DNA from: a virus
Virus record (IMG/VR): IMGVR_UViG_3300042884_000649
Coordinates: 1 to 32,160 of that record
Reading direction: 5' to 3' (one strand)
DNA length: 32,160 nt
The translations under genes were made by a program, and so were the position numbers. Below are positions 1 through 32,160 of this stretch, in pieces. Position 1 is the stretch's first letter. Each line of letters starts with the position of its first letter. The notes under the pieces are model-generated. The model did not search any database. It was not told the DNA's origin and was given only the letters and a program-made list of their open reading frames with translations.

Positions 1-116
1 TTGATAATGCTTTGAATGCGTTGTTCTTGCTCTCCAAGATTGACTTCCGCTTTTGCAAGGTTAATCTCTTCGATTTGAGCTGCGATCTTTGCAGCGACTG
101 GGTTGGTGTGTTTCAT
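1..116 (-). CDS. small paralogous protein, 5' part only (runs off left edge)
   Basis: The first 38 codons of a small protein start at the ATG at 116-114 and run off the left edge. The visible part begins MKHTNPVAAKIAAQIEEINL and is identical to the start of the gene at 31855-32091. The start lies 8 bases after the stop of the upstream 265-residue gene. Unlike its relatives at 31850 and 32091, its leader has no GGAG motif, because the DNA identity ends 6 bases upstream of the ATG. If the contig ends are simply abutted, the reading frame shifts and stops after about ten residues. If the 56 bases present in the sister copy are restored, it becomes a normal 78-residue protein. Function is unknown; the helical, charged composition suggests a coiled coil. 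Confidence 0.7.
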   Translation of the reverse strand, partial: MKHTNPVAAKIAAQIEEINLAKAEVNLGEQEQRIQSII

Positions 117-122
117 GGTGTT
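1..122. repeat. 122-bp terminal direct repeat (identical to 31976-32097)
   Basis: Bases 1-122 match 31976-32097 exactly; the match ends at base 123. Together with the 124-bp match at the other end, this indicates that the contig was broken in a tandem array rather than at a physical end. Confidence 0.95.
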
Positions 123-124
123 GT

Positions 125-922
125 TTATTTAGTTATTCCTGTGGCCAGATTCTGGTTAGCTCGTATTTTACTTATTGCCGTCTGGAGTAATTTCATTGCA
201 GATTCGAATTCAGTAAAGTCTTTACGGGTGTCCTTGCTTATTTCAAAATCTAAATTTGCCAATTCTCCGTTAACCTTGTTAATCCGTGCAATGTAAGTTT
301 TAAAGTCCTCCGGACTTAAAGCAGCCAGTTTGATTTCACTGACCTGCTCGCTAAGCAGCGCTACGATTTCCTTGTTTGTTTTCATGGTGATTTTTATTAG
401 TTCTTTGATGATATACCCGTCCTTGTCATACTTCCCGTACAACTTCCAGTCGGGAGCATATTCTTTGACCCTATCAGTTGGGACGTTTGCCAACTTCTTT
501 GTCTTCTCGTTGTACACCGCGCTCCACTTGTTTGGAGCCAGTAGCTTTCTGGCTGCGTTAGCGGCAGCGGCCTTGCTGTCGTACTGCGGCAGGTCCATTG
601 CATTTAACTGCTCTTCGCTGCTTAACACCGTTACAAGTTCCGTTTTTGTTTTGCTAACTCCTTCCAACTTGTTAATAATACCTTGCTGGCGCCTATTTGC
701 TATTTCGCGAGGATGTAGTTTGCCGCCATACTTGTCTTTCCACTTAAACTTAGCATACAGGCTCTTTTCCGAGGAGCCCCAACCGTCCCAGATTTGCTGG
801 GCAGTTACGAACTTAGGCATGTATTCCTTATTGTAAAAAGGTCTCGACTCTATGAAATCCCAAATCTTGTTCACATTGAATGCCGATGTCAGTAGCTCAG
901 CGACTTCCTGTTTTGTTTTCAT
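125..922 (-). CDS. hypothetical protein, possible fusion of two small-paralog modules
   Basis: A 265-residue protein of no family I recognise. It opens MKTKQEVAELL and has an aromatic, basic region (residues about 20-75, with WDGWGSSEKSLY and KWKDKYGGK). At residue 180 it restarts with MKTNKEIVALLSEQVSEIKL, which resembles the start of the small proteins encoded at 31361-31591 and 31596-32091 (shared pattern of two to three helical turns ending in an E-I-x-L-A motif). The internal ATG (385-383) sits after an A-rich stretch typical of initiation sites in this genome, so an 86-residue internal product is possible. It follows the methyltransferase gene after 57 bases that hold a possible promoter. 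The last third is helical and charged. It may be an extended member of the paralog cluster. Confidence 0.75.
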   Translation of the reverse strand: MKTKQEVAELLTSAFNVNKIWDFIESRPFYNKEYMPKFVTAQQIWDGWGSSEKSLYAKFKWKDKYGGKLHPREIANRRQQGIINKLEGVSKTKTELVTVLSSEEQLNAMDLPQYDSKAAAANAARKLLAPNKWSAVYNEKTKKLANVPTDRVKEYAPDWKLYGKYDKDGYIIKELIKITMKTNKEIVALLSEQVSEIKLAALSPEDFKTYIARINKVNGELANLDFEISKDTRKDFTEFESAMKLLQTAISKIRANQNLATGITK

Positions 923-947
923 TTCAAACGGCGTTTATAATATAGAC

Positions 948-978
948 CAAAAATGGTACGTTTTTACCGAAGCCGCAA
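948..978 (-). promoter_or_regulatory. possible Bacteroidota-type promoter for the 265-residue gene and paralog cluster
   Basis: On the minus strand a TTG (978-976) is followed after 20 bases by CATTTTTG (955-948), one mismatch from the Bacteroidota -7 consensus TAnnTTTG. The bases right after it (TTTGGTCTAT, 951-942) match 9 of 10 with the same position of the stronger promoter near 12430 (TTTGGTCCAT). The predicted start would give a leader of about 20 bases before the ATG at 922. The -33 element abuts the end of the methyltransferase gene. Confidence 0.35.
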
Positions 979-979
979 G

Positions 980-2167
980 TTAATTCGACTCTTTTTCAAG
1001 CACCGCCTTGTTGCCTGTTAGATTCTCCCAGCGCTTGACGATGACGTCGCAGTACTTCGGATCCAGCTCCATGCTGCAGTTCTTGCGACCTGTCTGTTCG
1101 CAGGCTATCATTGTCGAACCGGAACCTCCGAAAAGGTCAAGGACGAGGTTTCCGGAACGTGAACTATTGTTGAGCGCTCTGGCTATCAACTCGACGGGCT
1201 TGGTGGTTGGATGCAGCTCCGAAACCTTGGGACGAGCCACTTCCCATACGTCAGACTGCTTGCGGTCCTCCACTTGAACTAAACGAGGTGCTTTATCGTT
1301 CCAGCCATACCAAATAGGCTCGTACTGCGTGTGATAGTCCTTTCGGGATATAACCAGACTGTCCTTCTTCCAGATAATCGTCGAGGACCAGTGGAAGCCT
1401 GAGTTGATAAGATTTGTCTGGAGCGATGGCCATTCCTGAGCGGACATAACGACGTAGATTGGTGCACCGGGCTTGGAGGCAATAGCGAAGCTGGCACAAA
1501 AGCCTGCGACGAACTCATCCCACTTATCATCGTCCATGTGGTCATTGAGAATGGTTCTCTGCTGCTTACCCCAGATGCCATTGTTCTTTTGGGCTCCGTA
1601 GTTTACATTCCAAGGTGGGTCGGTGAATATCAGGTCGGCTTGCTGTTTATTCATCAAGCGGTCGACGTGCTGGGTGTTTGTCGAATCACCGCAGAGCAGA
1701 CGATGGTCTCCCATTATCCAAAGGTCGCCCGGCTTGGTGATTGGCTCCTCCGGTATTTCAGGAACATCATCTTCGAACACATCATTATCGGTGCCGAACA
1801 TATCCTTGGGAAGCTCCATGCCCCATTCATCCAGCTCGGCGACGTCCCAGTTGTTTGCCAACATATCCCAGTCCCAATCTCCAAAGCCGACGTTGTCCTT
1901 GATTATAAACTGGCGCTGCTCATCTTCGGTTAGGTCGCTGGCCTTGATGACCGGGACCTCCTTTATGCCTGCCTCCTTGCATGCCTTGAGGCGCATGTTC
2001 CCCCCGAGGACCACCATGTCATCATTGACGACTATCGGACGCAGTTCCAGCATCTTAGGAAAGGTCCGGATGGATTCGACGAGCTTCTTGAACTTGACGT
2101 CCTTAATCGTTCGTGGGTTGTTTGGGTTTGCTTTGATTTGACCAAGCGGTGTCAAGGTGCTGTTCAT
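980..2167 (-). CDS. DNA methyltransferase with N-terminal ParB-like domain
   Basis: A 395-residue protein predicted to methylate DNA on adenine N6 or cytosine N4. Residues about 1-80 form a ParB/sulfiredoxin-like domain (LGGNMRLKACKEAGIKEVPV, 54-73). The catalytic motif DPPW is at 183-186, the TKP motif near 322-324, and the AdoMet-binding motif FGGSGST at 346-352. Catalytic-before-AdoMet order marks a beta-class enzyme. DPPW is more usual in adenine methylases, so N6-adenine is the likelier product. The ATG overlaps the stop of the preceding 48-residue gene (ATGA), and a perfect AAGGAGG lies 7 bases upstream, which is unusual in this genome. No restriction endonuclease gene is adjacent, so it probably protects phage DNA or marks it for regulation or packaging rather than forming a restriction-modification system. 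Confidence 0.93.
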   Translation of the reverse strand: MNSTLTPLGQIKANPNNPRTIKDVKFKKLVESIRTFPKMLELRPIVVNDDMVVLGGNMRLKACKEAGIKEVPVIKASDLTEDEQRQFIIKDNVGFGDWDWDMLANNWDVAELDEWGMELPKDMFGTDNDVFEDDVPEIPEEPITKPGDLWIMGDHRLLCGDSTNTQHVDRLMNKQQADLIFTDPPWNVNYGAQKNNGIWGKQQRTILNDHMDDDKWDEFVAGFCASFAIASKPGAPIYVVMSAQEWPSLQTNLINSGFHWSSTIIWKKDSLVISRKDYHTQYEPIWYGWNDKAPRLVQVEDRKQSDVWEVARPKVSELHPTTKPVELIARALNNSSRSGNLVLDLFGGSGSTMIACEQTGRKNCSMELDPKYCDVIVKRWENLTGNKAVLEKESN

Positions 2168-2310
2168 GGTTTCTCCTCCTTAAATGATGTGATGCAGATG
2201 GCATAACGCTGGCTGGCATCGGTGTATTCTTTTAGCATTTTGCTATCGGACATGCAGCGGGCCATAAAGTCCTCGCGCTTCTCCGCTGGTTTGGGTGTGG
2301 GTATGGGCAT
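2164..2310 (-). CDS. 48-residue conserved-type phage protein
   Basis: A 48-residue protein, MPIPTPKPAEKREDF at its start, then ARCMSD and a C-terminal QRYAIC. The pattern (MP-PTP, then E-R/K-DF, RCMSD, and QR-A-C near the end) is one I recall from small phage proteins and from ends of prohead-maturation proteins, where its role is unknown. Two cysteines bracket the helical middle. Its TGA overlaps the ATG of the methyltransferase, and its last codons contain the AAGGAGG used by that gene. It starts 3 bases after the stop of the upstream 95-residue gene. Confidence 0.7.
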   Translation of the reverse strand: MPIPTPKPAEKREDFMARCMSDSKMLKEYTDASQRYAICITSFKEEKP

Positions 2311-2313
2311 GTT

Positions 2314-2601
2314 TTAACTTATAAGTGTTTGTTGAACATAATCGTAGGGTGCTTTGATCCGATGCTGAAATCCATTGCTCAACTCGACAATGGTGTATTT
2401 TGGTGAGAGCCCGTCGTAAACACCGACAATATGGTCGATGCGCAGCATGATTTGGCATTCGATATAACTCTTAGCTCGGTGCAAAGCAAGCTCTCTCATC
2501 ATGTGGTCGCTGATTTGATCAATATCGTCATCTCGCTCATCAAAGAGGGCAATGGCAAATAAGTAGCCAGCCTCGCGGTAACATTGGTAACCGTTCATCA
2601 T
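2314..2601 (-). CDS. hypothetical protein (95 aa)
   Basis: A 95-residue soluble protein with no recognised domain. It is acidic in the middle (ERDDDIDQISDH, about 22-33) with a predicted beta-rich second half. Two ATGs in tandem begin the gene; the first overlaps the TGA of the upstream Cys-rich gene in an ATGA-like junction, suggesting translational coupling. It sits in the short leftward operon from the sigma-like gene to the methyltransferase. Confidence 0.65.
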   Translation of the reverse strand: MMNGYQCYREAGYLFAIALFDERDDDIDQISDHMMRELALHRAKSYIECQIMLRIDHIVGVYDGLSPKYTIVELSNGFQHRIKAPYDYVQQTLIS

Positions 2602-3104
2602 ATTTGTACGTCTTGCTTTTTACCGATTTGAATCTGTAGTTCCTTGATTACTTCCCGGACGCAGTTGTCGCAGCGCCGCATGGGTCTCCCGCTGACCTTC
2701 TCGAACCACTTGATGACGTTGTCAACCTGCTCGCTGGTTATCTTTCCTGTCTTGGGGAGTGTTCCGATAAACTCCTCCAGCAGGTTTGTTTCGGTATCCG
2801 TCAGGCGGTACTTCCCCCAGCGTCCGATGGGACAGGATTCAAAGGTGTACTTTGTCTTTTCTCCTATATCACACCCGCAGAGTCGGACCTTCTTCTTGTA
2901 GTACTTGACGAGGTTAAGTTCCTTTTTCTCTTCCGAGACATCGAGGTCCTCCTCGTCCACCAGACCACCATGGGTTCCTGTGACGAGTCCCAAAAGGTTC
3001 ATCTTTGTGCCGCAGGAGTTTGTCTCCTTGATGTAAAACTTGCAGCCTCCACATTCATTCATGCGGGCCATCCGGACCCTCGCCGGGACGTTGAGCTTGA
3101 ACAT
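2598..3104 (-). CDS. cysteine-rich protein, probable metal binding
   Basis: A 168-residue protein with three cysteine groups: CGGC near 18-21 with a further Cys near 31, CGC followed by a later SCP near 76-91, and CDNC near 144-147. The spacing suggests zinc or iron-sulfur binding. The last third is helical (KITSEQVDNVIKWFEK). I cannot assign a function. The first 50 bases overlap the 3' end of the sigma-like gene in another frame. ATG at 3104 is preceded by an A-rich leader without a Shine-Dalgarno site. Candidate roles include nucleic-acid binding, but that is inference from cysteine pairs only. Confidence 0.7.
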   Translation of the reverse strand: MFKLNVPARVRMARMNECGGCKFYIKETNSCGTKMNLLGLVTGTHGGLVDEEDLDVSEEKKELNLVKYYKKKVRLCGCDIGEKTKYTFESCPIGRWGKYRLTDTETNLLEEFIGTLPKTGKITSEQVDNVIKWFEKVSGRPMRRCDNCVREVIKELQIQIGKKQDVQI

Positions 3105-3606
3105 TGTCTCTTATTTTTTTAATTGCATTCTCGACTAATTTGTACAGCACCCGCTTGGGAATGCCCGTCTCGGAGGCGACGACATCATACTTGAAATCCT
3201 GCATTGCATACAGCCTAAGGACGACCGCGTCCAGTTCTGGCATCAAGCTAATGTAGGCGTCGATATACTCGTTGTCGATCCTTGCACCCAGCCAAGGCGT
3301 CTCTGGCTCCATGTTCGAGACGTCTGCCTCTGTACTCCACAAGGCCGCGAAGCGCTTGTACCTTTGCGCATACTTCGTATACCTTCCTATCTTCATAAGA
3401 TACATGGAGCGGTTGACGTACTCGTAGAGCTTCCCGCGACTAGCCACCTCCTCGGCAGCTTCTCGATGCTTGTCAAATATCTTAAGCAGTGTCTCGCTAA
3501 GCAGGTCCTCACCCCGGACGACGTCACGTTCGAGGCCAATGGCGTGCTGGCGCCACTGCCTGTAATATTTATTCACAGCTTCTGTCAAGTGGTCGCGATG
3601 TTGCAC
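3055..3606 (-). CDS. sigma-70-like factor (regions 2 and 4 candidates)
   Basis: A 183-residue helical protein with the layout of a small RNA polymerase sigma factor. Residues about 28-50 (RGEDLLSETLLKIFDKHREA) resemble region 2, and about 118-165 (LMPELDAVVLRLYAMQDFKY, then ETGIPKRVLYKLVENAIKKI) resemble a region 4 helix-turn-helix. An upstream in-frame stop leaves GTG at 3606 as the only sensible start. It is the first gene leftward of the divergent region, so it would be made early and lies upstream of the path to the late genes. It may therefore act as a late-gene activator; that role is inference. The 3' end overlaps the next gene by 50 bases. An HTH protein of another kind is the main alternative. 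Confidence 0.65.
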   Translation of the reverse strand: MQHRDHLTEAVNKYYRQWRQHAIGLERDVVRGEDLLSETLLKIFDKHREAAEEVASRGKLYEYVNRSMYLMKIGRYTKYAQRYKRFAALWSTEADVSNMEPETPWLGARIDNEYIDAYISLMPELDAVVLRLYAMQDFKYDVVASETGIPKRVLYKLVENAIKKIRDNVQAQRPGEGPDGPHE

Positions 3607-3669
3607 CTTTTAGTCATATCTTTGCGAAAGTACTGCGAGGACTGATATTTTCCACGCGAACTTTTGAAC
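3607..3669. promoter_or_regulatory. divergent control region between leftward sigma-like gene and rightward HTH gene
   Basis: These 63 bases separate the two divergent transcription units. Rightward, TATCTTTG (3617-3624) fits the Bacteroidota -7 consensus TAnnTTTG exactly and would give a leader of about 40 bases to the ATG at 3670, but no TTG lies at the right distance upstream. Leftward, TACTTTCG (3632-3625) is one mismatch from the consensus and overlaps the rightward element end to end. The two -7 candidates share the imperfect symmetry CTTTGCGAAAG, so a single repressor could control both. The small HTH protein encoded next door is the obvious candidate. Confidence 0.4.
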
Positions 3670-3894
3670 ATGACCCTTGAGGATTTTATACTTGATCAAT
3701 TCGGCACAAAGGAATTGGCTGCGCGGCGTTTGAAGGTGTCTCGCTTTACAATCTACCGATGGCTCGCACATCCCGGTAACATCCAGCTTCGGTACTATAA
3801 ACGGCTCGCTGATATAACTGAAACAAACATCGACACACTCATTTCTTATGGTCTTAAAGATCGTCCACCACTTAAACGAGCATCTCACCGCTGA
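3670..3894 (+). CDS. small helix-turn-helix protein, probable regulator
   Basis: A 74-residue protein. Residues about 8-55 (DQFGTKELAARRLKVSRFTI then YRWLAHPG) form a Cro/XRE-like or transposase-type helix-turn-helix. A TTG six bases upstream (3664) is in frame, but ATG at 3670 is preferred. It is the first gene rightward of the divergent region and is the best candidate for autoregulation there. The short length, lack of a dimerisation or effector domain, and position resemble phage Cro-like switches. Its 3' end overlaps the DnaA-like gene by 47 bases if that gene uses its first ATG. Confidence 0.7.
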   Translation: MTLEDFILDQFGTKELAARRLKVSRFTIYRWLAHPGNIQLRYYKRLADITETNIDTLISYGLKDRPPLKRASHR

Positions 3895-4399
3895 ACAGGT
3901 ACGTTTTGTTTTGATCCAGATGATGCCACTGATGCAGCGCCAGTATCATGAGGACATCAGGAATCAGATTATATCCTTATTGCCTGAATGGGAGGATATT
4001 GTAGCTGAACGTTCTTTGCAAGCTATCACCGGAAAGGTTGACGAGTTGTTTGTGGAGGTCTGTAAAATCATAGAGGACGTGATGAATGTGACCGCCATCC
4101 ATGTGGTGAACACCCGCAAGCACGAGGAGGTTATAGCTCGTCAGGTTGTTATCTTCTGCATGTGCGAGGAACTGCACCGCATTGACCGGATGACTTATAA
4201 AGAACTTGCTGCCTGTTTCGATGGCCGCGTCCACCATGCAACAATCATTTATGCGCGAAGGAAGGTGCTCGATTTGGTGAGTTGCGACCCCACGCTCCAT
4301 CGCCAATTGAAACAGGTCGGCGAGCGGCTGGCTGCACTAGGATTCTCCCGAGTCCTTGATACAATTGTCAGTGCTCCCGTTTTGAATCGTAATATTTAA
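3848..4399 (+). CDS. DnaA domain IV-like DNA-binding protein
   Basis: A 183-residue protein whose residues about 79-145 match the C-terminal DNA-binding domain of the bacterial initiator DnaA: TRKHEEVIARQVVIFC, MTYKELAACFDG, then VHHATIIYARRKV, corresponding to the DnaA signature around DHxTVxxA. There is no Walker A or ATPase domain, so it is not a full initiator. The N-terminal 75 residues are helical. Such stand-alone domains could bind DnaA boxes to steer replication or to act as a repressor. A perfect DnaA box lies at 12528-12536. The start at 3848 overlaps the HTH gene by 47 bases; the ATG at 3920 (Met25) would avoid this and is a reasonable alternative. Stop is 4 bases before the next gene. 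Confidence 0.82.
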   Translation: MVLKIVHHLNEHLTAEQVRFVLIQMMPLMQRQYHEDIRNQIISLLPEWEDIVAERSLQAITGKVDELFVEVCKIIEDVMNVTAIHVVNTRKHEEVIARQVVIFCMCEELHRIDRMTYKELAACFDGRVHHATIIYARRKVLDLVSCDPTLHRQLKQVGERLAALGFSRVLDTIVSAPVLNRNI

Positions 4400-4403
4400 A
4401 CAC

Positions 4404-4655
4404 ATGAATCCATACCAACAGAAGCCGAACACAGGCAACCTTTTTAAAAACAAAAACAAAAAGACTCCGAACCAGCCAGACATGGATGGCACCTACATGA
4501 ACGAGAACGGAGTCATTCGTCGCATTGCTGCATGGACCAAGGAAGGCAAGAATGGACGCTTCCTGTCCTTTGTTATGAGTGACATGGACCAGCCGCGAAG
4601 CACCGAGACTCCAGTTCCACCTCCAACAGCTAACGAGGACGGTCTTCCCTTCTAA
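4404..4655 (+). CDS. short protein with SSB-like acidic tail
   Basis: An 83-residue protein. The N-terminal part (NTGNLFKNKNKKTPNQPDMD) and the middle (RRIAAWTKEGKNGRFLSFVM) resemble small phage and plasmid DUF736-like proteins. A Pro/Thr-rich linker leads to a C-terminal NEDGLPF. An acidic tail ending in Pro-Phe is the hallmark of single-stranded DNA-binding proteins, through which they recruit replication and repair partners. The protein is too short for a full OB fold of normal SSB size. I infer a replication-associated, possibly ssDNA-binding role. It is sandwiched between the DnaA-like gene (4-base gap) and terL (1-base gap), so the three are co-transcribed. Confidence 0.65.
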   Translation: MNPYQQKPNTGNLFKNKNKKTPNQPDMDGTYMNENGVIRRIAAWTKEGKNGRFLSFVMSDMDQPRSTETPVPPPTANEDGLPF

Positions 4656-4656
4656 G

Positions 4657-5958
4657 ATGGCAAAGATTGACTTTCTCCCGAAGCAGCTCGAATGCTTCCA
4701 AGCACTCACTGTCGACTCCTCGGTCGAGTGGGTGCTTTTTGGGGGAGGTCGAGGTGGTGCAAAGTCTTTCACTGGATCCGTCTGGCAAATCTGGCGACGG
4801 TTGAAGTATCCGGGCACTCGTGGACTAATCGGTCGCTCGAAGCTCGACACGCTTAAAAAGACTACCCTCAAGACGTTCTTCGAGGTGTGCGGCCTTTACG
4901 GTCTGCGCATGGACATCGACATCTTTTTCAATGCCCAGTCAAACGTCATTACCTTTTCGAACGGCTCCGAGATATTGCTCAAGGACCTGTTCGCTTACCC
5001 ATCCGACCCAGAGTTTCAACAGTTGCAGGGTCTTGAGCTCACGGATGCTTGGGTGGATGAGGCTGCGCAGGTCTCACGGCGTGCCATTGAAGTCTTGAGC
5101 TCCTGCTTTCGCTACCGGATGAAAGACTTCGACCTCAAACCGAAGATGCTCCTGACCTGTAATCCACATAAAGGCTGGCTTTACCATGAGTTCTATCTGC
5201 CTTGGCGAGATGGCAAGATGGGCCACAAGCGTGCGTTCATCCAGTCCCTTGCCTCCGAGAATCCTCACCTGCCTGCCAGTTATCTCGATACCTTAGAAGA
5301 TCTGCACGAGATTGACCGCCAGCGCCTCAAATACGGAATCTGGGAGTATGATGAAACCGCCGACGGTCTGTTCGGTTACGATGACCTTTCTCATGCCTTC
5401 CGGGATCAAGCTCTGACCGGTGAGATGTACCTGACCTGCGACGTCGCTCGACTTGGAAAGGACAGGACGGTTATAGCGGTCTGGCGTGGTTTGCAGTGCC
5501 TCGAGATTCATGAACTCAGAAAGCAGAGGGTTGACGAGGTAGTTCGAGCCATCCGAGAGCTGCAGGGACGCCACCAAGTTCAGATTCGAAACGTCATAGC
5601 CGATGCCGACGGTGTTGGCGGAGGTCTTTGCGATGTGCTCCGGTGTCGGGAATTCATGAACGGCTCGCGAGCGGTGCACAGTGACAAGTTCGTACACCTC
5701 AAGGCGGAGTGCTATTATAAGCTGGCAGAGCTCATCGAAGCTCGAATCGTTGTCCTGCCCATCTCGCACCGGGAAACAATCACGCGTGAGCTGGACATGA
5801 TTCGAAGGAAGCGACCGGAAGCCGACGGGAAATTGTCGGTCTCATCCAAGGAGGAGATTAGCCGCCAGCATGGTGTCTCGCCTGACTACGCCGACGCTTT
5901 GATGATGCGCATGTATTTTGAACTTCGACCGAACTACGGAAAGTATAGTTACGGATAA
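4657..5958 (+). CDS. terL: terminase large subunit
   Basis: A 433-residue packaging motor that cuts and pumps phage DNA into proheads. The ATPase half shows a Walker A variant GGGRGGAKS at 29-37 and a Walker B strand with WVDEAAQ near 128-134; an SxxTCNPH segment (LLTCNPHKGW) is the coupling motif. The nuclease half has the expected acidic residues in TCDVARLGKDRT, IADADGVGGG and SPDYADALMM. Full length for the family. ATG at 4657 starts one base after the previous stop; a longer in-frame extension to 4579 lies inside the previous gene and is rejected. It is the last gene of the rightward unit and lies opposite in strand to the small-subunit candidate at 31003-31350, an unusual separation. 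Confidence 0.97.
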   Translation: MAKIDFLPKQLECFQALTVDSSVEWVLFGGGRGGAKSFTGSVWQIWRRLKYPGTRGLIGRSKLDTLKKTTLKTFFEVCGLYGLRMDIDIFFNAQSNVITFSNGSEILLKDLFAYPSDPEFQQLQGLELTDAWVDEAAQVSRRAIEVLSSCFRYRMKDFDLKPKMLLTCNPHKGWLYHEFYLPWRDGKMGHKRAFIQSLASENPHLPASYLDTLEDLHEIDRQRLKYGIWEYDETADGLFGYDDLSHAFRDQALTGEMYLTCDVARLGKDRTVIAVWRGLQCLEIHELRKQRVDEVVRAIRELQGRHQVQIRNVIADADGVGGGLCDVLRCREFMNGSRAVHSDKFVHLKAECYYKLAELIEARIVVLPISHRETITRELDMIRRKRPEADGKLSVSSKEEISRQHGVSPDYADALMMRMYFELRPNYGKYSYG

Positions 5959-5979
5959 AAAAAAGGGCCCGAAGGCCCT
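5957..5979 (-). terminator. rho-independent terminator ending the leftward early operon
   Basis: Read leftward, a 6-bp stem (GGGCCT-type arms at 5979-5974 and 5969-5964) with loop UUCG is followed directly by eight T. It lies between the convergent ends of the early operon (last gene stops at 6030) and terL (stops at 5958). The T-tract shows it serves leftward transcripts; on the other strand the run is A before the stem. Confidence 0.85.
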
Positions 5980-5980
5980 C

Positions 5981-6030
5981 TGTAACATGTTACAACTGGT
6001 TACAATTTGTAACCAGCTGTTACAACCGGC
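5981..6030. repeat. cluster of TTGTAAC half-sites in inverted repeats
   Basis: Within 45 bases there are four exact copies of GTTACAA or its complement (5989-5995, 5999-6005, 6007-6013 inverted, 6019-6025) and a near copy at 5981-5986. They build a perfect 14-bp palindrome TGTAACATGTTACA (5981-5994) and a 21-bp palindrome with 10-bp arms (CTGGTTACAA and its complement) around one central T (5996-6016). The cluster lies in the gap between terL and the convergent early operon. It looks like a multi-site operator, a replication control site or a packaging recognition site. Confidence 0.75.
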
Positions 6031-6377
6031 TACCAAAGAAAGCGGATGCGTGCATATTTGCGTCCATTCATTTCTGATACCAAACCTCCCCTGTTTTCAA
6101 TAATCAGAAAGTTCTGTCCGTAGTTGCTGATTTGATGCTTATAACGAATCTCTTGAAACCGCTCGCTTTTCATGTCAATCCAAGTGCGGTCATAACGCTT
6201 GCGAAGCTCGTCAATAAAGGCAACGGTGTGTTCGCGCAGACCTTTGTAGATGTTTTGACATACCGGATTCGGCTCTTCAAAGAGCTGGGTCTGTTGTGAG
6301 GCTTTAAGGATTGCACCGACCTCTTCGGCGCTGAGGGTGAGCATAACTCCCCCGTCATTTGTGCTTGTGATTTTCAT
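6030..6377 (-). CDS. hypothetical protein (115 aa), last gene of early operon
   Basis: A 115-residue protein without a recognised domain. The N-terminal half is helical (LSAEEVGAILKASQQTQLFE), the C-terminal half basic and probably beta-rich, ending RKYARIRFLW. Its ATG overlaps the TGA of the 55-residue gene. It is the last of a chain of short ATGA-linked genes and is followed by the inverted-repeat cluster and the terminator. Confidence 0.7.
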   Translation of the reverse strand: MKITSTNDGGVMLTLSAEEVGAILKASQQTQLFEEPNPVCQNIYKGLREHTVAFIDELRKRYDRTWIDMKSERFQEIRYKHQISNYGQNFLIIENRGGLVSEMNGRKYARIRFLW

Positions 6378-6541
6378 CTTTTAAATGCTGGGTTTTGGGT
6401 TAATGTCCAAAGTTCGTCTTGGACGTTTTTTAATCTTGTGTTCTTGTTTGACATCTTGCCGCCTCCTTTCAGGAGGTCGATGCGTAGCTGGCGCAGGTGT
6501 ACGATACGTACTACCTGTTCCGGGGTGTATGTTTTTGTCAT
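6374..6541 (-). CDS. 55-residue hypothetical protein
   Basis: A 55-residue basic protein beginning MTKTYTPEQVVRIVHLRQLR. ATG at 6541 overlaps the stop of the upstream gene and its TGA overlaps the start of the next, both as ATGA. An internal ATG at codon 30 (MSNKNTRLKN) follows a strong AAAGGAGG by 7 bases, so a 26-residue product may be made as well or instead. No function can be assigned. Confidence 0.6.
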   Translation of the reverse strand: MTKTYTPEQVVRIVHLRQLRIDLLKGGGKMSNKNTRLKNVQDELWTLTQNPAFKR

Positions 6542-6753
6542 AATAGGGTGTTAATTTCGCTTTCTACTTGCCGCCAATACTCAGTCATTTCGTGACCGCA
6601 ATGCGCCTGCATTTGATCGACGAACATAATTGCGCACTGCTTAGCGGCTTCTGATTTCATTCTTCGTCCTCGGATGCTGGCGTCCGGGACAACATTGTTC
6701 AGGATGTCGTGGAACTCATCGAAGAGCTCGATTGCATGGTCACGCGGCGTCAT
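6538..6753 (-). CDS. hypothetical protein (71 aa)
   Basis: A 71-residue helical, acidic protein (HAIELFDEFHDILNN near the start, then HCGHEMTEYWRQVESEINTL at the end). Its ATG overlaps the stop of the zinc-ribbon gene and is preceded by a perfect AAGGAGG at 6 bases. Unknown function; the size, acidity and place in the early operon fit a host-takeover or regulatory protein, but nothing in the sequence proves that. Confidence 0.7.
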   Translation of the reverse strand: MTPRDHAIELFDEFHDILNNVVPDASIRGRRMKSEAAKQCAIMFVDQMQAHCGHEMTEYWRQVESEINTLL

Positions 6754-6929
6754 TTTTCACCTCCTTCCGTCCATTCAAATTGAACGCCACAATTCCCGCA
6801 GAAATTATTTCTGCGCGTATTATAAATGTCAGAGCAATTCGGACACTCATACCAATCAGCGTACAGCTCATCCTTGCCTAAACAATTATTTACTTTATGA
6901 ATAGTAATTACTTCTGTTTGCCTTTTCAT
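6750..6929 (-). CDS. small zinc-ribbon protein (59 aa)
   Basis: A 59-residue protein with two CxxC knuckles, CPNC (about 29-32) and CGNC (about 44-47), 11 residues apart, a classic zinc-ribbon arrangement. It starts MKRQTEVITIHKVNNC. Start and stop both form ATGA overlaps with neighbours, and a perfect AAGGAGG lies 6 bases before its ATG. The last codons carry the AAGGAGG of the next gene. Zinc ribbons this small in phages often contact nucleic acid or host RNA polymerase; which applies here is unknown. Confidence 0.72.
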   Translation of the reverse strand: MKRQTEVITIHKVNNCLGKDELYADWYECPNCSDIYNTRRNNFCGNCGVQFEWTEGGEK

Positions 6930-7225
6930 TTGTCACCTCCTTCGTATATATTGCGATAATATTCGACGCCGCAGTCTCGCTCGATCTTCTGCTTCGTTTC
7001 GCTGATGTCGACATGCCAGCGAACGCCGAACTTGAAGCCATGGTCGAAAGCCCAGATGATCTGCTTGCGACATAGCTCCTCAGCGTGTCCCTTATGCTCA
7101 TTCATTTTTGACTCGAACTCGTTCAACGTGATCTGCTGCGTCTGCCATTGTTTAAAAATAGCCCGGAAGCCTGCGTCGTAATATTTGGCGGCTTGTTCGA
7201 TACGCGCGGTCGGTTTCTGTTTCAT
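6926..7225 (-). CDS. hypothetical protein (99 aa)
   Basis: A 99-residue helical protein, MKQKPTARIEQAAKYYDAG at the start, with Trp and Phe-rich middle (WAFDHGFKFGVRWHVD) and a Lys/Glu-rich end. Preceded by GGAGGG about 9 bases upstream of an ATG that overlaps the upstream stop. No family recognised. Confidence 0.7.
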   Translation of the reverse strand: MKQKPTARIEQAAKYYDAGFRAIFKQWQTQQITLNEFESKMNEHKGHAEELCRKQIIWAFDHGFKFGVRWHVDISETKQKIERDCGVEYYRNIYEGGDK

Positions 7226-7476
7226 AGCTTGGGCCCTCCATACGTTTCGTTGTAGAACTGTTGAGCGAAGCGTCTCTCGTATCCGTACAAGTTCGCGTCC
7301 TGCACGTCCTCAGCTCCGCAGACGTAGGCATACTGGAGGCTGAACTCCTCCACCTTTTCGGCGTCCTTGATGAGCTGGAAGACCTCCTCGGCTGTCAAGC
7401 TCTCGCGACGACTTCGAAGGAGCTGCGACTTCATCCATTGAGTCGCGCTCAATTTGGTGTTGTAGATGCGTCTCAT
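7222..7476 (-). CDS. hypothetical protein (84 aa)
   Basis: An 84-residue protein: basic N-terminus (MKSQLLRSRRESLTAEE), helical centre and a short C-terminal RRFAQQFYNETYGGPKL. The ATG overlaps the upstream stop and has AAGGAGGG 7 bases upstream. Unknown function; member of the ATGA-linked small-gene chain. Confidence 0.7.
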   Translation of the reverse strand: MRRIYNTKLSATQWMKSQLLRSRRESLTAEEVFQLIKDAEKVEEFSLQYAYVCGAEDVQDANLYGYERRFAQQFYNETYGGPKL

Positions 7477-7736
7477 GCTTTACCCTCCTTCTCTTGCGGA
7501 CGCCAGTCGACCTGATCCTTGTTAACGTTTGCCATAATCGTCTGCGATAAAATCCGGAGGTGGTCCGGGCTGAGATTATACTGCGGGTCAATAACGACCT
7601 CGTACTTGACGGCGCCGTTTGTGTGGCGCAGCAGTTCAAAGTTGTAGCTTGGCTGAGCCTCTTCCGATAGCATCAGCGTGATGACGCCCCGGAAGTGCTC
7701 CGTGCGCATGTGTGGTTTGGTGTCGATTGTTATCAT
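7473..7736 (-). CDS. hypothetical protein (87 aa)
   Basis: An 87-residue protein with a predicted alpha/beta content (RGVITLMLSEEAQPSYNFEL; KYEVVIDPQYNLSPDHLRIL). It starts one base after the NinG-like gene and has no Shine-Dalgarno site, so it probably depends on translation of that gene. Its 3' end carries the AAGGAGGG that serves the next gene. No family recognised. Confidence 0.68.
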   Translation of the reverse strand: MITIDTKPHMRTEHFRGVITLMLSEEAQPSYNFELLRHTNGAVKYEVVIDPQYNLSPDHLRILSQTIMANVNKDQVDWRPQEKEGKA

Positions 7737-7737
7737 C

Positions 7738-8283
7738 TTATTGATTTTTGAGTGATTTCGTTTTTTGCTTATATACCTTGATGAGGTCCTTTATCTCGTC
7801 AACCGTCAGCGAGAGGCGTCCGTTTTTTGCCGCATGCAGTTCTTCGGTCGCCTTGAGTCCGATGCGGGTCAGCAGGCGCTCGCCGTACTCGATAAGATTC
7901 CCGTGCTTGTGCTGGTTGCATTCGACACACTGTCCGTGAACATTGTCCTCATGAAACCGGAGGTTCGGGTAGCTGCCGACGCTATAAAAGTGACCTGCGT
8001 CATATTTACCCCGGAGAGGTCGTTCGCAGCTAATGCAGAGCGTCCCCTTGTCGCGCTCCCGGATGTAGGTGTTAAACACGACCTGCAGCTCTTTTAGGTG
8101 TTCCTGCCGCGTCTTGATCCGCTCGCGCATTTCCTGTATTTTGAGCTTGTTGAGCTTGGACTGCATAACTTTGGCATTGCCCAGAATGCAGCTAATCTTT
8201 GTGCAGGTCACTTGAAGCGTGCTGATTGTCGGTGTAAAAAGCTCCTTGCAGACTTTGCACTTCTTCCTTTTCAACTCTTTCAT
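7738..8283 (-). CDS. ninG: NinG-like recombination protein
   Basis: A 181-residue protein of the lambda NinG (Rap) type, a structure-specific nuclease acting on recombination intermediates. The N-terminus has a four-cysteine zinc-binding site (CKVC at 9-12, further Cys at 27 and 32), followed by a basic coiled coil, and then the family core LCISCERPLRG, DAGHFYSVGSYPNLRF and HGQCVECNQHKHGNLIEY with His/Cys residues of an HNH-like fold. It matches the family's usual size. It lies in the operon with the annealing protein and exonuclease, consistent with a shared recombination pathway. ATG overlaps the upstream stop (ATGA). Confidence 0.9.
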   Translation of the reverse strand: MKELKRKKCKVCKELFTPTISTLQVTCTKISCILGNAKVMQSKLNKLKIQEMRERIKTRQEHLKELQVVFNTYIRERDKGTLCISCERPLRGKYDAGHFYSVGSYPNLRFHEDNVHGQCVECNQHKHGNLIEYGERLLTRIGLKATEELHAAKNGRLSLTVDEIKDLIKVYKQKTKSLKNQ

Positions 8284-8462
8284 GGCTCAATAATATGGAC
8301 GAGGTTCATGACGTGTTTTGGTATCCGGGTAAGTTGGCGCCTGTGGTGCTTCCAGTTAGTCGTCACGTGTCCGACCTTTTTGGCCGCGTAGACAATGTGG
8401 AACAGTTCGTTTTTTGAGTTTATGACGTCGTAGCTGCCGTCGCTGTTTCGGTATACTTTCAT
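8280..8462 (-). CDS. hypothetical basic protein (60 aa)
   Basis: A 60-residue, His/Lys/Arg-rich protein, MKVYRNSDGSYDVINSKNEL then WKHHRRQLTRIPKH. The first half looks like a short beta hairpin. It starts 3 bases after the dnaB stop, and its own stop overlaps the ninG start. The basic C-terminus could bind nucleic acid. Unknown function. Confidence 0.62.
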   Translation of the reverse strand: MKVYRNSDGSYDVINSKNELFHIVYAAKKVGHVTTNWKHHRRQLTRIPKHVMNLVHIIEP

Positions 8463-8465
8463 GGC

Positions 8466-9827
8466 TTAAAAGGGTAATGGTTCGTGTTGTGTGTTATTGT
8501 TAAATTCAATGTAGCGCATGACGCTGGGCAGGAAGCGCATCCGAGCGATGCCTGTGGAGCCGTTTCGCTGCTTGGCGACAATATATTCCCCCATGCCTTC
8601 GATGCTGTTCCCCGCTTCGTCAGCGAGAACTCCGTAATATTCTGGGCGGTAAAGGAAAACAACGATGTCCGCGTCTTGCTCAAGGCTTCCGGATTCGCGA
8701 AGGTCCGAAAGCATCGGTCTTTTCTCCGCCCTTGCCTCCACCGCTCTTGATAGCTGGCTAAGCGCTATGACCGGAAGGTCGCACTCTTTGGCTATAAGTT
8801 TAAGATTTCGGCTGATGGTGCTTATCTCCTGCTCGCGGTTCTGGCCAGCCTTGCGCGTTCCGGATCCGAGAAGCTGAACGTAGTCAATGTAGACAATACT
8901 GACCGAATGCTTTTCGACCATCGTCTTGACTCGGGTGCGCAGGTCAAAAACCGAAAGGCCAGCGGTGTCGTCGATGTATATCGGCAGGGTATTGAGGTAG
9001 TCCTTCTTCATTTGAAAGTTGCGCATCTCTTCGATTTCGAGCTTGTACTTCATAAGCTTCGAACCGTCGATGCCAGTGAGCATTGAAAGCAGGCGAAAAA
9101 TAACCTGCGAGCTCGACATCTCAAGGCTAAAGAAAGCTACCGGAACACCGTGAACCGCCATCGAGAGCATTTCGCTTAAGGCCATTGCTGTTTTCCCCAT
9201 TCCCGGTCTCCCCGCAATGTACATCAGGTCGCTTTTTTGGTGTCCGCCAATAAGCCTGTCCACCGATGCAATCCCGGTTGTTAAGCCGCTGACCCCAGTC
9301 GTGGTGCTTTCACGTGAAATAACCGCCTCGGCGACCTTTTCGGTCAGCTCGCTGACGTGCGACATGGTGGTTTTAACCGACTTATTGAAAATCTGCGACA
9401 TTTGGCCCGTAAAGCGATCATAAATCTCAAAGACATCCGTAGTCCCATCGAAGCTCAAATCGTGCACCTGTGAGCTTATACGCGCGAATTCTCGCTTCAT
9501 ATAGTGCTCGTTCAGGAATAAACACCACTGCTCAAGGTTTGCAGTTGAGGCGACTCGGTTTGTGAGGCTGGCGATATAGGCTGGTCCTCCTGCTTGATCC
9601 AGCAGGCGCTTTTTGCGCACCGCTTGAGTGACCGTCAGGAGGTCGATTGGCGAGTTCTGAATGTAAAGCTCCGCCATAACCTCAAAGACAGTGGCGTTTT
9701 TGGGGTCGTAAAAGCGCTCCGGGGACAAATGCCCCATGACCGCAACCATAGCCTTCCCGTCGAGCAGTATGGCGCCCAGAATCAACTGCTCCAGTTCGGT
9801 GTCGTGTGCAGGAATCCGTGAAATCAT
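8466..9827 (-). CDS. dnaB: replicative DNA helicase, DnaB family
   Basis: A 453-residue ring helicase that unwinds DNA at the phage fork. The N-terminal collar domain (about 1-150: DTELEQLILGAILLDGKAM, SPERFYDPKNATVFEVM) is followed by the RecA-like motor with Walker A GRPGMGKT at 206-213, SLEMSSSQV, Walker B VYIDYVQLL, LSQLSRAVEARAEKRP and the arginine-finger region. It ends QHEPLPF. Full length, so probably self-sufficient with its own loader. The ATG overlaps the stop of the replisome organiser candidate, matching the common loader-helicase pairing. It is the largest gene of the early operon. Confidence 0.97.
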   Translation of the reverse strand: MISRIPAHDTELEQLILGAILLDGKAMVAVMGHLSPERFYDPKNATVFEVMAELYIQNSPIDLLTVTQAVRKKRLLDQAGGPAYIASLTNRVASTANLEQWCLFLNEHYMKREFARISSQVHDLSFDGTTDVFEIYDRFTGQMSQIFNKSVKTTMSHVSELTEKVAEAVISRESTTTGVSGLTTGIASVDRLIGGHQKSDLMYIAGRPGMGKTAMALSEMLSMAVHGVPVAFFSLEMSSSQVIFRLLSMLTGIDGSKLMKYKLEIEEMRNFQMKKDYLNTLPIYIDDTAGLSVFDLRTRVKTMVEKHSVSIVYIDYVQLLGSGTRKAGQNREQEISTISRNLKLIAKECDLPVIALSQLSRAVEARAEKRPMLSDLRESGSLEQDADIVVFLYRPEYYGVLADEAGNSIEGMGEYIVAKQRNGSTGIARMRFLPSVMRYIEFNNNTQHEPLPF

Positions 9828-10435
9828 ACTGGTCGGTATTTATCTGGTGAGGTGTAAACTGCTGCGGTGTTACCGGTGCGTGGGTTGTAGGACTGCTGCT
9901 TGTGCTCTTCCCTAAACCAAACGCCGCGCATCTTCTGCTTCCAAGCCCTTACTGGTTCGCCGCGTGAATCTCTCCAGTTGGCGTCGGCGTAATACTGGAA
10001 GGCCTTTGTGCCTATCTCGACGCTGTACCCGTTTTCCTTGAAAAATAGCTGGACCTCTTCAAGTGTGGGTGCTGCTGCGGAGCGCTTGCGCTTAGTACTA
10101 TCACTATCATTATCATTATCACTATCATTATCACTCTCGGCTTTTTTGGGTTCATTTCGCTTTTTCTGGGTTTCCAAAATACCCACTGGGTTCTTTGGCC
10201 TTCCCCCTTTAAGTCCGTTTGCGCGGTTGCGATTGCATACCTTTTCGAATTGAATCAGGTCGCGTTTCCACTGGTTGACAAATGGCATCAAAGCCAGTTT
10301 AAGAAGAATGTCCTCCGGTAGCTCTCCGCTGGCATGGTAAACACGCATGGCCTTAAAAAGCTGGCCCGCCTGTTCATCACTTAAAGCATCAAGCACCGCG
10401 AGGCTATCTTGGTGAAGTAGGAAGGAGTTTTTCAT
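9824..10435 (-). CDS. replisome organiser / helicase-loader candidate
   Basis: A 203-residue protein. The N-terminal part (SFLLHQDSLAVLDALSDEQA, GQLFKAMRVYHASGE) matches a domain (DUF6291-like) seen at the start of phage replication-initiation proteins. A basic stretch and then a low-complexity Asp/Ser/Asn linker (about residues 104-116) lead to a C-terminal helical domain (FFKENGYSVEIGTKAFQYY, NWRDSRGEPVRAWKQKMRGV) like those of DnaD/loader proteins. The layout and the position directly before dnaB support recruitment of helicase to the origin. ATG at 10435 overlaps the exonuclease stop (ATGA) and is preferred over a GTG at 10447. Confidence 0.75.
   Translation of the reverse strand: MKNSFLLHQDSLAVLDALSDEQAGQLFKAMRVYHASGELPEDILLKLALMPFVNQWKRDLIQFEKVCNRNRANGLKGGRPKNPVGILETQKKRNEPKKAESDNDSDNDNDSDSTKRKRSAAAPTLEEVQLFFKENGYSVEIGTKAFQYYADANWRDSRGEPVRAWKQKMRGVWFREEHKQQSYNPRTGNTAAVYTSPDKYRPV
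10097..10136. repeat. short tandem repeat of TATCAT/TATCAC units
   Basis: About six and a half 6-base units (TATCAC or TATCAT) in a row inside the replisome-organiser gene encode the alternating Asp, Ser and Asn linker. The period is a multiple of three, so gain or loss of units changes linker length without breaking the frame. Confidence 0.8.
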
Positions 10436-11142
10436 AGTTTGGTCCACTCTTGCAAATAACGCTCTTTGATGGCTTGTGCGTACTCAATGCGCTCGCAAAG
10501 GATCTGCAACGCTGCGATGTCGGCTTCGATTCGAGCGTAATGAAGGCGTCGGTGCTCCGGTTGTCTGGGGTCGTAGCTGGCGAAATAACCAGCGGTGGTC
10601 TGGTGGACCAGCATGTTCATCTGAACCTGCCAATAGTAATCCTCGTTTATCTCGCGGAGCGTTTCTCCTCCCGTTATCCGGGAGTGCATAAAGTGAGTCA
10701 CGCTGTTATAAGGGCACTTGATTTCCACGATGAGCAGCGGGTCCATTTCGCGGTCGTAGATTATGGCGTCCGAGGAGCAGCCGCTGTATTCGTTAAAGGC
10801 CTTAAAGGGTGGTTTCGTTACCATTCGAACCTCGCCGCCTGACTCGAATTCTAGACGCTTGTGCAGCTCGCCAAGCGCGTGCTCCTCCCATTCATTACCC
10901 CAGTCGATTGCGCGACCGTAGGCATCCTCCTGCGACTCCCCGGTGACGATTTCCATCGCCTTTTGGATGACGTACTTCTCGGCTGTTTGCGATAGCTTGC
11001 CTGCATCCCGGTCGGCTTTTGATCGAGGAGAGCTCATAAGATTGTGGACGGTTGAAGCGGTAAACTTACCGAGTCGGATTTTGTCCCATGCCTCGGACTG
11101 TTGGCGTGCGTGCTGCAGGACGTCGGCGGTGTATTTATTCAT
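10432..11142 (-). CDS. YqaJ-type (lambda exonuclease family) recombination nuclease
   Basis: A 236-residue 5'-3' exonuclease candidate that would resect double-strand ends for the annealing protein. Family landmarks: RLGKFTASTVHNLMS (23-37), AIDWGNEWEEHAL (78-90), GCSSDAIIYD with catalytic Asp125, VEIKCP with Glu140 and Lys142, and YYWQVQMNMLV later. Normal length for the family. The gene overlaps the annealing-protein gene by 8 bases and its stop overlaps the next ATG. Exonuclease plus annealing protein side by side form a SynExo pair as in Red-like systems. Confidence 0.93.
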   Translation of the reverse strand: MNKYTADVLQHARQQSEAWDKIRLGKFTASTVHNLMSSPRSKADRDAGKLSQTAEKYVIQKAMEIVTGESQEDAYGRAIDWGNEWEEHALGELHKRLEFESGGEVRMVTKPPFKAFNEYSGCSSDAIIYDREMDPLLIVEIKCPYNSVTHFMHSRITGGETLREINEDYYWQVQMNMLVHQTTAGYFASYDPRQPEHRRLHYARIEADIAALQILCERIEYAQAIKERYLQEWTKL

Positions 11143-11824
11143 GTGATTTTTGGGTTAGTAGGTTTTCAATGTGGGCCTTCTGTTCGGGTGTGATAAGCTC
11201 CGCGAGCTCTTCCATCGCTTGACGGATTTCAAACTCGTCCTCACCCTTCTGGATGCTCTGCTCAATCAGCGTCATAGTGTGCTCCGGGAGCTTCGCAATT
11301 GGCACGTCCTTGCGCGTAATCTTGTAGGGCTTATAGGTGTCCTTGTTCTTGCGGTTTAGGTCGCGTCCGAATACCTTACCAAGCGACTGCGCCGCGTTCT
11401 TTAAACACTCGGCTTTCAGTTTAGGAAAGGCCATGTCCAGAGCGTTGGGCTTCTTGTTTGAAGGTGAAAGAGCCCACTGGTTTCGAAGCTGCGGGTCATC
11501 CTTTATTGATTCCGGAACGCGGTCAACCATTATAACTACGCTGGCTGCTCCCGTGCGTCGAATCTCGTAGCCCGTCACCGGGTGCACCACAACCAGCTCA
11601 AGTGTTCCCTGCACCTCGTTTGCTATCGTCTGCCAGCGGAAGCCTTCGGTCTTCCATTGTCCGAAGAACATCTCGTCCAGCGTCATTTCGATGTGGCTGA
11701 TGACGACCGTGCTTGCCTTCTTGTCTGGGGTGAGATCGACTGATTCAAGAGCAGGTTCTAAGTTTAAACGCTGCTGAAACTTCTGCAGCGCTTCAATATT
11801 GATGTCGGCGATGGGGTACCTCAT
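11135..11824 (-). CDS. single-strand annealing protein, Rad52-like candidate
   Basis: A 229-residue protein directly upstream of the YqaJ exonuclease, the standard place for a recombination annealing protein. Residues about 45-110 (EMTLDEMFFGQWKTEGFRWQ, then LELVVVHPVTGYEIRRTGAA) form the beta-rich core typical of Rad52/Sak- and RecT-like proteins, and LKAECLKNAAQSLGKVFGRD the following helix. The C-terminal third is charged and helical. It would coat resected ssDNA and anneal it to homologous strands. The ATG overlaps the upstream stop and has GGGAGG 7 bases upstream, one of few strong Shine-Dalgarno sites here, suggesting high expression. Exact family within the annealing proteins is not certain. 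Confidence 0.85.
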   Translation of the reverse strand: MRYPIADINIEALQKFQQRLNLEPALESVDLTPDKKASTVVISHIEMTLDEMFFGQWKTEGFRWQTIANEVQGTLELVVVHPVTGYEIRRTGAASVVIMVDRVPESIKDDPQLRNQWALSPSNKKPNALDMAFPKLKAECLKNAAQSLGKVFGRDLNRKNKDTYKPYKITRKDVPIAKLPEHTMTLIEQSIQKGEDEFEIRQAMEELAELITPEQKAHIENLLTQKSHE

Positions 11825-12159
11825 AACGTCTCCTCCCTTATGTCATTAAGTAAGCGAAGGACAAACGTTTCGATTAAAGGTAAGGCGACCTCTTCGGAAA
11901 CCTCGCTCCACTCTTCCTTGAGGTTTAGGATATTCCAAAGGTCGGTGCCGTAGCGCACTTCCTCGTTTTCAAATATGCGCACCGTGCTGATGAAAGTGCT
12001 GTACCGGTAGGGACTTTCGAAATGGTAGCGTCTGTAGAACTCTGGCGTGAGCGCAAAGAACTGGTGATCGCTAATGTGTTTGAAATACCGGATGCCTGTG
12101 ATGGTCACTGTTTGCAAGGAAGGCTCGATGGGAGCGTTTGCGATTCGTAGGGTTTTCAT
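11821..12159 (-). CDS. hypothetical protein (112 aa), early operon
   Basis: A 112-residue protein, beta-rich and aromatic in the first two thirds (TGIRYFKHISDHQFFALTPE, FYRRYHFESPYRYS), helical at the end. No family recognised. It is the second gene of the early operon, starting 6 bases after the preceding stop, and its own stop overlaps the annealing-protein start; its last codons hold that gene's Shine-Dalgarno site. The conserved position next to the recombination pair suggests a role in DNA metabolism, but this is weak inference. Confidence 0.68.
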   Translation of the reverse strand: MKTLRIANAPIEPSLQTVTITGIRYFKHISDHQFFALTPEFYRRYHFESPYRYSTFISTVRIFENEEVRYGTDLWNILNLKEEWSEVSEEVALPLIETFVLRLLNDIREETL

Positions 12160-12165
12160 GTGTGT

Positions 12166-12399
12166 TTAGATTTCTGGTTGCAAAAAAGAAAATGTGCTCT
12201 TGATAAGTTCAAGACGGAAGTCGTGACCGATGCCGCCAGCCTGTGCGATGTTTTCGTCGTTTAAGATGGTTGCATAATACCCGAGCTCGTCGCAGCGTAG
12301 CTGAAAACTGTGCATGGCTTCTTCAAAGGTTTGAAAATAGTGAACGGTGTGGGTCTTTGGGCTGCCGTTCAGTTGTTCGATTGTGATACAGTAGTTCAT
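12166..12399 (-). CDS. hypothetical protein (77 aa), first gene of early operon
   Basis: A 77-residue protein, MNYCITIEQLNGSPKTHTVH at its start, then a helix (FEEAMHSFQLRCDELGYYAT). An in-frame GTG/ATG-like extension reaches 12429, but that would lie at the promoter -7 element; ATG at 12399 leaves a leader of about 20 bases from the predicted start site and is preferred. No family recognised. As the first gene after the promoter it is likely the earliest and most abundant product of this operon. Confidence 0.7.
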   Translation of the reverse strand: MNYCITIEQLNGSPKTHTVHYFQTFEEAMHSFQLRCDELGYYATILNDENIAQAGGIGHDFRLELIKSTFSFLQPEI

Positions 12400-12426
12400 T
12401 TTTGATTTGGGTTTTGAATTATGGAC

Positions 12427-12456
12427 CAAATATAAGTCGCTTTTTTGCTACGTCAA
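12427..12456 (-). promoter_or_regulatory. Bacteroidota-type promoter of the early operon
   Basis: On the minus strand TTG (12456-12454) is followed after exactly 19 bases by TATATTTG (12434-12427), a full match to the Bacteroidota primary-sigma consensus TTTG-N19-21-TAnnTTTG in the -7 element and three of four in the -33. Transcription would begin near 12420, about 20 bases before the ATG at 12399. The flanking TTTGGTCCAT recurs near 942-951. Confidence 0.8.
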
Positions 12457-12460
12457 TAAG

Positions 12461-12506
12461 AAAAAAAACGCATTCGGAGTTTACGCAGTGCATAACCGCG
12501 TAACTC
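12461..12506 (-). terminator. terminator-like inverted repeat after the lysis genes
   Basis: Read leftward, GAGTTACGC (12506-12498) pairs with GCGTAAACTC (12486-12477), with one extra base in one arm and an 11-base loop; a run of eight T (12468-12461) follows 8 bases later. The gap between stem and T-run is longer than ideal, so it may be a weak terminator or a protein-binding site. It separates late (lysis) transcription from the early promoter just downstream. Confidence 0.5.
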
Positions 12507-12527
12507 TTTGAAAATCAAAAAGAAAAT

Positions 12528-12536
12528 TGTGGATAA
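12528..12536 (-). promoter_or_regulatory. perfect DnaA box
   Basis: TTATCCACA on the minus strand is the exact consensus DnaA-binding site, in the 138-base non-coding gap next to an A/T-rich stretch and the early promoter. A weaker site, TTATGCACT, lies at about 12495-12487 within the hairpin loop. Because the phage carries a DnaA domain IV-like protein, this is a candidate origin or operator. Confidence 0.55.
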
Positions 12537-12537
12537 G

Positions 12538-12921
12538 TTACTCCTCGAAGTGCGGCAGGTCTTTGAAACGAACCCAGTCTCCCCCCCATTTTACCCCCTC
12601 GAAAAGCTCGTTTATAATCTTTGCGAAGCGCTTAAAGTGTATGGGTGACCAGTCGAGCTTGTTGCCTTTGGTCTTGAACGCGATGTCGAAGGCGCGTGCC
12701 GGGTAGACGTTGTGCTTCCCGTTCTCGCTGATATAGGTGACGATTTTGCCCTTGGCGGTGCGGCCTTGCGCATATAATAAACGCTGCTCATCGTTAGTCC
12801 GGAAGGTGCAGGTCAAAAACGGCTGGGCCTCATCCGGATATTTCTCCGCGTATATTTTAGTGCAGGTGGACCAGACCAGCTGGAGCTTCTCGGTGCAATC
12901 CGTTATGTTTCTACTGGGCAT
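12538..12921 (-). CDS. endolysin, peptidase M15 (L-Ala-D-Glu endopeptidase type)
   Basis: A 127-residue peptidoglycan peptidase that would break cell-wall cross-bridge peptides at lysis. Family landmarks: TFRTNDEQRLLYAQGRT (39-55), the zinc ligands His70 and Asp79 in KHNVYPARAFDIAF, and the C-terminal WGGDW then DLPHFEE with His124. Full length for single-domain M15 phage enzymes, with no wall-binding domain and no signal peptide, so it would need a holin for release. It overlaps the holin gene by 11 bases and is the last gene of the late block. Confidence 0.93.
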   Translation of the reverse strand: MPSRNITDCTEKLQLVWSTCTKIYAEKYPDEAQPFLTCTFRTNDEQRLLYAQGRTAKGKIVTYISENGKHNVYPARAFDIAFKTKGNKLDWSPIHFKRFAKIINELFEGVKWGGDWVRFKDLPHFEE

Positions 12922-13492
12922 TCGTTAGACTCTTGATGGTTTGATCCTTCATGTGGCTGCTTTTTGAGCTGCCTACGTAATATGAGAAGATGGAGGCGCC
13001 GATGCTCATGATGGCCCCAAACGTCATGTCCGCAAGGCGCTGATTCTCCGGTGGTATGGTAATGAATATCAAGGAAAGGACGACGCCAATAAGCAGAAGC
13101 AGACCTGCAAGGATGACCGCAGCCATCAGCCAGTCCCTTTTTCCGGTGGCCTTGGTGAATTCAACCTCCCGAAGTCGTGCGCTGGTGCGATCCTCGACCT
13201 CTGCCTTGTACGCTTCCAGCTCTGCCTGCATGTCAAGGCGGTGCATCTCAAGGCTAAACTCAAGTTTATAACGCTCGAAGTCCTGTGCGAGCTTGGCTGC
13301 CTCAGCGCTCTGTTCCTTTTTGCCATTAATCAGCGCACCTACGGTCTCGATGGCTTGGATACCTGTGATGTCTCCCACGACTTCAAGAATGTCACCTGCG
13401 ACTGGCTTGACCCGGTCACGTACGAAGGTGCCGAACTTTGAGTTCTTGATCTTCTCTCCGATGCGGCGCTTCTCTTTAGGCTCTTCGCTCAT
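12911..13492 (-). CDS. holin candidate, long cytoplasmic coiled coil plus two membrane segments
   Basis: A 193-residue protein. A basic N-terminus is followed by a long charged coiled coil (about 58-115), then hydrophobic segments at 121-145 (WLMAAVILAGLLLLIGVVLS) and 155-173 (MTFGAIMSIGASIFSYYVG) and a tail GSSKSSHMKDQT. The last segment and its GSSxSS tail fit the GTA_holin_3TM-like family, whose members form membrane lesions that let the endolysin out. It lies between a second small membrane protein and the endolysin, the normal lysis-cassette context. ATG overlaps the upstream stop (ATGA). Confidence 0.78.
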   Translation of the reverse strand: MSEEPKEKRRIGEKIKNSKFGTFVRDRVKPVAGDILEVVGDITGIQAIETVGALINGKKEQSAEAAKLAQDFERYKLEFSLEMHRLDMQAELEAYKAEVEDRTSARLREVEFTKATGKRDWLMAAVILAGLLLLIGVVLSLIFITIPPENQRLADMTFGAIMSIGASIFSYYVGSSKSSHMKDQTIKSLTNAQ

Positions 13493-13815
13493 TTGCGTTT
13501 GAACATCGAGATGAGATTGTTCAAGATTACCTTGTGGTTCTCCATGACATACTGGATGACTTTCTCCCCGAAGAGGGTCGCCAGCGGCACCAGTATTTGC
13601 GAGGCCTCATTTAGGCCATAATTTAGACAGTAGGTGCTGGTCAGGTAGCCGCAAAAGACGCTAATTCCGATTACTGCGGTCCATTGAATCAAGGAAAGTG
13701 TGCGTTTCATGTATAGATCGTAGCTTATTTTTGCGAGCAGACCTACTCCAATGCTTAGAAGGTAGGTATTAACATGCGTCAATAATTCACCGAGATACTG
13801 TACGAGGTCTTTCAT
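13489..13815 (-). CDS. second holin-like membrane protein (108 aa)
   Basis: A 108-residue protein with hydrophobic segments at about 17-35 (TYLLSIGVGLLAKISYDLY), 42-62 (LIQWTAVIGISVFCGYLTST) and a weaker one at 73-90, ending with a basic FKRK tail. Size, topology and place directly before the other holin candidate suggest a holin or antiholin. Its 5' end overlaps the 40-residue gene by 29 bases in another frame. Confidence 0.7.
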   Translation of the reverse strand: MKDLVQYLGELLTHVNTYLLSIGVGLLAKISYDLYMKRTLSLIQWTAVIGISVFCGYLTSTYCLNYGLNEASQILVPLATLFGEKVIQYVMENHKVILNNLISMFKRK

Positions 13816-13909
13816 CTGGCTTTTCCGTTTTCAGTTTATGAAGCAGCGCCTTCTCGTAGCGCTTGAGCTTCTCCAAATAGACTCGTTTTTCCTCTCGTTT
13901 CTCCCTCAT
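13787..13909 (-). CDS. 40-residue charged hypothetical protein
   Basis: A 40-residue, very Lys/Arg/Glu-rich helical peptide (MREKREEKRVYLEKLKRYEK). Its ATG overlaps the TGA of the upstream 186-residue gene and its end overlaps the second holin gene. The continuous junctions suggest it is real, but it is short and could be just a translational bridge. No function can be assigned. Confidence 0.5.
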   Translation of the reverse strand: MREKREEKRVYLEKLKRYEKALLHKLKTEKPDERPRTVSR

Positions 13910-14466
13910 GGTATGAAATCAATTCGACGTTCCCCATAATAAGGACCGTTCACGCCGTTGTTACGCGAGAAATCATAGCCAAATGGCGCCCGGCGCTGCA
14001 AAGGCGAACGCTGAGGCCAGACGTTTGCGCTATATTCCGGGAAGAGGTTCGAGTTCGCGCAGAGGTAGTCGAACAGGAGCCCGCTATAATACTCCGCATT
14101 TGAGCGATAACGCACAATCATGTCCTTCATGGTGGCATCGCTCATCGGTGATGAATCCTCGCTGGTGCGCTGCACATAAGTTCCATTGTCCAGTTTGTAG
14201 ACTAATGAAGGCAAAACCTCCACCATTGTCCACCACAAGATAACCTTCTGGCAGTAGTCCACCACCAGCGTCTCGTAAACACCCGCAAGTGTGTCGTTTG
14301 CGATGTCATCTTTGAGCTTGTTATAAAGGACGGTCCCAAGCCAAGGTTGCAGGTACTTGTCCTGCGCCAGATATACGCTCGGATAAAGCAGACCGGAATC
14401 CACCGCTCCATTGACCTGTGTGTACTTTTTAATGTACACGTCCGAAATGAAAAGAATCTCTGCCAT
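13906..14466 (-). CDS. probable head-completion or connector protein (186 aa)
   Basis: A 186-residue protein: ILFISDVYIKKYTQVNGAVD at the N-terminus, then a helical middle (LQPWLGTVLYNKLKDDIAND; VDYCQKVILWWTMVEVLPS) and a Pro/Arg-rich C-terminus (PQRSPLQRRAPFGYDF). I recall proteins of this kind (DUF6712-like) beside structural genes in Bacteroidota phages, and the helical bundle resembles head-tail adaptors. It lies 11 bases after the portal gene. Assignment as a connector is inference from context. Confidence 0.6.
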   Translation of the reverse strand: MAEILFISDVYIKKYTQVNGAVDSGLLYPSVYLAQDKYLQPWLGTVLYNKLKDDIANDTLAGVYETLVVDYCQKVILWWTMVEVLPSLVYKLDNGTYVQRTSEDSSPMSDATMKDMIVRYRSNAEYYSGLLFDYLCANSNLFPEYSANVWPQRSPLQRRAPFGYDFSRNNGVNGPYYGERRIDFIP

Positions 14467-14477
14467 GTTGTTTAGTT

Positions 14478-16301
14478 TTAGCCGTATTTAAGTGAACCGC
14501 GTCCGGGTCTGTCGTTAGGCGCTACACCTTCGATGCCCTTCTTTTTTACGTAAGGTACATTACCGACCCTTTTATCGTTTGCCAATCCTTTATTGGGCAG
14601 GAACTTACCCTTCTCGCGTTTGCGGAAGTAGATTTGGCGTTTCCAATGATGATGGCAGAAGCATCCGCCGACATATTTGAACAAATCGTACTCCGATTTG
14701 CCTGCTGGAGCAAACTGTCCGTTCACGCCTGCATCGCTCATCAGTTGGATGTCCTCGTACCGGTAGACGGTTCCATTCTTTGACAAACCGACCATGTCAA
14801 TACAGAACTCTCGACTTTTGGTTTCGCCGTTCTCGCCGCGTGTGAGATTCTGGCTGTATGCGTACCGGAGCTTATATAATCCACGATCACCCCATGCGCT
14901 CTTCTTGTCTGGCTCAGCATAATCTTCGAGACTCTGCAGTTGATATTCTTGGAGGTTCTCACAAAATGCCCTCTCAACATCTGCATCGCGCAGCGCTTCA
15001 TCTTCGTGAACCAGCTCCCACTCGTCAAGATCAATTACCTCCCCGCAGTTCTTGAGGCGTTCACGCCAGTACTGCTCATCGTCTGATGTCATTTCAACAT
15101 CAGAGCTCAGATGGTACTTTTTTTTTTCGACCTCTGCGCTTAAAGGAACATCAACTGCTGGTTCTGGCGCTGGCTGGGTTTCCGGTACCACCGATGACTC
15201 GGTTGCCGTTGCCCCCTGCTCTGTCATGAGCGGAGTGTTTGGTATAATGGTGATTTCAATGCCCTCCACCTCATAATTCAGGACGGTTTCAAATCCCTTA
15301 GCCAGTTTGCGCTGCTTGGGTTCGATGACCTGCTTGGTGAATATCTCCAGACCGATGACCATCTCCTCTTTATTTGATCCAAAGCCACCCGCCCCGTCCC
15401 GGATACCAAAAATCAATGGCGTCGTGCAGCGATGTGCAAGCAGGACCTCTTGGCGTGAGGTATTGGTGAGATATTCGTATTGCTTGTCGGCATCCGATAG
15501 CGGGAAGCTTTTAATGTCTGGAGGCGTCGCTCCCGGTTCATTGAATGTAAAGAACGCCTTACCGCTGTTGCCTGCACCTCCCAGATGCCCTTGCATGTCT
15601 TGGCGCATCTTCCGGATGGCATCCTCGTCCAGTTGACCGTTAAAAAACGAAACAATCAAGCTCGGAAACATACCGTTCAAAATATTGGAGACGTGATAAA
15701 TGCCTATTTGCTTAGAGAGCTCGATGTAGTTAACCGCGCTAAAGTAGTCTGGCTTTGGATATACCTGCCCACTGCTGTAGTCAAAGCACCAGTAAACCTG
15801 CCGAGGTTCTTCTCGCGAGGTGTCCTTGTTGAATTTCGGCAAGAAGGTAGGCTTGTTCTTTTTCTTGCGAGTGTTGGCCCAGTCGTCGCTCTGATATATA
15901 CCAATTATCTCCTCGTCATCTCCTGTCACCGCAATCCTGCACTCCTCGTATGGCAAGTGGCGCAACTTGGCGATGCCCTTGCGGTCGACTGTATAAATCA
16001 CCTCGATATAATACCCACCGTACTTTTTAAGATCCGAAGCACAGCCTTCTCGGACTTCTTCGGTTATCAGAACGTCCACTCTTTCTTGATTTGTGCTTGC
16101 TTTGACTCCTTTTCCGGAAATCATGTCCGAGATGGAGATGCACAAAGCTCCGTGAATGGGAGATGACTCCGCAAGGTCGCGCAGGTAGTAGGGGAATAGG
16201 TTATCGGCTCCGGAGGTCACCCAGCCAGAACGGTCAACCTTTTCGGTGCTCAGGACTGGTGTGTATTCCGTGAGCTGGATGTTTAGGATGTTGTTAGCCA
16301 T
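14478..16301 (-). CDS. portal protein with extra C-terminal domain
   Basis: A 607-residue protein. Residues about 1-365 look like a PBSX/HK97-type portal, the dodecameric ring through which DNA enters the head: VTSGADNLFPYYLRDLAESS, SNILNGMFPSLIVSFFNGQL and AHRCTTPLIFGIRDGAGGFG. After a Pro/Glu-rich linker (about 370-400) a second region of about 200 residues contains WGDRGLYKLRYAY and a Cys/His/Trp cluster CFCHHHW at 547-553, followed by a basic tail. This end resembles a domain I recall on other structural proteins of Bacteroidota phages. It may be a separate head protein fused to the portal. ATG at 16301 overlaps the preceding gene by 8 bases. Confidence 0.85.
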   Translation of the reverse strand: MANNILNIQLTEYTPVLSTEKVDRSGWVTSGADNLFPYYLRDLAESSPIHGALCISISDMISGKGVKASTNQERVDVLITEEVREGCASDLKKYGGYYIEVIYTVDRKGIAKLRHLPYEECRIAVTGDDEEIIGIYQSDDWANTRKKKNKPTFLPKFNKDTSREEPRQVYWCFDYSSGQVYPKPDYFSAVNYIELSKQIGIYHVSNILNGMFPSLIVSFFNGQLDEDAIRKMRQDMQGHLGGAGNSGKAFFTFNEPGATPPDIKSFPLSDADKQYEYLTNTSRQEVLLAHRCTTPLIFGIRDGAGGFGSNKEEMVIGLEIFTKQVIEPKQRKLAKGFETVLNYEVEGIEITIIPNTPLMTEQGATATESSVVPETQPAPEPAVDVPLSAEVEKKKYHLSSDVEMTSDDEQYWRERLKNCGEVIDLDEWELVHEDEALRDADVERAFCENLQEYQLQSLEDYAEPDKKSAWGDRGLYKLRYAYSQNLTRGENGETKSREFCIDMVGLSKNGTVYRYEDIQLMSDAGVNGQFAPAGKSEYDLFKYVGGCFCHHHWKRQIYFRKREKGKFLPNKGLANDKRVGNVPYVKKKGIEGVAPNDRPGRGSLKYG

Positions 16302-16683
16302 TGAAGATGATGTCGTTGTTGATTGTTATATCAGGTACGTCGTAGAACGTGTCGCCGTTGCTCAATGTTGCCAAGCCAATCTCGCAAATACCAACCACAC
16401 TCGCGTCCGTTGGATTCACGTTCACCGCGCTGTTTTGACCGTAAACGGTGTAACGATAGCGTCCGGGTAGCGTAAGTCCAGTGGTGTCGATCAGCGCGTG
16501 TGTAATCCGCTGAGACTCGTCCACGACATTCAGCACTTGTGCCAAATATACACCAGAGGCGCTGTTTTCGTCGTGCCGAAGTATAAACAGGTAGTGCGTG
16601 AACGGTGTCGGGAAGTACTGACGGGCCTCGTCAAGCGTCAGGTAGAGCGCTTGATTCATCTGGTTCGTGTTGAGATATATCAT
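16294..16683 (-). CDS. structural-module hypothetical protein (129 aa)
   Basis: A 129-residue beta-rich protein (NQALYLTLDEARQYFPTPFT; LPGRYRYTVYGQNSAVNVNP). The pattern of an N-terminal TLDE, a middle HYLFIL, and YRYTVYGQNSA is one I recall from small proteins beside portals in Bacteroidota phages; its role is not known to me. It could be a head decoration or connector subunit. It follows the terminator at 16705-16728 and overlaps the portal gene by 8 bases, so it begins a sub-operon. Confidence 0.68.
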   Translation of the reverse strand: MIYLNTNQMNQALYLTLDEARQYFPTPFTHYLFILRHDENSASGVYLAQVLNVVDESQRITHALIDTTGLTLPGRYRYTVYGQNSAVNVNPTDASVVGICEIGLATLSNGDTFYDVPDITINNDIIFNG

Positions 16684-16699
16684 GCAGTTGGTTTTTAAT

Positions 16700-16728
16700 A
16701 AAAAGAGGCGTGACCTTCGTCACGCCTC
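16700..16728 (-). terminator. terminator after the major tail protein candidate gene
   Basis: A perfect 10-bp stem (GAGGCGTGAC and its complement at 16705-16714 / 16719-16728) with a 4-base loop is followed leftward by TTTTTATT. It lies between the 186-residue and 129-residue genes and would limit read-through from the capsid block into the portal/lysis block. Confidence 0.88.
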
Positions 16729-16765
16729 CCACCCTAAAATCAATTCAGACATCTATAACACAAGA

Positions 16766-17326
16766 TTAAGCGTACGCAGGATCGACTACGATGTCGGGAG
16801 TGAAGTTCGAGAACGGCGTGTCCCCAGCACTGTATGGCTCAAGGAAGAGCGGCTGCGTTGGCTCCTCAGCGGTGAGGGTCAATGTATAACCATTCAAGTC
16901 TCCTTTTGCCTTACCGCTTTGGTATGTACCCGCAGTCAAGAAGCATCCGTCGGTAGTTCCGCACATCATGATTTGATCGTCATACAAACGCACAAAAACT
17001 GCAACCTTAGCTTTTGAAAGGTTCTCGAGTTCCTTGCGCTTGTCGTTATCCAGCTTACCAAGAGTTAACTCGACAGCTTGTACAAAGTACAGCGTCCCGT
17101 TCTCGAGGTTTGCGGTTGGTGTGATTGTTACAGCACCGGTGTTACGGTTCGGCTGGTAGCGGAATACAGTCACAGGTGAAGCCACCGTGAAAGCTGTAAT
17201 TATGCCGTCAGCATCTTGCGTTACACCAGCAGAAAAGGCGTTCCAAGGTGCAATGAAGATTTCCTTCACGCCACCTACACCTTCATTACAGTCGAGCAAA
17301 AAGCCCGCAGAAAGGACACAAGCCAT
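16766..17326 (-). CDS. major tail (tube) protein candidate
   Basis: A 186-residue beta-rich protein starting MACVLSAGFLLDCNEGVGGV. Size and composition fit a siphovirus tail-tube subunit, and a leading MAC-L-AGF-DC-GVGGVKE pattern is one I associate with Bacteroidota phage structural genes next to the capsid. It is flanked by two strong hairpin terminators (17359-17374 and 16705-16728), as expected for a highly expressed, separately controlled structural gene. A capsid decoration protein is the main alternative. Confidence 0.62.
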   Translation of the reverse strand: MACVLSAGFLLDCNEGVGGVKEIFIAPWNAFSAGVTQDADGIITAFTVASPVTVFRYQPNRNTGAVTITPTANLENGTLYFVQAVELTLGKLDNDKRKELENLSKAKVAVFVRLYDDQIMMCGTTDGCFLTAGTYQSGKAKGDLNGYTLTLTAEEPTQPLFLEPYSAGDTPFSNFTPDIVVDPAYA

Positions 17327-17351
17327 TGGTTATCAGTGTTTTAAGTTAGTT

Positions 17352-17374
17352 AAAAAGCAGGGGCCGAAGCCCCT
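17352..17374 (-). terminator. terminator after the major capsid gene
   Basis: A 6-bp GC stem (AGGGGC and its complement, 17359-17364 / 17369-17374) with a UUCG loop on the leftward transcript, followed after two bases by TTTTT. It lies in the gap between the capsid gene and the tail protein candidate. Confidence 0.85.
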
Positions 17375-17384
17375 ACTGTGAATA

Positions 17385-18290
17385 TTAGAACCACGTGCTG
17401 TATGCTACGATGTCTTGACCTACGCCGTACTGGGTAGCGGCGAAGAACTTAATCGAGAAGCGAACAGTCTCGTCAGCCCATTGGCGCATGTCTACAACCT
17501 GCAGGCTGTTCCAGTCGCTTACGAGGTTTGTACCAAACCACAAGTTCGAAGGCTGAGCCATAATCATTGTGCTGGCTGGCATGCCCGGACATACAGCGAT
17601 GTTGTACAGACCCATGAAGCTCTTCTGAACTTCCGGACCAGCATAAGTGTACCATCCGTTACCTGCTGCAGCGTTTGCGTACATATAAGCCTCCCACACG
17701 TCGTTCGACATGTAGATCAGTGGCTTTTCGCTGGCCTTTTTCAATGCTAATGGAGCAGCAGCAATCAAGGCTTGGATCTTTGCAAAAACGTTACTTGAGT
17801 CGATAGCTACCGGACTCGATACGAAGTTGATGTCTCCATCTGCGTCGTTACCAATCTGCGTCAGCAAACCTGCGTACTCGCCAGCGGTTGCACCGTTACC
17901 GGTCCAGATCAAGTTCTCGTTGTTCTGAGCAATTCCAGCAAGCATTGTGCTGATTATGCCATCAGTAAGAGCGGCGCCAAGAGTGCCGTTCTGCACATCT
18001 TTTGCTTCCCAAGAGTCGTTAAACTCGTTGATGCAGATATCCTGTTGGAACTGCAGCTTCTTGAGCTCGATGATGCGCTCGGTTAAGTTGATCGTTCCAG
18101 TTGGAGTGAAAGCGCAAGTCGCGTTAGCAAAGGTCACGTTGTCAGCGATGCGCTTCACAACAGCTTTGTACTCGATGTTCTCTTTCACGGTGATTTGCTG
18201 CAGCGTGTCGTTCGCATAGAATGCAGCCTTAATGTACTCCCCGGCGAATTTACCGGCGTAAGTCGTGGTGTTGTTTACAGTTGTTGGCAT
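17385..18290 (-). CDS. major capsid protein
   Basis: A 301-residue HK97-fold capsid candidate. Landmarks: an N-terminal Thr/Asn-rich arm, TINLTERIIELKKLQFQQDI, the segment EFNDSWEAKD, YMSNDVWEAYMYANAA (a typical capsid surface segment), VCPGMPASTMIMAQPSNLWF and a C-terminal GQDIVAYSTWF. Size is normal. It follows the scaffold gene by 2 bases and the protease gene is upstream, giving the standard protease-scaffold-capsid order, and is followed by a strong terminator. An A-rich leader without a Shine-Dalgarno site fits a Bacteroidota host. Confidence 0.93.
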   Translation of the reverse strand: MPTTVNNTTTYAGKFAGEYIKAAFYANDTLQQITVKENIEYKAVVKRIADNVTFANATCAFTPTGTINLTERIIELKKLQFQQDICINEFNDSWEAKDVQNGTLGAALTDGIISTMLAGIAQNNENLIWTGNGATAGEYAGLLTQIGNDADGDINFVSSPVAIDSSNVFAKIQALIAAAPLALKKASEKPLIYMSNDVWEAYMYANAAAGNGWYTYAGPEVQKSFMGLYNIAVCPGMPASTMIMAQPSNLWFGTNLVSDWNSLQVVDMRQWADETVRFSIKFFAATQYGVGQDIVAYSTWF

Positions 18291-18292
18291 TT

Positions 18293-18922
18293 TTAATTCT
18301 TGTTTTGTAGGTTGTATTCAATGCGTTCTTGCATGGTCATGCGGTGGAACGGCTTAACACTTGGGTTTGATTGCTTTTGGTTTCGAGAAAGATTCACCTC
18401 ATTGCTCTTCTCCTTTACAGAAGGAGCTGCGGCGCTTGACTTAATCTCAGAGAGTTCAGTCTTTACAGCGCTGAGCTCAGTGGATTTATTCATGTTATCA
18501 GCCTCAGACTTTGCAAGTTTGCTCAGCAACTCTTGGTTCTGGCCTTCCAAAGCGGCCACACGTGAGCTCAAGCTCTCGATTGTGGTGATTAAGTCAGCAG
18601 TTGACATCTCCTCTTCGACTTCAACTTCGACTTCGACCTCTTTGATTTCTGCAATCTTAGAATCTTCGCCGACGATGATCATGCGACCATCTTCGAGAGT
18701 GTACTCACCTGCCATAAGTGGGGTAGAGGTACCGCTTTCATCTTTTGTGTATACGTCGACACCCATTGTCCATTCCGGAGCGCTGGTGAAAATCACCGTG
18801 CCGTCGGCCAGCATACCTTCAATCTCAAGTGCCACCTCTTCTTCTTCGAGGAATATCTTCTTGGGGTCGATGCTAAACTGATGGAAGATGTCGCGAACTT
18901 TTTGTGCAATTGTTCCCTTCAT
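18293..18922 (-). CDS. capsid scaffolding protein candidate
   Basis: A 209-residue protein. The N-terminal half is beta-rich (IEGMLADGTVIFTSAPEWTM), then an acidic Glu-Val run (EVEVEVEVEEE, about 97-107), a coiled coil of about 60 residues (LITTIESLSSRVAALEGQNQ) and a flexible basic C-terminus (SNPSVKPFHRMTMQERIEYN). Acidic and coiled-coil middle with a short basic C-terminal helix is the hallmark of scaffolds that bind the capsid and are removed by the protease. Located between the protease and the capsid genes. Confidence 0.82.
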   Translation of the reverse strand: MKGTIAQKVRDIFHQFSIDPKKIFLEEEEVALEIEGMLADGTVIFTSAPEWTMGVDVYTKDESGTSTPLMAGEYTLEDGRMIIVGEDSKIAEIKEVEVEVEVEEEMSTADLITTIESLSSRVAALEGQNQELLSKLAKSEADNMNKSTELSAVKTELSEIKSSAAAPSVKEKSNEVNLSRNQKQSNPSVKPFHRMTMQERIEYNLQNKN

Positions 18923-18991
18923 TTTTTATCGTTTGAATAATTGACTCCATCTTCATAACTTTCACCATCAAGTTGCAAAAGCGTGACACTT

Positions 18992-19570
18992 TTATTCACT
19001 CAGCGCTTCCATAAGGGCTTTAATGAAAAGGTCGTCAGTCTGATCACTTAGCTCCGTTACCATGTGGTCAAAGATGCCCTCAATCGAGAAGCCTTTCACC
19101 TTGCCAAGTTTGACCTCGTTCCATAGCTCGTCGTTCTGGACATAGCTGCCGACAAGCCATGTGCCCACCGGGACGTCAATGCCCAAGGCAACACTCTTGT
19201 CCTGCTCGCTTTCCTTATACCAAGTTTCGACAACCGTACATCCGGTGACCGACATGCGGTGCTCCAGCGTGTGGTTGTGGTGGAGGTTCTTTAGCATGAA
19301 CTGGTGCGCACACTTGTACACGGTTTCCTTATCGAAGTAGATGTAGAACTCCTCGCCTGTCTGTTTGTCGATGCGCAGGATGTATTTCTCCGGGATGAGT
19401 GCGGGACCATAAAGCATCCGTCGCTCCTCGTTGATGGCGCTGAGTTTAATCTCACTCAAGGCTACCCAGTTGGTTTCGATTGCGGGGAACTCGACGAGGC
19501 TGATTGCCTGCACGCCGAGGCGCATCTCATCGTCAACGACGCACTTTAGAACTTTTTTTTTCGTTTCCAT
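18992..19570 (-). CDS. XkdF-like prohead protease
   Basis: A 192-residue protein of the XkdF-type serine protease family. Landmarks: LGVQAISLVEFPAIETNWVA (near 18-37), YGPALIPEKYILRID, VYKCAHQFMLKNLHHNHTLE with conserved His, VTGCTVVETWYKES and LGKVKGFSIEGIF at the end. It would trim scaffold and capsid during head maturation. Position directly upstream of scaffold and capsid supports this. Unlike many relatives, it lacks a C-terminal Cys/His-type extension; a similar one is instead attached to the portal. ATG at 19570. Confidence 0.88.
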   Translation of the reverse strand: METKKKVLKCVVDDEMRLGVQAISLVEFPAIETNWVALSEIKLSAINEERRMLYGPALIPEKYILRIDKQTGEEFYIYFDKETVYKCAHQFMLKNLHHNHTLEHRMSVTGCTVVETWYKESEQDKSVALGIDVPVGTWLVGSYVQNDELWNEVKLGKVKGFSIEGIFDHMVTELSDQTDDLFIKALMEALSE

Positions 19571-19635
19571 TTCTGTTTTTTGGTTATATTAGCGGCTCAT
19601 GATTCATACATTTGTTTTTGGAGAAGGTTTAAGGG

Positions 19636-19660
19636 GCGCCTCAACGGAGGCGCTTTTTTT
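19636..19660 (+). terminator. hairpin with T-tract on the plus strand
   Basis: A 7-bp GC stem (GCGCCTC and its complement, 19636-19642 / 19647-19653) with AACG loop is followed by seven T on the plus strand. All neighbouring genes run leftward, so this terminator would stop a rightward transcript, or act as a protective hairpin at the 3' end of the tape-measure mRNA, for which it lacks a T-tract. Confidence 0.6.
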
Positions 19661-22166
19661 ATAACCTCGCCAGCTCCTCAACACGTGCTCTCGCCTCACT
19701 CGCCTTCTCAACGTCTCCCGACAAAACATAAGCACGAGGCAACTGCTGCTCAGATCTTTTATTCAAAAAGTCCAGAACCAGTGGGTTGAATCCGGGAGTA
19801 GATGAACCGGTATCTTCACTACCTCCACCGCCTCCATCGATGCTTGGAAGGTCAGTGCTCGAAGGAGGCTGAGTGCTTTCGAACTGAGTAGCTTTGATTT
19901 GCTTAACCTGTGCAATACCACTGGCAGCAACTGCTGCCGCTGCAATACCCGCTCGAATTACACTGGTAGGGTCTCCAACGATGAGCTGTGAACCGAATGC
20001 CGCTGCAGCGCTGGCTGTGGTGTTGACAATGGTTTGTGCAATTTGCAGTCTTTTGTTCTGTTCAAATACTCTTTTTTGCTCAGCTTCTAAAGCATTCCTT
20101 CTTTTGATAAGTTCGGCACGTTGCTGAGTTGTCCGGGCTCCCTCAATCTCTTTATCAAGGTCTGTGAGACGTCGACCCAGCTCATCCGCTTTTGATTGGT
20201 TTAAGGAGCTTAAAATATTTAGAGCATCTCCAGCAGCCTTTGCCCATTGGTCGACTGTGTCTAGCGCTTCTTGGATCCGTCGCTGCTTGACCTTGTCAGT
20301 GTACTCCTGTTCGACGGCTTCCACATCCAAACCATACTTTTTAGCAAGTGCAATGCGGGCATCGTAGTCGGTCTTAAGCGCAAGCAGGTCCGCATCCAGC
20401 GCTTGTTGACGCTGGGACTTCCCGGATTGCTCAACCATAAAGACTGCCTCGTTGCGGGCCTTGGTCTTTTCAATCTCCTCCTGCGCATATTTGGCAACTA
20501 TTGCCGCCTTGTCCTTTTCAAATTGGGCGGTTAAAGCAGTTGTATCTTGGCCCGCTGCCTCAAGTAATGTTTTCTTTTCGAAGTAAACCTCCTGTATGGC
20601 GTCGATTTCACTCTGCTGAGCGCCGCGTTGGATGGCCTCATTCTCCGCAATCAAAGCATCCAGTTCGGCTTGCTGCTCTTCCTTTGCCTGTTTGCTTAGG
20701 TTAATTGCCTCCTTTGCGTACCGGTCACGGATTGCCTGCTCCTCTTTTGCCTGCAGTTCGACGATTTGTGTGGTGTCGACCTTGGCATCCTCTGCCTGTT
20801 TTTTGAGTTTTGCGTACTTTTCGGCAGCGGCATCCAGCTCTTTTTGCTGTGCGGTCTTGTTTAAGTCCTCGAGTGCCTTCTGGCTTTCTCCAATAGCGTC
20901 CAGTACAGCTTGACGATCTTCGGCTTCTTTCTCTCGGCGTGCCTTAGCTGCGTCGGCAGAGGCTTGGGCGGTTGCTTTGTCTGCGTCCGCGAAGCCTTGT
21001 CGGAGTTTACCTATTCGACTTGCAAAGACCTCACCCAGTTTGTCAAGGTCCTCCTCAGTGGCTCCTAGGTCTTTTAACTCCTGTTCCCGCTTGACATACT
21101 CGGCAGTGAGGTCAGCTTCGGCACGTGCCCGATCGTCAAGGTTGCGCAAGCTGAATTCCGTCTCGAGGTCAATCCGCTTCTGGTTCAATGCGTTAATGCG
21201 CTCCTGCTTTAGAATCTCCCGGTCGATTTCCTGCGTGCGATATCGGTCTCGAAGGTCTGCAAGTTCCTTCTCTTGATCTTCACTGATTCCAATATATGAG
21301 CTCTGCAGATTCACGAGGCGGTCAATCTTGGCCTGCGTGTCAGATAAGTCTGCAGCATTGGATTGCAACTTAAGCTGCGTCAGCTTTCTATTATCGTCCG
21401 CAGCCTGTGTGTACGCCAGACGCTCGGCATCCTTTCGCCTTGCGGTAGCTTTATCCTGTTCTTCGTTGAGTTTCTGGACATCTTCCCGCTCGGAGTCGAT
21501 AAAGGCTTTAACCGCAAGCCCAATGGCAATGATGGCAGCAGCTATCGCAAATATTGGATTAGCTTTAAGTGCTTGACCTAAACCTTGAAAACCAGTTTTA
21601 AGACCCTTCACGCCATCTATCAGTCCCTTGAAAGAGAAGTTCTTAATATTACCCGCAAGGTTCCGGATGTCTTGATTCAATCCATCGAAGTCGAGATTCT
21701 TGAGCCTGTCTGAAAGACCACCTGTAATTAATTGCAAGTTCTCCAGCGGTGGTCCAGCATTTTGGCCAGCACTCTCAGCTATATCTTTGAGTTGATCGTT
21801 GACTTCCCCCAAACGCTGTGTGAGCTGCGTGTACTTTTCAACTCCAAGAGCCTCTTGTCCTTCAAGAAGAGCCTTGCGAAGCTCGCGCTGCTCCTGTTTA
21901 AGGTTTGCGGTTTTGGGAACGAGGTCGGCAATGTTCCCGCCCAGCTTCTTATACTGCTCCGAGAGCTCCTTGTACTGGTCGCTCTTGGTGTCCATTCCCT
22001 GCAGCTGTGTTCGCAGCTTGGCAAGTTCCTCGGTGACATCCTGCGTTCCGGAGGCGACCTTCTTCTCCGCTGCCGCAATGTCGTCCAGTCCTTTTGCTAC
22101 TCCATCGAGAACGTCAATCGTGCCGTCCGCTTTGGTTTCGAGTTCAATCACATATTTTTTAGCCAT
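19659..22166 (-). CDS. tape measure protein
   Basis: An 835-residue protein that sets tail length. Most of it is heptad-rich coiled coil (about 1-170 and 220-690) with many Lys/Glu/Gln/Ala residues. A hydrophobic segment near 205-225 (NPIFAIAAAIIAIGLAVKAF) and an Ala-rich segment near 730-770 (QTIVNTTASAAAAFGSQLIV) follow the usual pattern. The C-terminus has a Ser/Gly linker and a final charged helix. At about 0.15 nm per residue, family rules suggest a tail near 125 nm. It is the last tail gene in the transcription direction; normally tail-tip genes follow it. Confidence 0.93.
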   Translation of the reverse strand: MAKKYVIELETKADGTIDVLDGVAKGLDDIAAAEKKVASGTQDVTEELAKLRTQLQGMDTKSDQYKELSEQYKKLGGNIADLVPKTANLKQEQRELRKALLEGQEALGVEKYTQLTQRLGEVNDQLKDIAESAGQNAGPPLENLQLITGGLSDRLKNLDFDGLNQDIRNLAGNIKNFSFKGLIDGVKGLKTGFQGLGQALKANPIFAIAAAIIAIGLAVKAFIDSEREDVQKLNEEQDKATARRKDAERLAYTQAADDNRKLTQLKLQSNAADLSDTQAKIDRLVNLQSSYIGISEDQEKELADLRDRYRTQEIDREILKQERINALNQKRIDLETEFSLRNLDDRARAEADLTAEYVKREQELKDLGATEEDLDKLGEVFASRIGKLRQGFADADKATAQASADAAKARREKEAEDRQAVLDAIGESQKALEDLNKTAQQKELDAAAEKYAKLKKQAEDAKVDTTQIVELQAKEEQAIRDRYAKEAINLSKQAKEEQQAELDALIAENEAIQRGAQQSEIDAIQEVYFEKKTLLEAAGQDTTALTAQFEKDKAAIVAKYAQEEIEKTKARNEAVFMVEQSGKSQRQQALDADLLALKTDYDARIALAKKYGLDVEAVEQEYTDKVKQRRIQEALDTVDQWAKAAGDALNILSSLNQSKADELGRRLTDLDKEIEGARTTQQRAELIKRRNALEAEQKRVFEQNKRLQIAQTIVNTTASAAAAFGSQLIVGDPTSVIRAGIAAAAVAASGIAQVKQIKATQFESTQPPSSTDLPSIDGGGGGSEDTGSSTPGFNPLVLDFLNKRSEQQLPRAYVLSGDVEKASEARARVEELARL

Positions 22167-22341
22167 TGCATGAGATTAAGTAGATGAGACAAAAAAGGAA
22201 GCCCCAAGCAGCCAGAACAATGGTCCACTTGACAAAGTAGAAGAGTGCCAGACGCGCACCGCGAAGATGGCGCTGGTTGGTTTTAGTTTTATATCCTGCT
22301 TTGATAAGATGCAATAAGGGTGTTAACGTGTTATGGTTCAT
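22159..22341 (-). CDS. small single-pass membrane protein (60 aa)
   Basis: A 60-residue protein with a basic N-terminus (KAGYKTKTNQRHLRGARLAL) and one strong membrane segment (about 36-56, VKWTIVLAAWGFLFCLIYLI). Its ATG overlaps the stop of the 1,064-residue gene and its end overlaps the tape-measure start by 8 bases. The function is unknown; the place between tail genes suggests either an accessory tail factor or an independent membrane effector. Confidence 0.65.
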   Translation of the reverse strand: MNHNTLTPLLHLIKAGYKTKTNQRHLRGARLALFYFVKWTIVLAAWGFLFCLIYLISCNG

Positions 22342-25300
22342 GATGTTCGAACTTGTTGATAGATTATTGAAGCCACCATGTAGAACTGGTCTGGGTATGT
22401 TCCACCGGTGGGTGTTACCGTGATTCGATGCTGTTCGGTAACGCTGATTACGTCGACATCTAAGGTGAAGACGTTAGTGCCAAGAGCTGAATCCTCTGCG
22501 ACGGTTGTGATAGCACCTACACCAGCGATGCCTCCGACCTTATATAAGCCGAAGGAATACTGGCCGACGTGATATCCGGTGAGAGTATTATCTGTGATTG
22601 TGAGATTTAGCAAGCAGCTCCAGAGCGTGTTGTCTTCAAGTGTGATGTTTCGACCATCTTCGCCGTCAATATAGAGCAGTTGAGGTATGCCTCCCAGTGT
22701 AATGAATGGATGACAATGGAGACTGAATTGGCCTGCTTGCGCAAAACCTAAGATGCCATTTGCTGGATCATTAAGTCGATAGCCTCCACCAAAATGGACA
22801 CCGGGTATGTTCGTCTGGACGTTCTTGCCAAACATAACCACGCCACCGCTCTCGAGCTTGGTGAGCTTCTCACCGACCGCAATGCTCAATGCATTATCTG
22901 TTTCGAGCTTGATATTAGTGCCGACCGCAACAGTGTACTGGTTTGTCGGAGCGTTGTCCAGCTTATCAGCCATGACAATTGTATTCGAGGCATTGGAAAT
23001 TTCTCGCGTGCTGCCTCCAACCTTAGTCGCGGCAGGTCTTTGCGTTGCTACCGGAGGGACTGGGGAAGCTGAGCAGCTTTGTGTAACCGGGTCCCATACA
23101 AATCCATAACGTTCGCAAGCTGACTGGGTCGGTGAGATTGGATTTCCTGCTCCATCTTCAAACTCAACCTCACCACCTGCGGTAGCTCCAACAGGAATGG
23201 CACTGGTCTCTGCACCGGGTTCGATGTACTTAATCAAGGTAACCTTCACGGTATCACTGACGCCAATCTTGAAGTCCTCAATCTTTAAGATGCGCCACCA
23301 TGCGTTTTTGACCCAGACAAGGTCAGCAAAAGTGAAGCTCTGAATGTCAGCAAGATCCAGTGCGAAGTAAGCCTCGAGTACCCGAGCCTGTGGTGAATAC
23401 AAGCCATTGAGGTAATCACGCCAGTACAAGTTGAACAGGTTGTTAATTGGATTTGACTGGATGAGTTGGATTGGCTGTTCGGGTGCCCAGTTTAAGTCCC
23501 TTTGGGAGAAACTTGGAATGCTGAACTCATAATGATTTAAGACCGGGACGACGTAGGCGGTGTCCGGAAAGTTCCCTGCGGTAATCCACAAGTAGAGAGG
23601 ATAATCTCCTGCATGAAATAAGCAGCGGAGCTTTGGGCTTACAAACTCTCCATTCTCATCCACAAACTTTGGTATGATGACGCTTGTGCCGTTGATGTAG
23701 TTACACGGTGTGGACTGAGATGTAAGTTGTACAGCCTGTTCGCCATCACGCGCAAAGTCGGTCGGCACGTCGTTCTCGGTCACTGTGTAACCGTTAATCT
23801 TATAGTCTCCGTATATGCGTCCAAGACCCTTATATATCTGGCTGGCGACATCTTCTCCTTCCGAGTAGGTGAAGGTAAGCTCCTTATATTGAAAGTCAGA
23901 GGTGTTGGACAGTACAATGTCTTTTGAAATGTCCAGCTTCCGGGACCAGTCGCGCTCCACACCACTTCCAATGTAGTCCTTAATGATTCGAATGAGTAGG
24001 AGGTTTGAGACATTTCGGTCTGGAACTATAACGCAGCAGTGCATATTAAACACGTCCCGCAGGAAATCAGCCTGCAGGATGTCCGGAGCATTAGCTGCCC
24101 AATTCAAGACAAGATTATCTGTGAAGTTTACGTCATAAAGTTCGACACCGGTGCCTCCAGAATAACTTGCACCACCGAGAAATGTTGCCGCCACTCCTGC
24201 CGCACTGCGAAACCAGAAAGTTATCTGGTCACCTGCTTGAGCAGTGATGCCTACGAAGCTGTTTGCGCTGTCATAGTTGGTGACGCCAATTGGGATGGTC
24301 TGATTGATTACTTCGACAAAATCACCCTGCGTTAGATTGCGGTAAGCAATGTTTAAAGAACTAACTGCCGCAGTGTTGTTAATGGTTGCCCATACTCGAA
24401 AGTAAAAAATACCAGAAGCTGGTGCGGTGAAAGTGGAACCGACCACATTGTTGCCATTGTCGAACTCCTCAGTTACAAAGGGAAGTGGGACAAATCCGGT
24501 TGAAGCTGCCGCCGCTGCCCTAAGGTAGTATTTGAAAAGAGCACCCTGCTCGCTTGCAGTAAAAGTTAGCGCCTTGGTGTTAATCCATGGAGCATAATAT
24601 TGATTCAGTATGTTGATGAGGTCAACAGCCTCATACTCAAAACCAGCCTCCTTAAGTATCTGCTCAAAGATCCATCCCCAGCTCATTGAAGGCGTCAGGT
24701 CACCAGCTCGGACGCATCCGGTGACGCTTTCGTCATAAATTGATCTGGTTCCTGCTTCCCCCGCTTCGCTCCACTTTTGACCATAGTCCGAGAGGCTGTA
24801 AAGGTATGGGTATCCAGTGGCGTTAATAACCTCGTCGTAGTCGAGCACCGCGTTTAGCGAAGTCAACGCTGCAATGTCCTTTAGTTTCTTGCTGCCAAGT
24901 TTTGAAAAGAGGTCGGGAGCTTCCGAATAAAAGGTAAGTTCAAAGTCCGCGAGCTTGTCGGCTTGGGTAATAACGCGACCGACCCGGATATATCCACGAG
25001 CCAGTGGTAAAGTCTGGACACGCAGCTCGGCGTCAAGTTTGACTTGAAAATAATCTATGAGTTCGCTCCAGTTCGGGTCTTGCAAGTACCCCATCGCGTC
25101 GCAGTTGGCACGAGTTGCTGGCACCCGGAACTCCCGAGAGAATGATCCAAGAGCTGAGAAGGTTTGCAGGTCACTAAACTGCCATGTCTGGGAGATGGTC
25201 TCGTTCTCATAAAGTTCGAGGACGTGTTTAGTCGTTGATAAGCTCAACACTCGGATTGTCGCCAGTGGTGCCAGTGCTCCGGTCAAAGGCTCGTCAATGG

Positions 25301-25532
25301 TTAAAAGCCACTCGTCATCGACTAAATTCTCCCGCGCCACAAGAGTCACGAGCTGGCCAGTGGTCACTATCAGCAAACGCGAACCGACCTCGACGAGAGG
25401 CTCGTTTCCGTAGTTGATGCCGACGACGATAGTGGTGTCACCGATGGCCGCTGCGCTTATGACCTTAATGTTTAAGGTGTAGTCGTTTGCGAATTTCTGG
25501 CTGCTCACAATCAGCTCTACGTCGTACCTCAT
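22338..25532 (-). CDS. large tail-tip / central tail protein
   Basis: A 1,064-residue beta-rich protein. The first part (VELIVSSQKFANDYTLNIKV, then SREFRVPATRANCDAMGYLQ) resembles distal-tail/baseplate-hub proteins I associate with Bacteroidota phages. A domain near 330-470 is jelly-roll-like with many Gly/Asn. The last 220 residues (about 845-1064: SNTIVMADKLDNAPTNQY, LYIDGEDGRNITLEDNTLWS) look like a fibre-head domain and may bind the host surface. It is linked by ATGA overlaps to both neighbours. Hub versus central fibre cannot be decided here. Confidence 0.78.
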   Translation of the reverse strand: MRYDVELIVSSQKFANDYTLNIKVISAAAIGDTTIVVGINYGNEPLVEVGSRLLIVTTGQLVTLVARENLVDDEWLLTIDEPLTGALAPLATIRVLSLSTTKHVLELYENETISQTWQFSDLQTFSALGSFSREFRVPATRANCDAMGYLQDPNWSELIDYFQVKLDAELRVQTLPLARGYIRVGRVITQADKLADFELTFYSEAPDLFSKLGSKKLKDIAALTSLNAVLDYDEVINATGYPYLYSLSDYGQKWSEAGEAGTRSIYDESVTGCVRAGDLTPSMSWGWIFEQILKEAGFEYEAVDLINILNQYYAPWINTKALTFTASEQGALFKYYLRAAAAASTGFVPLPFVTEEFDNGNNVVGSTFTAPASGIFYFRVWATINNTAAVSSLNIAYRNLTQGDFVEVINQTIPIGVTNYDSANSFVGITAQAGDQITFWFRSAAGVAATFLGGASYSGGTGVELYDVNFTDNLVLNWAANAPDILQADFLRDVFNMHCCVIVPDRNVSNLLLIRIIKDYIGSGVERDWSRKLDISKDIVLSNTSDFQYKELTFTYSEGEDVASQIYKGLGRIYGDYKINGYTVTENDVPTDFARDGEQAVQLTSQSTPCNYINGTSVIIPKFVDENGEFVSPKLRCLFHAGDYPLYLWITAGNFPDTAYVVPVLNHYEFSIPSFSQRDLNWAPEQPIQLIQSNPINNLFNLYWRDYLNGLYSPQARVLEAYFALDLADIQSFTFADLVWVKNAWWRILKIEDFKIGVSDTVKVTLIKYIEPGAETSAIPVGATAGGEVEFEDGAGNPISPTQSACERYGFVWDPVTQSCSASPVPPVATQRPAATKVGGSTREISNASNTIVMADKLDNAPTNQYTVAVGTNIKLETDNALSIAVGEKLTKLESGGVVMFGKNVQTNIPGVHFGGGYRLNDPANGILGFAQAGQFSLHCHPFITLGGIPQLLYIDGEDGRNITLEDNTLWSCLLNLTITDNTLTGYHVGQYSFGLYKVGGIAGVGAITTVAEDSALGTNVFTLDVDVISVTEQHRITVTPTGGTYPDQFYMVASIIYQQVRTS

Positions 25533-26833
25533 GTCCAGTAGTCTTGGGAATATTTAATGCTCAGTTGTAGGTTGTAGAGCTTACCGTTTCGCTCTCGACG
25601 CTCAAGGAAGCTGGTGTCCTCTACGCTTGCTGGTAGAAAGGTCCCGTCGTCCTGTACAATATGAACCTGATTGCTCACCAAAAGCCCTCGCAAAAATACG
25701 TACTCATTCTCTTGCAGCCAATCCGAAGTGACCTGCAGTGTTTGAGTTACGATTGTCTCGCGGTCGGTTAATACCCGGTCACTTGAAACGTAGAATGGTG
25801 AGTTGTTTCTCCAGCGGGTCTGCTTGTACTGCTTGCGTTCGATGGAGTCCGTGATCTCGTTCTTTTTTATGAAGTTGAAATAGTCCCAGCCTCCGCGTGA
25901 GTTTACCCAAGCCAGACGAACCGGTGTGTATCTGCAGTCCCACTGGCCGTAAAGCTCCGCGTTGTAAAACAGGTAGCGGTTCGCAACCACGAGATTTGCA
26001 GCACTCAAGAACTCGACGACGTAGTACTTCCAGTCCGGATACATGCTGGGCTTCTCTGTCGCCGCAGGGTCGTCGTTCAAGTTCGCAGGATATACGCCGA
26101 GCTGGATCATTACATTATTTGGGAAGCTCGCGGTTGTAAAGGTGTGAAGCGTTCCAGCGTTGTCGTAAAGGTTGACACGATACTTGTCGACCACATTTGA
26201 GGTAAGGTAGTCAGCGGTTCCCGGTATCAATATCAAACCATAGTCAGCCTCACGGACTGGTATCTGAATGAGAAAGGGAAGTAAGAGTGATGGGCCACTG
26301 TAAACGCTAAATATGCTTGTCCACTTATGCGTCGACACGAAGCGGTCACTCATAGCTCGACTGTTGGCGGCTGAGGTCAGCGCGTACTTGACGTTGATAC
26401 TTCCCGTGTTGGTGTTCGGACTATATCCGTCCCTCATCTGGAAATAACCGTTGTTGACCAGCACGGCATCGGTCGTCACTGCTCCGCCAGCGTTCGGAGT
26501 CAAAACTCCACCGACCAGCCAATATTCCGTGAACGTGATTGTGTACTCTTCGAAGCCACTGCCCGCTGGTTCGTCTTGGAATCCAGTGCGTGAATGAAGG
26601 TCTGGGTCGTCCTCGTAATTGCGAAGGTTGACCAGACTGCCAAGATCATACAATATCTGATTCGTTGGATCGACGCTGAGCATGAAGGTGAAGGTCTCCG
26701 CTGTGGATACCTTGTACACCGCCGCCTGCACCTTAAAACCACTCTGAGCAGTTGAAGTGCTGGTGAGCGCATATATCAAGCGCTGCCCTCTTGGGCTCCA
26801 AGGTCTCGGTGAGTCAATCAGTGTGAGTGCCAT
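25529..26833 (-). CDS. tail protein (434 aa)
   Basis: A 434-residue beta-rich protein beginning MALTLIDSPRPWSPRGQRLI. A conserved-looking segment RLAWVNSRGGWDYFNFIKKN lies near 305-324, a pattern I recall from Bacteroidota phage tail proteins. Many Asn/Thr/Tyr residues and no membrane segments indicate a structural role, probably distal tail or baseplate. The ATG follows the HK97-gp10-like gene directly and its stop overlaps the start of the 1,064-residue gene (ATGA). Confidence 0.75.
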   Translation of the reverse strand: MALTLIDSPRPWSPRGQRLIYALTSTSTAQSGFKVQAAVYKVSTAETFTFMLSVDPTNQILYDLGSLVNLRNYEDDPDLHSRTGFQDEPAGSGFEEYTITFTEYWLVGGVLTPNAGGAVTTDAVLVNNGYFQMRDGYSPNTNTGSINVKYALTSAANSRAMSDRFVSTHKWTSIFSVYSGPSLLLPFLIQIPVREADYGLILIPGTADYLTSNVVDKYRVNLYDNAGTLHTFTTASFPNNVMIQLGVYPANLNDDPAATEKPSMYPDWKYYVVEFLSAANLVVANRYLFYNAELYGQWDCRYTPVRLAWVNSRGGWDYFNFIKKNEITDSIERKQYKQTRWRNNSPFYVSSDRVLTDRETIVTQTLQVTSDWLQENEYVFLRGLLVSNQVHIVQDDGTFLPASVEDTSFLERRERNGKLYNLQLSIKYSQDYWT

Positions 26834-27460
26834 CTATCGTTTCTTTTTACGTTGTTCAAGTACTTCGTCAATAATTGCGGTGATGGTCTCGAGAAATTCC
26901 GGACCCCGCTTGTCAAGTTCTGTCTCAAGGGCATCTTGAAAGTAGTGGATGCCTTCGATACCTTTGCGGCTGATGCTCTTCGCCATACGTGCAGCCATGC
27001 TTCGGAGTAGGTCCTCTTGGGTTATCTCCTTGCCTCTTCGCTTCGACTCCTTCGCCGCGTTGGTGAACTGCGAGCGCTTCATTCGGTTCGGGTCATCGAC
27101 GTTGCGCGGCTTAATTCCCTTGGCCTTGATCCACTTGTATATTGGCGTCACCGGGATTGGGTTACCGCGAAAAGAGTACGGGCTGTTCCTGTTTCGCTCC
27201 GTACCATTGACCCCTTGCTCTATGAAGTCGGCGTAAGTAGCACCAGCCCCCACTGACAGGAATCCAATTGTGGTGCTTTTGCCCTTGCGCGTGACATCAT
27301 ACCTGAGCGACTTCTCGAGCGTCCCGGTTGCTGTTGTCCTGCGGCTCTTTCCGTTGATGCGTCGGATAATCCGGATATTTGACACCGCACTCTCGACCAC
27401 TCCCTTCCCGAAGTCATCGAGCAGGTCGTAGAGCTTGCCATATTCGACTGGTCTTGCCAT
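26834..27460 (-). CDS. HK97 gp10-like tail-completion / head-tail joining protein
   Basis: A 208-residue protein. MARPVEYGKLYDLLDDFGKG starts it; SLRYDVTRKGKSTTIGFLSV and GAGATYADFIEQGVNG (near 85-115) match the HK97 gp10 pattern, in which the protein helps join head and tail. A basic C-terminal half (RMKRSQFTNAAKESKRRGKE) follows. An in-frame extension to 27664 lies inside the fibre gene and is rejected; ATG at 27460 begins one base after the fibre stop. In most siphoviruses it neighbours head genes, whereas here it is between tail genes. Confidence 0.78.
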   Translation of the reverse strand: MARPVEYGKLYDLLDDFGKGVVESAVSNIRIIRRINGKSRRTTATGTLEKSLRYDVTRKGKSTTIGFLSVGAGATYADFIEQGVNGTERNRNSPYSFRGNPIPVTPIYKWIKAKGIKPRNVDDPNRMKRSQFTNAAKESKRRGKEITQEDLLRSMAARMAKSISRKGIEGIHYFQDALETELDKRGPEFLETITAIIDEVLEQRKKKR

Positions 27461-27461
27461 G

Positions 27462-30224
27462 TTATAGGACCTCCGAGTATTCGAGCACGCTGCCTGCTCT
27501 GATTGTGAACAGTCCAGCCGTTGCGCATCGGAAGCGTATAATCCACGTCCCGGAAGCAGTGACGCGGAAGATGCCGTCGGCTGTGGATAAACCGTTTCCA
27601 CTCGCTGCGGTGTTCGATCCTGCGTCGTATCCGGTCTGATTGCTGACCACGTTTGACGTTGCATTCAGCGCCGTCGTGAATCGTGCGTTATTCAATGAAG
27701 TGGCGGGTCCGTTGGTCGAGAGTGCGATGGCAGCCGTTCCAGCGTATGTGATTGTCGCGCGCCACTTGTACGTCTTGCCCGCAGTCACTGCGAACGAGAG
27801 CCCGGTGACATCTTCGAAGGCCGTGCCGACGTTGGTCACGTTTGATCCGAGAACGACCGAAATATCCGTGCCGACCGACAGGTCCGTCTTGAGCTGCGCA
27901 AGGGTTAAGGCCGAGACCGTGTTGTCTGCGTTGATCCTCAAGTACCGCACGTCGCTCGGGTTCGGTAGTGTCGCGAGATTCGTGCCGACGGTAGTGAGTC
28001 CGATGCTGTTCTGCTTGCCGTTGAATGTCGACCAGTCAGCACTTGACAAGGCGCCACGATTTGCAGCGCTCGCCGTTGGCAGGTTGAAGGTGTGCGTCGA
28101 TCCTGCGCTTGAGATTGCGAAGTCCGTCCCGCTTGTACCGGTCGCGAGATTCTGGACCTGTGCAGTGATGCCGTTGATTGCGTTGACTCCCGTGCTGAGT
28201 GTCGTGATGACTTGAGAGAGGTGACTGTTCTCCGTGTGCAAGCGAATCGTCCGTCCTGAGGTAGTCACAAAAACACGCAGCGCGAGTCGATCGGTTAAAG
28301 TCATGACTGTCGCAGGTACCGCGAGAGCCGTGAAATAGGCATCGATGACCGTGCCTTGAGTAATGCCTTCTGGTGTTGCCACGTCGGTCGCTAGAAGCGT
28401 AAAAGTGGCGCCGTCGTACTTGTAGAGCTCGACATAGAAGGAAGGCGAGCCGCCAGCCGATGACGCGTTAAAAAAAAGTTCAAGGTTGAAATTTCCGCCC
28501 GGTATCAATAAGACGTTGGGGTCATTTGCGTCCGTGATGAACTGCGCGATCAGACCGTTGCCTTGCGCATTGGTTCTTGTGAAGTCAGTGCCTGTTCCAA
28601 ACACTGCAGTCTTGCTCATTTGGTAGTAGGTACTCCCACCGATGACTCCTTGACTTATGGATCCGTTGAGGTAATAACTGACCGACGAGCCCCCTCCGCT
28701 CGTTGTGGGGAAATTTGCGAGTTGACCGTCGCCTCGGATGTATTGCGTGGCCAGTCCTGCGCCTGTGACTGCGAGCGTCCCGGCTGTGGTGACTGGTGAG
28801 CCCGCGACATTGAACGCGCTCGGCATCGTGAGACCGACCGAAGTCACGGTTCCAACGCCCGCTGTGGTAAATTCCACCTCACCTGTCGCGGCGTTGCTCA
28901 GGGTGAGCACTTGGCCGACGGTAGCCACCGCGTCGTTGACGTTTGGCGTTTTCAGGCGGGCCGAATTGGGGGAGAGGGTTAACGAGGTTTCATTCGATGA
29001 ACTCGAATCGCTTGCCGCTATTACCGCTTTTACCGTATCAACACCGACCTGAGTTTGTACGGTTCCCGTTACTTTTTGCAAGCTCACAGAATTGGCGTCG
29101 ATACCCGCCTGAGCGGTTCCAATTTTAAGTTGGATTTTATTCGATGCATCAACCGCAAAGTTGGCGACGTTATCAAACGAGAAACCATTAGTTCCGCAAT
29201 CGATAGCGTTATCGGTAGTTAAAACGGGGTCGGTCGTTATGACATCTTGCAACCCCTGAGCGCTCGGTATCGTCGGCTTGTTCAATATCTCAGCCACGCC
29301 TCCCACCGCATTCCAGTCTGAGTTTACCTGCGCCGCTGGTATGGTCGGCTTGTTCAGTATTTGATAGTCTCCGCTGATTGCATTCCAGTCCACAGGGTTC
29401 TGGCGTGCTCGGAAGCCGACACCAACCAGCGTCCAGTACGTCGCGTTCGTTGGTAGGATTGCGTCGTTCTGAGCGATGCACCTGTAAACGCTGCCTTGAT
29501 ACCATACCCGGTCGCCGACTACATAAGGGTTGCCTGTTGCTGCGATGTGGTTGACATTGAACTCCGTGCATAAGAGCTCGCTCACGGTCCCACCTCCGCT
29601 ACTGTCAAAGCGAACGCGTCCGTCTCCAAGGTCCGTGATTGTCATGTTTGCCCCCTGCACAAGGTCGAGGACGCTCTGGTTCACGTTGTTGACGTTGTTG
29701 ACCTTAAGCACCAGCGACACTGGAGGCGAAGGAGGCTGTGCAGATCCGCTGCCGCCGATGCTCCAGTCCGCAGGTATTGCACAAGCGTCGTAGTTGTTTG
29801 GAACGTTGATGGTTAAAGCAAGAGTCGCACCGCTGAGCGTGTGGGTATATTCCTGAATGAAAGGAGTGATGGTGCTTCCAAGCTCCAGTTCTACATCCGG
29901 ACCAAAGACCACGAGCCCATTGGCTATCTCAGCCAAAAGGTCCTCCGCTAGACGGATGCAGTCCGAGATGTTTTCCTTCTGGTAGTCGGTGTTGGTTTCC
30001 TTGTCGCGTGGGATGTCGGCGAATATCACGTCGAACGAGAACACACGCGTACCTTGATCAGCCCGAAGGCTCACCGGGACGACGTGCATCCAAGGGAACT
30101 CCTGTTCCTTCTCAAGATCGGTGACGTCAATCTGGCCGTGTGAAAAGCGGCGAATGAGATAATGCCCTTGGGCGAATATCTTAAACCGCTCAATAATAAC
30201 GTTATAGCTTATCTGGTTAAACAT
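27462..30224 (-). CDS. tail fibre fused to a structural N-terminal domain
   Basis: A 920-residue protein. Residues 1-155 (IIERFKIFAQGHYLIRRFSH; FDVIFADIPRDKETNTDYQK) look like an independent tail-completion-type domain. After a Gly/Ser/Pro linker (155-168) come a possible CBM5/12-like carbohydrate-binding module (228-268: NPYVVGDRVWYQGSVYRC, ending YW-LV), two tandem repeats DWNAxxGxxxILNKPTIP (279-297 and 303-321), a long beta-helical, Ser/Thr/Asn-rich shaft, and a C-terminal beta domain (from about 790) typical of receptor-binding tips. It would bind host surface glycans. It follows the frameshift chaperone by an 8-base overlap. Confidence 0.85.
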   Translation of the reverse strand: MFNQISYNVIIERFKIFAQGHYLIRRFSHGQIDVTDLEKEQEFPWMHVVPVSLRADQGTRVFSFDVIFADIPRDKETNTDYQKENISDCIRLAEDLLAEIANGLVVFGPDVELELGSTITPFIQEYTHTLSGATLALTINVPNNYDACAIPADWSIGGSGSAQPPSPPVSLVLKVNNVNNVNQSVLDLVQGANMTITDLGDGRVRFDSSGGGTVSELLCTEFNVNHIAATGNPYVVGDRVWYQGSVYRCIAQNDAILPTNATYWTLVGVGFRARQNPVDWNAISGDYQILNKPTIPAAQVNSDWNAVGGVAEILNKPTIPSAQGLQDVITTDPVLTTDNAIDCGTNGFSFDNVANFAVDASNKIQLKIGTAQAGIDANSVSLQKVTGTVQTQVGVDTVKAVIAASDSSSSNETSLTLSPNSARLKTPNVNDAVATVGQVLTLSNAATGEVEFTTAGVGTVTSVGLTMPSAFNVAGSPVTTAGTLAVTGAGLATQYIRGDGQLANFPTTSGGGSSVSYYLNGSISQGVIGGSTYYQMSKTAVFGTGTDFTRTNAQGNGLIAQFITDANDPNVLLIPGGNFNLELFFNASSAGGSPSFYVELYKYDGATFTLLATDVATPEGITQGTVIDAYFTALAVPATVMTLTDRLALRVFVTTSGRTIRLHTENSHLSQVITTLSTGVNAINGITAQVQNLATGTSGTDFAISSAGSTHTFNLPTASAANRGALSSADWSTFNGKQNSIGLTTVGTNLATLPNPSDVRYLRINADNTVSALTLAQLKTDLSVGTDISVVLGSNVTNVGTAFEDVTGLSFAVTAGKTYKWRATITYAGTAAIALSTNGPATSLNNARFTTALNATSNVVSNQTGYDAGSNTAASGNGLSTADGIFRVTASGTWIIRFRCATAGLFTIRAGSVLEYSEVL

Positions 30225-30489
30225 GTCCTCGTTGTATTCGTTTTAAGTGGCGGAGCTTCTCCGCGTTATAGTCTCTCATGTAGCTCAGGTGCGTGTACAC
30301 CTCGAAGATGTTTCGGTCAAGTACCGCGTCGAACTTCGTGATGTCGTTTGAGCTGAGAATCTCGAGGATGTGTAACCAGCCGTAACGGTCAAGGCCGTCT
30401 GGCGTCAGGTCAATCTCCGCTCCTTCATCATCGCTTCCGTCAGCTGGTCCTCGAGCGTATCTGTCACGCAGTCTCGTGCGATAGTCGAA
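30217..30489 (-). CDS. -1 frameshift extension of tail assembly chaperone (GT-like)
   Basis: A 90-codon extension in the -1 frame that joins residue 164 of the chaperone to FDYRTRLRDRYARGPADGSD, then TPDGLDRYGWLHILEILSSN and IFEVYTHLSYMRDYNAEKLR, giving a 254-residue product. The frame has no convincing start codon of its own near the conserved-looking part, and it overlaps the short frame by 85 bases, just as in lambda G/GT. An alternative is a homopolymer sequencing error in the T9 run. Confidence 0.8.
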   Translation of the reverse strand, partial: FDYRTRLRDRYARGPADGSDDEGAEIDLTPDGLDRYGWLHILEILSSNDITKFDAVLDRNIFEVYTHLSYMRDYNAEKLRHLKRIQRGHV

Positions 30490-30980
30490 AAAAAAACCAG
30501 CGCCCCTTGCACTTGGCTCATTTTCATTGACTTTAGCGTCTCGACGTAGCGCTTCGCCGACTCCATGCTGTACTTCTCGATATCGTAGTACTGACCGAGC
30601 TGAGCTGTCACCGGACGAAAGAGCACCGCCATCAGCTGTGGCATGTGGCTCCAGTTTACGGTTTCGCCTTTCCAAATCTCCTGCGCCCAAGTCTCCGCGT
30701 CGACGTGCTCCCGCATGGTAAGCAGGTCCATGTCCGGAATGAATCCAAACAGACGACCTTCAATCCGGAAGGTGGATTGGTGGATGGGTGTGCAGTCTGC
30801 AACGCTTCTCTCGATTAACTCGAGCGTCTTGTTAACCGCGTCGTAGGTCCAGTCCTCAATCAACTTGCGCTTGACCCCGGTGTAAGCAGCAATGCGCTCC
30901 GCATCCGTTTTCGCTTTCATGTAAGCGATATAGGTGCGCAAGGTCACGTCGTCCAGCGTCTTGGGTATCTCGACTCTCAT
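30405..30980 (-). CDS. tail assembly chaperone, short (G-like) product
   Basis: A 191-residue protein (lambda gpG-like in role). It starts MRVEIPKTLDDVTLRTYIAY and has a helical core with WSHMPQLMAVLFRPVTAQLG near 110-129 and MKMSQVQGALVFFS near 152-165, a pattern of Bacteroidota phage proteins in this position. The codons for Val162-Phe163-Phe164 are GTT TTT TTT, the last part of a T9 run, after which the open -1 frame continues for 90 codons. Most ribosomes would stop at 30405; some would shift to make the long form. It would bind the tape measure during tail assembly. Confidence 0.82.
   Translation of the reverse strand: MRVEIPKTLDDVTLRTYIAYMKAKTDAERIAAYTGVKRKLIEDWTYDAVNKTLELIERSVADCTPIHQSTFRIEGRLFGFIPDMDLLTMREHVDAETWAQEIWKGETVNWSHMPQLMAVLFRPVTAQLGQYYDIEKYSMESAKRYVETLKSMKMSQVQGALVFFSTIARDCVTDTLEDQLTEAMMKERRLT
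30488..30496 (-). promoter_or_regulatory. slippery site for programmed -1 frameshifting
   Basis: A run of nine T read as (G)TT TTT TTT T(CG) in the chaperone frame contains T TTT TTT in the correct X_XXY_YYZ register. Slippage by -1 gives TTC GAC TAT and an open frame to 30217. A small CACG/CGTG hairpin lies about 10 bases downstream and may stimulate. Confidence 0.8.
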
Positions 30981-31002
30981 CTAATAAATTGACTTTTTTG
31001 GG

Positions 31003-31350
31003 TTATATGTTCCCTATGATTTCAATGATGGGTGCTCCTTCGGCACCGGTTATCTCCTGCCGCTCGATGTACCCTCGGTTCTTTCCTTGGGTCTTTAAGA
31101 AGAAGATTGTCGCGGCGACGTTGCCTTCTTTGATCAGCTTATGAAGCTGGGCCTCGGCAAAGTCAATGGTCACTTCTTTAAGGCTCGAGACCTTAGCCTT
31201 GTACTCCTCGTCGGTCTGCATCCAGTTGTAATGGGTGTCCCGGTGGATGCCAGTGTTGTGTGCAGCGACGGTAACGACGCCGAGAGCCTTTTCGAGGTTC
31301 TCAAGCATCGTCTTTTTGGTTGTCGAATTGTCGGGCAGGACTTTCGCCAT
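31003..31350 (-). CDS. terminase small subunit candidate
   Basis: A 115-residue helix-turn-helix protein. Residues about 10-50 (TKKTMLENLEKALGVVTVAA, then HRDTHYNWMQTDEEYK) form a homeodomain-like DNA-binding unit, and 60-90 (IDFAEAQLHKLIKEGNVAAT, IFFLKTQGKNRGY) the oligomerisation helices of the kind seen in phage small terminases (phBC6A51-like). It would recognise the packaging site. It lies at the start of the late region, but terL is about 5.5 kb away across the join and on the other strand. Confidence 0.78.
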   Translation of the reverse strand: MAKVLPDNSTTKKTMLENLEKALGVVTVAAHNTGIHRDTHYNWMQTDEEYKAKVSSLKEVTIDFAEAQLHKLIKEGNVAATIFFLKTQGKNRGYIERQEITGAEGAPIIEIIGNI

Positions 31351-31360
31351 GATTCATGAC

Positions 31361-31591
31361 CTAAATAATCTTTTTACTTAACAAGTGGTCAACAATGTCG
31401 TCGACAGATTTTCTTGTTTTTACAATCAAAGAGTTTAGAGTGGAGTCATTTAATTTATTGGTGCCCAGCTTTAGTGTTGTTAAAGCCATCTCCAAGGCTT
31501 GTAGGTTTCTCGTAACTTCACGGTCTGCCGCAAGGTTGATCTGCTCGACCTTCTTAGAAAGCTCGGTTATAAGTTGACGTGTGGTTTTCAT
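31361..31591 (-). CDS. small helical paralog, MKTTRQ type (76 aa)
   Basis: A 76-residue protein, MKTTRQLITELSKKVEQINL at the start. The ATG at 31591 lies 4 bases after the stop of the gene at 31596; an in-frame extension to 31639 would run into that gene and is rejected. The first 22 residues share the layout of the other cluster members (Met-Lys, two helical turns, then E-I/Q-x-L-A). The rest is helical and amphipathic (LQALEMALTTLKLGTNKLND; SVDDIVDHLLSKK). Unknown function, probably a coiled-coil oligomer. Confidence 0.68.
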   Translation of the reverse strand: MKTTRQLITELSKKVEQINLAADREVTRNLQALEMALTTLKLGTNKLNDSTLNSLIVKTRKSVDDIVDHLLSKKII

Positions 31592-31595
31592 GGTA

Positions 31596-31850
31596 TTATG
31601 GAAGCATGTCGTTAATATCCTGCAAGTCTTGATTGACACGTGTAATATCGTTAACCAAGCCCCAGCTCTTAGGTTTCGCCTTAGCAGCTGCCTGATGTTT
31701 TTTTAATTTGGCTTGCAGGGATTTCATCGTATTTTCAATTTCCTTGAAATTCTCAGCATACTTTATTGCCGGGTCATCTTCTGGTGCGGCGAGCCTAATC
31801 TCTTCGATTTGAGCTGCGATCTTTGCAGCGACTGGGTTGGTGTGTTTCAT
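31596..31850 (-). CDS. small helical paralog, MKHTNP type, divergent C-terminus (84 aa)
   Basis: An 84-residue protein. Codons 1-18 (MKHTNPVAAKIAAQIEEI) and the leader are identical at the DNA level to those of the gene at 31855-32091, then the sequence changes abruptly to RLAAPEDDPAIKYAENFKEI, a Lys-rich coiled coil (NTMKSLQAKLKKHQAAAKAK) and NDITRVNQDLQDINDMLP. AAAGGAG lies 9 bases upstream of the ATG. Starts 4 bases after the upstream stop. Unknown function. Confidence 0.72.
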   Translation of the reverse strand: MKHTNPVAAKIAAQIEEIRLAAPEDDPAIKYAENFKEIENTMKSLQAKLKKHQAAAKAKPKSWGLVNDITRVNQDLQDINDMLP

Positions 31851-31919
31851 GGTGTTATTCTCCTTTATCGATGGCCATAGTGAAGTTACTGATGAATCCC
31901 ATCTTCTTCATGTACTGAC
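31796..31919. repeat. 124-bp direct repeat, copy A (copy B at 32037-32160)
   Basis: Every base of 31796-31919 matches 32037-32160, a spacing of 241 bases. It covers the end of one paralog, the 4-base spacer and the first 18-19 codons of the next. The match runs to the window's right edge, so the true repeat may be longer. Confidence 0.95.
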
Positions 31920-32091
31920 ATAAAAAGTACACAGCCTCAAAGTTACCTTTAAATCCATAGTATTTGTTAATGGACTTGATAATGCTTTGAATGCGTTGTT
32001 CTTGCTCTCCAAGATTGACTTCCGCTTTTGCAAGGTTAATCTCTTCGATTTGAGCTGCGATCTTTGCAGCGACTGGGTTGGTGTGTTTCAT
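31855..32091 (-). CDS. small helical paralog, MKHTNP type (78 aa)
   Basis: A 78-residue protein: the shared N-terminal 18 residues, then NLAKAEVNLGEQEQRIQSII, KSINKYYGFKGNFEAVYFLC and MKKMGFISNFTMAIDKGE. AAAGGAG lies 9 bases before the ATG. Its upstream neighbour, cut by the window edge, has the same last 20 residues, so the gene is probably present in at least two tandem, nearly identical copies. Unknown function. Confidence 0.72.
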   Translation of the reverse strand: MKHTNPVAAKIAAQIEEINLAKAEVNLGEQEQRIQSIIKSINKYYGFKGNFEAVYFLCQYMKKMGFISNFTMAIDKGE

Positions 32092-32160
32092 GGTGTTATT
32101 CTCCTTTATCGATGGCCATAGTGAAGTTACTGATGAATCCCATCTTCTTCATGTACTGAC
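32037..32160. repeat. 124-bp direct repeat, copy B
   Basis: Second copy of the repeat at 31796-31919, cut by the right edge of the window. The first 61 bases are also present at 62-122, making three copies of that part. Confidence 0.95.
32096..32160 (-). CDS. small paralog, 3' part only (enters from right edge)
   Basis: Sixty-five bases encode the C-terminal QYMKKMGFISNFTMAIDKGE and stop of another copy of the 78-residue protein, identical to 31855-31919. Its upstream part is outside the window; the gene fragment at 1-116 is the natural partner if the molecule is circular. Confidence 0.65.
   Translation of the reverse strand, partial: QYMKKMGFISNFTMAIDKGE

Follow-up and report, generated by a model that had tools for sequence, protein, structure and literature searches.

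The window, i.e. the whole 32,160 bp stretch of IMG/VR record IMGVR_UViG_3300042884_000649 analysed here, carries an array of small minus-strand genes between a ParB-N/N6_N4 DNA methyltransferase gene on the upstream side (980-2167, −) and the terminase small subunit gene on the downstream side (31003-31350, −; PHROG 309, E=1.3e-6). Next to the latter lies Z (31361-31591, −; 76 aa), which consists of the leader MKTTRQLITELSKKVEQINLA and a predicted helical cargo; the same leader precedes unrelated cargo in two relatives (G001 and G004). Then come Y (31596-31850, −; 84 aa), with the leader MKHTNPVAAKIAAQIEEIRLA and a cargo modelled as a two-helix hairpin, and X (31855-32091, −; 78 aa), which has the leader of Y, another cargo and an orthologue in G001. 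On the far side of the contig join, a 265-aa protein is made of three modules, not of a single leader-like internal module as the sequence-only reading had it. Module 1 (residues 1-89; 656-922, −) has the leader MKTKQEVAELL and a NVNKIWDFIESRPFYNKEYMPKF domain that is also present in a T4-like phage. Module 2 (residues 90-179; 386-655, −) starts with the internal leader SKTKTELVTVLSS, and its domain is a separate 85-aa gene in G006. Module 3 (residues 180-265; 128-385, −), with the leader MKTNKEIVALLSEQVSEIKLA and a predicted helical cargo, is a separate gene in G007. The leader-like repeats of this protein begin at nt 922, 655 and 385. That modules 2 and 3 stand alone in relatives indicates that modules fuse in frame and split. 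All ORF coordinates first given, those of the four small genes and of the 265-aa protein, are correct.

The fourth small ORF, at the join, is a leader gene, yet it is not a further paralog as had been thought. It is a second copy of X (X') in two pieces, a 3′ end cut by the contig end (32096-32160, −; identical to 31855-31919) and a 5′ part cut by the contig start (1-116, −; identical to 31976-32091). The first 122 bp of the window equal 31976-32097 and its last 124 bp equal the block ending at 31919. Each end of the contig thus reaches 122-124 bp into a repeat, and the record lacks the 56 bp that would correspond to 31920-31975. Near-equal overlaps at both ends are the usual trace of a k-mer (de Bruijn) assembler stopping at a tandem repeat. 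Because the overlaps fit such a break, and the common leader of X and Y is by itself shorter than these overlaps, the tandem copy is probably real: X is probably present in two or more tandem copies across the contig break, and a chimeric join at X' retains a small probability. With both ends (1-122 and 32037-32160) inside the repeat, it is possible that the record covers practically the whole of a circular or permuted genome and that the X duplication is its sole break.

The array recurs in seven related IMG/VR phage contigs, for which the 265-aa protein and the terminase small subunit served as queries; together with the window this makes 39 modules in eight genomes. In the window and in all seven relatives it occupies the slot between the methyltransferase gene and the terminase small subunit, where it had first been placed, with two to six small ORFs per contig. 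It is absent from slightly more distant phages, e.g. L016-L018 and L021-L026. The array is a clade-restricted, fast-changing block within a conserved setting. The flanking gene at 980-2167 likewise has a modular build: its ParB-like N-terminus reappears almost unchanged in L016 (3174-4373) and L017 (5793-6992), there followed by a different methyltransferase C-terminus, and similar N-termini stand before other bodies at more distant loci, e.g. L027 and L032. The large terminase gene (4579-5958, +) is oriented opposite to the small one (31003-31350, −), and about 5 kb separate the two across the contig join.

Conserved leaders and exchanged cargos

A single leader family opens all array modules; its pattern is M[KR]TxxE[IL]xxLLS, with xxVxEIxLA often coming next. 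A 12-residue profile was built from the array leaders, with T4 left out of the training, and evaluated by leaving out one genome at a time. Scores of array ORFs run from +8.6 to +30, against −8.7 to +4.1 for the top scorer among the 22-55 other ORFs of each genome; the pattern is thus not due to chance. Among 1416 other phage ORFs none reaches 4.2, and none reaches the score of T4 IPI. The exact leader string matched no other virus, and a search with the degenerate pattern found, outside the known clade, no comparable array sharing a leader on different bodies. In another phage type (L133, L171) a tandem run of 117-aa paralogues starting M[KR]TK[QR]EIExFL is observed; these are alike well past the N-terminus and so resemble ordinary duplicates. 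Leader pairs with unrelated cargo differ mainly at synonymous sites, with a pN/pS of 0.24 over 44 non-independent pairs, and the peptide is therefore selected and kept as protein, not just as DNA. The leaders are under purifying selection.

When the 39 modules are split into leader and cargo and the cargos are grouped by phmmer (E<=0.01), ten families without detectable mutual similarity are obtained, four of which are found behind at least two leader subtypes. The cargo of Y follows MKHTNPVAAKIAAQIEEI in the window and an MKTxKEIVALLSQQVNLA-type leader (MKTxKEIVALLSQQV) in G002 and G004; a helical cargo ending YIWD, YLWD or YQW occurs after several leader subtypes. Ungapped DNA comparisons anchored at the ATG locate the boundary. 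Z and its G001 counterpart show 100/93/80/73% identity across the first 60 nt and 13-47% afterwards. The first genes of G000 and G001 are identical over 90 bp upstream, share 87/73% over 30 nt of leader and then 13-40%. The converse case is found between G004 and G006, where one cargo family with 47-87% DNA identity stands behind different leaders. DNA identity is high through the leader and at background from the leader's end. In relatives, the leader is thus joined to many kinds of C-terminal body, and one and the same body stands behind different leaders, which bears out the cassette-type diversification proposed from the sequence alone. That the locus is a modular array of leader-plus-cargo cassettes can be held with high confidence.

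The first 55 coding nt (codon 18 plus 1 nt) and a stretch of 34 nt or more before the ATG are identical in X and Y; beyond, identity falls to chance level, just as had been reported. The event behind this pair had been taken for duplication with C-terminal replacement. A tandem duplication is likely, but the repeat structure suggests that the leader of Y was swapped and not its C-terminus: Y carries the leader of X, and both X and Y have the end of an X copy upstream. This arrangement would be explained most simply by an unequal recombination between homologous leaders, duplicating the unit of X body plus next leader and passing the X leader to Y.

The cargos have no relatives among 50,697 phage records and no informative Pfam or PHROG match, and none has a known function. 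Neither a cultured phage carrying these cargos nor a related solved structure was found, and a host search with the terminase in GTDB genomes gave weak MAG hits only. An AlphaFold2 model of Y (mean pLDDT 75), indicative only, places helices at residues 6-20, 27-56 and 60-82, i.e. a leader helix, a break at RLAAPED and a two-helix hairpin body. This hairpin is too simple a shape for a fold search to be informative, and the model of the 265-aa protein was discarded as too poor to use (mean pLDDT 49).

Comparison with head proteins of T4 and other phages

The sequence-only reading knew of no described family that matches. However, the internal head proteins of phage T4 work alike. Their leaders, capsid-targeting sequences of 10-19 residues with proven targeting, bring even foreign proteins into the head and have been proposed to let T4-like phages vary their internal head cargo; one of the proteins, IPI, is an inhibitor of a type IV restriction enzyme (PMC9026906). 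As in the array, IPI, IPII and IPIII carry a short shared N-terminal leader (MKTYQEFIAEA...) on otherwise unrelated small cargos, and the cargo differs between related phages (PMC9026906). When the array-leader profile is run over 118 T4 proteins, IPIII, IPII and IPI rank 1, 2 and 4. Without the MKT start, which carries part of the likeness, they rank 1, 5 and 8, a result matched by 18 of 2000 column-permuted profiles (~0.9%). Because the comparison began from a resemblance noticed by eye, we grade it as only moderate evidence, which would point to analogy and not to homology. T4 gp61.1 (L128 18966-19130), which starts MKTFKEFIKED, also scores high and may itself be head-targeted.

The differences from T4 are also clear. 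The array is one contiguous block upstream of the terminase in a phage of about 32 kb, its leaders are often longer (with xxVxEIxLA), its modules can be fused in frame, and packaging and cleavage are predictions here. The presumed processing enzyme in the window is a prohead protease of the XkdF type (PF14550, E=5.3e-15; 18992-19570, −), which matches the head maturation protease PHROGs 3017, 34096 and 33677. As this is not of the T4 gp21 type, we do not class the array as a member of the T4 family. Of the T4 cleavage consensus (L/I)xE, a VxE or IxE tripeptide is seen before IxLA in many leaders but not in all (VEQ in Z). Between the protease and the major capsid protein lies a probable scaffold (18293-18922, −), recognised by its position and coiled-coil character, which we presume to be the docking partner of the leaders. 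An ExxLA motif common to leaders, scaffold and protease was dropped as evidence; it is short and variable (VQLG in the scaffolds of some relatives) and could be chance.

A second connection is provided by the cargo domain of module 1, which recurs in a T4-like phage (L008/L116; E=6e-21), where it lies within the variable central region of a protein encoded after the portal gene. In L116 this protein adjoins small genes that have a leader of their own. Such genes are found in three uncultivated T4-like phages (L116, L120, L121), where the leader MKPFxFxKYIxNNPLLKE, usually ending LLKE, is attached to different bodies between the portal and the prohead protease. The more complete L120 shows the order portal, 283-aa gene, counterpart of the domain-bearing protein, leader gene, two genes, head maturation protease, acidic scaffold-like protein and major head protein. 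These loci resemble the array in placing one leader on different bodies. They differ from it in phage group, gene position and protease type (PHROG 207 in the T4-like phage), and their leader does not resemble that of the window. A cargo domain common to two phage groups, each with its own tag and one of them in the prohead-core interval, fits a cargo of the head.

A common N-terminus is also known from the giant phages SPN3US and phiKZ, whose inner head paralogues, e.g. gp53 and gp54, have 15 identical N-terminal residues and are head ejection proteins processed by the prohead protease (PMC5694885). Unlike the array leaders, their propeptides mostly exceed 100 residues, and the accessible text of that study describes no comparable small-gene array (PMC5694885). 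A literature search found nothing on XkdF cleavage specificity or on capsid-targeting sequences in small phages.

Candidate role in the phage head and alternatives

Taken together, these comparisons, along with the presence of a prohead protease and a probable scaffold and the break after the leader helix in the Y model, suggest that the array may encode internal head cargo proteins whose leader would act as a capsid-targeting sequence loading the prohead, a reading that we give an even chance of being right. Each protein would start with a helical leader of 12-21 residues that docks on the scaffold, and would thereby be built into the prohead; the XkdF-type protease may then cut off the leader, and the cargo would exit with the DNA at infection. 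There its task could be to oppose host defences or to subvert the host, as with IPI of T4. Packaging, processing, ejection and this final role we infer, while the common leader, the unrelated cargos, their shuffling, the protein-level constraint on the leader and the presence of the protease and a probable scaffold are seen directly. The shared leader would double as recombination homology, by which cargos are duplicated, swapped, lost and fused while the tag is kept. Counting against this role, a leader inside a fused protein would come to lie at an N-terminus only through an internal start or cleavage, the protease is of the XkdF and not of the gp21 type, and the leaders have no demonstrated cleavage site. 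The proposal, made from the window, of a localisation tag with a variable effector stands as the best reading on circumstantial grounds, namely the T4 leader likeness and the module-1 recurrence.

In its full form, which we put forward tentatively, the reading describes a compact cargo-loading system: small XkdF-protease phages with recombining leader-tagged cassettes would change their head cocktail and exchange cargo domains with differently tagged T4-like phages. The T4 kind of internal protein is known; such an array in a phage of about 32 kb with an XkdF-type protease appears to be new within what was searched. If true, head-packaged, tag-addressed cargo would reach beyond T4-like and giant phages to phages of about 32 kb, ten uncharacterised protein families would be candidates for a role in anti-restriction or takeover during the first minutes of infection, and a minimal tag for loading proteins into small phage heads would be at hand. 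The array also shows a common tag serving as recombination homology for cargo exchange.

The strongest alternative is an island of small intracellular accessory proteins, e.g. for anti-defence, in which the leader would be an oligomerisation or partner-binding helix acting in the infected cell. The leader is predicted to be helical, the array adjoins a DNA methyltransferase, and small, varied, clade-restricted genes are the typical content of such islands. We consider it less likely than the head-cargo reading, since it predicts neither the likeness to T4 internal-protein leaders nor that a cargo domain should turn up again between portal and protease in T4-like phages. Far less probable, and largely refuted, are ordinary tandem duplicates that diverged end to end with a merely better conserved N-terminus. 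The 14 helical modules that make up the largest cargo cluster show weak relatedness throughout, and helical members can be aligned end to end at low identity. Against this, the cargo families differ in length and character, one cargo stands behind different leaders, DNA identity stops abruptly at the leader boundary, the members do not all align end to end, and the leader is not confined to one fixed protein. The least probable reading, that the leader is kept for DNA or translation reasons (as a hotspot of recombination, or as a common translation-initiation region through which any body can be expressed) and has no protein function, would account for the shared start-codon surroundings and first codons and for breakpoints at the leader, but it is weakened by leader differences that are mostly synonymous per site (pS 0.57, pN 0.14) and by leader subtypes that differ in DNA while keeping the same residue pattern over at least 12 residues.
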